Of a stretch of DNA of 64,000 nucleotides, positions 1 to 64,000 are shown one piece after another (position 1 is the stretch's first letter; each line of letters begins with the position of its first letter). Below the pieces are notes generated by a model that worked only from the letters and a program-made list of their open reading frames with translations, was not told the DNA's origin and ran no database searches. The position numbers and the translations under genes are program-made. The stretch is from positions 1 through 64,000 of the forward strand of contig JAHEEV010000002.1 in NCBI GenBank assembly GCA_024640505.1, given 5' to 3'. This DNA comes from Halieaceae bacterium. Its GTDB lineage: Bacteria > Pseudomonadota > Gammaproteobacteria > Pseudomonadales > Halieaceae.

Positions 1-939
1 GTGCTGGATTCCATGGACGCCGGTGGTTCCCTGCTGCGCCGCCTCGGGCTGAAGGTCGCCCACGCCCTGAACAGCAATACCCACAAGGGCTCGCGTCGCA
101 ATATTTCAGCCCATTACGACCTGGGGAACGACTTTTTCAGCCTGTTCCTCGACCCTACAATGATGTACTCGGCCGCCGTATTCCCCGATGCCACGGCGAC
201 GCTGGACACCGCGTCGGAGTACAAGCTGGACCTGATCTGCCGCCAGCTCGAACTCGGCCCTGACGATCACCTGCTGGAGATCGGTACCGGCTGGGGCGGT
301 ATGGCGCTGCACGCCGCCCGACACTACGGCTGCCGTGTGACTACCACCACGCTCTCCAGGGAACAGTACGACTACACCTGTGAGCGGGTCGCGGAGGCCG
401 GTCTGGCCGATTCCATTGAGGTGTTGTGCAAGGATTACCGGGACCTCGAAGGTCGCTATGACAAGCTGGTCTCCATCGAGATGATCGAGGCGGTGGGCTA
501 TGAGTTCTACCAGAGTTACTTCAGCAAGTGCAGTTCACTGTTGAAGCCCGGCGGACTGATGGTCATCCAGGCGATCACGATGGCCGACCAGCGGTATGAA
601 GAGGCGAAGAAGTCAGTCGACTTCATCAAGCGTTACATTTTCCCGGGCGGTTGCCTTCCCTCGCTGGAAGTCATAAGCAGGCATATTGCCCAGGACACCG
701 ATATGCAGATCACCCACCTGCGGGATATCACGGAAGATTATGCCGACACCCTGGCGTGCTGGCGGGAGCGCTTCCAGGCCGCCCTGCCGCAGGTGCGGGA
801 GCAGGGGTTCGATGAATTGTTCGAGCGGATGTGGGAATTCTACCTCTGTTACTGTGAAGGCGGGTTCCGTGAAAGGGTCATCGGAACGGTGCAGATAACG
901 TTCGCCAAACCCGGCTATCGCTTTCCGGGTAAAGGGTGA
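1..939 (+). CDS. cfa: Cyclopropane-fatty-acyl-phospholipid synthase family methyltransferase (5' truncated)
   Basis: SAM-dependent methyltransferase of the CFA synthase family, which methylates unsaturated acyl chains of membrane phospholipids. The visible 312 residues carry the family region YDLGNDFFSLFLDP (about 39-52), the SAM-binding glycine motif LLEIGTGWGG (91-100), and the conserved region around EMIEAVGYEFY. Family members are usually near 400 residues, so the gene almost certainly starts before base 1; the GTG at position 1 is best read as an internal valine. It converges on the photolyase gene with only about 19 bp between stops. Because photolyase and an SDR lie beside it, it may be a UfaM-type methylase (methylated furan fatty acids) rather than true Cfa; the sequence does not decide this. 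Confidence 0.88.
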   Translation: MLDSMDAGGSLLRRLGLKVAHALNSNTHKGSRRNISAHYDLGNDFFSLFLDPTMMYSAAVFPDATATLDTASEYKLDLICRQLELGPDDHLLEIGTGWGGMALHAARHYGCRVTTTTLSREQYDYTCERVAEAGLADSIEVLCKDYRDLEGRYDKLVSIEMIEAVGYEFYQSYFSKCSSLLKPGGLMVIQAITMADQRYEEAKKSVDFIKRYIFPGGCLPSLEVISRHIAQDTDMQITHLRDITEDYADTLACWRERFQAALPQVREQGFDELFERMWEFYLCYCEGGFRERVIGTVQITFAKPGYRFPGKG

Positions 940-958
940 AAGCCCGCCGGGAAGGGCG

Positions 959-2398
959 TTATTGCTTCAGGGACGCATAGGCGGCAAGAGCGGCTTCCCG
1001 CGCCGTCCGGTGGTCGACAAGGGGAAGGGGGTAATCCTTGCCCAGGACAACGTGGGCTGCCTCCAGGACCGCTGAAGGGGCTTTGTCGGGCTGGTGAATG
1101 TATTTGTCCGGCAGGGCGCCGAGTTCGGGGATCCAGCGGCGCACATAGTCCCCCGCAGCGTCGAATTTCTGCCCCTGCAGGGTGGGATTGAAAATGCGGA
1201 AGTAGGGGGCGGCGTCGGCGCCGCTGCCGGCGACCCACTGCCAGCTACAGGCGTTATTGGCCAGGTCCGCATCCACCAGCGTATCCCAGAACCACCGCTC
1301 GCCTGCCTGCCAGGGTATAAGGAGATGCTTGGTCAGGAAAGACGCGACGATCATTCTCACGCGGTTGTGCATATAGCCGGTCTGCCACAGCTCGCGCATG
1401 CCGGCATCCACGATAGGGTAGCCCGTGCAACCCTGTTGCCATGCCTGCAGCATCTGGTCTGAACCGATCCACGGGAATGCCTCGAAGTCGCTCTTGAATG
1501 GCTGCTCCGGTATGGTCGGGAAATGGTGTATCAGGTGGTAGCTGAACTCCCGCCATCCCAGTTCGGAGAAGAACTTGTCCCGCTGCTGTTCCAGCTCCGG
1601 GTGATGAGCGCAGTGTCGCTGCAGGGCGTGCCACAGCTGTCTCGGGGACAATTCGCCGAAATGCAGGTGTGGAGACAGGCGCGAGGTGGCGTCCCGGGCC
1701 GGGTGGTCGCGGCCTTCGGGATAGTCTGCCAGGGGGCCGTCCAGGAAGCGCTGCAAGGATCGCTGTGCACCGCGAGATCCAGGCTGCCAGAGTCCATTCC
1801 ACTGTGCGGCCCAATCGGGATTGCGCGGCAGCAGGTCCAGCCGGTTCAGGGAGAGATGCTTGCTCGGGAGCGGGTGCCATTGCAGGGTGTGCGGCGGTGG
1901 CAGCGGTTCGGCGGGTTCCGGCTGGCGGCGACAGGCTTTCCAGAAAGGGGTGAAAACGCGAAAGGGCTGCCCGGCCTGGTTATTGACCTGGTCGGGCTCG
2001 AAGAGCAGGGTGCCCGGGTAGCGCCGGAAGGCAATACCTTCGCCGTCGAGAAGGTCGTGCAGCGCCTGCTCCAGCGGTCCCGCCCAGGGCTCGTAGTGGC
2101 GGCTGCAGTAGACGCCTTCCGCCGCTATTTCCCGCGCCAGGGCCGGAAGCTCGGTCAGGGCATCTCCCCGGCGGATGAGCAGCTGGCCACCCAGCGCTTC
2201 GATGTCGTCGGCCAGGGCCAGCAGGCTGTTGTGCAGCCACCAGCGGCTGGCTCCCCCGGGCGCCCACTCTCCCGGTGTGGTCTCATCATGGATGTAGCAG
2301 GCGAGGAGCGGCCGGCCCGTTGCCGCCGCTGCCAGGAGCCCGGGAAGATCGGCGGTGCGCAGGTCCTGCCGGAACCAGTAGATGACCGGGCTGCTCAT
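959..2398 (-). CDS. phrB: Deoxyribodipyrimidine photolyase (class I CPD type)
   Basis: Blue-light-driven DNA repair flavoprotein that splits cyclobutane pyrimidine dimers. The 479 residues fit the class I length. The N-terminal alpha/beta antenna domain begins with IYWFRQDLRTADLP, and the C-terminal FAD-binding half holds family signatures such as GYPIVDAGMRELWQTGYMHN, the ACSWQWVAGSGADAAPYFRI segment and FNPTLQGQKFD. The start ATG (2396-2398) overlaps the stop of the upstream SRPBCC-SDR gene by four bases (ATGA), so the two are translationally coupled. A cryptochrome-like role is possible but the sequence reads as a normal photolyase. No separate promoter is visible, so expression probably follows the SDR gene. 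Confidence 0.93.
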   Translation of the reverse strand: MSSPVIYWFRQDLRTADLPGLLAAAATGRPLLACYIHDETTPGEWAPGGASRWWLHNSLLALADDIEALGGQLLIRRGDALTELPALAREIAAEGVYCSRHYEPWAGPLEQALHDLLDGEGIAFRRYPGTLLFEPDQVNNQAGQPFRVFTPFWKACRRQPEPAEPLPPPHTLQWHPLPSKHLSLNRLDLLPRNPDWAAQWNGLWQPGSRGAQRSLQRFLDGPLADYPEGRDHPARDATSRLSPHLHFGELSPRQLWHALQRHCAHHPELEQQRDKFFSELGWREFSYHLIHHFPTIPEQPFKSDFEAFPWIGSDQMLQAWQQGCTGYPIVDAGMRELWQTGYMHNRVRMIVASFLTKHLLIPWQAGERWFWDTLVDADLANNACSWQWVAGSGADAAPYFRIFNPTLQGQKFDAAGDYVRRWIPELGALPDKYIHQPDKAPSAVLEAAHVVLGKDYPLPLVDHRTAREAALAAYASLKQ

Positions 2399-3843
2399 CG
2401 GCCGGCGGCCAGTGCTTTGCAGGACCTGGTGTTGTCATACACCCCGCCTGCACGGATCGTGGCAAGGTAGTCCAGCAGCGCCGCCCGTTCTTCCCCGGAT
2501 TCCCGGGTCGATTTGAGCATGTGGGTGGTGTGGGGTCGCCGGTCGAGGAACAGCCTGCCGCTCAATTTTCCCGCCTCCGTCGCCGCTGCCAGCCAGACGA
2601 TGGTGTCGGCCCCCTGTTCCGGGGTACGCAGGACCCGGCGCGTCAGGCTGCGAAATTCGGGCAGCGCCGATTGCACGCCGGGGGTATCGGCCCAGCCGGG
2701 GTGCATGGCATTGACCACCACCCCGTCGTCGGCCCAGGCCTGTGCCCAGTGTTCGGTCACCACCATCAGGGCGCGCTTGGCCCGGGCGTAGGCCACAGAG
2801 CCCGAGTAGCGCTCTTCCGTTTCCCCCAGCAGGGCGGGAAGATCCAGTTTCTGCGAGTACATGCCGCCAGATACCACATTGATGACCCGTGGCTGCCCTG
2901 CCTTGTCCAGCAGGGGTTTGAGGCCCTCGGTAAGACGGTGAGGGCTGAGCAGCAGCAGGGCGAGGCTCTGCTCGATCCCCTCCGGGGTTTCGCCCCGTGG
3001 ATTGAACAGTGCGCCTGCGTTGTTGATCAGTACGTCGATAGCATCGCCCCTGTGTTGCAGCCGGCGGACCAGGTCATCGACTTCGGTCAGCAGACTCAGG
3101 TCTGCCAGTTCCACGTGCAGCCGTTTATTGCCCGTCTCCGTGGCGATCGCCTGGACGACCTGTTCGGCTTTGTCCGGGTTCCGCATGACCAGGGTAAGGC
3201 TGGCGCCGCGACGGGCCAGTTCCATGGCGGCGGCGTAGCCCAGGCCCGCTGATGCCCCGGTGATCACGATATGTTTGTCCCCGAGATAAGCGGATATGGG
3301 GTGCCAGTTGCGCCGGCCCTGGAGATATCCGAGGCGGGTGAACCGGGCCAGGCCCGGCAGCAGCATGCGGTCCGCGAGACGACTTGCGACGCTTTCCTCG
3401 GGAGGCGGGTAGTCATCTTCGAGTGCTTCCCGCATGCCCGCCATGGATTGCCGACCCATGCGTTGCAGGCCGCCCTCGAAAATGCTCGCCATGCGCTCCA
3501 GGACGGGCGGGAAGAAGAACTCGGCGCGGTAATCGATCCGGGTGCCGGCCCCGGTAGGGGTGAATGTGATGCGATCCTCGATGGTGAAAAAGCGGGACTC
3601 GCCCTTCAATGTGATGCCGCTGTCGGGTTCCAGCCGGGTGACCTCATAGACGAGCTTGATGGACCCGATGGGCGCCGCGCAGGTGACAGCGAAGCGAGTG
3701 CCCTCGGCGACAGGCCCGGGCGTGAGCTTTTCCGCTGACGTGGCGGTGGAGTCCCATTCCCGGGTCGTCGTGAAATCAGCGATATAGGTGAAGACTTCGT
3801 GAACGGGGCGGCTCACTTCGATCTGTTCGTGAAGTACCGTCAT
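2395..3843 (-). CDS. SRPBCC-domain / short-chain dehydrogenase fusion protein
   Basis: A two-domain protein of 482 residues. Residues about 1-150 read as an SRPBCC (START/polyketide-cyclase-like) lipid- or ligand-binding fold, with the typical opening VLHEQIEVSRPVHEVFTYIA and the DFTTTREWD segment. Residues about 185-440 are a short-chain dehydrogenase with the Rossmann motif TGASAGLG, the NNAG motif and a YARAK active-site pair. The gene is first in a coupled two-gene operon with photolyase, next to the Cfa-family methyltransferase. SDRs near photolyase and cfa are known from singlet-oxygen (RpoE-ChrR) and LitR-type regulons, so a role in lipid or pigment photoprotection is an inference. Substrate unknown. 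Start at the ATG closest to the divergent promoter region. Confidence 0.82.
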   Translation of the reverse strand: MTVLHEQIEVSRPVHEVFTYIADFTTTREWDSTATSAEKLTPGPVAEGTRFAVTCAAPIGSIKLVYEVTRLEPDSGITLKGESRFFTIEDRITFTPTGAGTRIDYRAEFFFPPVLERMASIFEGGLQRMGRQSMAGMREALEDDYPPPEESVASRLADRMLLPGLARFTRLGYLQGRRNWHPISAYLGDKHIVITGASAGLGYAAAMELARRGASLTLVMRNPDKAEQVVQAIATETGNKRLHVELADLSLLTEVDDLVRRLQHRGDAIDVLINNAGALFNPRGETPEGIEQSLALLLLSPHRLTEGLKPLLDKAGQPRVINVVSGGMYSQKLDLPALLGETEERYSGSVAYARAKRALMVVTEHWAQAWADDGVVVNAMHPGWADTPGVQSALPEFRSLTRRVLRTPEQGADTIVWLAAATEAGKLSGRLFLDRRPHTTHMLKSTRESGEERAALLDYLATIRAGGVYDNTRSCKALAAGR

Positions 3844-3992
3844 ATAGCGTGGCTGCAGTCGTTAAGCATGTGTTTAATGTACGCCGCGATGCGTTGAACG
3901 GCTCACTGCGGGACCCTGTCGACATTTTGCCCATTTAGAGGCTCGTTGGGTAGTCAACCTGGACAATCCACCTCAAGTCCCCGGGCGTAATG

Positions 3993-4009
3993 TGTACACC
4001 CCCTGTACA
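3993..4009. promoter_or_regulatory. Paired TGTACA boxes, candidate MerR/LitR/CarH-type operator
   Basis: Two exact TGTACA hexamers lie at 3993-3998 and 4004-4009, 11 bp apart start to start, 13 bp before the lipoprotein ATG and in the divergent region of the SDR-photolyase operon. CarH-type MerR regulators bind direct repeats with 11-bp periodicity, and class II LitR of Pseudomonas putida is reported to recognise TGTACA-like half-sites with a longer spacer (N12). A LitR-like regulator is encoded at 9884. The match is by eye and the spacing differs from the reported LitR site, so this is a candidate only. Confidence 0.35.
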
Positions 4010-4022
4010 TTGGAGAAGCCAG

Positions 4023-5450
4023 ATGGCCCGATCAATCAAATTGTTGTTTTGTCTCGCCCTACCTTTGCTGTTCGCATGCAGCGACAGCTCGGATAACAGC
4101 CCTCCCGGGAACCCGACTGACCCTGAGCCGCAGCCGCCTATCGAGGAGAGCGCCCCGGCCCAGTTGCGAGTGACGCACGCCTCTCCTGACGCGCCTGCAG
4201 TGAATGTGTACATCGATGGCAACGTTGCATTGGAAGGCGTCGAGTTCAAGCAGAGTTCGGGGCTCATAGAAGTGGAGGAGCCAGGGACTATCGAGGTGGA
4301 AGTCCGCGGTCTGCTTCCGGACGGAACGGAAGTGTCAGTCATCGGCCCCGTCGACCTCACGCTTGAAGAGGGGGTGCGTACGGACGTGGTTGCCTATGGC
4401 ACTTTGTTCGATGAGGCAGGTGATCTCAGCATCGCACCAAAGGTACTGGATCCGGTTACGATCGAGGACGATATTCCCGATGTGCGTGTCAGCGTGTTGC
4501 ACGCGGCCCCGCAGGTTGGCAGCGTGGATATTTATGTGACCGCGCCGGGAGACGATCTGGGAAATACCAGTCCCATTGATGCCGGCTTTGGCGATGCGGC
4601 GGGCCCGGTGGCGATCGAAGCGGATACCGATTACCAGATCCGTATCACGCCGGACGGCGCACCGGACGTGGTGTTTGATAGCGGTACCGTCAATTTCGGC
4701 CCCGGCACAGAGCTGGTGCTGATCGCGGTGGAAAACACCTACAAGGTGAGCGGCAGCCCGGTCACCCTGTTGGCAGTCGGCCCCGACGGCGCTGCGGAGG
4801 TAGTGGACGTGGCGACCGGCGCTGCTGTGCGGGTGGTGCATAACTCTGCTGATACCCCTGCAGTAGATGTGCTGGTCGATGGCAGCGTGGTCCTCGACGC
4901 GGTGCCTTTTCCGGTGGCCAGCAGCTATGACGATATCCAGGCGCCCGCCGGAACCTACAACGTCGTGGTGGCGGCGGACGCGGACAATACTATTGCGCCG
5001 ATCGATGTGGATCTGACCCTGGAGGCAACCCGTAGTTATACCGCGATTGCAGTGGGGTCTTTGGCGGAAAACACCATCGAGGCCATTGTTACCGAGGATG
5101 ATCGACGCAATATCGCTACGGCAGCGATCGTGGAAGTGATCCACGGATCTTATCTGGTGGCTGCCGGGATACCTGTGGACGTTTATCTCACCACAGACGG
5201 CGTCATTGCGGACGCTGAACCGGCCGTCATCGGACTGGCCTATAAAGAGTCGACCGGGCAACTGGCACTCATGCCCGGCGATTACTGGATAACGGTGACA
5301 GCGTCGGGCGACAAGTCAGTGGTGGCCTTCGACTCAGGCGCAACCCTGGCGCTTGACGGTGGTGTCAACTACACCGTGATCGCACGCGACCCCTCTGCGG
5401 AGGAGATAAGCGGCAGTCCCCTGATCAATGTCTCGGTGCTGACCGACTGA
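4023..5450 (+). CDS. DUF4397-repeat lipoprotein
   Basis: Exported protein of 475 residues built from about four DUF4397-like beta repeats, recognisable by openings such as AQLRVTHASPDAPAVNVYID, VRVSVLHAAPQVGSVDIYV, VRVVHNSADTPAVDVLVDG and VEVIHGSYLVAAGIPVDVYL. The start is set at the ATG at 4023, preceded by GGAGA with six bases spacing. It gives a lipoprotein signal (SIKLLFCLALPLLFACS) with the lipid-modified cysteine at about residue 18. A start 33 bases earlier would spoil the signal peptide. A Pro/Glu-rich linker follows the lipobox. The function of DUF4397 domains is not established; a cell-surface or periplasmic role is likely. It is divergent from the SDR-photolyase operon. Confidence 0.85.
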   Translation: MARSIKLLFCLALPLLFACSDSSDNSPPGNPTDPEPQPPIEESAPAQLRVTHASPDAPAVNVYIDGNVALEGVEFKQSSGLIEVEEPGTIEVEVRGLLPDGTEVSVIGPVDLTLEEGVRTDVVAYGTLFDEAGDLSIAPKVLDPVTIEDDIPDVRVSVLHAAPQVGSVDIYVTAPGDDLGNTSPIDAGFGDAAGPVAIEADTDYQIRITPDGAPDVVFDSGTVNFGPGTELVLIAVENTYKVSGSPVTLLAVGPDGAAEVVDVATGAAVRVVHNSADTPAVDVLVDGSVVLDAVPFPVASSYDDIQAPAGTYNVVVAADADNTIAPIDVDLTLEATRSYTAIAVGSLAENTIEAIVTEDDRRNIATAAIVEVIHGSYLVAAGIPVDVYLTTDGVIADAEPAVIGLAYKESTGQLALMPGDYWITVTASGDKSVVAFDSGATLALDGGVNYTVIARDPSAEEISGSPLINVSVLTD

Positions 5451-5454
5451 TAGG

Positions 5455-5506
5455 AAAAAGGGCCTGCGACGCTCCCGCTGTCCGCCAGGGCTGCGGGAGC
5501 AGTCGC
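5455..5506 (-). terminator. Rho-independent terminator of the Sir2 gene, between convergent genes
   Basis: A strong hairpin has arms 5466-5478 and 5493-5506 (GCGACGCTCCCGC paired with GCGGGAGCAGTCGC, one bulge). On the minus strand it is followed by a run of five T (plus-strand A at 5455-5459). It therefore best serves the Sir2 gene, and the hairpin may also slow readthrough from the DUF4397 gene. Confidence 0.7.
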
Positions 5507-5507
5507 G

Positions 5508-6347
5508 TTAACAGGGGTCGAGGCGATCTGCGACCCGGGACAGGAGGGGACCGCAATCGGAGGAGAGCTTCAACCGGGCCAGGGAATCGGCCCGGGTGGT
5601 TCCGGGGTTGATGATAGCGAGGGGCTTGTCGAGTTCTGCCGCCAGGCGGCAGAAGCGGAAACCCGAGTAGACCTGCAGGGAGGTCCCAACGGCCAGCAGG
5701 GCATCGCTGTGGAGCACTGCCTCCTTGCATGCGGCGACCCGTTCCCGCGGTACCGTGCCACCGAAGAAGACCACGTCGGGCATCAGGATGCCGCCGCAGT
5801 GTGCGCAGCCGGGGACGTGTAACTGATCGACCTGAACAGCACTGATGGAGGCGTCTCCATCGGGAAGGGTGTCACGGGGGTGTCCCATTGTCGCAAGATC
5901 TGTGGGGTCCAGGAGGCGCTGGACGCTGTTGCGGGAACGCAGGGTGCCGCAGTCCAGGCAGCGTACCCGGTCCAGGCGACCGTGCAGGTCGATAACCCTC
6001 CTGCTGCCCGCCCGCTGGTGCAGGCGATCGACATTCTGTGTAATGAGCAGCTCGATGCGCTGCGCCCTTTCCAGACGCGCCAGGGCGAAGTGGCCCAGGT
6101 TGGGCCGCGCGTCTCGCACGGCGGGCCAGCCTGCCACGGAACGGGCCCAGTAACGCCGTCGGCGCGCGGGGTCGGTGAGAAACTCCTGGTGCTTTATCGG
6201 AGCGCTGGCGCGCCAGTGCCCTCCGGCATCGCGATAGGTGGGAATACCCGAGCTCGCGCTGATACCTGCACCAGTCAGCACTACCACCCTGCGGTGGTGG
6301 GACAGAAAGTTTTCCAGTGATCGGGCGTCATCGACAAGTGAACTCAT
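5508..6347 (-). CDS. NAD-dependent protein deacylase, Sir2 family
   Basis: Sirtuin that removes acyl groups from protein lysines using NAD+. The 279 residues contain the NAD-binding GAGIS motif (26-30), TQNVD (103-107), the catalytic histidine in LHG (H122), and two zinc-binding cysteine pairs, C130/C133 and C181/C184. A second NAD-site motif, GTSLQVYSGFR, lies near the C-terminus. The length and the spacing between the CXXC pairs fit the zinc-containing bacterial class; assignment to CobB proper rather than another Sir2 subclass is not certain. It stands alone, convergent with the DUF4397 gene and divergent from the YfcH-like gene (108 bp gap). Confidence 0.93.
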   Translation of the reverse strand: MSSLVDDARSLENFLSHHRRVVVLTGAGISASSGIPTYRDAGGHWRASAPIKHQEFLTDPARRRRYWARSVAGWPAVRDARPNLGHFALARLERAQRIELLITQNVDRLHQRAGSRRVIDLHGRLDRVRCLDCGTLRSRNSVQRLLDPTDLATMGHPRDTLPDGDASISAVQVDQLHVPGCAHCGGILMPDVVFFGGTVPRERVAACKEAVLHSDALLAVGTSLQVYSGFRFCRLAAELDKPLAIINPGTTRADSLARLKLSSDCGPLLSRVADRLDPC

Positions 6348-6455
6348 GCCGGCAGTATACGCGCTCAGGCTGCATCAGGATGACTGGCCCCCTTTGATCC
6401 GAAGCGCAGGGCTGGCGTACATTGTGAAGACGCATTCACAGACGGACGACGTTTA

Positions 6456-7340
6456 ATGCATATTCTCATGACTGGCGGAACAGGGTTTATCGGCACGGCA
6501 CTGACGGAGCGCCTCGTCGCCGCGGGGCATGCAGTCACGGTGCTCACCCGGCAGGACAGGGCGGATAGCGACGCTATCCAGTACCTGCAATCTCCTGACC
6601 AGATTTCCAACGACAGTGCGATTGATGGCGTGGTGAATCTTGCCGGCGCTTCCCTGGCCCAGCGCCGCTGGACTCCCGCGTACAAGCGGGAGATCCTCGA
6701 CAGCAGACTGGACACCACCCGCGCCCTGTTGGGCCTGATCGAGCGCCTGGATCGCAAACCGGGCGTGCTGGTCAGTGCCAGCGCTATCGGCTATTACGGC
6801 CACCATGGGGATGAGATTCTCACGGAGGATGCCCCGTCTACACCCGGTTTCTCCAGCGACCTCTGTCATCGTTGGGAGGAGTTGGCCCTGCAGGCGGAGC
6901 AGTTCGGGGTCAGGGTCTGCCGGGCCCGGCTGGGCGTGGTGCTGGACCAGGGAGGGGGCGCCATGGAGCAGATGGCGCGGCCCTTCCGCTTCGGTGTCGC
7001 CAACTGGCTCGGGGATGGCAGGCAGTGGCTCAGCTGGGTGCATCGACGTGACGTCATCGCGGCCATGGTGTTGCTGCTGGAGCGCGACGACCTGTCGGGT
7101 GCCTTCAACCTGACCGCGCCGGAGCCGGTGACCAGCCGCGGCTTTTGCGATGCCATGAAACGGTACAAAAAGACAGTCATCACGGCGCCCGTGCCGGCTC
7201 CCGTCATGCGTCTCATGGTGGGCGAGATGGCGGATGAGTTGCTCCTGAATGGCCAGCGGGTGGTGCCGGAAAAGTTGCAATCCGCCGGTTTCGAATTCGA
7301 ATTCCCAAGTCTCGACGACGCCTTACAGGATATTCTCTAG
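6456..7340 (+). CDS. yfcH: TIGR01777-family NAD(P)-dependent epimerase (YfcH/SDR39U1-like)
   Basis: Atypical extended SDR of 294 residues with an N-terminal Rossmann motif TGGTGFIG (6-13), the family segments VNLAGASLAQRRW and SASAIGYYG, and a C-terminal DUF1731-like end. The family is widespread; its physiological substrate is unknown, although a link to heme or quinone metabolism has been proposed for eukaryotic relatives. In many gammaproteobacteria this gene lies near photolyase and YbgA-type genes, as here. Start is the ATG at 6456, 108 bp from the divergent Sir2 gene. Confidence 0.88.
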   Translation: MHILMTGGTGFIGTALTERLVAAGHAVTVLTRQDRADSDAIQYLQSPDQISNDSAIDGVVNLAGASLAQRRWTPAYKREILDSRLDTTRALLGLIERLDRKPGVLVSASAIGYYGHHGDEILTEDAPSTPGFSSDLCHRWEELALQAEQFGVRVCRARLGVVLDQGGGAMEQMARPFRFGVANWLGDGRQWLSWVHRRDVIAAMVLLLERDDLSGAFNLTAPEPVTSRGFCDAMKRYKKTVITAPVPAPVMRLMVGEMADELLLNGQRVVPEKLQSAGFEFEFPSLDDALQDIL

Positions 7341-7387
7341 TCAATGCGGCCCTTTAGCCGCGCCGCTGCCAGGGACTGGCTTTCAGG

Positions 7388-8359
7388 CTAGACGAGGTTG
7401 CGCAGTTGCAACTCGTCGGGATAGGGGGCCATGAAGACCTGTTGGTCGATATAGGCATTGGGGTTATTGGCAAAATGGTGCCTGAGCATGGTGATGGGCA
7501 CGATCAGTGGCACCAGTCCCTGGCGGTACTGGTCGATGAGGTCCCTGAGCCGCTGTCGCTCTGCTGACGGCACCGTGCGTTTGAGATAACCCGACAGGTG
7601 AAAGAGCACGTTGCTGTGGCTGCGCCGGGTGGCGCGGTGGGTGAGTCCTGCCATGAGTTCGGCAATGAAGCGGGCCGACAATGCGTCCATGGGCTGCTTG
7701 CCCGCGTCGGCCACCAGACGACCCAGGATCTTGTAGGTGGGCATATGGTGGGCCATCACCAGATACTTGTAGCGACTGTAGAATTCGACCAGCCGGTGTG
7801 GCGTCAGGCCTGTGATGCACAGGGTTTTCCAGTCGTGGTAGGTGTAGGCGCGGGTCACGAAGCTCTCCCGCAGCCCGGGATCGTTAAGGCGCCCATCGTC
7901 CTCCAGGGGGAGCAGGGGGTCGGCGCGGCCCAGCGCGGCGGCAAAAATACCCCGCTGGTCCGAGGCCACACTGTGGCCGTTGTCTGCGAAGCGTTTCACC
8001 CGCTCGTAGCCGCAGCTGGGACTGCCTTTTACCAGGATGTAGCCGCACAGCTCCGGCGCCAGTTCCAGCACCTTGCCGGCATAGGCGGCCAGTTTGTCCG
8101 TGAAGTCGTTGCTGTGGGTGTCTACATCCAGGGCGCGTACCGAGGATTCGCTCCCCACCAGGTGGATGGGCGGACGCGGGACGCCCATACCGATCCCCAT
8201 CTCAGGGCAGAATGCGCGCATCTCGAAATTTTCACTGATGCCGCGCACATACTGGTTGGGACTTTTGGTTTGGGCGTTGTAACGGACGGCATTGCCTGCC
8301 AGGCAGGAGCCGATGCCCATGACGGGGCGGGGGTTGGCGCTGCTGTTATCGTCCGGCAT
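7388..8359 (-). CDS. DUF523-DUF1722 fusion (TudS-type thiouracil desulfurase domain plus YbgA domain)
   Basis: Two-domain protein of 323 residues. Residues about 12-160 are DUF523, shown for the stand-alone enzyme TudS to be a [4Fe-4S] thiouracil desulfurase; three conserved cysteines are visible, C19 (GIGSCLAG), C51 (FCPEMGIGMGVPRPP) and C116 (KGSPSCGYER). Residues about 190-315 are the YbgA (DUF1722) domain, including the YKYLVMAHH and RTVPSAERQRL regions. The fused form is often encoded next to photolyase genes in gammaproteobacteria, which suggests damage or modified-base metabolism; whether the fused protein is a desulfurase is inference. It lies 61 bp downstream of the sigma-factor gene on the same strand and may be cotranscribed with it. 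Confidence 0.85.
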   Translation of the reverse strand: MPDDNSSANPRPVMGIGSCLAGNAVRYNAQTKSPNQYVRGISENFEMRAFCPEMGIGMGVPRPPIHLVGSESSVRALDVDTHSNDFTDKLAAYAGKVLELAPELCGYILVKGSPSCGYERVKRFADNGHSVASDQRGIFAAALGRADPLLPLEDDGRLNDPGLRESFVTRAYTYHDWKTLCITGLTPHRLVEFYSRYKYLVMAHHMPTYKILGRLVADAGKQPMDALSARFIAELMAGLTHRATRRSHSNVLFHLSGYLKRTVPSAERQRLRDLIDQYRQGLVPLIVPITMLRHHFANNPNAYIDQQVFMAPYPDELQLRNLV

Positions 8360-8420
8360 GCCTGAATCCTGGTGCGCTCGACCCGCAGACGTTACCGGAG
8401 GGGAGCCCGTGGCGCAAGGG

Positions 8421-9818
8421 TCACCCGCGGGTGTTCACGTGATCCGCGTAGGCGGAAGTTACACGTTCACTGGCGCGCAGTTTCTCCAGGGCGGAGCGTT
8501 CCAGCTGCCGGATCCATTCGGTACTGACGGCCATCTGATCTGCGACCTCGGCACGGGTCAGGGCGGGCCCTCCTTGCAGGCCCCACCGGGCGATAATCAC
8601 GCGCTGCTCGGCGGGATCCAGGCAGCTGATTTCCCCCAGCAGGAAGCGTCGCAGGGACATGTTCTCCGCTTCTCCGAAGGTCTGCCCGGTTCCGGGATCG
8701 GGCAGAGTGTCGACGAGGGCGACGCTATCATCCCCGGTGTATCGCGGTGCATCCAGGGAGACGGCGAGGTTACTCAGCTGCAGGAGCTCACGGGCCTTGT
8801 CCACCCCCAGGCCGGCGGCTTCTGCCAGTTCCCTGTCACTGACCGGCCGCCCGGTGCGCGCGACCAGCCTGGCGCGCTCTCCGTAAAGGCGCGCCAGCTG
8901 CTCCTGGACGTGGCCGGGAAAGCGGATCTGGCCCGCGGCATCGGCCACACAGCGCCTGATGGCCTGGGAGATCCAGTTGAATGCGTAAGTGCTGAAACGA
9001 TAGCCTTTTCTGTGGCGGAATTTTTCCGCCGCGCGAATCAGTCCCACCGTGCCCTCCTGGGACAGATCCGGGAACGATACACCCTTGTCCCGGTAGCGGC
9101 CGGCAATGGAATAGACCAGCCGCAGGTTGTGCATCACGAGCCGGGAGCGGGCGAGGTGGTAGGCGTCCAGCTGGTGGACCATCTCGCGCCGGTGGGGTTG
9201 GGTCGGGATGGGCGGCTCCTGCGCTGCGACGCCCTGCCAGCTCATCTGCCAGGCGCGCAAGGCCCTCGCAGCGCTGGATAGATCCTCCGCTTCGCCGCCG
9301 GAAATACACCATTCCGCCATGGCCGCCACCAGACTGGCGGGCAAGTCGAGGTCCTGCAGGGTCGTCAGGTCGCTCGCCCCGGCGGGGTGCTGTTGCAGCA
9401 GTGTCGCGAGAGTCAGCAGGCGGGTCTCAGCGCCATCGGCAGATAGGACTTCCGAGAGCTCTCTGCGCAACAGGAAAAAGTGGTCGCGACTCTGCAGTCG
9501 GTCCAGTGCGGGGGGCGTGGTGACGCAGTTCTGCGCCCAGCAGGCGACGAAACGCCGACAGTTCCGGTCCAGCAGCATCAGGCGTTGCAGGTCGCCGATG
9601 GCCTGCCACTTGCTGATGTCGATGGCGCGCTCCTCCTCCGCACTCAGCAAAGGGTAGTGGCGCGCCTCCGCGAACAGGTATTCGTAGTCGTTTTCCTCTC
9701 CGGTCAGGTCCTGCGTAATCACCGTCGTGGCCTGTGTGATGGTTTCGGGGGTGTATACGCCCGCACCGGTGTCCCTGACCAGCTTTGGAGGCACGGTGTC
9801 CGGTAAATGCCTGGACAA
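8421..9818 (-). CDS. RNA polymerase sigma factor, sigma-70 family group 2
   Basis: A 465-residue sigma-70 family protein. A region-1.2-like segment (YPLLSAEEERAID) is followed by a roughly 100-residue insertion of low conservation. Region 2 (NLRLVYSIAGRYRDKGVSF, DLSQEGTVGLIRAAEKF, YRFSTYAFNWISQAIRR), region 3, and region 4 with a helix-turn-helix (TRAEVADQMAVSTEWIRQLE) complete it. It is not RpoD (too short) nor a clear RpoS or RpoH. It is divergent from the LitR-like MerR gene with about 65 bp between them, so it may be controlled by that regulator. Start is uncertain: the longest frame opens with TTG at 9818, and a GTG nine codons in is also possible; neither has a convincing ribosome-binding site. 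Confidence 0.85.
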   Translation of the reverse strand: MSRHLPDTVPPKLVRDTGAGVYTPETITQATTVITQDLTGEENDYEYLFAEARHYPLLSAEEERAIDISKWQAIGDLQRLMLLDRNCRRFVACWAQNCVTTPPALDRLQSRDHFFLLRRELSEVLSADGAETRLLTLATLLQQHPAGASDLTTLQDLDLPASLVAAMAEWCISGGEAEDLSSAARALRAWQMSWQGVAAQEPPIPTQPHRREMVHQLDAYHLARSRLVMHNLRLVYSIAGRYRDKGVSFPDLSQEGTVGLIRAAEKFRHRKGYRFSTYAFNWISQAIRRCVADAAGQIRFPGHVQEQLARLYGERARLVARTGRPVSDRELAEAAGLGVDKARELLQLSNLAVSLDAPRYTGDDSVALVDTLPDPGTGQTFGEAENMSLRRFLLGEISCLDPAEQRVIIARWGLQGGPALTRAEVADQMAVSTEWIRQLERSALEKLRASERVTSAYADHVNTRG

Positions 9819-9883
9819 GAAGTGGTCGACTCATCCGGGTGCGCGGTTCATGCGTACAGTCTTGAGAAACACTAGGAGAAACG

Positions 9884-10885
9884 ATGATGGAACAGCTCAT
9901 GCTCGAAACGCGCCCCCTGTACGGAATTGGCACGGTAGCTCGCCTGACGGGGCTGAAACCGGATACGCTGAGGGTGTGGGAAAGACGTTATGGTCTGGGT
10001 GCCAGCCATAAGTCTCCGACAGGCAGGCGACAATATACCCAGGCCGATCTGGAGCACCTGCAGCTGGTGTCAGCATTGATAGAGTCCGGCTCGCGAATCG
10101 GTGAGATTGCATCGTCGGATCGCAAGACCCTCGAAATGCTGTGCCGGCGCCAGAGCGGTGCCAGGGCACTGCCTGACACCAAGCCGAAAGTCCTTTTTCT
10201 GGGACCGGCGCTTTGCAAGTGGGTGGACGAGCACCAGGGCTGCCTGGCCAATGTGGATGCGACACTCGCTCATCATAGCCCGGCCGACCTTGAACCCGGC
10301 AGCCTGGACCACCTGAAAGGCGTGAACGCCCTGGTCATCGAGTGTGCGGCACTGTCGGCCACGCAGTTGCAACAGATTTCCGCCCTGGCGGAGCACCTGG
10401 AGGCCGGTAGGGTTCTGGTCAGTTATCAGTTCGGCAACGAACGCTGGCTGCGGGAGCTGGAGGAGCGCGGTTTCACGGCAATGGATTTTCCACCCGATCC
10501 GGCTTACCTCGCCTTCGAGATCAGTCGCACGGTGGCGGAAAAAGCGACTGCGATGGGCGACAATGACCTGGGAGAGCTGATTGCCGGTAAACCCCGTGAA
10601 TTTTCGCCCGCCGAGCTGTCTGCCGCCCGCGCCCTGCGCAGTTCCCTCGACTGTGAATGTCCCCGTCACATATCGGACCTGATAAACGCTCTGGCCAGCT
10701 TCGAGGAGTATTCAGCCAGCTGTTCGGTGGAGAACTGGCACGATGCGGCGGTGCACGCCTGCATTTACGCCTATACCGGCCAGGCCCGCTGGCTGATGGA
10801 GCGGGCTCTCAAAGCGGTGCTTGAAGAGCGGGAGGAGGAGTTCAGGCATCAACTGCAGGCGGACCGGACAGCCCTTGCCAGCTGA
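9884..10885 (+). CDS. MerR-family regulator, LitR/CarH-like without a cobalamin motif
   Basis: DNA-binding regulator of 333 residues. Residues 13-80 are a MerR winged helix with the TLRVWERRYG signature typical of the CarH/LitR/MlrA branch. The remainder looks like a degenerate Rossmann/B12-binding-like region (about 100-215) plus a C-terminal helical part (about 238-320). The cobalamin-binding DxHxxG motif is not present, matching class II LitR proteins that lack B12. A C-x-C-P-x-H cluster (C257, C259, H262) with C280 could bind metal. Start ATG 9884 (or 9887) follows AGGAG at 9874-9878. Light-response control is inferred from family and neighbours (photolyase, cfa, TudS-YbgA, sigma factor). 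Confidence 0.8.
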   Translation: MMEQLMLETRPLYGIGTVARLTGLKPDTLRVWERRYGLGASHKSPTGRRQYTQADLEHLQLVSALIESGSRIGEIASSDRKTLEMLCRRQSGARALPDTKPKVLFLGPALCKWVDEHQGCLANVDATLAHHSPADLEPGSLDHLKGVNALVIECAALSATQLQQISALAEHLEAGRVLVSYQFGNERWLRELEERGFTAMDFPPDPAYLAFEISRTVAEKATAMGDNDLGELIAGKPREFSPAELSAARALRSSLDCECPRHISDLINALASFEEYSASCSVENWHDAAVHACIYAYTGQARWLMERALKAVLEEREEEFRHQLQADRTALAS

Positions 10886-10900
10886 GCCGCCCGGGTTTGC

Positions 10901-11926
10901 TCAGACCTTGCGGGTAACCGGCAGGTAATCCCGCGTCAGTTCCTCGGAAACCCGCCACAGCTCGGTAGCCATGGCATCATCATAGAGGTAGGGCGTCTCC
11001 CCCGCATTGACATTGCAGTCGGCGAAATAGAAACCCCGGACACCGACCAGGTCGGGGCTGGCGGCCACGTAGCAGGTCGTTGCGGCCCCCTCGGGTACGG
11101 ATTTCATGAACAGCCAGCCGAAATAGTCGGCGGCAAACTGTTGCCAGGTGGGAAGGTGCTTGATCAAATTGGTCTTGATGATGCCCGGATGGACACTGTT
11201 GGCCGTGGCATCCGTGTGCGATATTCGCCGGGCCAGTTCCCGCGCGCACAACGCATTGGCTAGCTTGGATACGCCGTAAGCGCCCCACGGGTCATAGTGC
11301 CTGCTGCCGTCGAGATTATCGAACTCGATGCCGTTCTCTGCATACCGGTGGGCCTTGGAGCTGAGCATAACGAAGCGGCCCTGGGGGGCTGCCAGGACCG
11401 TCTCCTGCAACTGATTGGCCAGGATGAAGTGGCCGAGGTGGTTGATGGCAAACTGGCGTTCTACCCCATTGACCAGCTGCAATTCCGGTAGTGCCATAAC
11501 GCCGGCATTGGTAATGAGGCCGTCCAGTGGAATCCCCAGGCCCTTTATCTGCTCCGCACAGGTCACTACCGAGTCCCACTCTGCCAGGTCAAGGAACATC
11601 GGTGTGGTTTCACCGTCGATGCTGCTGCAGGCCTTTTCCGCTTTTTCCAGTGTGCGCGCTATGCCGATCACGTGCGCCCCGCGCAGTGCCAGCACCCGCA
11701 TCGTCTCCAGACCCAGACCCGAGTTGGCACCGGTAATGGCGAACGTTTTGCCACTGAGGTCCAGGCCGGCGGTGACCTCTTCCGCGGTGGAGTCCTCGTC
11801 GAAGGGACTGGGTTGGGGTGTGCGCGTGATCAGTTCAGCCAGCAGTTTCGCGGGAAGGGCGCTGAGCACGGGCAGGATAGCCAGGTACTGTAAAAGCCTG
11901 CGGCGCCTGATGATTTTCTTGTGCAT
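10901..11926 (-). CDS. Short-chain dehydrogenase with N-terminal membrane/export segment
   Basis: SDR of 341 residues resembling WW-domain oxidoreductase or retinol-dehydrogenase-like enzymes. The NAD(P) motif is TGANSGLG (65-72), followed by NAGVM, a serine strand (FVMLSSKAHR) and the catalytic YGVSK. The first 30 residues carry four arginines followed by a hydrophobic stretch (RRRRLLQYLAILPVLSALP), so the protein is probably membrane-attached or exported, possibly by Tat; the consensus is imperfect. It is convergent with the MerR gene (15 bp gap) and divergent from the TonB receptor. Substrate unknown; a hydrophobic alcohol or ketone is likely for this group. Confidence 0.83.
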   Translation of the reverse strand: MHKKIIRRRRLLQYLAILPVLSALPAKLLAELITRTPQPSPFDEDSTAEEVTAGLDLSGKTFAITGANSGLGLETMRVLALRGAHVIGIARTLEKAEKACSSIDGETTPMFLDLAEWDSVVTCAEQIKGLGIPLDGLITNAGVMALPELQLVNGVERQFAINHLGHFILANQLQETVLAAPQGRFVMLSSKAHRYAENGIEFDNLDGSRHYDPWGAYGVSKLANALCARELARRISHTDATANSVHPGIIKTNLIKHLPTWQQFAADYFGWLFMKSVPEGAATTCYVAASPDLVGVRGFYFADCNVNAGETPYLYDDAMATELWRVSEELTRDYLPVTRKV

Positions 11927-11949
11927 GCCGAATACCCCGTAATATTTCA

Positions 11950-11962
11950 GGTTCTTCGAACC
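11950..11962. promoter_or_regulatory. Inverted repeat GGTTC-ttc-GAACC upstream of the TonB receptor
   Basis: A perfect 5-bp-arm inverted repeat lies about where the -35 region of the receptor promoter would be. It could be a regulator-binding site; no family match is claimed. Confidence 0.3.
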
Positions 11963-11975
11963 CGATACCAGTGAT

Positions 11976-11981
11976 TATAAT
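11976..11981 (+). promoter_or_regulatory. -10 element TATAAT of the TonB-receptor promoter
   Basis: An exact TATAAT hexamer lies 36 bp before the receptor ATG. No good -35 hexamer sits 16-18 bp upstream, so the promoter may need an activator. The inverted repeat at 11950-11962 lies at the expected position. Confidence 0.45.
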
Positions 11982-12017
11982 AGCGCAGCCAAAGCAATAA
12001 TAAACGAGGTGCGTTGC

Positions 12018-14504
12018 ATGAAACCGACCGCTAAATCACTGCGCAGATGTCTGGCGGCTGTCATAGCAGCCGGTCTCTGTCCCGGCGTTCTCGCCCAGGG
12101 CCTGGAGGAGGTCATTGTCACCGCCCAGAAGCGGGAGGAGGGGCTGCAGGACGTGCCCATCGCCGTCGAGGCATTCAGCGCTCAGCAGATCGATAACCTC
12201 TCTGCGGATGACATTGCCGATTTGGGAGTATTCACCCCGAACGTAACGATCTCCCGGGCGGCCAACCAGCCTAATTATTCGATCCGCGGTATCGGTACCT
12301 CGGACTTCGGGATCGGTGCCGATCCCGCGGTGGGTGTCTACCAGGATGGGGTTTATATTGGCCGCAGCGGTGGCTCCAAGGTGGCTTTCAACGATATCGC
12401 GCGCATCGAGATCCTCAACGGGCCCCAGGGCACCCTGTTCGGGCGCAATGCGGCCGCCGGCGCCATTCAGTACGTGACCAACAAGCCCGACGAGGACTTC
12501 TACGGCTGGGCCCGGGCGACCCTGGGTAACTACGATCGCCGCCAGGTCGACGGTGTGATCAATGTGCCCATCACCGATGAACTGTTTTTTCGCAGTGGCA
12601 TTCTCTGGAACCGTCGCGACGGCTGGGTCGACAACCTGAGTAACGGCAAGGACCTGGCCCGGCGGGGCAGTGAGTCCATCAATGCGCAGCTGCGCTGGGT
12701 ACCCACCGACCGGCTCGACATGAACCTCCGCCTCGAGTACGACGAGACCGACCAGGATTCGAGGGCGCGTTCCAGCGCGGTGTGGGGACCCCGCGATAAC
12801 GGCGCCGGATTCACCAGGGTCGAGAGCGACTCGGACCTGGAGGAGAAGCGCTTCCTGTTCGGCGCCGCCTTCCATCTCACCTATGACATGGACTGGGCAA
12901 CGCTGACCTCCATCACCTCCTGGCGCGATTACAGCTCCACCAACCCGGAGGAGAAAGACGGCTCTGCCGAAGAACTCTATTATTTCAACGATCTCAACGA
13001 AGAGGACAACGAGCAATTCGGCCAGGAATTCCGCCTGAACGGCGACATCGGTTCCGCTTTCCACTGGACGGTGGGCACCAACTATTTCTGGGAGAATGCC
13101 AAACAGACCAGCGGGATCGACCTGACCACCCTGTCTTTCACCAAGCTGGCGGCCGAGCGGGAGGCCGGTCTGCCCTATGAGACGTTTCCGCCGGACGTCT
13201 GGCTGGACCTGGCTTTCGATGTCTTCCCCGACCCCTATGACCGTCGGGCTTATGAAAACGGTGCAGAGGCACTCGAGGAGACGGACTTTTTTTCCGAGCG
13301 CATCTTTATCGACGCGGAGTACGACTCCTACGCGGTCTTCGCAGATGTGACCTGGGACATCACCGAGAGCCTGTCACTCACCGGTGGCCTGCGCTGGACG
13401 CGGGACGAGAAGGAGTTCAGCCGCTACGTCGAATTCAACGACTTCGTGATCGCCTTCGCCTTCCCCACCGAAACGCGCATCGACGCCAATGGCAATTACG
13501 ATCCCGACGGGGAGCTGGGCTGGCTGGAATCGAAAGACAGCTGGGAGCAGCTGACGCCGCGCCTGGTACTGGACTGGGCGGTCACCAGCGATGTCATGCT
13601 CTACGCTTCCTATGCCGAGGGTTACAAGGCGGGCGGGTTCAACAGCGCGGGCGAGATCCTGGCCCCATCCTTCGATCCCGAGGAGGTGACCAATTATGAA
13701 CTGGGTATGAAGTCCACCTGGTTCGACAACACCCTGCGGGTCAACCTGGCCCTGTTCAGTTATGAATACGATAACCTGCAGGCCCTCGAGTTTATTCAGG
13801 CGGAGTGCCTGGAGGGCTCCAACGTCGGCGCTTATCTGTTCGAAACCTCAGATGTGGAGGGCGACGGCGCCGAACTGAGCATCAACTGGCTACCCCTTCC
13901 CAGTCTGGAGCTGTTCTTCAACACGGGGCTGCTGGACGCGGAGTACAAACGGCGCAATGAGCGCACTGTGGTGGACGGGAAGTGCCAGGTCATAGACCGC
14001 TCCGGCGAAACTTTTTCAGAGTCGCCCGACGTCACCTTCTCGCTGGGCGGAACCTATACGCTGGATCTGCATAATGCCGGTGAGTTGGCCTTCACCGCCG
14101 CCTTCAGCTACTCGGAAGGCGTTGAGCGCACCAGCTGTTACTACGTGGTCAATAACCGGGCCGAGGGCCGCTCGTCCGACGTGTACGGCCTCACTGATCT
14201 GGATGGCCAGCTGATCATCAGCGATCCATCGGCCACCGGCGGCCTGACTGAACCGCCCTTCAGCCAGTGCCCCGATACAGATGATTTCGAGCAGCTCAAC
14301 GCGCGGGTCACCTGGTACAGCCCCGGTGGCGGCTTTGAAATCGCGGCCTGGGTGGTCAACTGGACCGATTGGGAGCCGCAGAACGTCGACCCGGGCGGAC
14401 TGGGTGCAGAGCTCGCTTCCGACTTCTCGGACGGATCTCCGTCCTATGGCCGTACCGACGAGCCGCGCATGTACGGCATGGAATTCCGCTACAACTTCCA
14501 ATAG
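12018..14504 (+). CDS. TonB-dependent outer-membrane receptor
   Basis: Outer-membrane active-transport receptor of 828 residues. A signal peptide covers about residues 1-26 and ends at VLAQ. Next come a TonB-box-like EEVIVTAQKREE, a plug domain (SIRGIGTSDFGIGADPAVGV, RIEILNGPQGTLFGRNAAAG) and a long beta barrel ending in the aromatic-rich FRYNFQ. The start is the ATG at 12018, eight bases after GAGG; a GTG nine bases earlier overlaps that site and is less likely. The type is common in Sphingomonas- and Halieaceae-like genomes for uptake of hydrophobic or complex organic substrates; the substrate cannot be told from this sequence. No transporter partner is adjacent. Confidence 0.93.
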   Translation: MKPTAKSLRRCLAAVIAAGLCPGVLAQGLEEVIVTAQKREEGLQDVPIAVEAFSAQQIDNLSADDIADLGVFTPNVTISRAANQPNYSIRGIGTSDFGIGADPAVGVYQDGVYIGRSGGSKVAFNDIARIEILNGPQGTLFGRNAAAGAIQYVTNKPDEDFYGWARATLGNYDRRQVDGVINVPITDELFFRSGILWNRRDGWVDNLSNGKDLARRGSESINAQLRWVPTDRLDMNLRLEYDETDQDSRARSSAVWGPRDNGAGFTRVESDSDLEEKRFLFGAAFHLTYDMDWATLTSITSWRDYSSTNPEEKDGSAEELYYFNDLNEEDNEQFGQEFRLNGDIGSAFHWTVGTNYFWENAKQTSGIDLTTLSFTKLAAEREAGLPYETFPPDVWLDLAFDVFPDPYDRRAYENGAEALEETDFFSERIFIDAEYDSYAVFADVTWDITESLSLTGGLRWTRDEKEFSRYVEFNDFVIAFAFPTETRIDANGNYDPDGELGWLESKDSWEQLTPRLVLDWAVTSDVMLYASYAEGYKAGGFNSAGEILAPSFDPEEVTNYELGMKSTWFDNTLRVNLALFSYEYDNLQALEFIQAECLEGSNVGAYLFETSDVEGDGAELSINWLPLPSLELFFNTGLLDAEYKRRNERTVVDGKCQVIDRSGETFSESPDVTFSLGGTYTLDLHNAGELAFTAAFSYSEGVERTSCYYVVNNRAEGRSSDVYGLTDLDGQLIISDPSATGGLTEPPFSQCPDTDDFEQLNARVTWYSPGGGFEIAAWVVNWTDWEPQNVDPGGLGAELASDFSDGSPSYGRTDEPRMYGMEFRYNFQ

Positions 14505-14538
14505 CGCCGAATTTACACGGTCACGATAACGTGCAGAG

Positions 14539-15381
14539 TCAAAAAGGAAATTCGGTACCGAAAGTCCAGCCTCTCACACCGCTGCCCCGGGAGTAGCCCA
14601 CCCGGACCCGTGCGAAATCCACGCCCAGGAAGGTGAAGGGTTTTTTCAGCCCGATGGACACGCCGACTTCGTGCAGCAGACCCACTTCGGATTTACGAGG
14701 GCGCAACTGGTCTATTTTCCACTCGGGAAGAAAGTGTTGGACGAGGTAATAGATGCCGGTGTCCACGGCCCGATCGGCCAGTACCAGGGGCGTGGTCCAG
14801 CGGAGGTCGACGCCGCCTTCCAGCATGCCAAAGCTGGTGCGGTTGTGGGAGTCCTGCTGGTATTCCCCGGCCGTCTGAAAGGCGGCGCCCCAGCGCAGTT
14901 CCCAGCCCTCGGGATAGTACCAGGTGCCCAGAGCCCGGATGCCCAGCACGCCCATCCAGATGGTTTCCCCGCCGGCGAAGTCGTGTCCCGCCCCCAGGTT
15001 GCCGAAAGGCTTGAGTGTCCAGTTCGGGTGAAGAGGGAGCTGGTATTCGAATCCTGGTAGTGCCGTGAGCGTTACCAGGTCTTCTTCCAGCAGCTGACCG
15101 AACCAGTCCTGGTCGGTCACGGTGTCATAACCCAGCACTACCGGCATGCTCAACTCGAGGCCCGCCCGGTCCTCAGTCATGTCGCGGTGGGTGTAAGTAA
15201 GTGGGATGCTCAGCATGGTGATCCGTCGGCCGTTGATTTTGTAGGATCCGGTGCCCATGACAGTTGCGTAGATGTAACTCACCTCTACGTCTTCGGCATC
15301 CGGGGGCAGATCCTGGGCGCTGGCAAGAGCGCTCGCAAACAGCAGGGTGAGGAGTGCGCTCAGGCTTGAGGGTCGTCTCAT
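14539..15381 (-). CDS. Predicted outer-membrane beta-barrel protein of unknown function
   Basis: A 280-residue protein with a signal peptide (SSLSALLTLLFASALASAQ). Alternating strands and many aromatics follow, and the protein ends in phenylalanine (GTEFPF), as outer-membrane barrels do. The start chosen is the ATG at 15379-15381, which opens the signal peptide. The reading frame stays open for another 1.4 kb upstream, antisense to rhlE, but that part is not protein-like. I do not recognise a named family beyond a generic Solitary-outer-membrane-autotransporter-like look. It is convergent with the TonB receptor, 34 bp away, and divergent from rhlE. Confidence 0.72.
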   Translation of the reverse strand: MRRPSSLSALLTLLFASALASAQDLPPDAEDVEVSYIYATVMGTGSYKINGRRITMLSIPLTYTHRDMTEDRAGLELSMPVVLGYDTVTDQDWFGQLLEEDLVTLTALPGFEYQLPLHPNWTLKPFGNLGAGHDFAGGETIWMGVLGIRALGTWYYPEGWELRWGAAFQTAGEYQQDSHNRTSFGMLEGGVDLRWTTPLVLADRAVDTGIYYLVQHFLPEWKIDQLRPRKSEVGLLHEVGVSIGLKKPFTFLGVDFARVRVGYSRGSGVRGWTFGTEFPF

Positions 15382-15537
15382 AGATAGATGCCAGTCATGG
15401 TCGCGCTGACGTAGCCTGCCAGCGCATCGCGTCATTTTACCGATTCCCCCCGTGGCCGCGATAGTGTAGGATGCGCAGCCCCATGCGCGTACACCTCCGA
15501 CTTCGTCCGCGTTTCGTTGCAATTGAAGAGAATCCCC

Positions 15538-16842
15538 ATGACGTTTGATCAGCTGGGCCTGTCCGAAGCGCTGTTGCGCGCGGTGCGGGAGAAAGGCTAT
15601 ACCGAGCCCTCGCCGATACAGGTGCAGGCCATTCCCGCTGTGCTGAGTGGCCGCGACGTGATGGCTGCGGCCCAGACCGGTACCGGCAAGACAGCCGGTT
15701 TCACCCTGCCCATCCTGCAGCGTCTGCAGGAGAGCGGCCCGCAGCATCCCCACAGGATACGCGCCCTGATTATTACGCCCACCCGGGAACTGGCCGCCCA
15801 GGTGGCCGAGAGCGTCGACACCTATGGCGCCCATCTTCCCTTCAAATCGGCGGTGGTGTTCGGCGGGGTCAAGATCAATCCCCAGATAGCCAGGCTGCGC
15901 AAGGGCGTCGACATTCTGGTCGCCACGCCCGGGCGCCTGCTGGACCTGCATCAACAGGGCGAGTTGAACTTCGATGCCCTGGAAATCCTGGTGCTGGATG
16001 AAGCCGACCGGATGCTGGACATGGGTTTCATTCACGATATCCGTCGCATTCTGAAGCTGCTGCCGGCACAGCGACAGAACCTGCTCTTCTCGGCCACCTT
16101 CGCCGATGAGATCCGCGGACTCACCCGCAGCATCCTGCACGATCCGCTGGAAGTGGAGGTTTCTCCACCCAATGCCACTGCCGATCGGGTGGAGCAGTGG
16201 GTGTATCCGGTGGACAAGAAGCGCAAGCCCGCCCTGTTGCGGGAGCTGATCGTCGATAACGACTGGCAGCAGGTTCTGGTTTTTTCCCGTACCAAGCACG
16301 GCGCCAACCGGCTGGCACAACAGCTGGAAAAGTCCGGCATAAATGCGGCGGCGATTCACGGGAACAAGAGCCAGGGTGCGCGCACCCGGGCCCTGGCCGG
16401 TTTCAAGAATGGCCAGATCCGGGTGCTGGTGGCCACTGATATTGCCGCCCGCGGCCTGGATATCGCCCAGCTGCCCCAGGTGGTGAATTTCGACCTGCCC
16501 AACGTCCCTGAAGATTATGTGCACCGTATCGGCCGCACCGGGCGGGCCGGCGCTTCGGGCAGGGCCTATTCCCTGGTGAGTGCCGATGAGATCAAGCAGC
16601 TCAACGATATCGAACGGGTGGTGCAACGCCATCTGACGCGGGAATATATCAGCGGTTTTGAGCCCGAGCATGAGTTGCCCCAGAGCGCACCGCTGCGCAA
16701 ACCGGGCCAGAACTCGCACCGTCATGGTGCTCACAAAACCCAGGCGGGCCAGCAGACTGCTCGCGGGCGCGGCAGTGAGGGACATAAACCGGCCCGACGC
16801 AGGCGCCGCTCACGTGCCGGTAGCGCTGCGCGCCAGGCCTGA
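15538..16842 (+). CDS. rhlE: ATP-dependent RNA helicase, RhlE type
   Basis: DEAD-box RNA helicase of 434 residues. The Q motif region leads into motif I AQTGTGKT (45-52), Ia PTRELA, DEAD (154-157), SAT in LLFSATFAD, and motif [12 protein letters not shown]. The C-terminal tail of about 60 residues is rich in Arg, Lys, His and Gln (for example [12 protein letters not shown]), typical of RhlE-group proteins and likely an RNA-binding extension. The start is the ATG at 15538; an upstream TTG in frame has no support. The role is RNA remodelling, often in ribosome assembly or RNA decay in the cold. Confidence 0.92.
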
Positions 16843-16928
16843 CACCCGGCGCTACCCGCCTGTCTTGACTTGTGCCGGTCCTCCCTGAATGATGGCCCGG
16901 CCAGACCACCTGTTCCGGGAGACCCCTC

Positions 16929-17768
16929 ATGCAACGCACGATTCTTATCACCGGCTGCTCCAGCGGTATCGGCTCCGCCCTGGCGCGTGAGCTGAATAAG
17001 AGAGGGCAGCGAGTCTATGCGACCGCACGTCGCCCCGGGACACTCGCGCCGCTGGCGGAGGCGGGTATCGAAACCCTTTCACTGGATGTCAATGACGAGG
17101 ACAGCATTGCCGCCGCGATGGCGCAGGTGCGTGAGGGTGCGGGTCACCTGGACATGTTGATCAACAATGCGGGCTATTCCCAGGTGGGAGCCGTGCTTGA
17201 CCTGACGCGGGAAGACCTCCGCGGGCAATACGAGACCAACGTCATCGCCCCGGTGGCTGTAGCGCGGGCCGCCATGCCCCTGCTGCGGGCAGCTGTGGCC
17301 GCGAATGGCAGAGCGTCACTGGTGAACGTGGGCAGTATCGTCGGCCTTTTCACCACGCCCTATGCTGCCGCTTACTGTTCCAGCAAAGCCGCCATCCATT
17401 CCCTTTCGGATGCGTTGCGGATGGAACTGGCACCCTTCGGCATCAGCGTCGTGATGATACAACCGGGAGGTGTGCGTTCCGCCTTCGGTGATCATGCTGA
17501 GGCGGCGATTCGACTGCCTGAAGATTCCCTCTACAAGGCGGCTGAAGCCGGCATACGGGCCCGGGCACAGGCAGGACAGCAGAACGCCACACCGGCGGAG
17601 GAATTTGTCGTACCGGTCGTGGACAAGCTGCTGCAGGAACCGCCTCCGGCGATAATCCGTGGTGGCGCCGGCAGTGTCAGGCTGCCTCTGCTGAAGAAAT
17701 TACTGCCCTTGAAAACCTTCGACAAACAGGTATCGAAGATTTTCGGCCTGGACCGGTTCAGGCCCTAG
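16929..17768 (+). CDS. Classical short-chain dehydrogenase/reductase
   Basis: SDR of 279 residues with TGCSSGIG (8-15), the NNAG motif, a serine strand (LVNVGSIVGLF) and the catalytic YCSSK. The C-terminal extension is typical of 17-beta-hydroxysteroid or retinol dehydrogenase-like SDRs. The first 70 residues keep an Arg pair after the second strand (ATARRPG), suggesting NADP preference; this is inference. The gene is 86 bp downstream of rhlE and 20 bp from the convergent acyl-CoA ligase. Substrate unknown, possibly a lipid. Confidence 0.85.
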   Translation: MQRTILITGCSSGIGSALARELNKRGQRVYATARRPGTLAPLAEAGIETLSLDVNDEDSIAAAMAQVREGAGHLDMLINNAGYSQVGAVLDLTREDLRGQYETNVIAPVAVARAAMPLLRAAVAANGRASLVNVGSIVGLFTTPYAAAYCSSKAAIHSLSDALRMELAPFGISVVMIQPGGVRSAFGDHAEAAIRLPEDSLYKAAEAGIRARAQAGQQNATPAEEFVVPVVDKLLQEPPPAIIRGGAGSVRLPLLKKLLPLKTFDKQVSKIFGLDRFRP

Positions 17769-17788
17769 GGATTATCTGTGGCTCACCG

Positions 17789-19597
17789 TCAGAAACCCGC
17801 TTTCCCGTCGCGGATTTGACCGGCGAAACCCTTATCCAGTGGCTCATAGGTGTCCTTCCCCGGTTTCATGACATAGAGGTCATCCCGGACCTGATCCAGA
17901 TCGTACCCCTGCTTGCGCAGATCCCCCTTGACCAGCTTGAACGTACCCGTGGTATCCATTTCGCTCAGCACCCGCAGGAACACGGGGCGCGCGTAGGGGG
18001 GTAACTCCCGATTGACGTATCGCGAGAAATTCTCCAGGTCGAGTTCCCTTTCCCCCTCGGCGAGAGTCAGCGCTGCCATCCCGGCCCTGCCGTCGGCGCT
18101 GGGCACCTCCACACCGTAGACATTGCACAGGGCCACCTGCGGGTGGCCGTTGATGATTTCGCCGACCTCATTGGTCGAGACATTCTCCGATTTCCAGCGG
18201 AAGGTATCGCCGACCCGGTCCACGAACTGGTAGTGGGGCATGCCCAGGGCAAATCCCACATCGATGGTTTTCATCAGGTCCCCGGTGTTGAACCAGGCGT
18301 CGCCCTTCTTGAAGACATTGCGCAGGATCTTGCTTTCGGTGGCCTCCTCGTTGGTATAGCCCTCGAACACCGTGGCCCGGGTGATCTTGCCCAGCAGCAG
18401 TCCGGGTTCGCCTTTTTCCACCCGTATGCAGTGTCCCTTCCTGTCAAGTACGATCTCGTCCGCGTCTACATCGTATTTGACCAGGGCCAGGGGCAGGGAC
18501 GTCGTGCCCACGGTGCAGTCCTTGTTGAGCAGGTTGACGAAACCTACGTTTCCCTCGCTGGAACCGTAAAATTCCGCGATGCGTTTGATGCCGAAGCGCT
18601 GTTTGAATTCGTGCCAGACATCGGGGCGCAGTCCGTTACCCATGATGGTGGCCAGCGGATTGCGGTGATCATCCGGCTGTTTCTCGGTCTGCAACAGGTA
18701 GCGGCACAATTCGCCGATGTAGATGAAACAGGTGGCCCCGTGCTCGCGGACCTCGCTCAGGAAGTTGCTGGCGGAGAATTTACGGCGCACGAACATGGTG
18801 GCCCCGCTGAGGAAAGAGGCACCCACGCCGAGGAACAGGCCCGTGCCGTGGTAGAGGGGCAGGCAGAGATAGATACAGTCGGTTTCATCACACAGCAGTC
18901 CTCCCTTGTAGGAGAGGGCGGTGGCCAGCAGGTAGCGACGGTTTGACAGCACAGCCGCCTTGGGGAGGCCGGTTGTCCCGGAGGTGAAGATGTAGAAGGA
19001 GGTCAGTCCGAGTGTGTTGCGCCCCGTATCTGGCGGATTGCCGCTGTCCTCGTCCCGCGACTCCTCCTCCAGATCCCGCGCCCAGGAGGGGCAGGTCGAT
19101 CGCCCCGTATCGGGCACGAAGAGGTAGTCCCCGATCGCCGCAAGGTCCGACTGCGATCTCACGCCGTCCACGGCCTCCAGGCGCTCCTCGCCGAAGATGC
19201 ACATCCTGGAGTTGGTGATGCTCATGCAGTGGGTAAGGGGCCGGCCGGTGAGGTTGGTGTTGATGAGCGCAGCGGCGACGCCAAGTTTGTTGAGAGCGAC
19301 AATGGTGGCCAGGAACTCGATGCGATTTTCCATGAAGACGCTGACCGCCTCGCCCCGCTTGAGTCCCAGTCCCTTGAAAGCGCCGCTATAACGATTGGCC
19401 ATCTCGTTCAGCTCGCGCCAGCTCAGTTTTTTCCCCTCGAAAATGACCGCGGTCCGGTCGGGAAATTTATCCACCGTGGATTCCAGGCGCGCTGCAAAGC
19501 AGTCCCGGGTGCTCATGGGGCGAGGCTTCAGTTCAGTGGTCAGTTTGAGCAGGTTGGGTACCTGGGCGAGAGTCGCTGTGACTTCTGCTACGCTCAT
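17789..19597 (-). CDS. Long-chain/very-long-chain acyl-CoA synthetase, FATP type
   Basis: ANL-superfamily ligase of 602 residues that activates fatty acids to acyl-CoA via acyl-AMP. The P-loop TSGTTGLPK is at 205-213. The second signature (EFYGSSEGNVG), the FNTGDL region and a C-terminal lysine loop (GTFKLVKGDLRKQGYD) follow; the ending with YVMKPGKDTYEPL is characteristic of the FATP/SLC27-like branch. The start is the ATG at 19597; the frame is open farther upstream but there it only overlaps the acyltransferase gene in another frame. It is last in the lipid operon, 79 bp after the glycerol-3-phosphate acyltransferase, and probably supplies acyl-CoA to the upstream enzymes. Confidence 0.88.
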   Translation of the reverse strand: MSVAEVTATLAQVPNLLKLTTELKPRPMSTRDCFAARLESTVDKFPDRTAVIFEGKKLSWRELNEMANRYSGAFKGLGLKRGEAVSVFMENRIEFLATIVALNKLGVAAALINTNLTGRPLTHCMSITNSRMCIFGEERLEAVDGVRSQSDLAAIGDYLFVPDTGRSTCPSWARDLEEESRDEDSGNPPDTGRNTLGLTSFYIFTSGTTGLPKAAVLSNRRYLLATALSYKGGLLCDETDCIYLCLPLYHGTGLFLGVGASFLSGATMFVRRKFSASNFLSEVREHGATCFIYIGELCRYLLQTEKQPDDHRNPLATIMGNGLRPDVWHEFKQRFGIKRIAEFYGSSEGNVGFVNLLNKDCTVGTTSLPLALVKYDVDADEIVLDRKGHCIRVEKGEPGLLLGKITRATVFEGYTNEEATESKILRNVFKKGDAWFNTGDLMKTIDVGFALGMPHYQFVDRVGDTFRWKSENVSTNEVGEIINGHPQVALCNVYGVEVPSADGRAGMAALTLAEGERELDLENFSRYVNRELPPYARPVFLRVLSEMDTTGTFKLVKGDLRKQGYDLDQVRDDLYVMKPGKDTYEPLDKGFAGQIRDGKAGF

Positions 19598-19676
19598 GGG
19601 GTGTCTCTGGTCGGTTGGTGGATCGGGCAAGATAACGGCTCCCGACCGGAACGGCAACCTTGGCCGGCACCCGCGA

Positions 19677-21539
19677 TCACGGACCCAGCAGGTTGGAGAT
19701 TTTCCCCGCGGACAGCTTGGAAAACCAGGCCTCGTCATAGCTGCGTTGCAGCAGGTTGATCGCCGAAAGGGCCCTGACCACCTGGTCGGCAAAAGCTTCC
19801 CGGCGGGCCGGGAGCTCGGTGCCGACGCCCGCAAGCAGTTGCCGGTGATCCGCCAGCCTGAGTGCGCTGCCCAGCAGATCGCGGGATACCGAGGCAGCGC
19901 AACTGATAGTCCGGCGCAACAGCATCTGTTCTCCCTGGGCCTGCAATCGGCCGATAAATTTCTTGCGGTCGACGACGGGTTGCGTATCCATGTCCAGCAG
20001 GGTGACGGCGAGCACCAGGTAGCTTTCGGAGATGGAACGCAAAATGGCGTGGCCAAAGCGTGGCGGCAGTTCGCGCAGCAGTTTCTGAATGGAATGATTC
20101 CCGCTATCCCAGCCCGGGTAACGCAGTTGCGCCTCCCTCGACACTTCGTCCAGCAGTTGCTCCGGTGGTTTGAAGAAAAACTCGAAGCGATAGAGCTCCC
20201 GCAGTTCGCCGACCCGGGCTCGTAATGCATCCTCGTCGGGAAGCTCGATGTCCAGGGCGCAGGCGGCCAGTCCAAGCTCCGCCAGGGCTGCCGCAAGGAA
20301 GAAATGCGTGATGGTATTGCGATAATAGGCGGCTGCGAGGTACTTCTCCGCCGGGATGTAATGCACAGGCGTGTCCGACTTGTCGTACACCTCGACCAGT
20401 CCGGAAGTCTTCAGCGCCAGTATGGCCGCTGCCACCTCCTCTTCATGGCTCAACTGGAAGCCCGATGCTGCCGGCAGATCGCGTTCTACCACCAGTGCCG
20501 CAATTTCGCTGGCCTGTCGATGGATTTCTGCGGTGGTCAGGGCCCGGCGATTGGCTCCGAGCAGCACCATGGTCAGCACATCGGCGGACTTGATAGGGGT
20601 TACCTGCTCGATGCGCGCACAGACTTCGAGGGCCAGGTTGGCTACCCGGTTGCGGTCCTCGTCTTTCTCATCGCCCAGCATGCCACGGATTTGGGGGACG
20701 GGATCCCCGGGTGACAGGGGTCGCGCATAGCGGACATAGACCTTGCCGTTGGGCTGGCGCATTCCGAAGATGTAGTCCAGAAACCAGCGCAGTGACTCCT
20801 TGCGCTTGGGCTTGCCCTGCTGAATGGCCACATAATCATCGATTTCCGCGATCCGGTCGAAGGCTATCGAAACCGGCACCAACAGTACGTCGGACATTTC
20901 TTCCCGTTCACAGGCTTCCAGCACCCAGTTCAGAATGCCCAGTTTGGGTGGCGAAAGCTTACCGGTGCGGGAGCGGGTGCCCTCGATGGACCAGGTGAGA
21001 GGTACCCGGTTGCGGATGAGGAAATCGATGTAGTGGCGGAATACCAGCTTGTAGATCGGGTCTTCCTGGAAGCTGCGGCGCAGGAAAATGGCACCGACCC
21101 GCCGGGCCATGGCACCGAAACCGAGAAAATTCATATTGATGCCGGCGAACACCAGGGGGAGTGGCCGGAAGTTGTTGTCATACAGGGAGAGCAGGAAAAC
21201 GAAGCTGTCCATATGTGACTTGTGGGACCACAAGAACAGGAGCAGCTTGTCGCGGGATAATTCCCGCAGTTCTTCCACTGCTTCGGCGTTGATATCCAGT
21301 TCCGCTTCATAGCTGCGGGTATAGATAAAACGGGCCAGCTTTGACACCGGTTTCATCCAGGATTCCCTGGGCGTTGCCTCGATCTCCCTGAGGCATTTGC
21401 GCGCATATTTCTGCGCCTGCTCGGGCGATTTGCCGGTTGCGGTCGCAGCGGCGTGCAGTTCGGTTGTAAAACCGGGTGTCTGCAGTATCGATGCCGCGCT
21501 GGCTATTGGCAGGCCCGCATCCGGGGGCGGGTGAGTCAT
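19677..21539 (-). CDS. Glycerol-3-phosphate 1-O-acyltransferase-like (PlsB/DHAPAT family, short form)
   Basis: Acyltransferase of 620 residues that should place the first acyl chain on glycerol-3-phosphate. The catalytic HX4D motif is HKSHMD (H106, D111), followed by block II (GAIFLRRSF), block III (SIEGTRSRTGK, 184-194) and block IV (VPVSIAFDR). It is about 190 residues shorter than E. coli PlsB, mainly at the N-terminus, and closer in length to actinobacterial and animal forms. It lies three bases after the EEP hydrolase stop, in an operon with wax ester synthase and CDP-alcohol phosphatidyltransferase. A dedicated role in storage-lipid or alternate phospholipid synthesis is inferred; the housekeeping acyltransferase may be elsewhere. 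Confidence 0.87.
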   Translation of the reverse strand: MTHPPPDAGLPIASAASILQTPGFTTELHAAATATGKSPEQAQKYARKCLREIEATPRESWMKPVSKLARFIYTRSYEAELDINAEAVEELRELSRDKLLLFLWSHKSHMDSFVFLLSLYDNNFRPLPLVFAGINMNFLGFGAMARRVGAIFLRRSFQEDPIYKLVFRHYIDFLIRNRVPLTWSIEGTRSRTGKLSPPKLGILNWVLEACEREEMSDVLLVPVSIAFDRIAEIDDYVAIQQGKPKRKESLRWFLDYIFGMRQPNGKVYVRYARPLSPGDPVPQIRGMLGDEKDEDRNRVANLALEVCARIEQVTPIKSADVLTMVLLGANRRALTTAEIHRQASEIAALVVERDLPAASGFQLSHEEEVAAAILALKTSGLVEVYDKSDTPVHYIPAEKYLAAAYYRNTITHFFLAAALAELGLAACALDIELPDEDALRARVGELRELYRFEFFFKPPEQLLDEVSREAQLRYPGWDSGNHSIQKLLRELPPRFGHAILRSISESYLVLAVTLLDMDTQPVVDRKKFIGRLQAQGEQMLLRRTISCAASVSRDLLGSALRLADHRQLLAGVGTELPARREAFADQVVRALSAINLLQRSYDEAWFSKLSAGKISNLLGP

Positions 21540-21542
21540 TCT

Positions 21543-22304
21543 CTAGACCCGGAAGACGCCGAACAGTGCGGCGTGGTCTGATAAATCCCGCCAGGGGCCG
21601 CTGGAGAGCCGCTTGCAGGATGCAGGTTGGAGCCCGCGGTAGTAGATACGATCCACCGGCAGCACGGGTGCCCAGACAGGAAATGTGCGCGCGTGACGCC
21701 CCTGCAACTCGACAAACAGCTCCTCCAGGCCCAGGTCGTCATGCAGATGGTGCTCCGCCCGTCGGCGCCAGTCGTTGAAGTCGCCGGCGATAATCATCGG
21801 CTCATCCCGGGGTATGTGCTCGTTGATACGCCGGGTCAGCGCTTTTAACTGCTCGCGCCGTTCCTGCTCCAGCAGGCCCAGGTGAACGCACAGGGTATGA
21901 AGTCGTAGATCCCTTTTCGGTATCTCGATGACGCCGTGGAGGATACTGCGACTCGAACGTGGAAATATCGATACGTCGATATTCTCCCAACTGACGAAAG
22001 GGTACATGCTCAGAATTGCGTTGCCATGGTCACCCTTGCGATAGATGGCATTGCGGCCGTAGGCATAGTGAGGCCAGGCCCGGTCGGCGAGGTATTCGAA
22101 ATGGGGCTGGTCGGGATAGGAAAAGCGCTTGCGCTTGGCCTCACTCTTGATCGCCAGGCCGTGGATTTCCTGCAGGAATACGATGTCTGCCCCGGTCTCC
22201 TCGATCCGTTGGCGCATCGAGTCCAGCACGAAGCGACGCTTGCCGGAACAATAGCCTTTATGGATATTGTAGGTGAGTACGTGGATGTCTCGCCCCTTGA
22301 CCAT
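21543..22304 (-). CDS. Endonuclease/exonuclease/phosphatase (EEP) family protein
   Basis: Metal-dependent phosphoesterase of the DNase I/sphingomyelinase fold, 253 residues. Conserved elements are LTYNIHKG (10-17), FLQEIHG with the metal-binding glutamate, an IAGDFNDWR block and the C-terminal SDHAALFG with the catalytic histidine. The ATG overlaps the stop of the CDP-alcohol phosphatidyltransferase by one base (TAATG), so the two are coupled. In E. coli the relative YbhP is encoded beside a cardiolipin synthase, so phospholipid headgroup hydrolysis is a reasonable guess, but nuclease activity is not excluded. Confidence 0.85.
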   Translation of the reverse strand: MVKGRDIHVLTYNIHKGYCSGKRRFVLDSMRQRIEETGADIVFLQEIHGLAIKSEAKRKRFSYPDQPHFEYLADRAWPHYAYGRNAIYRKGDHGNAILSMYPFVSWENIDVSIFPRSSRSILHGVIEIPKRDLRLHTLCVHLGLLEQERREQLKALTRRINEHIPRDEPMIIAGDFNDWRRRAEHHLHDDLGLEELFVELQGRHARTFPVWAPVLPVDRIYYRGLQPASCKRLSSGPWRDLSDHAALFGVFRV

Positions 22305-22864
22305 TATTCATGCACTCCCTTGCCGCGATGACGGACCGCTTTGGTTGACCAGGCGATGACGTAGTGCAGGCCGCTGGCGACCGCGATGATCACTACCATC
22401 AGTGTCGCCACGTCGATGACGGGTGTCCCGATTCCCGGTATGACCTGAGCCGTCAGAACCAGTACGCAGAAACAGATCTGTACCAGCATGTTGATTTTGC
22501 TCAGGCTGGTCGCGGCGAAATCGAAGGGGCCGATGAGCCAGTGGTAGCAGAGCGCTCCCGTGACGATGACCAGGTCCCGGGTGATCACGACGGCTGCCAC
22601 GTACCAGGGAATCAGGCCCACGCTGGCGAAGCTGAGAAAGGACACCGTGATAAGTACCTTGTCGCAGACCGGGTCCAGTGCCGCACCGAGGCGCGAAAAG
22701 GCGTTCAGGTGCCTGGCTGCGAACCCGTCCAGCGCGTCGGTCAGTCCTGCCAGCAGGCCGACACCCAGTGCCATTTCGTAGTCCTGGCGCAGGATCAGCA
22801 TACCCAGGGGCAGTGCCAGCAGCAGGCGCGACAGGGTCAGGGCATTGGGCAGGTAGCGCAGCAT
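22304..22864 (-). CDS. CDP-alcohol phosphatidyltransferase
   Basis: Integral membrane enzyme of 186 residues that transfers a phosphatidyl group from CDP-diacylglycerol to an alcohol. The family signature is complete: D43, D46-G47, A50-R51, G60, D64 and D68 in the segment that starts at TDALDGFAAR. Around it are about five or six hydrophobic helices. The product could be phosphatidylglycerol phosphate (PgsA-like) or another lipid, possibly cardiolipin-like; the headgroup acceptor is not visible in the sequence. It sits between the wax ester synthase (14 bp) and the EEP gene (one-base overlap). Confidence 0.88.
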   Translation of the reverse strand: MLRYLPNALTLSRLLLALPLGMLILRQDYEMALGVGLLAGLTDALDGFAARHLNAFSRLGAALDPVCDKVLITVSFLSFASVGLIPWYVAAVVITRDLVIVTGALCYHWLIGPFDFAATSLSKINMLVQICFCVLVLTAQVIPGIGTPVIDVATLMVVIIAVASGLHYVIAWSTKAVRHRGKGVHE

Positions 22865-22878
22865 GTGCCGGTATCAGC

Positions 22879-24462
22879 CTAGCGACCGGCTTTAGCGCGT
22901 GTGGTGGACCGGGCGCGGGATGTGCCCCGGTTGCCGGACCCGCCGCGTGCAGCAGCCGATTTGGCCTGCGCTTTATTTTTCGGCCGGGCTTTGGTCTTCG
23001 CTGCAGGCTTGGCTTTGGCTTTGGTTTTGGATTTCGCTTTGGATTTCGCCTTCTTTCGGGTCCTTGCGCCGCCCGATCCCGCTTGTTTGCCCAGTACAGC
23101 CTTGCGCAACTCGTCAAAGCGCTCCTCCATGCACCGGGCCACGACGTCCAGGTCGGGCAGGGAGTGCAGGTCGCCCATGAGCCCGAAATCCAGGCTGTTG
23201 CCGTGGGAGAGCAGGGTGGCATTGAGGTTGACGCCGGGTAACAGGGTAGAGATCGGGTAGCTGGCCTCCAGCCGGGAACCGCACAGGTACATGTGGTCGA
23301 AACCCGGTCCGGGTACGTTTGACACCAGCACGTTATAGTTGGGGGCGATGTATCGATCCAGCTTGCTGCGGTTCAGCAGTTCCATCAGGGCGAAGAACAT
23401 GACCCCGTAGTCCATCAATCCTTCGCTGGACATGCCGCTGACCAGCTCCTTGGCGTCATGGGAGGACTCGACAACCTGCAGCAGGCGCTCCCGCATCGCA
23501 CTGCCGGGGCTGCCAAGCTTCACCAGCACCGCGGACACCTGTGTAGAGGCCGTGTCATCACCCTCGTTGCGCAGCGACATGGGACAAAGGGCGACCAGCG
23601 GTTTGGTGTGGCGCTCACCGTGGCGCTCCAGGTAGTCATCCAGGGCGGCGCCGATCACCGCCAGTACGACTTCGTTGACCGTGCACCCCTGTTGCCTGCC
23701 GATTCTTTTGACCTGGTCCAGCGGGAAAGTACAGATGGCGGTAGAGCGGGTTTCCCACTCCACCGGGCGGTTCATGCGTGTGGGCGAGGCGGAGTAGGGT
23801 ATCTGCGCCCGGCCTTCCCGTAACTTGAGCCACTGCAGGCCCATGGTACTGAAGAATCCCGCCGCATCCATGAGTCCGCGGGCCTGCTTCGTCAGCCTGG
23901 CCAGGCCGTTCTGCCGGTTCTTCCGGTTTTTACCGGCAGTCGGTGACTCCGGCTGGAACGACCAGGTCGGCACGATGGCTTTGCTGTCGGGGTCGGTGGA
24001 GAGCGAGCCGTACATGCGTTTCACGCCCGACATGCCGTCGATGTAGGCGTGATGGATCTTGGTGTAGATCGCGAAGCGGTTGCCTTCCAGTCCCTCGATA
24101 ACCTGGCAGAGCCAGCCCGGGCGCCGGCGGTCCAGCAGCGGGGCGTGCAGGCGTTGCACCACATCCATCAGCTGGGCATTGTTGCCCGGTTTTGGCAGTG
24201 CCGAGTGACGGACGTGATAGCTCATCTCTATCGCCTCGTCCTCAAGCCACTCGGGCATACCGATGCGAGGGAAGCGGGGATGGTAATTGAAGGGGGGCAC
24301 CACGGGCGCCTGCTTGAAGGCTGCCACCAGGTCGCGCAGATAGGTCCCGGGTGCATTGTCGGGTAATTTGAAGACCTGCACCGCGCCGACGTGTTTGGGG
24401 CTGTGGGCCGACTCGGTCAGGAAGAACATCAGATCAAGCGGTGGTATGGTTTTCCTGGTCAT
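22879..24462 (-). CDS. Wax ester synthase/diacylglycerol acyltransferase with a histone-like basic tail
   Basis: Bifunctional WS/DGAT of 527 residues that makes wax esters or triacylglycerol from acyl-CoA. The catalytic HHxxxDG is intact (H137, H138, D142, G143), and the second conserved block NVLVSNVPGPG is present. From about residue 460 there is a 70-residue tail of alternating Lys, Ala, Arg and Ser (for example KAKSKAKSKTKAKAKPAA), uncommon in this family; it could bind DNA, phosphoinositide-like lipids or the lipid-droplet surface. First gene of the lipid operon. I see no clear promoter in the 173 bp upstream. Confidence 0.92.
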   Translation of the reverse strand: MTRKTIPPLDLMFFLTESAHSPKHVGAVQVFKLPDNAPGTYLRDLVAAFKQAPVVPPFNYHPRFPRIGMPEWLEDEAIEMSYHVRHSALPKPGNNAQLMDVVQRLHAPLLDRRRPGWLCQVIEGLEGNRFAIYTKIHHAYIDGMSGVKRMYGSLSTDPDSKAIVPTWSFQPESPTAGKNRKNRQNGLARLTKQARGLMDAAGFFSTMGLQWLKLREGRAQIPYSASPTRMNRPVEWETRSTAICTFPLDQVKRIGRQQGCTVNEVVLAVIGAALDDYLERHGERHTKPLVALCPMSLRNEGDDTASTQVSAVLVKLGSPGSAMRERLLQVVESSHDAKELVSGMSSEGLMDYGVMFFALMELLNRSKLDRYIAPNYNVLVSNVPGPGFDHMYLCGSRLEASYPISTLLPGVNLNATLLSHGNSLDFGLMGDLHSLPDLDVVARCMEERFDELRKAVLGKQAGSGGARTRKKAKSKAKSKTKAKAKPAAKTKARPKNKAQAKSAAARGGSGNRGTSRARSTTRAKAGR

Positions 24463-24635
24463 CGTCTATCTCCCGGTCACTGTTAGGGTCGATTGGGTGT
24501 AGTTCGAACGGGTGCCTATTGTTTGCAGAATTCTCGCCATCTGTCGAGGGAGTAAATCTCCGGCATTTGCCGCTGATCTTCGCCGACGGCGCAGCTGTTC
24601 GTGCCCGGCGCCTGCCGGCCGCGATAACTGCCGCG

Positions 24636-27350
24636 TTACCACCCTTTCTTGCCGGACATCCTGCGCAGTAATTTGTCCGACTCGATTGCGATGAAACTGG
24701 GAAAGAAACACAGCAGGATCAGTGGCCACCACTCCGCCGGGAATTCGGCGGTCCTGAACAGCGCCGCGGCCTGCGGCACAACCGTGGGGATGAACCGGAT
24801 GGCAATACTGAGGGCAATGCCCGCCAGCAGCCAATAGTTGGAGAACGGATTGATACTGAAAAAGGAACCGTAAATGGAGCGGGCGGATATGACATAGCCG
24901 AAATGCGCCAGCAGGATGGCCCAGAAGGCGGCGGTCTGTGCCTGGGTAAGCAGCAGTTCGTTCACTAAAACGCCATCGACAACGGCCGGCGAGCCGAAGT
25001 GGTGGTAGATCAGGAAGCCCGGCAGCGCGATGGCCAGCCCCATGACCACCACCCGTTGCAGGAACAGGGCGTTGATGATCTGCGTTTTCGCCGGCCGCGG
25101 CGGGGCGTCCAGCAGTCCCTTCTCTTTCGCCTCCATCATCAGCGGCATGGTCAGCAGCACGGAATCCAGCAGGTTGATCCACAGGATCTGCACCGGTTCC
25201 AGCACGAAGCGAACGGCAAAGACCGGCACGAAGGCGGCCAGCAGGATTGCCCCCATGATCAGCAGGGCCTGGGCGGCGTTGGTCGGCAGCGTGTACAGGA
25301 TGGCTTTTTGCAGGTTGTTCCAGGCGTGGCGGCCCTCCTCAACGGCGGCGACAATGGTGGCGAAATTGTCGTCCGCCAGCACCATGTCTGAAGATTCCTT
25401 GGCAACTTCCGTCCCGGAAATGCCCATGGCCACGCCGATGTCTGCCGCTTTCAGGGCCGGCGCGTCGTTCACCCCGTCACCGGTCATGGCGACGACCAGG
25501 CCCCGCGCCTGCAGTGCCTCCGCAATGGCTTTCTTGTGCTCTGGCGCAACCCTGGCGAAGACGGACACCTCGGCCGCGGCCTCTTCCAGTTCGGTCTCGC
25601 TCATGTGCGAAAGTTCGGTGCCCGTTACCACCCGCTCTGCGTCGATGCCCAGTTGTCTGGCCACTGCCTGGGCGGTATCGGGGTGATCCCCGGTGATCAT
25701 CACTGTGCGAATGCCGGCGCCCCGGCATTGCTCCACGGCCTCGATGGCGGATTGCTTGGGCGGGTCGATCATGCCCTGCAGGCCGACGAAGCACATGTTG
25801 GTCAGATCCTCATGACGCAGGTCACTGTCGCCGGCGGGTAACTCCTTGACGGCGAATCCCAGGGTGCGCAGGGCGTCACGGGCAAACAGTTGGGCCGTAT
25901 AAAGGGCGATCTGACTCTCGAAAGGCTGTGTTGCTCCCTGGGGATCCAGGGTCGAGCTGCACATCTGCACAATGACTTCCGGGGCGCCCTTGGCAAGGAT
26001 CAGGCGGCGGCCTGCCGTCTCCACCAGGACCGCCATGTATTTGGCGGAGGAATCGAAGGGAATCTCTTCCAGCCGCTGTACGCCATCCACCACCAGTTCA
26101 GCCTTGGCACCGGATATGCGCAGGGCCAGTTCGGTGGGGTCGCCGGTGCCACCCTTGCCGCTGAGGTGGGCGTTGTTGCAGTAGAAGCCGCACTCCAGCA
26201 GTTGCATGATAGACGATCGTTGCTGGGGCGGCTGGGCAACACCCTCGATCCTGAATTCCCCCTCGATATCGAAGCCGGTACCGGTGACGTCATAGATCTG
26301 GCCGCCGGCGTAGACCCGGGTGACTGTCATGCGGTTCTCGGTGAGGGTGCCGGTTTTGTCGGAACAGATGACCGACGTCGCTCCCAGGGTCTCCGCAGCC
26401 GGGAGTTTGCGGATCAGCGCCTTGCGGCCCGCCATCACCACGCCGGACAGGGCCAGGATCGAGGTCACCAGGGCCGGCAACATTTCCGGAATCGCCGCCA
26501 CGACCAGCGATACCGCCCCCAGGAAGCTGTAGGAGGTGCTGTAACCGAGGTAGATGCCGTAGCCGAAATTGAAAGCGCCGACCAGCAGGATGGCGATGAT
26601 CAGGGTGTGGACGAACTCCTTCATTTTGCGCTGCAGGGGCGTCAGGCCGGTATCCGCCGCTTTCACCATGTCGGCGATACGGCCGAACACCGTCTGCATG
26701 CCCGTTTCCACCACGATGGCGCGGGCGGTGCCCTGGGTGAGGTAGGTGCCGGAAAAGCCCGTATTGGTCTGGTCCCCGGGGACCAGGTCCTCGCCGGAAA
26801 TTGCCTGGATCGTCTTTTTCACGGGTACAGACTCCCCCGTCAGGGAGGACTCGTCCACGTGTATGTTGCTGGTTTCAATGAAGCGGACATCCGCCGGAAT
26901 CTTGTCGCCACCCTCCAGCACCACCAGGTCGCCGGGCACCAATTCCCTTGCGGGAATTCGGCGCTGGTCCTTGTCGCGTACGACCAGTGCCTCCTGCACC
27001 ATCATGTTGCGCAGGGCGTCCAGAGCGCCCTCTGCCTTGCCCTCCTGGACGAAGCCGAGAATAGCGTTGAGCAGCACCACGCTGACGATGACGATGGTAT
27101 CCGGCAGCATATGGCTGCCAAGGGCGGTCAGCACACCGGTAACCAGGGCGGTCGCCAGCAGGATGATGACCATGGGATCGTTGAACTGGCGCAGAAACCG
27201 GACCCAGGCGGGGGTCTTCTTGAATTCAATTTCGTTGGGGCCCACCTGGGCCAGCCTGGCGCCGGCGATCTCGTCTGTCAGGCCACTTTCACTGGTCTCC
27301 AACGCCCGGAGGACTTCCTCCGCCGCTAACCCGTACCACGGTTTGCTCAC
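24636..27350 (-). CDS. P-type cation-transporting ATPase (type II, Ca2+/Na+-like)
   Basis: Ion-pumping ATPase of 904 residues. An N-terminal cation-ATPase domain opens it ([20 protein letters not shown]), followed by the actuator motif (SSLTGES), the phosphorylation site SDKTGTLT with D331, the nucleotide-binding KGAPE and hinge [12 protein letters not shown], and about ten transmembrane helices. The M4 motif reads PEMLP where Ca2+ pumps have PEGLP, and M6 reads [13 protein letters not shown] rather than the NLVTDGLPA form, so the ion cannot be assigned; Ca2+, Na+ or Mn2+ are options. It is upstream of the lipid operon, 173 bp away, and 109 bp downstream of the malic enzyme gene, probably its own unit. 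Confidence 0.9.
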
Positions 27351-27459
27351 GCTGTACCTTCTCCGCTGTCAGATAGTGTCAAGGGCTGCTAGCTTAATGG
27401 ATATCACCGGGTCCTCCCATTGCACCAGATCAATAGAAGCGGCAATGGCTTACCGACAA

Positions 27460-29112
27460 TCAGGCATAGTGGGGATAGATGGGCTGGAACATCTGCTCGC
27501 GGATGCCGGGGAGCAGGCTCGCCGGGTCGATGTCCGGCGGCGCTTCCCGACGCGCGAGTCCATCCCGGTAGGCGATAGAGGCCACCTCCGCGGCAATCAG
27601 TGCCGATACGTCCCGGATGCTCGTCAATGGCGGATAGACGCGTCCCAGCGCCAGGTCCTCCTCGCTGACATGCCGCGCCAGCAACCGCGCGGCCGCGAGA
27701 AACATTTCGTCCGTGACCCGGCTGGTGGCGCTGGCCACCGCGCCCAGGCCCACCCCGGGGAAGATATAGGCATTATTGCCCTGGCCGGGAACCAGTGTTT
27801 TGTTGCCCAGTTCGACCGGATCGAAGGGGCTCCCGCTGGCGAATACTGCCCGGCCTTCGCTCCACCGATAGGCCTGCTCCGCTGTGCATTCTGCGTTGGC
27901 TGTGGGGTTGGACAGGGCAAAGACGATGGGTCGCTCATTGAGCTCTGACATCAGTGTGACCACCTCCTCACTGAAGACGCCGGGTTTGCCGGCGCAGCCG
28001 ATGATGGCGGTGGGCTGCAACATACGCACCGCCTCCGCCAGGTCAGTTATCGGCTGGTGCTTATGGGCGAAAGGCTGCTTCTGGGGGGGAAGATTCTCCC
28101 GGCTGTCCACCAGCAGCCCCTGGCTGTCAAAAAACCAGCAGGCCTGCCGTGCCTGTTCTTCGGGTACTCCCTCGTCGATCTGGGCTGCCACAATGGTCTC
28201 ACCGATGCCGATACCGGCCTGGCCGGCGCCGAAGAACAGTATCCGCTGGTCCGCCAGCGCACCGCCGGTGAGGCGCAGTGCGGCCAGCAGCCCGGAAAGG
28301 GCGACGGCTCCCGTACCCTGGATGTCATCGTCGAACAGGCAGACCCGGCTGCGATAGTGCTCGAGCAGGCGGAAGGCGTTGCGGTTGCCAAAGTCCTCCA
28401 ACTGGATCAGCGCATAGGGGAATTCCTGCTGGACGGCGTCGATAAACTCTGCCACCAGTTCATCATAGGCCGGGCCGCGCTCCCGCCGCCGTTCCAGGCC
28501 GAGGTACAGGGGGTCGTTGAGCAGGTTCTCGTTGTTGGTCCCCACGTCCAGCATGACTGGCAGGCAGTCGGTGGGTCGGATGCCGGCGCAGGCGGTGTAG
28601 AGTGAAAGCTTGCCGATGGGGATACCCATGCCCGCCGCACCCAGGTCCCCCAGCCCGAGGATGCGTTCACCGTCCGTGACCACGATGACCCGCGGGTCCC
28701 GGTGGGGCCAGTTTCCGAGTATCTCCCGGACCCTGCCCCGTTCCTGCAGGGATATATAAAGCCCGCGAGGACGGCGGTAGATATGGCTGAACTGCTGGCA
28801 GGCCTTGCCCACCGTGGGGGTGTAGATCAGCGGCATGATCTCTTCGATATTGTTGACGACGACCCGGTAGAACAGGGTTTCGTTGCGATCCTGCAGCGAG
28901 ACCAGGTGTATATACCGCTCGAGATCATTGGCTTTCTTGTGCAGGTTCTCGAGGATCCGCTGTTCCTGTTCTGCCGCGGAACATTTTTTGGGCGGCAACA
29001 GCCCGCGCAGACCCAGCAGATCCCGCTCTGCGTCGGTAAAGGCAGTGCCCTTGTTGCGCACGGGATCGTGCAGAATCTTCACGCCGCGCGGCAGTTCCTG
29101 ATTAGTGGCCAT
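27460..29112 (-). CDS. maeA: NAD-dependent malic enzyme (oxaloacetate-decarboxylating)
   Basis: Decarboxylates malate to pyruvate with NAD(H), linking the TCA cycle to gluconeogenic and lipogenic pools. The 550 residues fit the long MaeA/SfcA class. The tyrosine-containing MPLIYTPTVG, the metal-site ECG-region LEDFGNRNAF, the CLFDDDIQGTGA signature and the dinucleotide motif GAGQAGIGIGE are all present. The start is taken as the ATG at 29110-29112, four or five bases after a GAGGG; a GTG one codon earlier is less likely. A striking 33-bp palindrome sits directly before the ribosome-binding site, so expression is probably controlled at DNA or RNA level. Confidence 0.92.
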   Translation of the reverse strand: MATNQELPRGVKILHDPVRNKGTAFTDAERDLLGLRGLLPPKKCSAAEQEQRILENLHKKANDLERYIHLVSLQDRNETLFYRVVVNNIEEIMPLIYTPTVGKACQQFSHIYRRPRGLYISLQERGRVREILGNWPHRDPRVIVVTDGERILGLGDLGAAGMGIPIGKLSLYTACAGIRPTDCLPVMLDVGTNNENLLNDPLYLGLERRRERGPAYDELVAEFIDAVQQEFPYALIQLEDFGNRNAFRLLEHYRSRVCLFDDDIQGTGAVALSGLLAALRLTGGALADQRILFFGAGQAGIGIGETIVAAQIDEGVPEEQARQACWFFDSQGLLVDSRENLPPQKQPFAHKHQPITDLAEAVRMLQPTAIIGCAGKPGVFSEEVVTLMSELNERPIVFALSNPTANAECTAEQAYRWSEGRAVFASGSPFDPVELGNKTLVPGQGNNAYIFPGVGLGAVASATSRVTDEMFLAAARLLARHVSEEDLALGRVYPPLTSIRDVSALIAAEVASIAYRDGLARREAPPDIDPASLLPGIREQMFQPIYPHYA

Positions 29113-29120
29113 CACACCCT

Positions 29121-29153
29121 CTACACTGTCGTTACCCGGTAACGACAGTGTAG
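29121..29153. promoter_or_regulatory. 33-bp near-perfect palindrome before the malic enzyme start
   Basis: The arms are 16 bases each (CTACACTGTCGTTACC and its reverse complement) around a single central C. The palindrome ends eight bases before the maeA ATG, touching its Shine-Dalgarno GAGGG. As DNA it would suit a dimeric repressor; as RNA it would fold into a long hairpin beside the ribosome-binding site. No T-run follows, so it is not a terminator. Confidence 0.7.
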
Positions 29154-29275
29154 GCCGAGATCAGCCCGGGCGGAATTGAGGCCGGTCAATAAATGCACTG
29201 ATCGGCCGTAGTCGTGACACCGCGGAATAGTGGGGTGATAGCCGCTCTGGCGGGGTGACATCGATTCCCCGGTGC

Positions 29276-29300
29276 AAAAAAAACCCGGCGCCAGGCCGGG
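29276..29300 (-). terminator. Rho-independent terminator of folE
   Basis: On the minus strand CCCGGC and GCCGGG pair around a five-base loop (29284-29300), followed at once by a run of eight T (plus-strand A at 29276-29283). It lies 46 bp after the folE stop. Confidence 0.85.
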
Positions 29301-29345
29301 TCAGGGGAGGCGACCAGGGGGGCCGCCACTTGGGGGAACGGTTCG

Positions 29346-30026
29346 CTAGCGGATAAACTCTGCCCGGGTCGCCGAGTCGTTCTTGAAGGCGCCACCCAGG
29401 GCAGTGGTGCGGGTGGCCGAGTTGCTGTCCATGACCCCGCGTGACTTGACACAGTAGTGCACCGCGTTGATGGTTACCGCCACATCATCCGTCTCCAGCA
29501 GAGTCTGCAGGGCGACCAGAACCTGCTGGGTCAGGCGCTCCTGCACCTGTGGACGCTGGGCAAAGAAGCGCACGATTCGGTTGATCTTGGACAGGCCGAT
29601 AATTTTGTTACCCGGGATGTAGGCGACCCGGGCACTGCCGTCGATGGTCACGAAATGGTGTTCGCAGGTGCTCACGAGGTCGATGTCGTCGATGAGTACC
29701 ATCTCCTCCACTTGCATCTTGTTCTCTATAACTGAGATCTTCGGGAAACGGCTGTAATCCAGGCCGGAAAAGATCTCATCGACATACATCTTGGCGATCC
29801 TGTGAGGGGTCTCACAGAGGCTGTCATCCCTGAGGTCCAGGCCCAGGGTGCGGGTGATGTCGGTGAACGCTGCCGCAATCCGCTGGTATTTTTCGTCCCG
29901 GCTGAGCCCGGTGGGGATCAGGGGGGTTTCCAGGCCCCGCTCGGTGAGAGCATTGCGCACCAGAAGCGCTTCCGGGGAGAAGGTGGAGGGGAAGGACAGG
30001 GTTTTTTCCGCCAGAGACATTTCCAT
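29346..30026 (-). CDS. folE: GTP cyclohydrolase I
   Basis: Converts GTP to 7,8-dihydroneopterin triphosphate, the first step to folate and pterin cofactors, including the methenyl-THF antenna of many photolyases. Zinc and active-site motifs are visible: STCEHHF (zinc Cys, catalytic His), the [20 protein letters not shown] segment and HYCVKSRG with the second zinc Cys. The start is the ATG at 30026 because GGAG precedes it by six bases; ATGs at 30038 and 30020 are also in frame. folE is among the light-induced LitR genes reported in Pseudomonas putida, but no TGTACA-type site was found here. Divergent from the GAPDH operon; ends at a good terminator. Confidence 0.94.
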
Positions 30027-30294
30027 GGGGTGCTCCATTCGTTAGTCAGGGGTAATTACGAGGCGGTCGTCGGGTCGGATTTGTCCGTTGGGCAAAAAAA
30101 ATGATTTTGGGGCCGAAAGCCGGCTTACGAAGGCTGCAGTTGACGTCCCGCAGGCCGATGTGGTGTCTCCCTGCGTGATTTATTGCGTTGGGTCATGGAT
30201 GATTCGGGTGGAAATGGTCCACAATGATGGCTGGTAACAGATTCAGGTATGAGGATCAGGTGGTGGTCCTGCTCGAAACGAGAGGAGAAACGGT

Positions 30295-31317
30295 ATGAAA
30301 AAAGGGAAGCCCATTCGGGTGGGCATTATGGGTTTTGGCCAGACAGGGCGGCAGATCTATGAACTGGCCTCGCACAGCGACGATGTGGAGATCGTGGCGG
30401 TGGCGGATATCGGCAAGCCCGAAATCCTGCACTACCTGCTCTGCTCAGAGGTCGCGCACCCCGAGCGCCATGAATTGCAGGGGAACTTCCTGGTGAGCCC
30501 GGCGAGTCGCGCGAGGCTGATGCAGATAGACCGGCCCGAGGAGATGCCCTGGGACATTTTCGGGGTCGACATTGTGATCGATTCCACCGGCAAGTTTCGG
30601 GGGCAGGAAGAGATGCAGGCGCACCTCGGCAATGGTGCGCCCCGTGTCCTGCTGCGCACCCTGCCGACGGACCATATCGACCGCATCATCATACCCGGCA
30701 TCAATGCGGATGCGATCGAGAGTAGCGATCGCATGATATCCGCGGGCTCTGCCACGACGACGGCCCTGTGCCTGCTGCTGCATGCCCTGTCACAGCGCTT
30801 CGAGATCGAGTGCGGCAGCATGACCACGGTGCACGCCTTCACCTCCGACCAGGCGCTGCAGGACTACGCCGGCAGTGATTTCCGCCGCAGTCGCAGTGCT
30901 GCCAAAAACATCATTCCCAATAGTCACGAAGCGTCATTGTGGCTGGGCCAGATCCTGCCGGATTTCGAGGGCAGGATTCTGACCTCGGCGCTCAACGTGC
31001 CGGTGCAGGAGGGTTGCCTGTTGGATACCACCCTGGTGATCAACGACGCCGGGGTCAGCGCAGAGGACGTCAATGACGCCATGCGCAGTGCCGTGGCGAA
31101 TTACCCGGGGATTCTCGACGTGGTGGAGGACCCCATTGTCTCTTCGGATGTCATCGGCAATGCGAACTCACTGCTGTTTGACCTCAAAGGCACCATCAAG
31201 GCCGGCAGTAACACCATCAAGACCCTGGGCTGGTATGAAAACCTCGGTCACGCGGCGCGGCTACTGGATGTGGTGCGCCTCTACAACAACCTGGACAAGC
31301 AGAGGGAGGCCGCGTAA
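30295..31317 (+). CDS. GAPDH-like protein lacking the catalytic cysteine (probable pseudoenzyme)
   Basis: A 340-residue homologue of glyceraldehyde-3-phosphate dehydrogenase that keeps the overall fold signals (GIMGFGQTGRQ, VHAFTSDQ, FRRSRSAAKNIIPNS) but not the active site. Where its neighbour has SNASCTTNC this protein has SAGSATTTA, so the catalytic Cys is Ala153 (codon GCC at 30751-30753); the His (H180) is kept. The phosphate-site Arg in ARVPVPDG is replaced (LNVPVQEG), STGAA becomes SHEAS, and NEWGYS becomes ENLGHA. It cannot act as a normal GAPDH. Its stop overlaps the ATG of the true GAPDH by one base (TAATG), so it may partner or regulate that enzyme. RBS: GAGGAG just before the ATG. 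Confidence 0.9.
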   Translation: MKKGKPIRVGIMGFGQTGRQIYELASHSDDVEIVAVADIGKPEILHYLLCSEVAHPERHELQGNFLVSPASRARLMQIDRPEEMPWDIFGVDIVIDSTGKFRGQEEMQAHLGNGAPRVLLRTLPTDHIDRIIIPGINADAIESSDRMISAGSATTTALCLLLHALSQRFEIECGSMTTVHAFTSDQALQDYAGSDFRRSRSAAKNIIPNSHEASLWLGQILPDFEGRILTSALNVPVQEGCLLDTTLVINDAGVSAEDVNDAMRSAVANYPGILDVVEDPIVSSDVIGNANSLLFDLKGTIKAGSNTIKTLGWYENLGHAARLLDVVRLYNNLDKQREAA

Positions 31318-32315
31318 TGAAAATCGGTATCAATGGATTCGGCCGGATCGGCCGCTCGGTTTTCCGGATTCTGGAAAATGTGGAAGGCATCGACGTGGTG
31401 GCGATCAATGACCTGTTCGATAACGACGCCCTGCGTTACCTGCTCAGTCACGATACCGTGATGGGGCCTTTTGGCAAGAATCTCGCGCTGGAAGGGGATG
31501 AATTCGTCACGGACAAAAGTCGTGCCCGCCTCCTGAGCGAGCGTAATCCGGGCGATCTGCCCTGGGCAGATCTGGGCGTGGATGCGGTGGTGGAATCCAC
31601 CGGGGTGTTCCGCAAACGCGAGCAACTGGAGCAGCACCTGACTGCGGGAGCGCAACGCGTCGTACTGACCGTGCCCGCCAAGGATCCCGTGGATTACACG
31701 GTGGTGCTGGGGGTCAACGAGGATGGCCTGGAGCCGGAGCACCGTATCATCTCCAATGCCAGCTGTACCACCAATTGCCTCGCCCCCATGGCGAGGGTAT
31801 TGAATGAGACTTTCGGTATCGAGGAAGGGGTCATCAACACGGTTCACGCCTACACCAATGACCAGCGTCTCGCGGACGTACCCCACTCCGACTGGCGACG
31901 CAGCCGCGCAGCGGCGGAGAATATCATTCCCACTTCAACCGGTGCGGCCAAGGCAGTGGGTGAGGTGCTCCCCCAACTGAAGGGTAAGTTGCATGGCATC
32001 GCGGCCCGGGTGCCGGTTCCCGACGGCTCTGTCGTGGACCTGTTTGCCAAGCTCGGCAAGACCGTGACCGTCGAGGACGTCAATGAGGCCGTTCGGTCCG
32101 CCTCGGAGTCGGAGCGCCTCAAAGGTATCCTGCAGTACTGCGATCAGCCTATCGTGTCCTCGGATATCATCGGCAACGCCCACTCGTCGATTTACGATGC
32201 GGGCTTTACCGGTGTGGTGGGGGGGCGCTATCTCCGGGTGCTCAACTGGTATGACAACGAGTGGGGTTACTCCTGTCGGGTTTGCGACCTCCTGGCGCGT
32301 ATCGGCGCCTGGTGA
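31317..32315 (+). CDS. gap: Glyceraldehyde-3-phosphate dehydrogenase
   Basis: Canonical phosphorylating GAPDH of 332 residues, interconverting glyceraldehyde-3-phosphate and 1,3-bisphosphoglycerate. It has the NAD motif [10 protein letters not shown] (3-12), the active-site segment SNASCTTNC with Cys150, the catalytic His177 in VHAYTNDQ, the phosphate-site STGAAKAVG and ARVPVPDG segments, and the C-terminal NEWGYS. It is the middle gene of a tightly coupled trio: one-base overlap with the cysteine-less paralogue and four-base overlap (GTGA) with PEP carboxylase. Pairing with ppc suggests a gluconeogenic or anaplerotic setting. Coenzyme preference cannot be fixed by eye. Confidence 0.95.
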
Positions 32316-34951
32316 CAACGTCGTCGACCCAGCCTGACTACTCCGCCCTGCGCGGCAACGTCAGTTTCCTCGGGCGCCTGCTCGGGGAGACCATCGCCGC
32401 TGCGGAGGGGGAGGATTTCCTCGATCTCATCGAACAGATCAGGGGGCTCTCGAAAACAGCCCGGGGGGAGAGTGAGGCCGCCGGGGAGTCTTTGCTGTCC
32501 ATGTTGCGCAATCTCCAGAGTGAGCAACTGGTACCCGTGGCCCGGGCCTTCAGCCAGTTCCTCAACCTGGCGAACATCGCTGATCAGTACAATACCATCT
32601 CCCGCAATATGAACCCGCTGCTGTCGGCCTCGCGTAATCTGGCCGGCGGTCTGCGCGAACTTTTAGCAGAGGGTGTATCCCGGGATACGATTGCAGCGGC
32701 CGTCAATGCACTGAAAATCGACCTGGTGCTCACTGCCCACCCGACTGAAATCACCCGGCGCACACTGATTCACAAGCACAGTGAGATCGGGCGGGTGCTG
32801 GGCCAGCTGGAATTGCAGGGCCATACAGAACGTGAAATAGAAAATCTGCACAACCGGTTACGGGAACTGATCGCGCAGATCTGGTACGGCGACGATTTCC
32901 GGCTGGAACGACCGAGCCCGGTGGACGAGGCCAAGTGGGGTTTTGCCGTGGTGGAGGAATCCCTGTGGCGGGCTGTGCCCGAATTCCTGCGGCGGCTGGA
33001 TGCTGCCCTGTTCGAGACCTGCGACGTGCACCTGCCCCTGGAAGCGGCCCCTGTCTGCTTTTCCTCCTGGATGGGCGGGGACCGGGACGGCAATCCCAAT
33101 GTTACCGCGCAGGTCACCCGGGAAGTCCTTGCCCTGAGTCGCTGGCAGGCAGTCGATCTCTACCTGGCTGATGTGCTGCAGCTGGTCGAGGAACTTTCCA
33201 TGACCACCTGCAGCGCCGCGATGCGGGAGCTTGCGGGGGATGCCCACGAGCCCTACCGGGAAGTTCTGCGCCGGTTGCGGGACATGCTGCGCCACACCCG
33301 CGCGTCCATTGAAGCCGAATTAGCCGGTGAACCTGCACTTGAGGGAGAAGTGCTGCACAGCGAGAACCAGCTGTGGGAACCGCTGCACAGTTGCTACCAG
33401 AGTCTGCTCGAGTGCGGCATGAGCCGGATCGCCAACGGGGCGCTGCTGGACCTGCTGCGCCGGATCCGTTGTTTCGGTGTATTCCTGGTGCGCCATGACA
33501 TTCGCCAGGATAGCGCCCGGCACACCGCGGTATTGTCTGAACTGACCCGCTACCTCGGCCTGGGCGATTATGAGGCCTGGGACGAGGCCACCCGCCAGTC
33601 TTTCCTGTGGCAGGAACTGTCCAGCCTGCGGCCGCTGATTCCGGATCGCTGGGAACCGGGGGCGGAGGTCCGGGAAGTGCTCGATACCTGTGCGGTAGTA
33701 GCAGAGCAGCCCGCGGGAGCGTTAGGCGCCTATGTGATCTCTATGGCTCGCCAGCCCTCGGACGTGCTGGCTGTGCACCTGCTGCTCAAGGAGACGGGCT
33801 GCAGCCACGATCTCCCGGTCGCCCCGCTGTTTGAAACCCTCGATGACCTGTCCCGCGCCAGCCTGGTGATCGATACGTTGCTGCAGAGTGCCTGGTACCG
33901 GGGCCATATCGGGGGACGCCTGATGGTGATGATCGGGTATTCCGACTCGGCCAAGGACGCGGGCGTGCTGGCCGCTTCCTGGGCGCAGTACCGGGCGCAG
34001 GAGCAGCTGCTGGAAGTCTGCAGCAGCTGCGATGTCAGGCTGACCCTGTTTCACGGTCGCGGCGGCACTATCGGGCGCGGCGGGGCACCTGCCGGCAAGG
34101 CGCTGCTGTCGCAGCCGCCCGGCTCCCTGCAATGCGGCCTGCGAGTGACCGAACAGGGCGAGATGATTCGCGCGAAACTGGGCTGGACGTCCCTGGCGGT
34201 GAAGACGCTGGCCCTGTACACGACCGCCATCTGCCGCGCCAACCTGCTGACGCCGCCTGCTCCCAGGCCCGAATGGCGGGCGATAATGGAGACACTCTCT
34301 GACGAGTCCTGCGAGGCTTACCGGGCGGTGGTGCGGGGAGAGCCAGGATTTGTGGACTATTTCCGCTATGCGACCCCTGAACAGGAGCTGGCCAGGCTGC
34401 CACTGGGATCCCGCCCCGCGCGACGCAAGACCGGTGGTGGTATCGAAAGCCTGCGAGCCATACCCTGGATTTTTGCCTGGTCACAGAATCGCCTCATGTT
34501 ACCCGCCTGGCTGGGTGCGGGAGCTGCTCTGAGCCGGGCCCTGGAGCGCGGGGAGGGCAAAGTGTTGCGGGAAATGGCCCGGCTGTGGCCTTTCTTCGCG
34601 ACCCGACTGTCCATGCTGGAAATGGTCTTTGCCAAAACCGATGTCGCGCTTTCCGCTCATTACGATCGCTGCCTGGTGCCCACGGAGTTGCAGCCCATTG
34701 GCGCCGGTCTGCGGGAGCAGTTGGCGCAGGACCTGACGACCGTACTGGAAATTTCCGGTGAGAAGGAGCCGCTGTCGCAGGAGCCCTGGACCCGCGAATC
34801 GATACGTTTGCGCAATATCTACACGGATCCCCTCAACCTGCTGCAGGCAGAAGCGCTGCAGCGCAACCGGCGGCGGCAGGAGCCGCTGCTGGAGCGGACC
34901 ATCATGGTCACCATCGCCGGTATATCGGCGGGTATGCGCAATACCGGTTAA
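32312..34951 (+). CDS. ppc: Phosphoenolpyruvate carboxylase
   Basis: Carboxylates PEP with bicarbonate to oxaloacetate, the main anaplerotic step. The 879 residues fit bacterial PEPC. The catalytic histidine is in [13 protein letters not shown] (H143), and the later signatures [37 protein letters not shown] and the C-terminal RNTG end are intact. The start is the GTG at 32312, which overlaps the GAPDH stop (GTGA); the frame is open farther upstream inside gap but that part is not homologous-looking. Aspartate/acetyl-CoA control is typical of the family. Operon: GAPDH-like, gap, ppc. Confidence 0.95.
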
Positions 34952-35073
34952 TGTGACTTGACCCTCCGCGGCGCGGTACACACAATAGGCCCCCGGGGCA
35001 AAGGCCGTCGGCGGAAACCGTTACAGCCGCTGGCACGCTTGCGCTCGTCCATTACTCAGTAAGGTATTACTCC

Positions 35074-35646
35074 ATGCTCAAGGCAGTCAAAGCGATCTTT
35101 CTGTTCACCGTGATGTCAGTGTCGGGCCAATCGGCCTGGGCGGACAACTATTCCGATACCATCGAGGCGTTCCGTGGCGCGGGGGAGAGCTCCGGGTACT
35201 TCGGCAAGTCCTATGCCTACGCCGTATTTCCCACCATCGGCAAGGGCGGCATCGGAATCGGCGGTGCCTATGGGGAGGGTCGCGTGTACGTGGGAGGGCA
35301 GCATGTAGGTAACTCGACCATGGCCCAGGTTACCGTCGGCCTGCAGCTTGGCGGGCAGGCCTTCAGCCAGATCATCTTCCTGGAGGACGAGCGCTCCTTC
35401 CGTGAATTCACCTCGGGCCACTTTGAGTTCAGCGCTGAGGCCACGGCTGTTGCGATTACGGCCGGGGTATCCGCCAAGGCCAATACCGGTGGCGGTGTCA
35501 CTGCAGGTGCCAGTGGTGGCCGCAACAACGCCACGAATGTTCATGGCGGCTACCGCAAGGGGATGGCAATTTTTACTATTGCCAGGGGGGGCCTGATGTA
35601 CGAGGCCACCCTGGGCGGCCAGAAATTCAATTACACCCCCTTGTAG
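35074..35646 (+). CDS. YSC84/SYLF-domain lipid-binding protein (exported)
   Basis: Protein of 190 residues with a signal peptide (about 1-23, ending SAWA) and a SYLF/Ysc84 domain rich in glycine. The family segment AYAVFPTIGKGGIGIGGAYG and the SAEATAVAITAGVSAKA region are clear. Bacterial members are periplasmic or outer-membrane-associated lipid-binding proteins of poorly known role, often produced under stress or in biofilms. It stands alone, 122 bp after ppc on the same strand and convergent with lutC; I see no clear terminator on either side. Confidence 0.87.
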   Translation: MLKAVKAIFLFTVMSVSGQSAWADNYSDTIEAFRGAGESSGYFGKSYAYAVFPTIGKGGIGIGGAYGEGRVYVGGQHVGNSTMAQVTVGLQLGGQAFSQIIFLEDERSFREFTSGHFEFSAEATAVAITAGVSAKANTGGGVTAGASGGRNNATNVHGGYRKGMAIFTIARGGLMYEATLGGQKFNYTPL

Positions 35647-35674
35647 CAGGTACTGCATAGCGCCCCGGGGAGGC

Positions 35675-36373
35675 TTATCCGGCAGCCAGTGCCCGGGCAT
35701 CCTCCAGCGCCGAGGCTGGCATATATCCCAGGAGTATCACGTGCCAGCCGCGAGGTCCGTGGGCACCATAGACCAGTTGCCCCTCGATATCCGCAGTACT
35801 GGAAGGACCGGCGATAAAGTTGATGCCCCGGGGCCTGCCGTCCCGATCGACCTCGTGCCTTATGCGTAGCCAGGCCTCTTCCATATCCCCGACCAGGTCC
35901 TCGCAATTGACCAGCACGATGTGGTGCTCGGCCAGCAGGTTATTGGCTGCAGGATTCGCTTTGCCGGTGAAAGTGACGACGGCGCCGGTCTCCGCCACGC
36001 CAAGCCGCGCGTAACTGAGAGCAGCGGGCTCGTTGCCCTCCGCAGTGCCGAAGCGGGGCAGGACGCCGGCATCACGCCAGGGCATGGCCGCCAGGCGTGA
36101 ATCGTTGCCGGCGACCAGTCGATGGGTACGGTAATGCTGGTAGAGGTACTGGCCCACCGCCCGCACGGCATCCGTCCTGTTGGCGGCGCAGTCTACCGTG
36201 CCCTGATTTTTCAGTACGTTGGCCAGGAAGGCGGTAGCCGTATCCGGGGTGGGCAGGTCAGCCGCCGGCGCTTTGCCGAAGCTGTCGAGTTCCTCGCGGA
36301 TAGTAGCGGCAGTCGCTCCGCGGCTGCTGTGGCGGATTTTCGCGAATATTCGCGAGCGGGCGCTCTTAGTCAT
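35675..36373 (-). CDS. lutC: Lactate utilization protein C (LUD domain)
   Basis: LutC subunit of the LutABC L-lactate oxidation complex, 232 residues. The LUD-domain hallmark GPSSTADIEGQLVYGAHGP near the C-terminus is complete, and the AETGAVVTFTG segment is also typical. Its start overlaps the lutB stop by eight bases (36366-36373). LutABC oxidises L-lactate to pyruvate through iron-sulfur centres; here the gene order is lutA-lutB-lutC on the minus strand. A lactate permease is not adjacent. Confidence 0.92.
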   Translation of the reverse strand: MTKSARSRIFAKIRHSSRGATAATIREELDSFGKAPAADLPTPDTATAFLANVLKNQGTVDCAANRTDAVRAVGQYLYQHYRTHRLVAGNDSRLAAMPWRDAGVLPRFGTAEGNEPAALSYARLGVAETGAVVTFTGKANPAANNLLAEHHIVLVNCEDLVGDMEEAWLRIRHEVDRDGRPRGINFIAGPSSTADIEGQLVYGAHGPRGWHVILLGYMPASALEDARALAAG

Positions 36374-37802
36374 GGCGCCGCCTCTTTTTTTCCGCCTTCA
36401 GAACGCCTGCGTAAGCCTGCATAAAGGTCTTACGCTGCGGCGCAGGGAAATCCCGCTGGCTGGTCCAGCCTCCCGCCAGCGGTAATTTGCTGAAGCTGCC
36501 GCGCCGACGACCCAGGCGGTGCAGCAGCGGAATGCCCAGCGCAGTCAGTCCGTGGTAGAGCCGCGGATGCCGCGCCAGCCAGGCATGCAACTTCAGTCCG
36601 GTGCGCCAGCGCGGGGGAGACAGCTTCGCTGCCTGCTCGGCCTGACGCAGGTCGCGCAGCAGGTCGGGCAGCGGAATGCCCGATGGGCAGACTTCCGCGC
36701 AGCGGCCGCAGCTGGTGCAGGCGTTGGGCAGGAGGTGGCTTTCCTCGAGGGAGGTCAGCAGCGGCGTGAGCACCGAGCCCATGGGCCCCATATAGACGGC
36801 GCCATAGGCATGGCCACCCGCCGCCGCGTAGATAGGGCAGTGATTCAGGCAGGCTCCGCAGCGAATGCATTGCAGCATCTCGCGGTAGTCGCTGGCGAGG
36901 ATGTCGGTGCGCTTGTCATCCAGTAAAACAAAGTGGGTCTCTATCGGTCCGTCGGTGTCCTGTTCCCGCCTCGGGCCGGAGTAAAAGCTCGTGTAACAGG
37001 TGTGTGGTTGTCCGGTCGCGGAGCGCACCAGCAGGCGCATCATGGCGGTGGCATCTTCGGCACGGGGCAGGATCCGTTCCAGCGTGGTACACACGATGAG
37101 TACCGGGGGCAGGTTGGCACAGAGATCGCCGTTGCCCTCGTTGGTGACCAGCATACTGTAACCGTTCTCCGCCACCAGGGCGTTGGCACCGATGATGCCC
37201 ACATCCGCTTCAAGGAAACGTTGGCGCAGGACGCCCCGGGCTTCCTGCACCAGCTGGGATGTTTCCTCCAGTTCCCGTTCGCCCAGGTCGTGGCGGGCGA
37301 GAAACAGGTCACGGACTTCGGCCGCGGATTTGTGCAGGGCCGGACCGACGATATGGCTGGGGGGCTCGCCGGCCTGCTGGATGATGTATTCCCCCAGGTC
37401 AGTCTCGGTCACGTTCAGACCAGCACCCTGCAAGTGGCGACTGAGCCCGGTCTCCTCGGTGACCATGGACTTTCCCTTGGCAATCCGGCGCGCGCTGTGG
37501 CGCTGACAGATCTCCAGCACGATACGGTTCATCTCTTCCCCGTCCATGGCAAAGTGCACGTGGTTGCCGTTGCTCAGTGCCTCCTGCTCGAAGCGGTCCA
37601 GGTAGTGGTCGAGATTGTCCAGGGTGTGCTGGCGGACACGACGCAGGTGCTGGCGCAGGGGTTCGAACTTGCCGAAGCTCTCCATCGCGGCATTGCGCAC
37701 CATCGGTGTGAACGCGGCCAACAGGCCGCGGCGTCTGGTCTTCTCCGGATCTCCCAGGGCCTCCCGGGCGTTTTCGAGGAATGCCTGGCTGTGCATCTCC
37801 AT
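36366..37802 (-). CDS. lutB: Lactate utilization iron-sulfur protein LutB
   Basis: Iron-sulfur subunit of the LutABC complex, 478 residues. The N-terminal half is a LUD-like domain (KSMVTEETGLSRHL, VGIIGANALVAENG). The C-terminal half has two [4Fe-4S] cysteine motifs, CIRCGACLNHCPIY and CTSCGRCAEVCPSGIP, and ends in the DUF3390-like tail. It lies five bases after lutA and overlaps lutC by eight bases, so the three are coupled. It passes electrons from lactate to the quinone pool, by analogy with Bacillus LutB. Confidence 0.94.
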   Translation of the reverse strand: MEMHSQAFLENAREALGDPEKTRRRGLLAAFTPMVRNAAMESFGKFEPLRQHLRRVRQHTLDNLDHYLDRFEQEALSNGNHVHFAMDGEEMNRIVLEICQRHSARRIAKGKSMVTEETGLSRHLQGAGLNVTETDLGEYIIQQAGEPPSHIVGPALHKSAAEVRDLFLARHDLGERELEETSQLVQEARGVLRQRFLEADVGIIGANALVAENGYSMLVTNEGNGDLCANLPPVLIVCTTLERILPRAEDATAMMRLLVRSATGQPHTCYTSFYSGPRREQDTDGPIETHFVLLDDKRTDILASDYREMLQCIRCGACLNHCPIYAAAGGHAYGAVYMGPMGSVLTPLLTSLEESHLLPNACTSCGRCAEVCPSGIPLPDLLRDLRQAEQAAKLSPPRWRTGLKLHAWLARHPRLYHGLTALGIPLLHRLGRRRGSFSKLPLAGGWTSQRDFPAPQRKTFMQAYAGVLKAEKKRRRHD

Positions 37803-37807
37803 GAGTA

Positions 37808-38599
37808 CTAGTTGCCCTCGCCGATGGCCGGGACGGCAAGGTCGCCGCTCAGCAGTTCGGCCACGTGCCGGACCTCGATCGTTTCGCCCAGGCGGCGGGC
37901 TCGTCCTGCCAGGTTCAGCAGGCAGCCCAGATCGCCGCCAGTCAGAATCCTGGCGCCTGTGGCGACGGCGTTATGCACTTTGTCACTGGCCATTTTGGCG
38001 GAGATTTCAGGCATCTTGGCACAGAACGTGCCGCCGAAGCCGCAGCAGACATCGGTCTGCTGCATCTCGTTTACCTCTATGCCGCAGACTTCCCGCAGCA
38101 GGCGGCGGGGCTGCTCCCGGATATCGAGTTCGCGCAGGCCGGCACAACTGTCGTGGTAGGTGACCGGTGGAAGCGCCGCGGTCTTTACCTTGCTGCGGGG
38201 CAGGGGGGCGATATCCGCGAGAAACGTGGTCAGCTCATAGGTGCGGGTGGCCAGATCCCGGGCACGCTGCTGCCACTCACCCTCCAGCAACCGCGGATAG
38301 TGGTGGCAGATCATGCCGGCGCAGGATCCGGATGGTACGACCACGTAGTCGGCCGGTTCCAGCATTGCGATGACCTGCTTTGCCAGCGGCGTGGTGGCCT
38401 CGTAGTCACCGCTGTTGTAGGCGGGCTGTCCACAGCAGGTCTGCTGCGTCGGCACGATCACCGAGCAGCCCGCCCTCTCCAGCAGCTTGATACTGGCGAA
38501 GGCCACCGAAGGCCGGAACAGGTCCGCCAGGCAGGTAACGAACAGGGCAACCGTGGGCTGCCGGGTATGTCCCTGCGGGTTCGAACGCTCTTCAATCAT
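37808..38599 (-). CDS. lutA: Lactate utilization protein A (CCG-domain iron-sulfur protein)
   Basis: LutA/YkgE family protein, about 263 residues, with two CCG domains: CCGQPAYNSG in the first half and CCGFGGTFCAKMP in the second, plus single cysteines (VTCLADLF, SCAGM, DSCAGL) expected to hold Fe-S clusters. The start is set at the ATG at 38599 (MIEERS), because the usual family opening VALFVTCLADLFRP follows soon after. The frame remains open to a TTG at 38674, which would add an unlikely leader. First gene of lutABC. Upstream control is not evident. Confidence 0.9.
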   Translation of the reverse strand: MIEERSNPQGHTRQPTVALFVTCLADLFRPSVAFASIKLLERAGCSVIVPTQQTCCGQPAYNSGDYEATTPLAKQVIAMLEPADYVVVPSGSCAGMICHHYPRLLEGEWQQRARDLATRTYELTTFLADIAPLPRSKVKTAALPPVTYHDSCAGLRELDIREQPRRLLREVCGIEVNEMQQTDVCCGFGGTFCAKMPEISAKMASDKVHNAVATGARILTGGDLGCLLNLAGRARRLGETIEVRHVAELLSGDLAVPAIGEGN

Positions 38600-38705
38600 G
38601 CAGGCACTGGCCCCTATCTGCTGGAATGCCTGCCTCACGAGGGGGTGGCAGGCGGTGGGGCACAGTATATCCAATACCCGGAAGCCCTGTCGCCCCGCCA
38701 GACAC

Positions 38706-41687
38706 CTACAGCAGGGGTAGCAGGACGATTGCCGCTGCGATCAGTGCCGTGGTCAGGATAACGAGAGCGCCTTTGGCCAGCGCATGCCTGCTCTGCAGTA
38801 ATTTGATGGCTATGGTCTTGCGGTCCACTCTCACGCCCGCGGCGCGCAGCGACGCCAGCCGCTCTCGCACCTGGATTGGGGCGAAGGCCGGTAGCAGTGC
38901 CGAACCGCAGAACACCATGACGTCGTCGATGGACAGGAAGGGTCCCCTGTGTTGCATCCGGGATCCGGCGCCCAGGTGGTACATGCCGCGATGGTCCACC
39001 AGCGCTACCTGCGTCCCGGCAATCCCGATGTGCCCGATGGGTTCGCGGCGCAGCAGGAACAGGGCGATTGCCGGGCCGGTGAGCGCAACCAGCAGGGCTG
39101 TCAGGGTGCTGACGGCGATGCCATTGGCCATGGCCAGCACCAGCGTGGTCCCCGCCGCGATGCAATAGACCAAGCTGGTACGCCTGAGCCGGGCTGCCCG
39201 GGCATCGGCCGGATCGATCCAGGCAATGGTATCGGCCAGATCATCGATGGGATCCGCCCCTCGCTCGCGGCTGCTGCGGTATACCATGCTGCGCAATCGA
39301 TGAAACCAGGCCATGCAGCAACCGACCGCCAGGCCGAGTGCGCCGAGCAACAGGGCGCCATGCCATGCCAGGGTGACCAGCCGGCTATAGCTTTGTCTGT
39401 CTGCCGCGAGCCCCTGCAGCGATGTTGACGTGAATGGCGCCTCACGCTGGCCGGAGCTATTGAAACGCTGAACCGGGATCTGCGCGCGGTCGGTCACCAG
39501 GGTCCTTCCGTCCCAGGCTGTCAACTGCTGCGGCCGCCACCCCGCGGGCAGTTCAGGCTTGTCGACGAAGCGCCAGGTCGCGTCAAAGCGATACAGAGTT
39601 GCGTCGCCGCCCTCCGGGTTAAACAGCGTGACCCACCAGTGATCCCCGGACTGGATGAAATCCCCGACCCTGAGCTGCTCCAGGTTTTCAGCATTCGGTG
39701 GCAGCAGGATGATCTCGTCCAGCTGCTGGCCGAAGGCGGTGTTTTCATAGCGAAAAACACTGATGGCGGGCCCCTGCGCGCTGTTGAGGAAGAGCAGGCC
39801 TGAAGACAGCCGGATGACGGGCTCGTCGGGTAAGGGCAGGGAGGCCGTCGCCTCCAGAGAGCCGTCGGGGTCGAATTTCAGCAGTTGTCCCGCCGCCGCA
39901 TCGGCGATGAACACACTGCCATACAGCGGGTGAATCGCCAGGCTGTCCACCTGGTAGTCGGCCCGGTCCGGGGTAAACATCCGACACTGCAGGGTCTCAA
40001 GGCTGCATTGCTGCAGAGGCCACTGGTCCGGATTACTGTCTGTTGCGGGCAGCGGCAGGCCCGGGGCAAGAAGTTCTCCCTCGGCATTGAAAGCCAGGGG
40101 AGCGCGCAGTTCGGCCAGGCCCAGCCTGTCCAGCTGCGTCTCCGCGGTTTCCGTGCCTGAGCGATCGTGTTGCAGAAGGTGATCACCGGCCAGCAGGAGC
40201 GGGCCCTTGCCGGGTTCCACGGCCACCGCTTCAGGACCTTTGATCGGAGGGGCAATGACCAGGCTCAAGTAGCGTCCGCCCATGATCAGCAGAGCTGCGG
40301 CGCACAGCAGGGCGAGATTGCGATACCGCAGCATCAGCTGCACTGAACGGGCGGCTCTTCCCTGTACTTCGGCGGTGTTGCGAAATGGCTGCAGACTGTA
40401 AAGGTTGGGTTCTCCGGCTTGTCGCCTGCCCGGCAGGGTGGCTGCGGCCGCGGTGCTGCGCTGTGGAAGCGGGATGGCGGTCCTGACGCTGGTGCGCGTT
40501 GATTTAAGCGCGGTCTGCCGGCTGAGGGCCTCCGCCCCGCGAGCGATGGCCTGGGCCTCCATGGCTTTTCTTTGGGCGGCCTGTTCCTCTTCCTCAGCCC
40601 TGATGCGCGCCTGTTCCTGTGCCTTGTGCCGTGCTGTCTCTGCTGCCGCCTCGCGCCTGGCCTTTTCGCGCTCGGCTTTGAGTTTGTCCCTTTGCGCCTG
40701 TTTCTGTCGCTTTTTCTCGGCGCGAAGCCGGGCGGCTTCTTCTTCGGCCTTGCGCTTGCGTTCCTCCTCTGCTTTACGTCGCCTGGCTTCCTCTTCGGCC
40801 TTGCGCTTGCGTTCCTCCTCGGCTTTGCGCCGTCTGGCTTCCTTTTCGGCCTTGCGCTTGCGTTCCTCCTCGGCTTTGCGCCGTCTGGCTTCCTCTTGGG
40901 CCTTGAGCTTGCGTTCCTCCTCTGCTTTACGTCGCCTGGCTTCCTCTTCGGCCTTGCGCTTGCGTTCCTCCTCCTGGGCTTTGCGCCGTCTGGCCTCCTC
41001 TTCGGCCTTGCGCTTACGCTCCTCCGCCTCGGCTTTGCGCCGTCTGGCTTCCTCTTCGGCCTTGCGCTTACGCTCCTCCTCCTCGGCTCTGCGTCGCTCG
41101 GCTTCCACTTCGGCCTGGCGTCGGCGTTCCTGATCCTCCCCGGTCCGCTGGGGCGTCTTCTTTTTCGGTCGGGTGGGTTTTGTGGCGGATTTACCGCGAG
41201 CCACTGCATGGGACGAGGCTGGCGGGGAGACTTTGACCAGTCTGGCTTCGAGGCCGAACTGCTGCAGCCTGGCGTAATATTCGGCGGCAGATTTGCGATC
41301 GAGGTTGCGGCGCAGGATGATGGTCTCGCCGGAGAAAAAACGCTCCAGCCGTTCAGGGTCGTCGATACCGAACAGTTTGCCAAAGCGCTCCCTGGCCTGC
41401 TCCGGATCGCGTCCCGGCAGAATTTCGCCCCAGAACGTGAGGTTGAACCTGTTCACCTCGCGCCAGTCATCCCCAGTTTGTGTTATGTCGTCCCTGCGCA
41501 GAATGTACGGGGTTTGGATGCGCTTTACCAGAGTTGCATCCGCGAAGCTCTGTCCTGTCAGTCGGGATCGACAAACTCGAAGGTCAGGCCGGCATGGGCG
41601 ATCAGCCGGTCGAGCAGGTATTTGCCCATGGCGGAGGAGGGGGTCCAGAATCCACCCCCGGTCTGCCGCTTGTCCAGCGCCAGGCAT
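38706..41687 (-). CDS. Large coiled-coil, multi-pass membrane protein with a propeller-like central region (unknown function)
   Basis: Not recognised as a named family. In order: a small conserved-looking N-terminal domain (about 55-150; LTFWGEILPGRD, FFSGETIILRRNLDRK); a Lys/Arg/Glu/Ala coiled coil (about 180-385) made of 17-residue repeats; a first membrane helix (about 450-478); a region of about 300 residues with NHL/propeller-like strands (SVFIADAAAGQLLKFDPDGS); then three or four more helices (LVTLAWHGALLLGALGLAVG onward) to a hydrophobic C-terminus. The start is unresolved: the ATG at 41687 lies 130 bp inside the upstream reductase gene; the next standard in-frame start seen is a GTG at 41456, which would remove part of the N-terminal domain. 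The last 3' parts are secure. Confidence 0.68.
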   Translation of the reverse strand: MPGAGQAADRGWILDPLLRHGQIPARPADRPCRPDLRVCRSRLTGQSFADATLVKRIQTPYILRRDDITQTGDDWREVNRFNLTFWGEILPGRDPEQARERFGKLFGIDDPERLERFFSGETIILRRNLDRKSAAEYYARLQQFGLEARLVKVSPPASSHAVARGKSATKPTRPKKKTPQRTGEDQERRRQAEVEAERRRAEEEERKRKAEEEARRRKAEAEERKRKAEEEARRRKAQEEERKRKAEEEARRRKAEEERKLKAQEEARRRKAEEERKRKAEKEARRRKAEEERKRKAEEEARRRKAEEERKRKAEEEAARLRAEKKRQKQAQRDKLKAEREKARREAAAETARHKAQEQARIRAEEEEQAAQRKAMEAQAIARGAEALSRQTALKSTRTSVRTAIPLPQRSTAAAATLPGRRQAGEPNLYSLQPFRNTAEVQGRAARSVQLMLRYRNLALLCAAALLIMGGRYLSLVIAPPIKGPEAVAVEPGKGPLLLAGDHLLQHDRSGTETAETQLDRLGLAELRAPLAFNAEGELLAPGLPLPATDSNPDQWPLQQCSLETLQCRMFTPDRADYQVDSLAIHPLYGSVFIADAAAGQLLKFDPDGSLEATASLPLPDEPVIRLSSGLLFLNSAQGPAISVFRYENTAFGQQLDEIILLPPNAENLEQLRVGDFIQSGDHWWVTLFNPEGGDATLYRFDATWRFVDKPELPAGWRPQQLTAWDGRTLVTDRAQIPVQRFNSSGQREAPFTSTSLQGLAADRQSYSRLVTLAWHGALLLGALGLAVGCCMAWFHRLRSMVYRSSRERGADPIDDLADTIAWIDPADARAARLRRTSLVYCIAAGTTLVLAMANGIAVSTLTALLVALTGPAIALFLLRREPIGHIGIAGTQVALVDHRGMYHLGAGSRMQHRGPFLSIDDVMVFCGSALLPAFAPIQVRERLASLRAAGVRVDRKTIAIKLLQSRHALAKGALVILTTALIAAAIVLLPLL
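40741..41105 (-). repeat. Coding tandem repeat, 51-54 bp units, about seven copies
   Basis: Units begin near 40761, 40812, 40863, 40914, 40965, 41018 and 41072. Five are exactly 51 bp (17 codons) and the last two 54 bp. They encode EEEARRRKAEEERKRKA-like stretches, giving the coiled coil of the membrane protein. Copy number could vary by slippage without breaking the frame. Confidence 0.85.
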
Positions 41688-42790
41688 GCCGCCGCTTCGC
41701 CCAGCATTTTCGAGGTTGAGCCGTAGCCGGGATCCATGTCGCCCGTTACTTTCAGCCGCATGTCCAGGTCGCGGTCGGTAGGGTGTACGCCGTGGAAGAA
41801 GATTTCAAAGAAACCTCTCTCCCGCTGGCGCCTGGAAGGGCCCTCCCCAGGAGCGGGCAGGAATCGCTGGGCCAGTTTGCGCGTCGGACCCAGGGCGAGG
41901 GATGCCATGCCCAGGCCTGCAGCGAGCGCGTTGCGCGAGGCCCGCAGCCGGGATGGCTCCAGCACCGCCTCGTCGTAGCGAAAATCCTCACCCCAGGGGA
42001 AGCCCAGCAGGGCATTGCTGCGTCGAACAACCCGGGTATTAATGACCCCCATGATGAAGGGCGATGTCCACTGCTCGAAATCCGGGTCGTAACGGGGCCC
42101 CGTCTGGTCAGGCTCGTCCCGGCCCGGTGCAATGCCCGGTGGATAGAGACAGTAGGGGTCCGCAACCAGCCGGCGTATCGAGGGGTCGTGGCGCGCCTCT
42201 TCCAACAGGTTGAGCATACTGGCGATCGTGCCGCCGCTGGCCGCGCCGCGCGTCTTTCCGACCCGCGCCCGCACGCGACAGGCAGGCACGCCATCACGCT
42301 CCAGCATGGTCTGCTGCAGGAACCAGGTCCCCATGTCCGAGGGTATCGAGTCAAAACCACAGGTGTGCACAATGCGCGCACCACTGGCTTCTGCCGTTCC
42401 CTGGTAGGAGGGAATGATCCGGGCCATCCACTGGACCTCGCCGGTGAGGTCGCAATAGTCTGTGCCGGCTTCCACACAGGCCGCCACCAGGCCGGTGCCG
42501 TATTTGGCATAGGGGCCGACGGTGGTGCAGATCACCCGGGTCCTGCCCGCCAGTGCGGCCAGGCTCGCGGGGTCGCCGCTGTCCGCCAGCAGGATGGCCA
42601 GGCGGTCGCGCTGGTCGGGTGGCAGGCAGGCGTCGCGGACGTCCTCGAGCTTGTCACGGTTACGCCCGGCAATAGCCCAGCGCAGCTCGCCATCCACACC
42701 GTAACGGGTCGCCAGGTATTCGGCGACCAACTGGCCCGTGAAGCCGGTGGCACCCAGAAGAACCAGGTCAAATTCGCGTTTACTCATCAT
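41558..42790 (-). CDS. Saccharopine dehydrogenase-like NAD(P)-binding protein (trans-acting enoyl reductase type)
   Basis: Oxidoreductase-like protein of about 410 residues. The N-terminal Rossmann segment (LVLLGATGFTGQLVAEYLA) and the following TTVGPYAKYGTGLVAACVEA and HTCGFDSIPSDMG segments match the trans-acting enoyl-reductase branch known from Mycobacterium lipid biosynthesis. The catalytic reaction here is not known; a lipid substrate is likely. The start is one of two adjacent ATGs at 42790/42787, with only a weak GGA upstream; a farther upstream start would add an unlikely leader. The following coiled-coil gene is on the same strand and may overlap its 3' end. Confidence 0.83.
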   Translation of the reverse strand: MMSKREFDLVLLGATGFTGQLVAEYLATRYGVDGELRWAIAGRNRDKLEDVRDACLPPDQRDRLAILLADSGDPASLAALAGRTRVICTTVGPYAKYGTGLVAACVEAGTDYCDLTGEVQWMARIIPSYQGTAEASGARIVHTCGFDSIPSDMGTWFLQQTMLERDGVPACRVRARVGKTRGAASGGTIASMLNLLEEARHDPSIRRLVADPYCLYPPGIAPGRDEPDQTGPRYDPDFEQWTSPFIMGVINTRVVRRSNALLGFPWGEDFRYDEAVLEPSRLRASRNALAAGLGMASLALGPTRKLAQRFLPAPGEGPSRRQRERGFFEIFFHGVHPTDRDLDMRLKVTGDMDPGYGSTSKMLGEAAACLALDKRQTGGGFWTPSSAMGKYLLDRLIAHAGLTFEFVDPD

Positions 42791-43084
42791 GCAACGTCCG
42801 ATCGGTTGTGCGATATGCAGAGGGCTGTTCGAGGAGGCGGTCAATGATAGGGGCTGTTGCTGCGCCGTGTCACTGAAATCTTCATAAAATTGAGGGTGTC
42901 CGGAGCGAGTTCGTCTTAATGCTCAGGGAGTACCGGGTTGCCGCAGGGGCGTCCCGACCGCGACAGAGAAAGCGCGGATCGGCTTCTGCACTGGCCAGTC
43001 GTGGCCGTCCGCGGTATGCTTGCGCGCCTCAGGCAGAGGTCCTGGCGCCATTTGCAAAAATAAATAACTGGAACAGTCATCTAC

Positions 43085-45277
43085 GTGAGAAACAACCATC
43101 CTGTCCAGCTGCTTGCGCTGGTGGCTATTGCCATCGGCGCCTTGCTGAGCGCCTGTGGCGAGCCACCCTGGAACAACCCCCACCCCCCGGCCCCGGACGA
43201 ACTGATGATCTACCAGTCAGTCATGACACCGGCGCCTCCCAAGCACCTCGATCCCGCGATCTCCTACGCCTCGGACGAGAGTCTGTACCTCATGCAGATC
43301 TACGAGCCACCCATGGGCTATCACTTTCTCAAGCGGCCCTATGAACTGCTGCCGCTGGGGGTTGAGGACTTTCCGCAACTGACCTATCTCGATGAGGCGG
43401 GTAACGAGGTGGAGGAGGGTGACGATAACGTGGCCTTCACCCGCTATACCCTGACGGTGCGGGAGGACGAGCACTACCAGCCACACCCCGCGTTTGCACT
43501 GGATGGGGAGGGCGAGCCACTCTACCTGTTCGACTCGCCCGAAGCGGGGGCGGCCTTCCGCCAGATTCCCGACTTTCCCCAGACGGGGCATCGGCGGGTG
43601 CTGGCCAACGACTACGTGTATGCGATCAAGCGGCTCGCAGACCCGCTCAACGGTTCACCTATGCTCGGCTTCATGGCCCAGTACATTGTCGGCATGAAGG
43701 AATTTTCGGAGCGGGTCGCCGGGGTCGAGCGGGAGGGTTGGCTCAACCTCGACGATTTCACCATGAAGGGGCTCAAGGTACTGGACGAGCGGACGTACAC
43801 CATCACCATCATGGGGCGCTATCCCCAGTTCGTGTACTGGCTGGCCATGCACTTCTTCTCCCCCATTGCGCCCGAGGTGGATCGCTTCTATCACAACCCC
43901 GGCTTTGACCAGCGCAATCTCACCCTCGACTGGTGGCCGGTGGGCTCGGGCCCGTACATGATGGTCCAGAATAATCCCAACAGCGCTATCGTGCTGGAGC
44001 GTAACCCCAACTACCGTGAGGACTTCTTTCCCACAGAGGGGGAGCCCGGCGATCTGGAGAAGGGGCTTCTGGCAGACGCGGGCAAGCCGATCCCCTTTGT
44101 CGACAGGGCGGTTTACCGCCTGGAAAAGGAAGTGCTGCCGTTGTGGACCAAGTTCCTCCAGGGCTTCTACGATCGCTCCGGGGAGGTGCACGGCAATACC
44201 AACGGGGTATTCGACCAGGCCTTCGTTGTGGGTCCGGACGGCGTGGAGATGTCGGAGGACCTTGCGGACCACAACATCACCATGTCGCCGGATGTCAAAC
44301 CGGGCATCTATTACTACGGGTTCAATATGCGCGACCCGGTCGTCGGCGGCTATACCGAGGACAAGCGCAAGCTGCGCCAGGCACTGCAGATTGCATTCAA
44401 TACCGAGGAGTACCTGAATATCTTTTACAAGGGCAATGGCATCACTGCCCACAATCTCATACCCCCCGGAATCCCCGGCCACCTGGATGGCGAAGCGGGC
44501 GTCAATCCTTATACCCACGACTGGGTGGACGGCGAGGCCGTACGCAAGCCCATCGAATACGCCCGCCAGCTGCTGGCGGAGGCGGGTTATCCCAGTGGCC
44601 GTGATGCGCGCACGGGGGAGCCCTTGAAAATCTTCATCGATGTTCAGTCACAGGCTATCGGTAATACCTCCATGAACTGGATGGACCGGGTCTTCTCGGA
44701 GCTCGGCGTGCAGGTGGAATTCCGGCCGGCCGACTGGAACCGGACGAGGGAGAAACTGCTGACGGGCAACACCCAGATCTATTCCCATGGCTGGCTTGCA
44801 GACTATCCCGATCCGGAAAATTTTCTCTTCCTGCTCTATGGCCCGGAGAGCCCGCTGCTGTGCAAATGTGATGGCGCCAATAACTCCAATTATGGCAGTG
44901 AGGAGTACGACGACCTGTTCCGCCAGATGCGTGTGCTGCCGCCCGGAGAAGAGCGGGCCGCTCTGGTTGCCCGCATGGTCGAGTTATTCCGTCAGGATGC
45001 GGTGTGGTTGTTTGTCTACTATCCCAAGGACATCTACCTGAACAACAGCTGGGTCTACAACACCAAGCGGCACGGCATTTCCAAGGCGACCCTGAAATAT
45101 CTGCGCCTGGACACCGAGGAGCGCGCCCGTAAGCAGGTGGCGTGGAACCAGCCGATCACCTGGCCCCTGTGGGCTACGGCTGCCGGTGTGGTCGGCCTGA
45201 TCATGCCCGGCGTGGTGGCCTATCGTCGGCGGCAGAACGCAACGGCCCGTAAGGCCGCGGAACGGACCCGGAACTGA
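43085..45277 (+). CDS. ABC transporter solute-binding lipoprotein, peptide type, with C-terminal membrane anchor
   Basis: Family-5 extracellular solute-binding protein of 730 residues, longer than the usual 530-600. The GTG start opens a lipoprotein signal (LLALVAIAIGALLSAC, lipid-modified Cys24). The mature protein has family-5 blocks (GSGPYMMVQNNPNSAIVLER, ALQIAFNTEEY, DYPDPENFLFLLYGPESP). Unusually it ends with a hydrophobic helix plus a positive tail (PLWATAAGVVGLIMPGVVAYRRR), so it may be held at both ends. First of the ABC operon, four bases before the first permease. Ligand unknown; peptides are typical for the family. The nearest ribosome-binding match is weak (GGA, 13 bases before). 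Confidence 0.88.
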   Translation: MRNNHPVQLLALVAIAIGALLSACGEPPWNNPHPPAPDELMIYQSVMTPAPPKHLDPAISYASDESLYLMQIYEPPMGYHFLKRPYELLPLGVEDFPQLTYLDEAGNEVEEGDDNVAFTRYTLTVREDEHYQPHPAFALDGEGEPLYLFDSPEAGAAFRQIPDFPQTGHRRVLANDYVYAIKRLADPLNGSPMLGFMAQYIVGMKEFSERVAGVEREGWLNLDDFTMKGLKVLDERTYTITIMGRYPQFVYWLAMHFFSPIAPEVDRFYHNPGFDQRNLTLDWWPVGSGPYMMVQNNPNSAIVLERNPNYREDFFPTEGEPGDLEKGLLADAGKPIPFVDRAVYRLEKEVLPLWTKFLQGFYDRSGEVHGNTNGVFDQAFVVGPDGVEMSEDLADHNITMSPDVKPGIYYYGFNMRDPVVGGYTEDKRKLRQALQIAFNTEEYLNIFYKGNGITAHNLIPPGIPGHLDGEAGVNPYTHDWVDGEAVRKPIEYARQLLAEAGYPSGRDARTGEPLKIFIDVQSQAIGNTSMNWMDRVFSELGVQVEFRPADWNRTREKLLTGNTQIYSHGWLADYPDPENFLFLLYGPESPLLCKCDGANNSNYGSEEYDDLFRQMRVLPPGEERAALVARMVELFRQDAVWLFVYYPKDIYLNNSWVYNTKRHGISKATLKYLRLDTEERARKQVAWNQPITWPLWATAAGVVGLIMPGVVAYRRRQNATARKAAERTRN

Positions 45278-45280
45278 TTC

Positions 45281-46258
45281 ATGTTTGCCTACATCGTAAG
45301 ACGCATGCTTTACGCGATTCCGATTTTGATCGGCGTCAATCTGCTGACCTTTACCCTGTTTTTTGTGGTGAATTCCCCCGATGACATGGCGGTTTCCCAA
45401 CTCGGGGAAAAATATGTAACACCGGAGGCCATCGCCACCTGGAAGAAGAAAAACGGCTACGACAAGCCGCTGTTCGTCAATGCCGGGGCAGAGGGCTCCG
45501 AGGTACTCACGGATACCATTTTCTTTTCCAAATCGCTGAAGCTGTTTGCCTTTGACTTCGGTCGCTCGGAGAGCGGTCGCGATATCACAACCGATGTGGC
45601 CACCCGCATGTGGCCGAGCCTGGCGGTGGCCCTGCCCAATTTTGCCATCGGTATCTGGGTGAATATCTGCGTCGCCCTCATGGTGGTGATGTTCCACGCC
45701 ACCCGCCTGGATCGCTGGGCGGTGTTCGTCTTCGTGTCCCTCATGTCCATTTCCTACCTGTTCTATATCATCGGCGGGCAGTTCCTGGTCGCCAAGACCT
45801 GGAAACTGGTGCCTATCTCAGGGTTCAACATCGAGGCCCAGCCCTGGAAATTCCTGATCCTGCCGGTGCTGGTGGGTGTGGTGGCCGGCATCGGTTCGGG
45901 GGCCCGCTGGTACCGCACACTGTTTCTGGAGGAGGCCAACCAGGACTACGTACGCACGGCCCGGGCCAAGGGGGCCAGTGAGATCAGCATCCTGTTCAAA
46001 CACATTCTGCCCAATGCCCTGATCCCGATCCTGACCGGCGTCGTGGTGCTGATACCCTCGCTGTTCATGGGCAGCCTGCTGATCGAATCCTTCTTCGGCA
46101 TACCGGGGCTGGGCAGCTATATGCTGGACGCGATCAAGTCCCAGGACTTTGCCATCGTGCGCAGCATGGTCTTCATCGGCTCCATCCTGTACATCATCGG
46201 CCTGATACTGACCGATATCTCCTATACCTGGGCAGATCCCAGGGTAAGGCTGAATTGA
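45281..46258 (+). CDS. ABC transporter permease, DppB type
   Basis: Inner-membrane permease of 325 residues with about six helices. The opening AYIVRRMLYAIPILIGVNLL is typical, and the EAA loop is YVRTARAKGASEISILFKH. A periplasmic loop (about residues 30-95) follows helix 1. Its stop overlaps the ATG of the second permease by one base (TGATG). It should pair with the second permease and the fused ATPase to form the importer fed by the anchored binding protein. Confidence 0.93.
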   Translation: MFAYIVRRMLYAIPILIGVNLLTFTLFFVVNSPDDMAVSQLGEKYVTPEAIATWKKKNGYDKPLFVNAGAEGSEVLTDTIFFSKSLKLFAFDFGRSESGRDITTDVATRMWPSLAVALPNFAIGIWVNICVALMVVMFHATRLDRWAVFVFVSLMSISYLFYIIGGQFLVAKTWKLVPISGFNIEAQPWKFLILPVLVGVVAGIGSGARWYRTLFLEEANQDYVRTARAKGASEISILFKHILPNALIPILTGVVVLIPSLFMGSLLIESFFGIPGLGSYMLDAIKSQDFAIVRSMVFIGSILYIIGLILTDISYTWADPRVRLN

Positions 46259-47628
46259 TGAAACCCATCCTGCTCTGGTCCGATGCGCTCATCTTCCTGC
46301 TGGTGATCGCGCTCTGCCTGTTCTTTTATCGGCTGCGCCGGGACCCCCAGACACGGGAACGCTGGGGCGAGGTGTTCTCCTCCCGCCTGGGCATGGTGAC
46401 CTTCACGGTGATCCTGGTCTATGTGGGTGTCGCGCTGCTGGACTCCCTGCACTTTCGCCGTGCCCTGGAGGCCCCGGAGGGGCTGGAGACCGAGGAGATT
46501 TTCTACGACAACAAGGTCACGAGCGTGCTGGACGTGATGTTGCTGGGTATGGGTGACCGTTTCGAGCGCACCTACTCCGCGCCCTTCGCCCTGAAGTCCT
46601 TCGAGAAGAAGAATATGAAGGATGAACAGGGCAATGCAATCCGTGACTTTCCGCCACTGGAGCATGCGGGCCGGCACCTGGAAGATCCCGCGGAGCGCTG
46701 GCCGGACGTGGCGGCCCGCTCGCTGACCGCCCTGCTCTGGGGTGTGCTGGCCGCAGCGGTGATCATCGGCCTGCAGTGGCTGGCGCTGCGCAGGAGCACC
46801 AATCCCTGGTATGCCTCCTGGGGCGTGCAGGCGGTGGTGATCTGCTTGTTCGTCTGGATGGTCAACATCAGCCGCTACTACCACATTCTGGGCACCGACC
46901 TGGGCGGCACGGATGTCATGTACCAGAGCCTCAAGGGAGTGCGCACAGGCGTGCTGCTGGGCACCCTGTCGACCCTGATCATGCTGCCCATCGCCGTGAC
47001 GCTGGGTGTGATGGCGGGCTATTTCAAGGGTTGGGTGGATGACGTGGTGCAATACCTCTACACCACCCTCAGCTCCATTCCCGGGATCCTGTTGATCGCC
47101 GCTTCTGTGCTGTTGTTCCAGGTGTATATTGACCTCAATCCGGACTTCTTCTCTATTGGCATGGAAAAGGCCGATGCCCGTTTCATCGCCCTGTGCTTCA
47201 TCCTCGGTGTCACCAGCTGGTCTACCCTGTGCCGCCTGATACGGGCAGAGACACTCAAGATCAGCCAGCTGGGTTACGTCCAGGCCGCCCACGCTTTCGG
47301 GGTCAGCCACAGCCGTATCCTCGGGCGGCACGTTCTGCCCAACGTGGTGCACATCATCCTGATCACCTTCGTGCTCGACTTCAGCGCCCTGGTGCTGGCA
47401 GAGGCGGTGCTCTCTTACATCGGCGTCGGCATCGATCCCTCCATGGGCAGCTGGGGCAACATGATCAACGGCGCGCGTTCGGAGCTGTCGCGGGAGCCGA
47501 CCGTTTGGTGGACGCTGACCGGCGCCTTTTTCTTCATGTTCGCGCTGGTTCTGGCGGCCAACCTGTTTTCCGACCTGGTGCGGGATGCGTTCGATCCCCG
47601 TACCAGCATGCGGAGGTCTGAGGCATGA
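46258..47628 (+). CDS. ABC transporter permease, DppC type with extended N-terminus
   Basis: Permease of 456 residues, some 150 longer than ordinary DppC proteins. The extra N-terminal part adds hydrophobic helices (SDALIFLLVIALCLFFY, MVTFTVILVYVGVALL) and a hydrophilic segment rich in acidic and basic residues (about 62-150). The rest has the standard permease core with the EAA loop YVQAAHAFGVSHSRILGRH and the VLSYIGVGIDPSMGSWG end. The start is the ATG at 46258 overlapping the upstream stop. The 3' end overlaps the ATPase by four bases (ATGA). Confidence 0.9.
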   Translation: MKPILLWSDALIFLLVIALCLFFYRLRRDPQTRERWGEVFSSRLGMVTFTVILVYVGVALLDSLHFRRALEAPEGLETEEIFYDNKVTSVLDVMLLGMGDRFERTYSAPFALKSFEKKNMKDEQGNAIRDFPPLEHAGRHLEDPAERWPDVAARSLTALLWGVLAAAVIIGLQWLALRRSTNPWYASWGVQAVVICLFVWMVNISRYYHILGTDLGGTDVMYQSLKGVRTGVLLGTLSTLIMLPIAVTLGVMAGYFKGWVDDVVQYLYTTLSSIPGILLIAASVLLFQVYIDLNPDFFSIGMEKADARFIALCFILGVTSWSTLCRLIRAETLKISQLGYVQAAHAFGVSHSRILGRHVLPNVVHIILITFVLDFSALVLAEAVLSYIGVGIDPSMGSWGNMINGARSELSREPTVWWTLTGAFFFMFALVLAANLFSDLVRDAFDPRTSMRRSEA

Positions 47629-49232
47629 GTGCTTCCGTTGAGATTCGGATGCGGGTCAAGGACCTGCGGGTCGAACTCGCGGAGAACGGCGAGGAGATTC
47701 TCAAGGGCGTCAGTTTCGAATTGCAGGCCGGCAAGATCTTTGCCCTGGTGGGCGAATCCGGCAGCGGCAAGTCAGTGACTTCCCTGGCGGCCATGCGCTT
47801 GCTGCCCGAGGCCCTGGTCATCACCGGCGGCGCGGTGCATGTAGGCAAGCAGGACCTGTTCGACCTGTCCGAATCGCGCATGCAGACGGTGCGGGGACGC
47901 CGGGTGGCGATGATCTTCCAGAACGCCATGACCGCCCTCAACCCGGTTCAGACGGTGGGTCAGCAGGTTGCGGAAACCCTGGAGTTGCACACCACGCTGA
48001 AGGGCAAGACGATACGGCAGCGGGTAGTGCAATTATTTGCAGAGGTGGGTATTCCCGATCCGGAGAGCCGATTCGAATTCTATCCGCACCAGCTGTCGGG
48101 GGGCCAGCAACAGCGGGTCATGATCGCCATGGCACTGGCCTGCGAGCCCGATGTGTTGATCGCCGACGAGCCCACGACGGCCCTGGATGTCACTATCCAG
48201 GAGCAGGTGCTGGATCTGATTCGCGAGCTGACGCAATCCCGCGAACTGGCGGTGCTGTTGATCACCCACGACATGGGGGTGGTGCGCAATACCGCCGATG
48301 AGGTCGCCGTAATGTATCGCGGTGAAATCATCGAGAAAGCGCCAGTGGACGAATTCTTCCACAACCCGAAAGAGGCCTATAGCCGCCGGCTTATCGACGC
48401 GCTCCCCGACCTGACCCGGTTCCAGAGCGTGGCGGTGGAACAGCCCCTGTTGCAACTGGACGACGTCAAGGTCCACTTTCCTATTCGCAAGGGGGTATTG
48501 CAGCGGGTCGTGGATTACACCCGGGCAGTGGATGGTGTATCCCTGTCGATCGGCCGGGGCGAGACCTATGCCCTGGTAGGAGAATCCGGCAGCGGCAAGT
48601 CGACCCTGGGCAGGGCCATCCTCAACCTGGAAGAGATTGCCGGTGGAGAGATTTCCTTCAAGGGCAAGCCCATCGGCTCCCTGTCCCGGAGGGCAATGCT
48701 GCCCTACCGGAAAGAGATCCAGGTGATCTTCCAGAATCCCTACTCCTCGATGAATCCGCGCATGTCCGTGGGAGAGATCATTGCCGAGGGCATGATCAGT
48801 CTCGGCCTGGGGTTGACGGCCGGGGAGCGGGAAGAGCGGATCGGCCAGCTGCTGGAACGCGTGCAGCTGCCGCGGGAATACAGCCAGCGCTACCCCCACG
48901 AATTCTCCGGGGGCCAGCTGCAGCGTATCGCGATCGCCCGGGCCCTGGCGGTCGAGCCCGAACTGATCATCTGTGACGAGCCCACCAGTGCCCTGGACGT
49001 TTCCATCCGGGCAGAGGTGCTGGAGCTGTTACAGGAGCTGCAGCGCGAGTTCGGGGTCTCGTACCTGTTTATCACCCACGACCTGTCCATTGTGCCCAGT
49101 CTTGCCCATCATGTGGGTGTCATGCAGCTGGGCAAACTGGTGGAGCAGGGCAGTGCCGAGCAGATCCTCACGGCACCGAAACACCCTTACACCCAGGCAC
49201 TCCTGAATTCGGTTCCCCGGATAGATCCCTGA
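47625..49232 (+). CDS. ABC transporter ATP-binding protein, fused double nucleotide-binding domain
   Basis: ATPase of 535 residues joining DppD- and DppF-like domains in one chain. Both Walker A motifs read GESGSGKS. The signature motifs LSGGQQQR and FSGGQLQR and both Walker B/DEPT segments (LIADEPTTALD, IICDEPTSALD) are intact. The linker lies at about residues 260-280. Energises the operon's two permeases. ATGA overlap with the upstream permease; 71 bp before the flavin dehydrogenase gene, so the last two genes might be cotranscribed. Confidence 0.94.
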   Translation: MSASVEIRMRVKDLRVELAENGEEILKGVSFELQAGKIFALVGESGSGKSVTSLAAMRLLPEALVITGGAVHVGKQDLFDLSESRMQTVRGRRVAMIFQNAMTALNPVQTVGQQVAETLELHTTLKGKTIRQRVVQLFAEVGIPDPESRFEFYPHQLSGGQQQRVMIAMALACEPDVLIADEPTTALDVTIQEQVLDLIRELTQSRELAVLLITHDMGVVRNTADEVAVMYRGEIIEKAPVDEFFHNPKEAYSRRLIDALPDLTRFQSVAVEQPLLQLDDVKVHFPIRKGVLQRVVDYTRAVDGVSLSIGRGETYALVGESGSGKSTLGRAILNLEEIAGGEISFKGKPIGSLSRRAMLPYRKEIQVIFQNPYSSMNPRMSVGEIIAEGMISLGLGLTAGEREERIGQLLERVQLPREYSQRYPHEFSGGQLQRIAIARALAVEPELIICDEPTSALDVSIRAEVLELLQELQREFGVSYLFITHDLSIVPSLAHHVGVMQLGKLVEQGSAEQILTAPKHPYTQALLNSVPRIDP

Positions 49233-49303
49233 TAGATGATCGACCGCGGTTGATCTATGCTGTAGACAGTCACCCGCCGGATCTGGATTTACAAGGAGTG
49301 CCC

Positions 49304-50677
49304 GTGTCGGACCCCAAAACCGATGTCGTCGAGAAATTGCGTGAACTGCTGGGTGAGCGCGGCGTGCGCATTGAACCCGATGATTTCCTGCCCGACGTGA
49401 TTGTCAAACCCGAGAGTACCGAACAGGTCTCCGGCATCCTGAAAATATGCTGCGCTGCGGGCCAGTCGCTGGTGCCCATCGGCGGCAAGTCCGGGCTGGC
49501 CAACGGGCATTTTCAGACCGACGGGGAAATCGGCCTTTCGCTGGAACGCATGAGCGCTATCGAGGAGATCGATACCGAGAATCGCACCATGACGGTCCAG
49601 GCCGGCTGCATTCTGCAGGTCGCCCACGAGGCAGCCGAGGAGCAGGGGCTGCTCCTGCCGCTGGACCTGGGCGCCCGGGGCAGTGCGACCGTAGGGGGCA
49701 ATGTGGCAACCAATGCCGGCGGCAACATGGTCATCCGATACGGCATGGTGCGCGATATGGTGCTTGGCCTGGAGGTGGTGCTGGCCGATGGCACGGTGGT
49801 GTCCAACCTCAACAAGATGATGAAGAACAATACCGGGTACGACCTGAAGCAGTGGTTTATCGGTGCAGAGGGCACACTCGGTGTCATCACCCGCGTGGTG
49901 TTTCGACTGCGGCCCCTGCCGCGCAGCCAGAATACCGCTCTGCTGGCGGTGGACGATTTCCAGTCAGTGAGCAGGCTGCTGCGCTGGCTGGACAGCCACA
50001 CCGCCGGAACGCTCTCCGCATTCGAGGTTATGTGGCCGGAGTTCTACGATTTTGTCACGCGCGAGGGGGGCAACCACCGGGCGCCGCTGCCGCGTGGCAG
50101 CGCGTACTACGTGCTGGTGGAGACCAAGGGCTCTCACCCCGAGTCCGATGCCGAGAGTTTCGAAGCGGTGCTGGGCGAGGCGATGGAGCAGGGCATGGTG
50201 TCTGACGCCGTGCTGACCCGGTCCGAGTCGGAGCGCAATGAGTTGTGGGAGATCCGTGACGACGTACTGGATTTCTTCAACCTGGGCCCGTTCATCCCTT
50301 TCGACATCAGCGTTACCGTCGACCAGATGGAGGGGTTCATCCAGGACGTGCGCTCCGGGGCGGACACACTGGACGATCCCATCTGTATTTTCTTCGGTCA
50401 CCTCGGGGACTGTAATCTGCACGTCCTGCTGGGTAATCGCGATCCGCAGGCCTTTGACCCCGCCCGGATCGAACGTATCCTCTACGAGGCGGTAGAGCGA
50501 CACCGGGGATCGGTGTCCGCGGAGCACGGTGTCGGCCTGGCCAAGCGCGAACAATTGCACCGCAGCCGCAGTCCGGAAGAGTTGCGGCTGATGATGTCGC
50601 TGAAGAAGATGCTGGACCCCAAGAACATCCTCAACCCGAACAAGATTTTCGCGGCGGAGAAGATTGCTGCCCTGTGA
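49304..50677 (+). CDS. FAD-binding 2-hydroxyacid dehydrogenase (GlcD/D-lactate/D-2-hydroxyglutarate type)
   Basis: VAO-family flavoprotein of 457 residues. The FAD-binding part has IGGKSGLANGH, the GARGSATVGGNVATNAGG block and IGAEGTLGVIT. The C-terminal FAD-oxidase C domain has GHLGDCNLHV and the SAEHGVGLAK motif with metal-site residues. It oxidises a D-2-hydroxyacid to the 2-oxoacid. The start is the GTG at 49304, five bases after AAGGAG; the frame stays open 54 bases upstream but without a site. Next, 34 bp downstream, is a ThDP enzyme that could use a 2-oxoacid, so a two-step pathway is plausible. Confidence 0.9.
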   Translation: MSDPKTDVVEKLRELLGERGVRIEPDDFLPDVIVKPESTEQVSGILKICCAAGQSLVPIGGKSGLANGHFQTDGEIGLSLERMSAIEEIDTENRTMTVQAGCILQVAHEAAEEQGLLLPLDLGARGSATVGGNVATNAGGNMVIRYGMVRDMVLGLEVVLADGTVVSNLNKMMKNNTGYDLKQWFIGAEGTLGVITRVVFRLRPLPRSQNTALLAVDDFQSVSRLLRWLDSHTAGTLSAFEVMWPEFYDFVTREGGNHRAPLPRGSAYYVLVETKGSHPESDAESFEAVLGEAMEQGMVSDAVLTRSESERNELWEIRDDVLDFFNLGPFIPFDISVTVDQMEGFIQDVRSGADTLDDPICIFFGHLGDCNLHVLLGNRDPQAFDPARIERILYEAVERHRGSVSAEHGVGLAKREQLHRSRSPEELRLMMSLKKMLDPKNILNPNKIFAAEKIAAL

Positions 50678-50711
50678 ATTCAAGCCACTGAAAACAATGG
50701 AGTAGAACCCC

Positions 50712-52274
50712 ATGAATGGTGCCGAGAGCCTGCTCACCACCCTGACCAACAATGGTATCGATGTGTGTTTCACCAACCCGGGAACCTCGGAGATGCATTT
50801 CGTGGCCGCACTGGATGAGGTGCAGGGCATGCGCTGCGTATTGTGCCTGTTCGAAGGCGTTCTCAGCGGTGCTGCAGACGGCTACGCACGCATGGCGCGC
50901 AAACCGGCTTCCACCCTGCTGCACCTGGGTCCGGGCCTGGGCAATGCCCTGGCCAATGTGCACAACGCGAAAAAGGGCCATGTCCCCATGGTAAACGTCG
51001 TGGGCGACCACGCCACCTATCACCTGCAGTACGACGCGCCTCTGACCTCTGACATCGAGGGCATCGCCGGCCCTGTATCAGACTGGGTATATACCTCCAA
51101 GGCTGCTGACGATATTGCACGGGATGCCGCCGAGGCGGTGCGCCAGGCCGGCCTGGGCCGGATCGCCACGCTGATGCTGCCGGCTGATGTCTCCTGGGGC
51201 GATAACAGCAATGGCGCCGAGGGGCCGGTAACTGTAGCGCCTGCAGACCGCGTTCCCGAGTCGCGTATCGAGGAGGCGGTCGCTAAACTGCAGTCCGGTG
51301 CCAACTGCATGATCATGATCGGCGGGCGGGAGGTCGACGCGCAGCGAGGCCTGATGCTGAGCCGGATCGGCAAGGCCACCGGCGCCCGGATTACCACCGA
51401 CACCTTTCCTACCCGGGTTGCGCGGGGTGCAGGCACGGCGGTCATCGACCGCCTGCCCTACCTCGCGGAGATGGCTATCGAAACCCTCAAAGACGTGCAG
51501 CACCTGGTATTGATTGGCGCCAAGGCGCCGGTCTCTTTCTTTGCCTATCCCAACGTGCCCAGTGTGATCGCGCCAGAGGGCTGTGAGCAGTTTGTGGTGG
51601 CCTCACCCGAGGAGGATATCGACCAGGTGCTGGAGGCGCTGCTGGAACGTCTGGGCGCCATCGACGTCGAGCCCGACGTGCACGCATTGGAAATTCCCGA
51701 CGCACCCACGGGGGCGCTGGATGCCAACAGCGTCGCCCTGTCGATAGCGCATTACCTGCCGGAAAACGCGGTGGTGGTGGATGAGGCGATTACCACCGGC
51801 CTGGCGATCTTTCCCCTCACCACGAAATCGCAGCCCCACGACTGGCTGAACCAGACTGGCGGCAGTATCGGTTGGGGCCTGCCCGCCGCCGTGGGGGCAG
51901 CCATTGCCTGTCCCGATCGCAAGGTGGTCTGCCTCGAGGGCGATGGCAGTGCCATGTACACCATCCAGGCCCTGTGGACCATGGCCAGGGAGCATCTCGA
52001 TGTGACCGTGGTGATTTTCAATAACCGCAAATACAGTATTCTCGAACTGGAATTCGCCCGCACAGGCGCCCGGGGTGGCAAGCCCGGGCCCAACGCCGGC
52101 AGTGTCCTGGACATCGGCACACCGGATATGGATTTTGTGGCGATGGCAGAGGGAATGGGAGTGCCCGCCTCCCGGGCCACGACTGCCGAGGAGTTCAATG
52201 CACAACTCGAGGAAGCGCTGGCCAGCCCCGGGCCAAGGCTGATTGACGCGGTCGTGCCCACGCTGCTCAGCTGA
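50712..52274 (+). CDS. Thiamine-diphosphate-dependent enzyme, acetolactate synthase/benzoylformate decarboxylase family
   Basis: ThDP enzyme of 520 residues. The N-terminal catalytic glutamate is in CLFEGVLSGAADGYAR (E48). The C-terminal ThDP motif GDGSAMYTIQALWT extends to NN in IFNNRKYSILELE. It is shorter than biosynthetic acetolactate synthase (about 560-590) and has no regulatory subunit next door. It probably decarboxylates or ligates a 2-oxoacid produced by the upstream flavin dehydrogenase; this is inference. The gene is about 60 bp from the convergent ferritin gene. Confidence 0.87.
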   Translation: MNGAESLLTTLTNNGIDVCFTNPGTSEMHFVAALDEVQGMRCVLCLFEGVLSGAADGYARMARKPASTLLHLGPGLGNALANVHNAKKGHVPMVNVVGDHATYHLQYDAPLTSDIEGIAGPVSDWVYTSKAADDIARDAAEAVRQAGLGRIATLMLPADVSWGDNSNGAEGPVTVAPADRVPESRIEEAVAKLQSGANCMIMIGGREVDAQRGLMLSRIGKATGARITTDTFPTRVARGAGTAVIDRLPYLAEMAIETLKDVQHLVLIGAKAPVSFFAYPNVPSVIAPEGCEQFVVASPEEDIDQVLEALLERLGAIDVEPDVHALEIPDAPTGALDANSVALSIAHYLPENAVVVDEAITTGLAIFPLTTKSQPHDWLNQTGGSIGWGLPAAVGAAIACPDRKVVCLEGDGSAMYTIQALWTMAREHLDVTVVIFNNRKYSILELEFARTGARGGKPGPNAGSVLDIGTPDMDFVAMAEGMGVPASRATTAEEFNAQLEEALASPGPRLIDAVVPTLLS

Positions 52275-52336
52275 TCATCCCGCGGGGTGGGGCACTGGCG
52301 CGCGCCGGTGCAGGCGGCAGCTGGCCGCAGCGGGAA

Positions 52337-52843
52337 TCAGGCCGTGGCTGCAGGCGCAGCGCGGCTTCCGAGTTCGTTGTCCACCATCAGCAGGCCATAG
52401 CCGTCGCTCTTTACCAGCTTGAGCTTGGAAATGATCTCACCCACGGACGCCTCTTCCTCGACCTGCTCGTTCACGAACCATTGCAGCAGGTTATAGGTGG
52501 CGTGATCTTTTTCCCGCAGCGCCAGGTCACTTAGAACGTTCAGTCGCGCCGTCATCTGCTGCTCGTGATCCCGCGATGCGATGAACACCTCCAGTACGCT
52601 GCCGAATTCGCTGGGGGGCTGGGGGATCTCCTTGAGAATGACATGCACGCCCTGTTCGATCAGGTAGTTGTAGATCTTGGTGGCATGCAGGATCTCTTCT
52701 TCATATTGCAGTTTCAGCCAGCGGGCGGCGCCGTTGAACTCGATATTACTGCAGTAGGCCGACATGGCCAGGTAAAGGTAGGCGGAATGGAACTCGTGAT
52801 TGAGCTGGTTGAAGAGTTCCTTTTCCATGGAATCAGAAATCAT
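52337..52843 (-). CDS. ftnA: Ferritin
   Basis: Non-heme ferritin of 168 residues, storing iron in a 24-mer shell. The helical bundle carries the ferroxidase residues in NHEFHSAYLYLAMSAY and YEEEILHATKIYNYLIEQ, and later the QWFVNEQVEEEAS segment. A short Ala-rich tail follows. A GGAG site precedes the ATG and a -10 hexamer lies about 30 bp upstream. Regulation by Fur or by iron is likely but I see no Fur box. Confidence 0.94.
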   Translation of the reverse strand: MISDSMEKELFNQLNHEFHSAYLYLAMSAYCSNIEFNGAARWLKLQYEEEILHATKIYNYLIEQGVHVILKEIPQPPSEFGSVLEVFIASRDHEQQMTARLNVLSDLALREKDHATYNLLQWFVNEQVEEEASVGEIISKLKLVKSDGYGLLMVDNELGSRAAPAATA

Positions 52844-52873
52844 GGTTTCTCCTCGGTGCGATGTTCAGTCGCC

Positions 52874-52879
52874 ATTATA
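52874..52879 (-). promoter_or_regulatory. -10 element TATAAT of the ferritin promoter
   Basis: On the minus strand the context is TGACGTATAATGGCG. The hexamer lies 31 bp before the ferritin ATG and overlaps the stop of the acyltransferase gene. No clear -35 is seen. The same TGACGTATAAT string occurs upstream of the dus gene. Confidence 0.4.
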
Positions 52880-53543
52880 CGTCACTTTGCGACGCCGATT
52901 CCTCGCGCAAGCGTACCGGGCCAAAATTCTTAGGGAATTTACCGCTCATGGGTGCATAGAAATCGCGGAACTGCTGCATGTCCTCCCGTGGTCTGCCGGT
53001 GGGAATCAGTGCGGGTCCGAAACCGCCGCGCCGGGCACCGTAGTCCAGGTAAGACGGTACGACCGGAACGCCTGCAGCGAGGGCGATGTGATAGAAACCC
53101 GACTTCCAGTACTCGGCCCGCGCCCGGGTGCCCTCGGCCGGCACCACCAGAATCAGGTTGCGGTCGGCAGCGAAGGCCTCCGTCATGGCCGATACGGTAT
53201 TCTGGTTCTTGTGACGCTTGACGGGGATACCGCCAAGCGCCCGCATGATCCACCCCAGGGGCGGGGTGAACAGGGCGTGTTTCCCCATCCAGGAGATGCG
53301 CAGGTCGTAAAGCGTGGCGAAGGCCAGCATGTAGGGAAAATCCCAGTTGGATGTGTGGGGTGCGGCAATGAGGACAAAGCTCTTGTGTTGCGGTCGCTCG
53401 CCCTCGATTTTCCACCCACCCATCCTTAGAAAGCTGCGGGCGAGCCATTTTCTGAAGGTTCTGATAGGCGGGAATCCCGGTGAGTTTGGAGGACGGGTGC
53501 GGCCCGTGCCGTACCCCAGGGGGAGCATGGTACCCCAAATCAT
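52875..53543 (-). CDS. 1-acyl-sn-glycerol-3-phosphate acyltransferase family protein
   Basis: Small acyltransferase of about 222 residues. The HX4D catalytic box is APHTSNWDF and the phosphate-binding block is VVPAEGTRAR. The family (YihG/PlsC-like) adds an acyl chain to lysophospholipids or related acceptors. The start is set at the ATG at 53543, 38 bp after the dus stop; an internal ATG at 53528 is also possible. The frame is open upstream over dus, but that part is not protein-like. It could be cotranscribed with dus. Substrate not determined. Confidence 0.83.
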   Translation of the reverse strand: MIWGTMLPLGYGTGRTRPPNSPGFPPIRTFRKWLARSFLRMGGWKIEGERPQHKSFVLIAAPHTSNWDFPYMLAFATLYDLRISWMGKHALFTPPLGWIMRALGGIPVKRHKNQNTVSAMTEAFAADRNLILVVPAEGTRARAEYWKSGFYHIALAAGVPVVPSYLDYGARRGGFGPALIPTGRPREDMQQFRDFYAPMSGKFPKNFGPVRLREESASQSDV

Positions 53544-53581
53544 GCCGCGCGACCCGCGGTAAGTGTGCCGACGCCTGCGGG

Positions 53582-54559
53582 TCAGGCTGCGGCCCGGCCG
53601 CGTCCTGGGTCGACCTGCGCCCGGTGCAGGCATGCTGCGATATCTGACGGCTCCCGCAGGCGCTTCACCGCCTCGAACAGGGGAGCTGCCTGGGGGTAGT
53701 ATCCGCGCAGGTAGACCAACCATTGCTTGACCGGGTTGCCGGCATGGTGCGCATCGTAACTGACCAGGTTCATCTCGAAGAAACGCACCAGCAGCGGCGG
53801 GATCTCCTGCCAGGACAGGGGTGTCGGCGATTCGCCGCGCGCGGTGGCGACGATCAGGCGCGGCAGGTCCGGCCGGCACAGGGCCCCACGGCCTAGCATC
53901 AGGTCCTCGCAGCCGCTCACCTGCCGGCAGCGCAGGGCGTCATCCGGGCTCCAGATTTCGCCGTTGGCGATCAACGGCAGGCTCGTCAACTGCCGGGCAC
54001 GGGCGAGTTCCTCCCAGTAGGCCGGCGGGCGGTAACCGTGGCGTTTGGTGCGGGCGTGCACGGCCAGCTCGGTTGCGCCGGCTTCGTCGACGGCCCGTAC
54101 GATGTCGGGGAACAGGTCCCTGTCCTCATAACCCAGCCGGGTTTTCACGGTGACCGGCACGTCGGCGGGCACTGCGCGACGCACCGCGGCCGTGATCTCA
54201 TAGACCCGGCGTGGTTCCCGCAGGATAATCGAGCCCCCGTCGGAGCGGTTCACGGTTTTGGCCGGGCACCCGAAATTGAGGTCTACTCCGGGGGCGCCGA
54301 GCTCAGCAGCGCGAGCGGCGTTGTCTGCAACGACGGCCGCCTGTCCTCCGAGGAGCTGTAGATAGACCGGTACACCGGATGCCGTGATACCTCCCCGTTC
54401 CAGCTCGGGGCACAGGCGCCTGAAAACCCGCGGCGGCAGCAGGCGGTCGCTGACCCGCAGGAACTCGGTGACACAGCGGTCGATGCCGCCCAGCGATGTG
54501 AGCAGTTCGCGCATGGTATGGTCGATCACCCCTTCCATGGGGGCGAGAATCAGTCGCAT
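53582..54559 (-). CDS. dusC: tRNA-dihydrouridine synthase (DusC-like)
   Basis: FMN enzyme that reduces uridine to dihydrouridine in tRNA, 325 residues. The FMN-binding LILAPMEGVIDHTMR opening, the catalytic-cysteine segment DLNFGCPAKTVNRSDGG and the HARTKRHGY phosphate-binding block are present. The C-terminal region (FFEMNLVSYDAHHAGNPVKQ) and the two-residue spacings suit DusC (U16 of tRNA) better than DusA or DusB, but the subtype is by eye. The start is the ATG at 54559, five bases after GGAG; a GTG two codons upstream is the alternative. Confidence 0.9.
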   Translation of the reverse strand: MRLILAPMEGVIDHTMRELLTSLGGIDRCVTEFLRVSDRLLPPRVFRRLCPELERGGITASGVPVYLQLLGGQAAVVADNAARAAELGAPGVDLNFGCPAKTVNRSDGGSIILREPRRVYEITAAVRRAVPADVPVTVKTRLGYEDRDLFPDIVRAVDEAGATELAVHARTKRHGYRPPAYWEELARARQLTSLPLIANGEIWSPDDALRCRQVSGCEDLMLGRGALCRPDLPRLIVATARGESPTPLSWQEIPPLLVRFFEMNLVSYDAHHAGNPVKQWLVYLRGYYPQAAPLFEAVKRLREPSDIAACLHRAQVDPGRGRAAA

Positions 54560-54591
54560 GTCCACTCCGGTGAACGTTGTCAGTGACGCGG

Positions 54592-54597
54592 ATTATA
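54592..54597 (-). promoter_or_regulatory. -10 element TATAAT of the dus promoter
   Basis: On the minus strand TGACGTATAAT precedes the dus ATG by 33 bp. It is flanked by TGACG and CGTCA, an inverted repeat around the hexamer. No good -35 is seen. Confidence 0.4.
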
Positions 54598-54702
54598 CGT
54601 CATTAGCAGGGGTGCCATGGCGCCCGGGGCACGTCATGATTTATCATGAGCCCTCCGGGTGTTCGATCGCTCCACTCACCGTCGCGGACCAGAGCATTTG
54701 CC

Positions 54703-54966
54703 ATGCAGGACGAAATTATTGCCCAGGGCCTTGAACTCATGCTGTATGGCATGGGTACGGTGGTGCTGTTTCTGGCACTGCTGGTCGTCGCCACTGTCGT
54801 CATGTCCCACCTCGTGGAGCGTTACTTCCCGGAACCGAAGCCGGCACCCACTGTCGATGAAGCACTGCGACGGCTGCGTGGAGGAGAGGCTGCGGCCGAT
54901 TCCGACGCGGAGTTGGTGGCGGTGATCGGCGCCGCTATTCACCAACACCGTGTCCGTAAGCAGTAA
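54703..54966 (+). CDS. oadG: Oxaloacetate decarboxylase gamma subunit
   Basis: Small membrane subunit (87 residues) of the sodium-pumping oxaloacetate decarboxylase. It has one membrane helix (YGMGTVVLFLALLVVATVV) followed by an acidic/proline cytoplasmic part and a short tail. The start is the ATG at 54703 (MQDEII); the longer open frame upstream is not supported. OadG assembles the alpha and beta subunits and can carry zinc. It is 43 bp before oadA. Confidence 0.85.
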   Translation: MQDEIIAQGLELMLYGMGTVVLFLALLVVATVVMSHLVERYFPEPKPAPTVDEALRRLRGGEAAADSDAELVAVIGAAIHQHRVRKQ

Positions 54967-55009
54967 GCCCGCCACAGGCGATACGACCGGTTAAGAGGAG
55001 GTCCGGTTT

Positions 55010-56806
55010 ATGGAAGAGACAAAACGCCCGCTGGGTATCACCGACGTGGTGTTGCGTGATGCCCACCAGTCATTGCTGGCCACCCGGATGCGCCTGGATG
55101 ACATGTTGCCCATTGCGGCAAAACTGGATGAGGTGGGTTTCTGGTCGCTGGAATCCTGGGGTGGTGCCACCTTTGACGCCTGTATCCGCTATCTGGGGGA
55201 GGACCCCTGGGAGCGTATCCGGGAACTGAAAAAGGCCATGCCCAGGACCCCGCAGCAGATGCTGTTTCGCGGTCAGAACATTCTCGGGTATCGCCATTAC
55301 GCCGACGATGTGGTCGAGAAATTCGTGGAGCGTGCGGCCCACAACGGGGTGGACGTATTCCGGGTCTTCGATGCCATGAACGATATGCGCAACATCGAGG
55401 TAGCGCTGCAGGCGGTCAGGCGCCTCGGCAAGCATGCCCAGGGGACTATCTCCTACACCCTGAGCCCGGTGCACGATATCGAGACCTGGGTCGAACAGGG
55501 CAAGCGCATCGAGGACATGGGCGCCGACTCCATCGCCATCAAGGACATGGCTGGTCTGCTGCATCCCTACGACGGCTATGAACTGGTCAAACGTCTCAAG
55601 GCGGCCTGCGACATCCCGATCCACATGCAGTGCCATGCCACCACGGGCCTATCTACGGCCACGATCCTCAAATGTGTGGAGGCCGGCATAGACAATGTGG
55701 ACACCTCCATCTCCTCCATGTCCATGACTTACGGTCACTCCCCGACGGAGTCTGTGGTCGCCATCCTGGGCGGCACTGACCGCGACACCGGTCTCGATAT
55801 CCAGAAGCTGGAGGAGGTCGCCGCCTACTTCCGTGAGGTGCGCAAGAAATACGCGAAATTCGAGGGCTCTCTGCGTGGCGTGGATGCGCGGATCCTGGTG
55901 GCCCAGGTGCCGGGCGGCATGCTGACCAACATGGAGAGCCAGCTGCGGGAACAGGGCGCAGCAGACAAGATGGACGAGGTTCTGGAAGAGATTCCGCGGG
56001 TCCGCAAGGATCTCGGCTACATACCACTGGTGACCCCCACCTCCCAGATCGTGGGCACACAGTCGGTGATCAACGTGCTCACCGGCGAGCGCTACAAATC
56101 GATCTCGCGGGAGACAGCCGGCGTGCTCAAGGGCGAGTACGGTGCCACCCCGGCGCCGGTCAACGCGGAACTGCAACAGCGCGTACTGGAGGGTGCCGAA
56201 CCCATCACCTGCCGGCCGGCTGACCTGCTGGAGCCGGAACTGCATACATTGACTGACGAGCTGCGGAGCCTGGCTGCTGAAAAGTCCATTGCCCTGACGT
56301 CCGGTGAGGGCGAGATCGACGATGTGCTGACTTACGCCCTTTTTCCCCAGATCGGCCTGAAATTTCTCGAGAACAGGGGCAATCCCGCGGCCTTCGAGCC
56401 CGCACCGGGCCCGGAACCACAGGAGGCTTCAGCCCCGTCGGTCACCGCGAAGGCGGCTGCAGCAGGGCCGGAGGTCTATACGGTCACGGTGAACGGGAAA
56501 AGCTACGTGGTTGAAGTCGCCGAGGGCGGCGATGTGTCTGCTATTGCGCCGGCGGCACCCACTGCGGCGACGACACCGGCCACGGTGAGTGATGCCGAGC
56601 CCCTGGCCGCTCCCCTGGCGGGCAATATTTTCAGGGTCAATGTGGCGGTCGGGGACACGGTGGCTGCGGGTGATGTGGTGGTCATCCTGGAAGCCATGAA
56701 AATGGAGACAGAGGTACGGGCAACGCGTGGCGGCAGCGTGTCCGCCGTGCACGTCAAGGTGGGCGATACCGTGGCGGTCGGCGACAGCCTGATCACCGTG
56801 GGCTGA
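55010..56806 (+). CDS. oadA: Oxaloacetate decarboxylase alpha subunit (biotin-containing)
   Basis: Carboxyltransferase and biotin-carrier subunit of 598 residues. The N-terminal TIM-barrel has [16 protein letters not shown], the [16 protein letters not shown] block and the metal site in [11 protein letters not shown] pyruvate-carboxylase-like middle is followed by an Ala/Pro-rich linker (about 470-530) and a biotinyl domain with EAMKMETE, the biotinylated Lys564. Oxaloacetate is decarboxylated to pyruvate and CO2 while beta exports Na+. A strong AGAGGAGG precedes the ATG. Confidence 0.94.
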
Positions 56807-56812
56807 CCCTCG

Positions 56813-58117
56813 ATGGAAAACCTCTCCAGGCTTTGGAACTCTTCCGGGCTGGCCCAGATGGAGTTGGGCCAGCTCTTTATGATTGTGGTCGGCCTCCTGC
56901 TGTTATTCCTGGCCATCCGCCGGGGCTTCGAACCCCTGTTGCTGGTGCCGATCGGCTTCGGCGGCATCCTGGCGAACATACCGGGTGCGGGTATGGCCTA
57001 CTCGGCCGTGGAAAGTGCGCTCCACAGTGCCGATCCCGCGTTGCTCGCCGAGATGGCCCGGGCCATGGGTGTTGCAGCGACCGATAATGGCAGGGAATTA
57101 CTGGCGGCTTACGGCGCGGCCGATGCCGGGGCGCAAGTGCTGGTGGAACAACTCGCCAGGGATGGCGGCTTTGCCAATGGCATGCTCTACAACTTTTATT
57201 CTGTGGCGATAGCCAGTGGTGTCGCTCCGCTGGTGATTTTCATGGGCGTGGGCGCCATGACCGACTTCGGCCCATTGCTGGCAAATCCGAGGACCCTGTT
57301 CCTGGGTGCGGCGGCACAGTTCGGCATCTTCGCCACGGTGCTCGGTGCGGTTTGGCTGAGTTCTATCGGCCTGATGGACTTCAGCATCGCCGACGCCGCG
57401 GCCATCGGCATCATCGGCGGCGCCGACGGCCCCACGGCAATCTATGTCGCCAGCATCCTGGCCCCTGACCTGCTCGGTGCGATTGCGGTTGCGGCCTATT
57501 CCTACATGGCGCTGGTGCCGATGATCCAGCCGCCCATCATGCGCGCCTTGACCACCCGGGAGGAACGGGCCATCGAGATGGTCCAGCTGCGCCACGTATC
57601 GCGCCGGGAGAAAATCGTGTTCCCCCTGCTGCTGTTGATCCTGGTGGCCCTGCTGTTGCCGGACGCGGCGCCGCTATTGGGCATGTTCTGTTTCGGCAAC
57701 CTGATGAAAGAGTGCGGTGTGGTGGACCGCCTATCCGACACCGCCCAGAATGCCCTGATCAATATCACCACTATTTTTCTCGGCCTGTCCGTGGGATCCA
57801 AGCTGGTGGCTGACAAGTTTCTGGATGTCAGCACACTGGGCATCCTGGGCCTCGGCATCGTCGCCTTCGGCATCGGGACCGCCTCGGGCGTGCTGATCGC
57901 CAAGTTCATGAATCGCCTGGGCAGCACTCCTCTCAACCCGCTGATCGGTTCGGCCGGTGTGTCGGCGGTGCCTATGGCGGCACGGGTCAGCAACAAGGTC
58001 GGCCTGGAGGCCAACCCGCACAATTTTCTGCTCATGCATGCCATGGGCCCCAATGTCGCGGGCGTGATAGGCTCAGCCGTCGCCGCCGGCGTCATGATCA
58101 GCCTCGTGGGTCGCTAG
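56813..58117 (+). CDS. oadB: Oxaloacetate decarboxylase beta subunit (Na+ pump)
   Basis: Integral membrane subunit of 434 residues with about nine helices. The Na+-site block [18 protein letters not shown] is complete, and the region near [20 protein letters not shown] is also typical. It decarboxylates the carboxybiotin of OadA and pumps Na+ outward. The gene lies six bases after oadA. A 194-bp nested inverted repeat follows its stop by 53 bp. Confidence 0.94.
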
Positions 58118-58170
58118 ACGACGCTTTTAATACTTCCCAACCCCTTAAACATGACTTCGGCGTTGAAATA

Positions 58171-58364
58171 GGCCCGGCAGGTGGGAGCGCGGGTATTGTG
58201 CACGGGCGTGAGTTTTCGGGAATTTTCGGCTGCTGCGGAACTCGACCATTTTTCGCGGCGCGAAAAATCGGGACTCGGACAGTCCTCGCAGAAAGCCCCG
58301 AAAATTCCCGAAAACTCAAAGCGCGCCCTATAAGCCCAATCCCCGCGCTCCCACCTGCCGGGCC
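58171..58364. repeat. 194-bp nested inverted repeat between oadB and the thioesterase gene
   Basis: Three concentric arms are visible. The outer perfect arms are 23 bp (58171-58193 with 58342-58364). The middle perfect arms are 21 bp (58209-58229 with 58298-58318; TGAGTTTTCGGGAATTTTCGG and its complement). The core palindrome is ATTTTTCGCG-G-CGCGAAAAAT (58248-58268). A smaller side hairpin GGACT-CGGAC-AGTCC lies at 58271-58285. The element fills most of the gap, so it could be a terminator-like structure, a MITE or a protein-binding or replication-sensitive site. No second copy was noticed in the window. Confidence 0.85.
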
Positions 58365-58374
58365 TGAGCTCACG

Positions 58375-58782
58375 ATGAAACTGGAGAAATACTTGAAAGA
58401 ATTTACGATCACCATCACACCCAGGTTCTACGAAACCGACGCCCTGGGACACATTAACAATATCGCCATCACCGCCTGGTTCGAGGTGTTGCGCGTGCGC
58501 CTGCTGGAATCCCTGGGTTCCGGCGCGGCCAGTGTGGCGAAGAACTGGGTACTGGCGTCTATCGCCATGGATTATATCGACGAGACCTTTTACGGCTCCG
58601 ATGTCACTATGAAGGTTACCGGGTTGGTTGTCGGCAACAGTTCACTGAAAATCCAGTGCCAGATGATGCAGGGTGACCGCCTGACCGTGCGCGGTACCGC
58701 GGTGTTGGTACACCTGGATATCGATACCAAGAAACCCCGGCGAATTCCCGATGAATTGCGGGAGAGCGTCGCGCAACTGTAG
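58375..58782 (+). CDS. Acyl-CoA thioesterase (4HBT/hotdog fold)
   Basis: Hotdog-fold thioesterase of 135 residues. The family opening TPRFYETDALGHINN, with the catalytic Asp and the GH(I/V)NN motif, and the following IAITAWFEVLRVRLLE helix are clear. It hydrolyses acyl-CoA thioesters. The start is the ATG at 58375, just beyond the large inverted repeat; the frame stays open upstream through the repeat (to about 58198) but that part is unlike the family. No clear ribosome-binding site, so a leader translated from the repeat cannot be fully excluded. Confidence 0.85.
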   Translation: MKLEKYLKEFTITITPRFYETDALGHINNIAITAWFEVLRVRLLESLGSGAASVAKNWVLASIAMDYIDETFYGSDVTMKVTGLVVGNSSLKIQCQMMQGDRLTVRGTAVLVHLDIDTKKPRRIPDELRESVAQL

Positions 58783-58824
58783 CTCCCCGCCGGAGGCGGA
58801 TATCAGATTGGCGGTGCCGGAAGA

Positions 58825-59586
58825 TTACTTGCCCAGTGCTTTCTGGTAGGCAGCGATGGTGTCGGCCAGGCCCATGCGGATGGCGTCGACGGTGAGAGCG
58901 TGGCCGATGGAGACTTCCAGCAGGCCCGGTACTGTGGCGAAGCGGGGGAGATTGTGGAGGTCCAGGTCGTGGCCGGCGTTCAGGCCCAGGCCCTCGCTGG
59001 CGGCCACTTCTGCGGCTTCCACGAAACGCCTGAACACCTCGTCGACCTCGTCGTGGCGTTGGAATGCGGCAGCATAGGATTCGGTGTAGAGCTCGATCCG
59101 GTCAGTACCCGTCTGCGCCGCCAGGCGGATCTGCTCCGGGTCCGGGTCCATGAACAGGCTGGTGCGGATGCCCAGGGCCTGTAATTCCTGCACCAGCGGT
59201 GCCACCCGATCGCCGTCACGCGTCAGGTCGAAACCGTGATCCGAGGTGAGCTGGCCGTCCGTATCCGGCACCAGGGTGCATTGGGCAGGCCGGACGGCCT
59301 TCACCAGGGCCATAAAGCCCGGATAGTCACCCACACCTTCCCGGTTGCTGCTGCGAGGCCCGGAGAAGGGGTTGCCCTCGATATTGAACTCCACCGTGAG
59401 CATCGCCGCCAGGTCGAAACAGTCCTGCGCGCGAATATGACGCTGGTCCGGGCGGGGATGTACGGTGATGCCGTCGGCGCCGGCGTCGATACACAGCTGT
59501 GCGTGTTCGGGAATATCCGGGTTGGTCGTGTCCCGTGAGTTGCGGATCAGCGCGATCTTGTTGAGATTGACGCTGAGAGCGATCAT
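58825..59586 (-). CDS. pdxJ: Pyridoxine 5'-phosphate synthase
   Basis: Condenses 1-deoxyxylulose 5-phosphate with 3-amino-2-oxopropyl phosphate in vitamin B6 synthesis. The TIM barrel of 253 residues has the LSVNLNKIALIRNSR opening, GADGITVHPRPDQRHI, the catalytic Glu region TVEFNIEGNP, LNAGHDLDLHN and the SIGHALTVDAIRMGL ending. In E. coli it is near recO; here it overlaps the cyclophilin stop by four bases (ATGA), so expression is coupled to that gene. Confidence 0.95.
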   Translation of the reverse strand: MIALSVNLNKIALIRNSRDTTNPDIPEHAQLCIDAGADGITVHPRPDQRHIRAQDCFDLAAMLTVEFNIEGNPFSGPRSSNREGVGDYPGFMALVKAVRPAQCTLVPDTDGQLTSDHGFDLTRDGDRVAPLVQELQALGIRTSLFMDPDPEQIRLAAQTGTDRIELYTESYAAAFQRHDEVDEVFRRFVEAAEVAASEGLGLNAGHDLDLHNLPRFATVPGLLEVSIGHALTVDAIRMGLADTIAAYQKALGK

Positions 59587-60161
59587 GGCAGGGTTTTGCG
59601 CGCGATCTCCAGGATCAGGATGGGCTCCACCGGCACATCGCTGAAACGGCCGGCACGGCCGGTGGGTGCGGACGCGATGTAGTCCACCACGTCCATCCCG
59701 TCGATCACTTCACCGAAGACGGCGTACCCGTCCTGTCCCGGGGTCCAGTCGAGGCGCAGGTTGCTGCGCTGGTTGATAAAGAACTGCGAGGTGGCCGAGT
59801 CAGGGTCGTTGGTGCGGGCCATCGCGACGGTGCCCCGGATATTGTGCAGGCGGTTTTTCGATTCGTTGACAATGGGCTCTCGCGTCTCTTTCATCGTCAT
59901 GTCAGGCAGGAAGCCGCCTCCCTGGATCATGAAGTTTGGTTTGACCCTGTGGAAGATGGTGCCCTTGTAAAAGCCGCTGTCGACGTAGGCCAGGAAGTTG
60001 GCGACCGAGAGCGGGGCCTTTTCGGGATACAGTCGCAGGGTGATCTCACCCTCGCTGGTTCGTATCAAGACCTCCGGGGCCGGAGCATCCGACGCCGGTT
60101 CGGCGGCTATTGAAAGGGCAGGTATACAGAGTGCCAGTGCAAGCAGAAGGTTTTTGATCAT
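59583..60161 (-). CDS. ppiA: Periplasmic peptidyl-prolyl cis-trans isomerase, cyclophilin type
   Basis: Cyclophilin-fold isomerase of about 192 residues with an N-terminal signal (NLLLALALCIPALSIAA) for the periplasm. Cyclophilin motifs are present: FHRVKPNFMIQGGGF, MARTNDPDSATSQFFIN and FGEVIDGMDVVDYI. The start is the ATG at 60161; a GTG four codons upstream is in frame. It likely aids outer-membrane or periplasmic protein folding. The coupled pdxJ gene follows. Confidence 0.9.
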   Translation of the reverse strand: MIKNLLLALALCIPALSIAAEPASDAPAPEVLIRTSEGEITLRLYPEKAPLSVANFLAYVDSGFYKGTIFHRVKPNFMIQGGGFLPDMTMKETREPIVNESKNRLHNIRGTVAMARTNDPDSATSQFFINQRSNLRLDWTPGQDGYAVFGEVIDGMDVVDYIASAPTGRAGRFSDVPVEPILILEIARKTLP

Positions 60162-60189
60162 GGTATGCGTCACGCTTCCCGGTCGGTTG

Positions 60190-60861
60190 TCAGGCCCAGC
60201 TCGAACTCCTGCGTCGCTTCGGCCACAGTCGCGGCACCACCAGCGTGATGAATACGCCCAACAGGACCGCCAGTGCGCCGTTGATGAAATCTTCGCTTTT
60301 GAGCTTGTCCGTCAGGCGCTGGTTCTCTGCCTTGAGCATATCCACCTGCGAGCGCAGGTTTTCCGCCTCCTCCACGAGGCGGCGGTTGTTGGTGTCGAGC
60401 TCCACGGCCTTGCCCGAAATCTGCTTCAGCTGGGTCAGTTCCTCGGAGACCGCCCCCAGCTCACCGTCCGTGCTGTTGAGCTGGTTGAGCAGCTCGGTTT
60501 TCTGCGCGCTGAGTGTCTCCAGCTCACGGGCCAGTTCGGTGTTTTTTGCGGCGAGTTCCTGGGCCCGCTTCTCTGTGGCCGGCAATTTTCTCTGGGCGGG
60601 CACGTCAGATGACAGGTACTCCTTGCGTACCCAGCCGTCGGTGCCGCGCTCGGTAGTGACCTCGGCCCATTCGCCGTCCTTGGAGTACCGGGAGACGGTC
60701 AGTCGGGTCCCCGCCGTCAAGCGGGCTTTCCAGCGATATTCCTGTCCCGGACCCTTGTGCAGCACGATGAATATGTCGTCGCTCACATAGCGTATATCCT
60801 GGGCCGTGACCGGGAAGGCCAGCAGGGCAGATAGCAGTAGCAGGGGTAGGGCGCGTTGCAA
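60190..60861 (-). CDS. YgiM-like SH3-domain, coiled-coil, membrane-anchored protein (TIGR04211 type)
   Basis: Protein of 223 residues with a signal peptide (LPLLLLSALLAFPVTA), a bacterial SH3 domain (about 20-90; YVSDDIFIVLHKGPGQEY, GTDGWVRKEYL), a coiled coil (about 100-190) and a C-terminal membrane helix (NGALAVLLGVFITLVVPRLW) with a basic end. The layout is that of YgiM/TIGR04211 proteins. Their role is not settled; a link to cell-envelope stress has been suggested. It lies 28 bp upstream of the cyclophilin on the same strand. Confidence 0.87.
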   Translation of the reverse strand: MQRALPLLLLSALLAFPVTAQDIRYVSDDIFIVLHKGPGQEYRWKARLTAGTRLTVSRYSKDGEWAEVTTERGTDGWVRKEYLSSDVPAQRKLPATEKRAQELAAKNTELARELETLSAQKTELLNQLNSTDGELGAVSEELTQLKQISGKAVELDTNNRRLVEEAENLRSQVDMLKAENQRLTDKLKSEDFINGALAVLLGVFITLVVPRLWPKRRRSSSWA

Positions 60862-60926
60862 AACGATGTCCTTCTGTCTGGTTGGCTGGGTAAGGCGCGC
60901 TAGTTTACCTGCAAAGCCCGGGAAGT

Positions 60927-61226
60927 TTAAGGTAACACGAGCTTATAGGGTTTGACCGTGACCTTCGTGAAAACGCCGGCGTCCACATAGGGGTCCGAAT
61001 CCGCCCATGCGGTGGCGGCTTCCAGGCTGGCGAATTCGGCGATGATCAGGCTGCCCGTAAACCCCGCATCGCCAGGCTCCTCGGTATCCAGGGCGGGATG
61101 GGGGCCGGCGGCGAGTAACCGGCCCTGGTCCACCAGTTGCTGGATACGCGCCAGATGCGCGGCCCTTGCTCCCTGGCGCAGCGGCAGGCTGTTCGGGACG
61201 TCCTCGCAAAGAATGGCGTAGTACAT
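60927..61226 (-). CDS. yciI: YciI-like protein
   Basis: Small protein of 99 residues of the YCII family, with the [13 protein letters not shown] opening and the His-containing [15 protein letters not shown] region, ending near KVTVKPYKL. Family members look enzyme-like (ferredoxin-like fold, His/Asp pair), but no reaction is firmly known; E. coli YciI is linked to peroxidase- or epoxide-like activity only loosely. The start is the ATG at 61226, about nine bases after AGGAC, and the longer open frame upstream over yciB is not real. It is 11 bp after yciB. Confidence 0.88.
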
Positions 61227-61237
61227 CGGCGGTTGTC

Positions 61238-61825
61238 CTATTTGTCGGTAAGTTGTTCGTCTTTCAGGTGCGGGCTGATCAGCAGGGCGGTGAGAATCGT
61301 CAGCAGCAGGGTGAAACCGATGGCGGAATAGAGCTTGTAGCTGACCCAGGTGGCCTCGCTGAAACCGTAGGCCACAACGAGGTTGAGACCGCCCACGATG
61401 GCAAAATTGCTCACCCACAGCAGGTTGAGTCTTGTCCAGACCGGCTTCGGCAGGTGAATCTGGCTCCCCAGGGTGCGCTCCATCAGGTTTTTGTCACCGA
61501 TGAACTGGGAAGCGCCGAAAGCCAGGGCGAGCGCCCAGTTGAAGATGGTGGGCTTCCACTGGATGAACATCTGGTTGCGGAACATCAGGGTGGCCCCGCC
61601 AAAGACAGAGACGGCCAGCAGTAACCAGAGCAGTCGCCGTTCCAGCTCCCGGGTCATGGCCCAGGTGATGCCGACCTGCGCCACGGTAGCGAGCATCAGG
61701 ATCGCGGTGGCGGAGAAGATGCCGTCAAAGGTGTACTCCCAACCGCCCAGCGAGATGCTCTCCCCATCGAGCTGGTAGGCGATGAAAAACAGGGCGATAG
61801 GAATGAACTCTGCGAGTTGCTTCAT
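61238..61825 (-). CDS. yciB: Inner-membrane-spanning protein YciB (septation protein A)
   Basis: Membrane protein of 195 residues with about five helices, beginning [14 protein letters not shown], with the conserved [14 protein letters not shown] region and the [17 protein letters not shown] helix. YciB affects cell-envelope synthesis and septation with RodZ/YciC-type partners. The start is the ATG at 61825; the longer open frame upstream lacks support. Gene order yciB-yciI on the minus strand, divergent from rnm-yciO-scpA, is the usual gammaproteobacterial order. Confidence 0.92.
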
Positions 61826-61923
61826 GAGTGGCTTCGTACTCCGGCGTGTTACCATGCCCGTCAGTCGGGCCCTCGCCCGGCGCTGGCAGGTGCCATCTAA
61901 CAGGGGCGTTAAGTGTAAAGATT

Positions 61924-62778
61924 GTGCTGGTAGACTTCCATACCCATTCCACCGCCTCCGACGGAGCTCTCAGCCCCGGGGATCTGCTCGCGCGGGCGCA
62001 GTCTGCGGGTCTGGGCATGCTGGCCATTACCGACCACGATACGGTAGCGGGGCACCTTGATGCGGCCCGTGAACTGGGCGGGGGTGACGATAATCCGCAA
62101 CTGATCCCGGGCGTTGAGTTTTCCTGCCGCTGGTCCGGGATCACGGTACACATTGTCGGATTGGGCATGGACTGCAACCACGCCGCGATGCGGGAGGCGC
62201 TGGAAGTACTGGACGTCGCCCGCCGCGAGCGCGGGGCGACCATAGCGCGGCGGCTGGAGGCGCTGGGTTACCCGGGTGCCCTGGAGGGTGCCCTGGCGGA
62301 GGCGGGAGAGAGCCAGCTGGGCCGCCCCCATTTTGCTGCCTGGCTGGTGGAGCAGGGTCACGTCCGTGACCACAACGAAGCATTCGATAAATACCTCGGG
62401 CAGGGAAAACGCGGCGACGTGAAAACCTACTGGCCGGAACTCCACCAGGTGGTCTGCTGGATCGTCGCTGCCGGTGGCGTCGCCGTACTGGCGCATCCCC
62501 TGAAATATCGCTGCACGCGCATGAAGCTGCGCCGGATGGCAGTGGCGCTCCGGGAGGCGGGTGGCCAGGCCCTCGAGATCGTCAGTGGGCGGCAGACCCC
62601 GGACCAGACGGCCGGGCTGCGGCGCCTGGCCGCTGAACTGGAGCTGGAGGTCTCCATTGGCAGTGATTTCCACCGGGACGGCCCCTACAGTCCCCAACTC
62701 GGTGTAGAATTGCCGCAGCTTGAGGGTCTGCGGGGCGTCTGGGAACGCTGGCAGGACCCATCCCGGCATGAGTATTAG
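61924..62778 (+). CDS. rnm: RNase AM / PHP-domain phosphoesterase (TrpH/YciV)
   Basis: PHP-domain metalloenzyme of 284 residues. The metal motif DFHTHSTASDG lies at the N-terminus, ITDHDTV follows, then the PGVEFSC and VAVLAHP blocks and a final GSDFHRDGP. E. coli Rnm trims the 5' ends of rRNA and degrades 3'-phosphorylated nucleotides. The start chosen is the GTG at 61924, which opens VLVDFHTHS; an earlier GTG at 61828 would add an unlikely leader. No clear ribosome-binding site. The stop is followed 27 bp later by yciO. Confidence 0.85.
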   Translation: MLVDFHTHSTASDGALSPGDLLARAQSAGLGMLAITDHDTVAGHLDAARELGGGDDNPQLIPGVEFSCRWSGITVHIVGLGMDCNHAAMREALEVLDVARRERGATIARRLEALGYPGALEGALAEAGESQLGRPHFAAWLVEQGHVRDHNEAFDKYLGQGKRGDVKTYWPELHQVVCWIVAAGGVAVLAHPLKYRCTRMKLRRMAVALREAGGQALEIVSGRQTPDQTAGLRRLAAELELEVSIGSDFHRDGPYSPQLGVELPQLEGLRGVWERWQDPSRHEY

Positions 62779-62805
62779 ACGACCCGAGGCGAAGGGAATC
62801 ACCGC

Positions 62806-63429
62806 GTGAGCCAGTTTTTCCAGATTCATCCAGAAAACCCCCAGGCCCGCCTGATACGTCAGGCGGTCGATATCATTCGCGCCGGTGGCGTGGTCGCCTA
62901 TCCGACGGATTCTGCCTATGCGCTGGGCTGCAAGATCGGCGACAAGGAAGCCCTCGACCGCATCCGGAAAATAAGGAAACTGGATGACCGGCACAATTTC
63001 ACGCTCATGTGCCGTGATCTGTCGGAGATCGCCACCTACGCGCGCGTCGACAATACGGCCTACCGGTTGCTGCGTCACTGTACGCCGGGCCCCTACACCT
63101 TCATTCTGAAGGCTACCTCCGAGGTGCCGCGTCGGCTCATGCATCCCAAGCGAAAAACCGTGGGCCTGCGGGTACCGGACAACCCTATCGCCGCGGCCCT
63201 TCTGGAAGATCTGGGAGAACCGCTGATGAGCGTTACGCTGATCATGCCGGGGGACGAATTCCCGCTCATCGACCCCTATGATATCCGCGAGACGCTCGAG
63301 CACCATGTGGACCTGGTCATCGACGGCGGCTATTGCGGTATGGAACCCACCACCGTCGTGGACCTCGCCGACGATATCCCCATTGTATTGCGCGCGGGTA
63401 AAGGGGATTTGACGCCTTTTGAGGATTAG
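62806..63429 (+). CDS. yciO: YciO-type Sua5/YrdC-family protein
   Basis: YrdC-like protein of 207 residues. The KRIRK-like nucleotide site is in RIRKIRKLDDRHNFTLMC, and the PTDSAYALGC opening and GLRVPDNPI block are present. YciO resembles threonylcarbamoyl-AMP synthase (TsaC) and may make the tRNA t6A intermediate, or act on RNA; E. coli yciO is not a full substitute for tsaC. The start is the GTG at 62806, with AGGG about ten bases upstream. Operon rnm-yciO-scpA. Confidence 0.92.
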   Translation: MSQFFQIHPENPQARLIRQAVDIIRAGGVVAYPTDSAYALGCKIGDKEALDRIRKIRKLDDRHNFTLMCRDLSEIATYARVDNTAYRLLRHCTPGPYTFILKATSEVPRRLMHPKRKTVGLRVPDNPIAAALLEDLGEPLMSVTLIMPGDEFPLIDPYDIRETLEHHVDLVIDGGYCGMEPTTVVDLADDIPIVLRAGKGDLTPFED

Positions 63430-63491
63430 TCAGGTATACTCTCCCAAAGGGGTCGCTGGGCGCCGGCCCTGACCTAACAACAGGTGGGCAC

Positions 63492-64000
63492 GTGTCTGTG
63501 AGTGAATCCAATTCTGAAGTCGAGGCACCGGGGAGTGAAGGTATCGTCGAAGTGGCAGAAGGCGGGGATGAGGCAGTTCCTGCACCGGTGTTGCCGGTGG
63601 CCGGCCCGGTCAACAGACCCGAGCAGGGTGAGATGCCGTTTGCCGTAGTGATGGGCAAGGCGGTGACGGAGCTGCCGAAGGATCTCTATATTCCGCCCCA
63701 TGCCCTGGAAGTCTTTCTCGAGGCCTTCGAGGGGCCGCTGGACCTGCTCCTTTACCTGATCAAACGCCAGAATCTCGACATCCTCGACATCGATGTATCC
63801 CAGATCACCGAACAGTATATGCACTATGTCGAGCTGATGGATGCGGTGCAGTTCGAGCTCGCCGCCGAATACCTGCTGATGGCGGCCATGCTCGCAGAGA
63901 TCAAGTCGCGCATGCTGCTGCCGCGCTCATCGGAAGTCGAGGAAGACGAGGAGGATCCGCGGGCCCAGCTGATCAGGCGCCTGCAGGAGTACGAGCGATT
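63492..64000 (+). CDS. scpA: Segregation and condensation protein A (3' truncated)
   Basis: Kleisin subunit of the Smc-ScpAB condensin complex; only the first 169 or so residues are inside the window. After an acidic, low-complexity N-terminal extension of about 70 residues the kleisin domain begins (FEGPLDLLLYLIKRQNLDIL, ITEQYMHYVELM, EYLLMAAMLAEIKSRMLLP). The start is the GTG at 63492; a second GTG two codons later is also possible. The frame is open to the last base. ScpB is expected just downstream. Confidence 0.88.
   Translation, partial: MSVSESNSEVEAPGSEGIVEVAEGGDEAVPAPVLPVAGPVNRPEQGEMPFAVVMGKAVTELPKDLYIPPHALEVFLEAFEGPLDLLLYLIKRQNLDILDIDVSQITEQYMHYVELMDAVQFELAAEYLLMAAMLAEIKSRMLLPRSSEVEEDEEDPRAQLIRRLQEYER

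Follow-up and report, generated by a model that had tools for sequence, protein, structure and literature searches.

Long palindromes in natural DNA are generally regarded as unstable. MITEs are short, non-coding, symmetrical sequences that occur in several copies per genome. REP sequences and BIMEs, as described in a published account (PMC3733652), are palindromic repeats of 20-40 bp that carry GTAG/CGTC tags and are linked to RAYT genes, while the attC sites of integrons, as portrayed in another paper (PMC2727003), display bulges on a folded single strand, have a poorly conserved sequence and possess one functional strand. Finally, template switching between the arms of a hairpin restores perfect stems and inverts loops according to two reports (PMC8794818; PMC8604942), the first of which describes several compensatory changes appearing at once in hairpins of RNA genes.

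Repeat searching and folding both confirmed the presence of a large nested inverted repeat at positions 58171-58364 of the window (the whole 64,000-nucleotide stretch of Halieaceae DNA that was analysed). The element measures about 196 bp, and its parts and flanking genes are as follows.

56813..58117, plus strand: oadB, oxaloacetate decarboxylase beta subunit, a flanking gene outside the element (Pfam PF03977, OAD_beta, E 1.7e-153).
58170..58201, unstranded: outer variable arm, 5' side of the plus strand, 32 nt, 94% complementary to 58334-58365; the pairing is kept and the sequence differs in other copies.
58202..58208, unstranded: conserved box, ACGGGCG in the window copy and of the ACGGCCGCAAGC type in other copies (alignment, consensus folds).
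58209..58229, unstranded: middle variable arm, 5' side of the plus strand, 21 nt, 100% complementary to 58298-58318, with two-sided changes across copies.
58228..58299, minus strand: conserved core of 72 bp with internal loops, the stretch that identifies copies (genome search, copy comparison, alignment).
58248..58268, minus strand: apical A+T-rich hairpin (repeat search, loop tally).
58298..58318, unstranded: middle variable arm, 3' side of the plus strand, 21 nt (repeat search).
58319..58333, unstranded: conserved box on the 3' side, with two unpaired bulges (fold, alignment, consensus fold).
58334..58365, unstranded: outer variable arm, 3' side of the plus strand, 32 nt (repeat search).
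58375..58782, plus strand: 4HBT-type thioesterase-like gene, flanking and outside the element (Pfam PF13279, 4HBT_2, E 7.3e-16).

The perfect 23-bp outer arms of the original prediction reappear as uninterrupted pairing of 58171-58193 with 58342-58364 in the RNA fold, and its perfect 21-bp middle arms and 21-bp core palindrome (10-nt inner arms at 58248-58257 and 58259-58268, with 1 nt between them) were recovered as described; the Pfam matches of both neighbours likewise bear out the placement between oadB and a thioesterase gene. The symmetry was rightly said to exceed that of an ordinary terminator. The RNA fold of the plus strand reaches -129.4 kcal/mol (z = -12.5), a value equalled by none of 200 shuffles, and folding as DNA gives -86.8 for the minus strand (z -13.7) and -82.9 for the plus strand (z -12.8). 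The bases called 'non-matching' do lie between the arms, but they are not random, since a repeat family has its conserved core and boxes there. An open frame (58198-58782), probably fortuitous, crosses the element and continues into the thioesterase gene.

A 241-bp query returned 13 matches in the window's own genome (one being its own reverse complement), with further copies in relatives, for a total of 19 of 58 genomes including its own. A covariance model, built from 53 copies, also gave 13 copies in that genome, one of them weak, and, within the family (f1, which named records identify as Halieaceae), placed the element in 43 of 140 genomes and in 18 of 28 genera; across the order it was present in 27 of 390 sampled genomes, distributed over the five families f1, f4, f24, f44 and f47; the window's genome is included in both surveys. 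Copies per genome range from 1 to 31, and since the many-genome searches score few candidates per genome these counts are lower bounds: the one-contig genome G355 yielded 31 copies when searched with one other genome, at a looser threshold, versus 7 in a many-genome search. Sixteen of those 31 copies fall in one 270-kb stretch (contig 1, 1.82-2.09 Mb) of its 3.35-Mb chromosome.

A pattern search of named genomes found 87 stretches; among the matches listed (80) together with 2 viral ones, the model confirmed 38 of 82, mainly from Haliea, Halioglobus, other Halieaceae, Seongchinamella, Mangrovimicrobium and unnamed Gammaproteobacteria, and neither of the two matches in viral contigs. The window's 194 bp matched nothing among plasmids and phages. 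One confirmed copy (L153, 1458-1604) lies in a MAG labelled Bacteroidetes, possibly on a misbinned contig, and at L048 two copies 345 bp apart (706-777 and 1051-1122), identical across the element and its near flanks, read as a tandem duplication. No published Halieaceae palindromic repeat was found in the literature that was searched. Contig ends occur within 500 bp of 18 of the 87 loci, versus 4.1 expected; copy numbers taken from assemblies are therefore too low, and some ends may be wrongly assembled. The excess is what a polymerase-blocking hairpin would give. In genome G066, two contigs (L262 and L263) stop at the gap between glyA and ggt with Nextera-adaptor-like sequence, as if the hairpin had broken the assembly.

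The reading that we favour, and hold to be somewhat probable, is that the element is a copy of a dispersed, non-autonomous family of DNA hairpins of about 200 bp, REP/BIME-like in its working, whose arms are kept matched largely by template switching. It works like a REP or BIME and departs from REPs in three defining respects: its size, the lack of a general tag and the lack of an adjacent RAYT. As with REPs and BIMEs, the copies are dispersed intergenic palindromes, found as singles and as inverted dimers in a favoured arrangement, with folding of a single strand; unlike them, the element is far longer than 20-40 bp, combines a conserved 72-bp core with free arms, carries no general tag and has no adjacent RAYT that could be found. 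Of 118 elements, 15 have a GTAG tag no more than 15 nt from the 5' arm (5.2 in shuffles), an enrichment limited to a subset, and 9 have CGTC (11.0 in shuffles).

These comparisons bear directly on the idea that the hairpins are an outsize REP/BIME-like family moved in trans by a RAYT (HUH, Y1) transposase. Y1_Tnp genes occur in 23 of 43 element-bearing genomes versus 9 of 97 other genomes of the family (p = 4e-8), and in 12 of 14 element-bearing genomes outside it (at a looser threshold, with no element-free control); the inverted groups and convergent sites described below are as in REPs, and the GTAG excess points the same way. However, 103 of the 118 elements are without the tag. Out of 63 Y1_Tnp matches, 48 loci were examined, some of them IS200-like and several ending at a contig end, and the element was present at none; a RAYT-like gene between glyA and ggt in genome G117 sits among GTAG hairpins of another kind. 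Moreover, the integron integrase IntI exceeds its cut-off in 22 of 43 element-bearing and 11 of 97 other family genomes, a skew so like that of Y1_Tnp that both are likely to be confounded by a common factor, for example clade or genome size. Movement by a RAYT is very improbable in our estimation; RAYT was set aside as a linked enzyme because it co-occurs yet is not adjacent in the loci examined, and the integron integrase because its similar co-occurrence is probably confounded. A separate repeat, GGGGACGGAGGCGGTCTACGTCCCC, is found in G355 (loci L276, L277, L283, L284, L285, L287, L289 and L304) by itself, in inverted pairs or bracketing the hairpin element, with four copies in an 8-kb stretch that includes a Y1_Tnp gene; it resembles the GGGGWSAS-type ends reported for TIRYT transposases in PMC3733652.

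Likeness to the other known systems is also partial. The element recalls attC sites, as depicted in PMC2727003, in preserving structure over sequence: it shares with them the bulges on a folded single strand, the poorly conserved sequence and what is probably a single functional strand, but in the loci read its copies lie singly or in pairs among ordinary genes and its arms are far longer. The suggestion of a 'MITE-like' element in the original prediction holds insofar as the repeat is dispersed, short, non-coding, symmetrical and multi-copy; a MITE in the strict sense is not established, no target duplication and no autonomous partner having been found in the loci read, and most copies have the core, not the outer ends, in common. 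Target duplications, whose presence had been put forward as a check, were not evident by eye in five sibling copies, and empty sites were too diverged to align. An autonomous relative was not recognised by eye in wide pairs of copies: an autonomous copy inside those of G115 and G355 was considered and rejected, the intervening genes being, as read by eye, a beta-lactamase-like hydrolase and ordinary genes.

Comparison of the copies separates two kinds of sequence within each element. The 72-bp core and the two boxes are conserved, while the arms differ from locus to locus yet remain complementary. In the 53-copy alignment, 39 of 52 consensus pairs have two-sided changes and one-sided changes are few; one core pair (columns 46/95) alternates between G-C and C-G (31 versus 21 of 53 copies). 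The outer arms, mostly 20-37 bp in the copies scored, hold 3167 Watson-Crick pairs out of 3250 in 117 distinct elements, and the mismatches that remain are asymmetric: read on the plus strand, 51 are A-C, 5 are G-T and 27 are of other kinds (A-C versus G-T, p = 1e-10), with the middle arms behaving alike (A-C 27, G-T 6, p = 3e-4). An A-C mismatch on the plus strand becomes a G-U (or G-T) wobble when the minus strand is read, so it is the minus strand that preserves its pairing; the same use of wobble pairs to pick a strand was applied to the L17 downstream element (PMC2864571). Strand-linked mutation bias of the host should cancel, as the copies lie in both orientations. The asymmetry is weaker outside f1: the two kinds number 1 versus 9 in the outer arms of G115, and 7 versus 11 in 38 further non-f1 elements (p = 0.48).

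Several of these features would be accounted for by a structured RNA with the minus strand as its source, such as a small RNA, a processing element or a decoy, in which the stems covary since the RNA needs them; such an RNA was among the identities first proposed for the repeat, together with a MITE-like element and a cruciform binding site. The asymmetry among mismatches singles out the minus strand as the one where wobble is tolerated, the consensus folds better on that strand (-72.5 versus -68.0), and the core is conserved across families. In contrast, minus-strand wobble makes up just 51 of 3250 outer-arm pairs (1.6%), whereas the controls reach 12.8% (29 terminator hairpins) and 11.7% (119 random 200-mers from the same loci). 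No sigma-70-type promoter signal rises above shuffles on either side of the element. In Rfam 15 the window copy stays below every gathering score (mir-873 at 18.6 bits versus 95), as do 8 further loci (one match to MIR839, 43.6 bits versus 200). Weakened by the very low G-U content, the missing promoter signal and the free orientation described below, the RNA reading is possible but unlikely, and a folded DNA strand is favoured over it.

The apex of the hairpin bears on the same choice. Although the stem varies, the minus-strand terminal loop is GC[GNA]GC in 103 of 113 distinct f1 copies; the apex is a triloop and not a common RNA tetraloop. The GNA triloop is unusually stable in DNA, and its presence favours DNA without proving it. 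The window copy's own loop is GCC, not GNA, while GNA loops occur in 8 of 15 copies in G115 and in 11 of 38 in other genomes, where 7 of the remainder represent a different hairpin picked by the script.

The copies are intergenic. Between convergent genes lie 48 of 76 f1 sites, versus 34 of 182 neighbouring gene pairs (p = 9e-12, with a codon-scored gene caller; the control pairs themselves include element-bearing gaps, genes were called by simple means and some were named by eye). Single copies exhibit no preferred orientation (9 sense and 9 antisense in tandem gaps, 3 and 5 in divergent gaps), a further point against an RNA. A 3'-UTR RNA in sense with the upstream gene was rejected for a related reason: the 100 of 137 'sense' copies reported by a naive caller were traced to convergent gaps, tandem singles being evenly divided. 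Where several copies share a gap, all 34 groups (2 of them from G115) run + ... -, with 28 '+-', 5 '+--' and 1 '++-', some third members being fragments; outside f1, coordinates of close neighbours give 8 of 9 '+-' and one '++'.

The enrichment at convergent gene ends, and the facing orientation of grouped copies, would suit a transcription insulator or two-way terminator maintained at such sites. This role is quite unlikely: tandem and divergent gaps are occupied too, in both orientations, several copies lie beyond what appears by eye to be an intrinsic terminator, the copies are patchy among congeners, and termination needs no conserved 72-bp core.

The way in which copies are distributed among related genomes points instead to spread as DNA. 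At the window's own site none of 4 congeners has an element match; in three of them (L237, L238 and L239) an extra small gene, glycine-zipper-like by eye and absent from the window, lies between oadB and the thioesterase gene. Gaps that are occupied across several genera hold mostly unrelated copies, to judge from their sequences: inner identity is 0.705 in 28 same-orientation comparisons versus 0.689 +/- 0.056 elsewhere, while the mean of the 21 opposite-orientation comparisons, 0.754, exceeds background owing to a flipped set of copies between glyA and ggt. Copies within one genome are 0.734 alike. Such shared gaps suggest repeated arrival at preferred sites followed by vertical descent inside genera. 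Within genera the copies are inherited in place, so that any present-day mobility is putative; G355 offers the clearest case of recent spread. We infer mobility, like the identity of the functional strand, from these patterns.

In the glyA-ggt set, the G035 copy carries in reversed orientation the inner sequence that its relatives have in their ggt-side copy, a pattern that flipping, or exchange among grouped copies, would produce. A G005 copy at a different gap matches the copies that G035, G077 and G084 have between glyA and ggt, with 94.7% identity over its inner part. In one genome of the set the gap is about 50 bp, with little beyond an apparent terminator, and in one the second copy has lost its core. 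In G117 (L260, 400-1520) the same gap is filled by the RAYT-like gene (148 aa) and many GTAG-type hairpins, two unlike repeats at one site.

Closely related copies reveal how the arms change. Five loci in G355 have outer arms in common; two are identical, most of the remaining comparisons show changes at 3-5 positions that affect both arms and none that affect one arm alone, and one copy has 3 one-arm changes. These five copies tell against the idea that outer arms are taken from the target at each insertion, and so arms can travel with the element. The glyA-ggt copies of five genomes show both kinds of change: two-arm differences number 0-8 and one-arm differences 1-3, and of the 6 mismatches still present 5 are A-C. 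These observations fit template switching plus a slower selection on the minus strand; the low wobble could instead reflect unusually strict selection. The hairpins described in PMC8794818 are similar in their perfect stems, in several compensatory changes at once and in loop inversion, and differ in that they belong to RNA genes, whereas here a dispersed repeat family carries much longer perfect stems.

Under the favoured reading of a dispersed DNA hairpin family, copies would spread as DNA into preferred gaps and the folded minus strand would be the functional form, with a putative trans-acting enzyme recognising its core, its bulges and its apical loop. The sequence of the arms would be free provided that they pair, and pairing would be restored mainly by copying one arm onto the other through template switching at the palindrome, with a slower selection acting on top that tolerates G-U on the minus strand. 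A bolder and rather doubtful extension is that the family joins attC and REP as a third class of DNA element that acts, strand-specifically, as a folded single strand, in which a putative enzyme reads the conserved core and a special minus-strand apical loop while the arms form an evolving, self-templating palindrome.

For those who work with such genomes the family is a warning that hairpin sites of this kind break assemblies and escape annotation. It also provides a test case for which strand of a hairpin matters, what spreads palindromes and how palindromes are repaired: more than 100 near-perfect hairpins, with free sequence around one core, allow compensatory change to be measured and template switching to be weighed against two-step selection.
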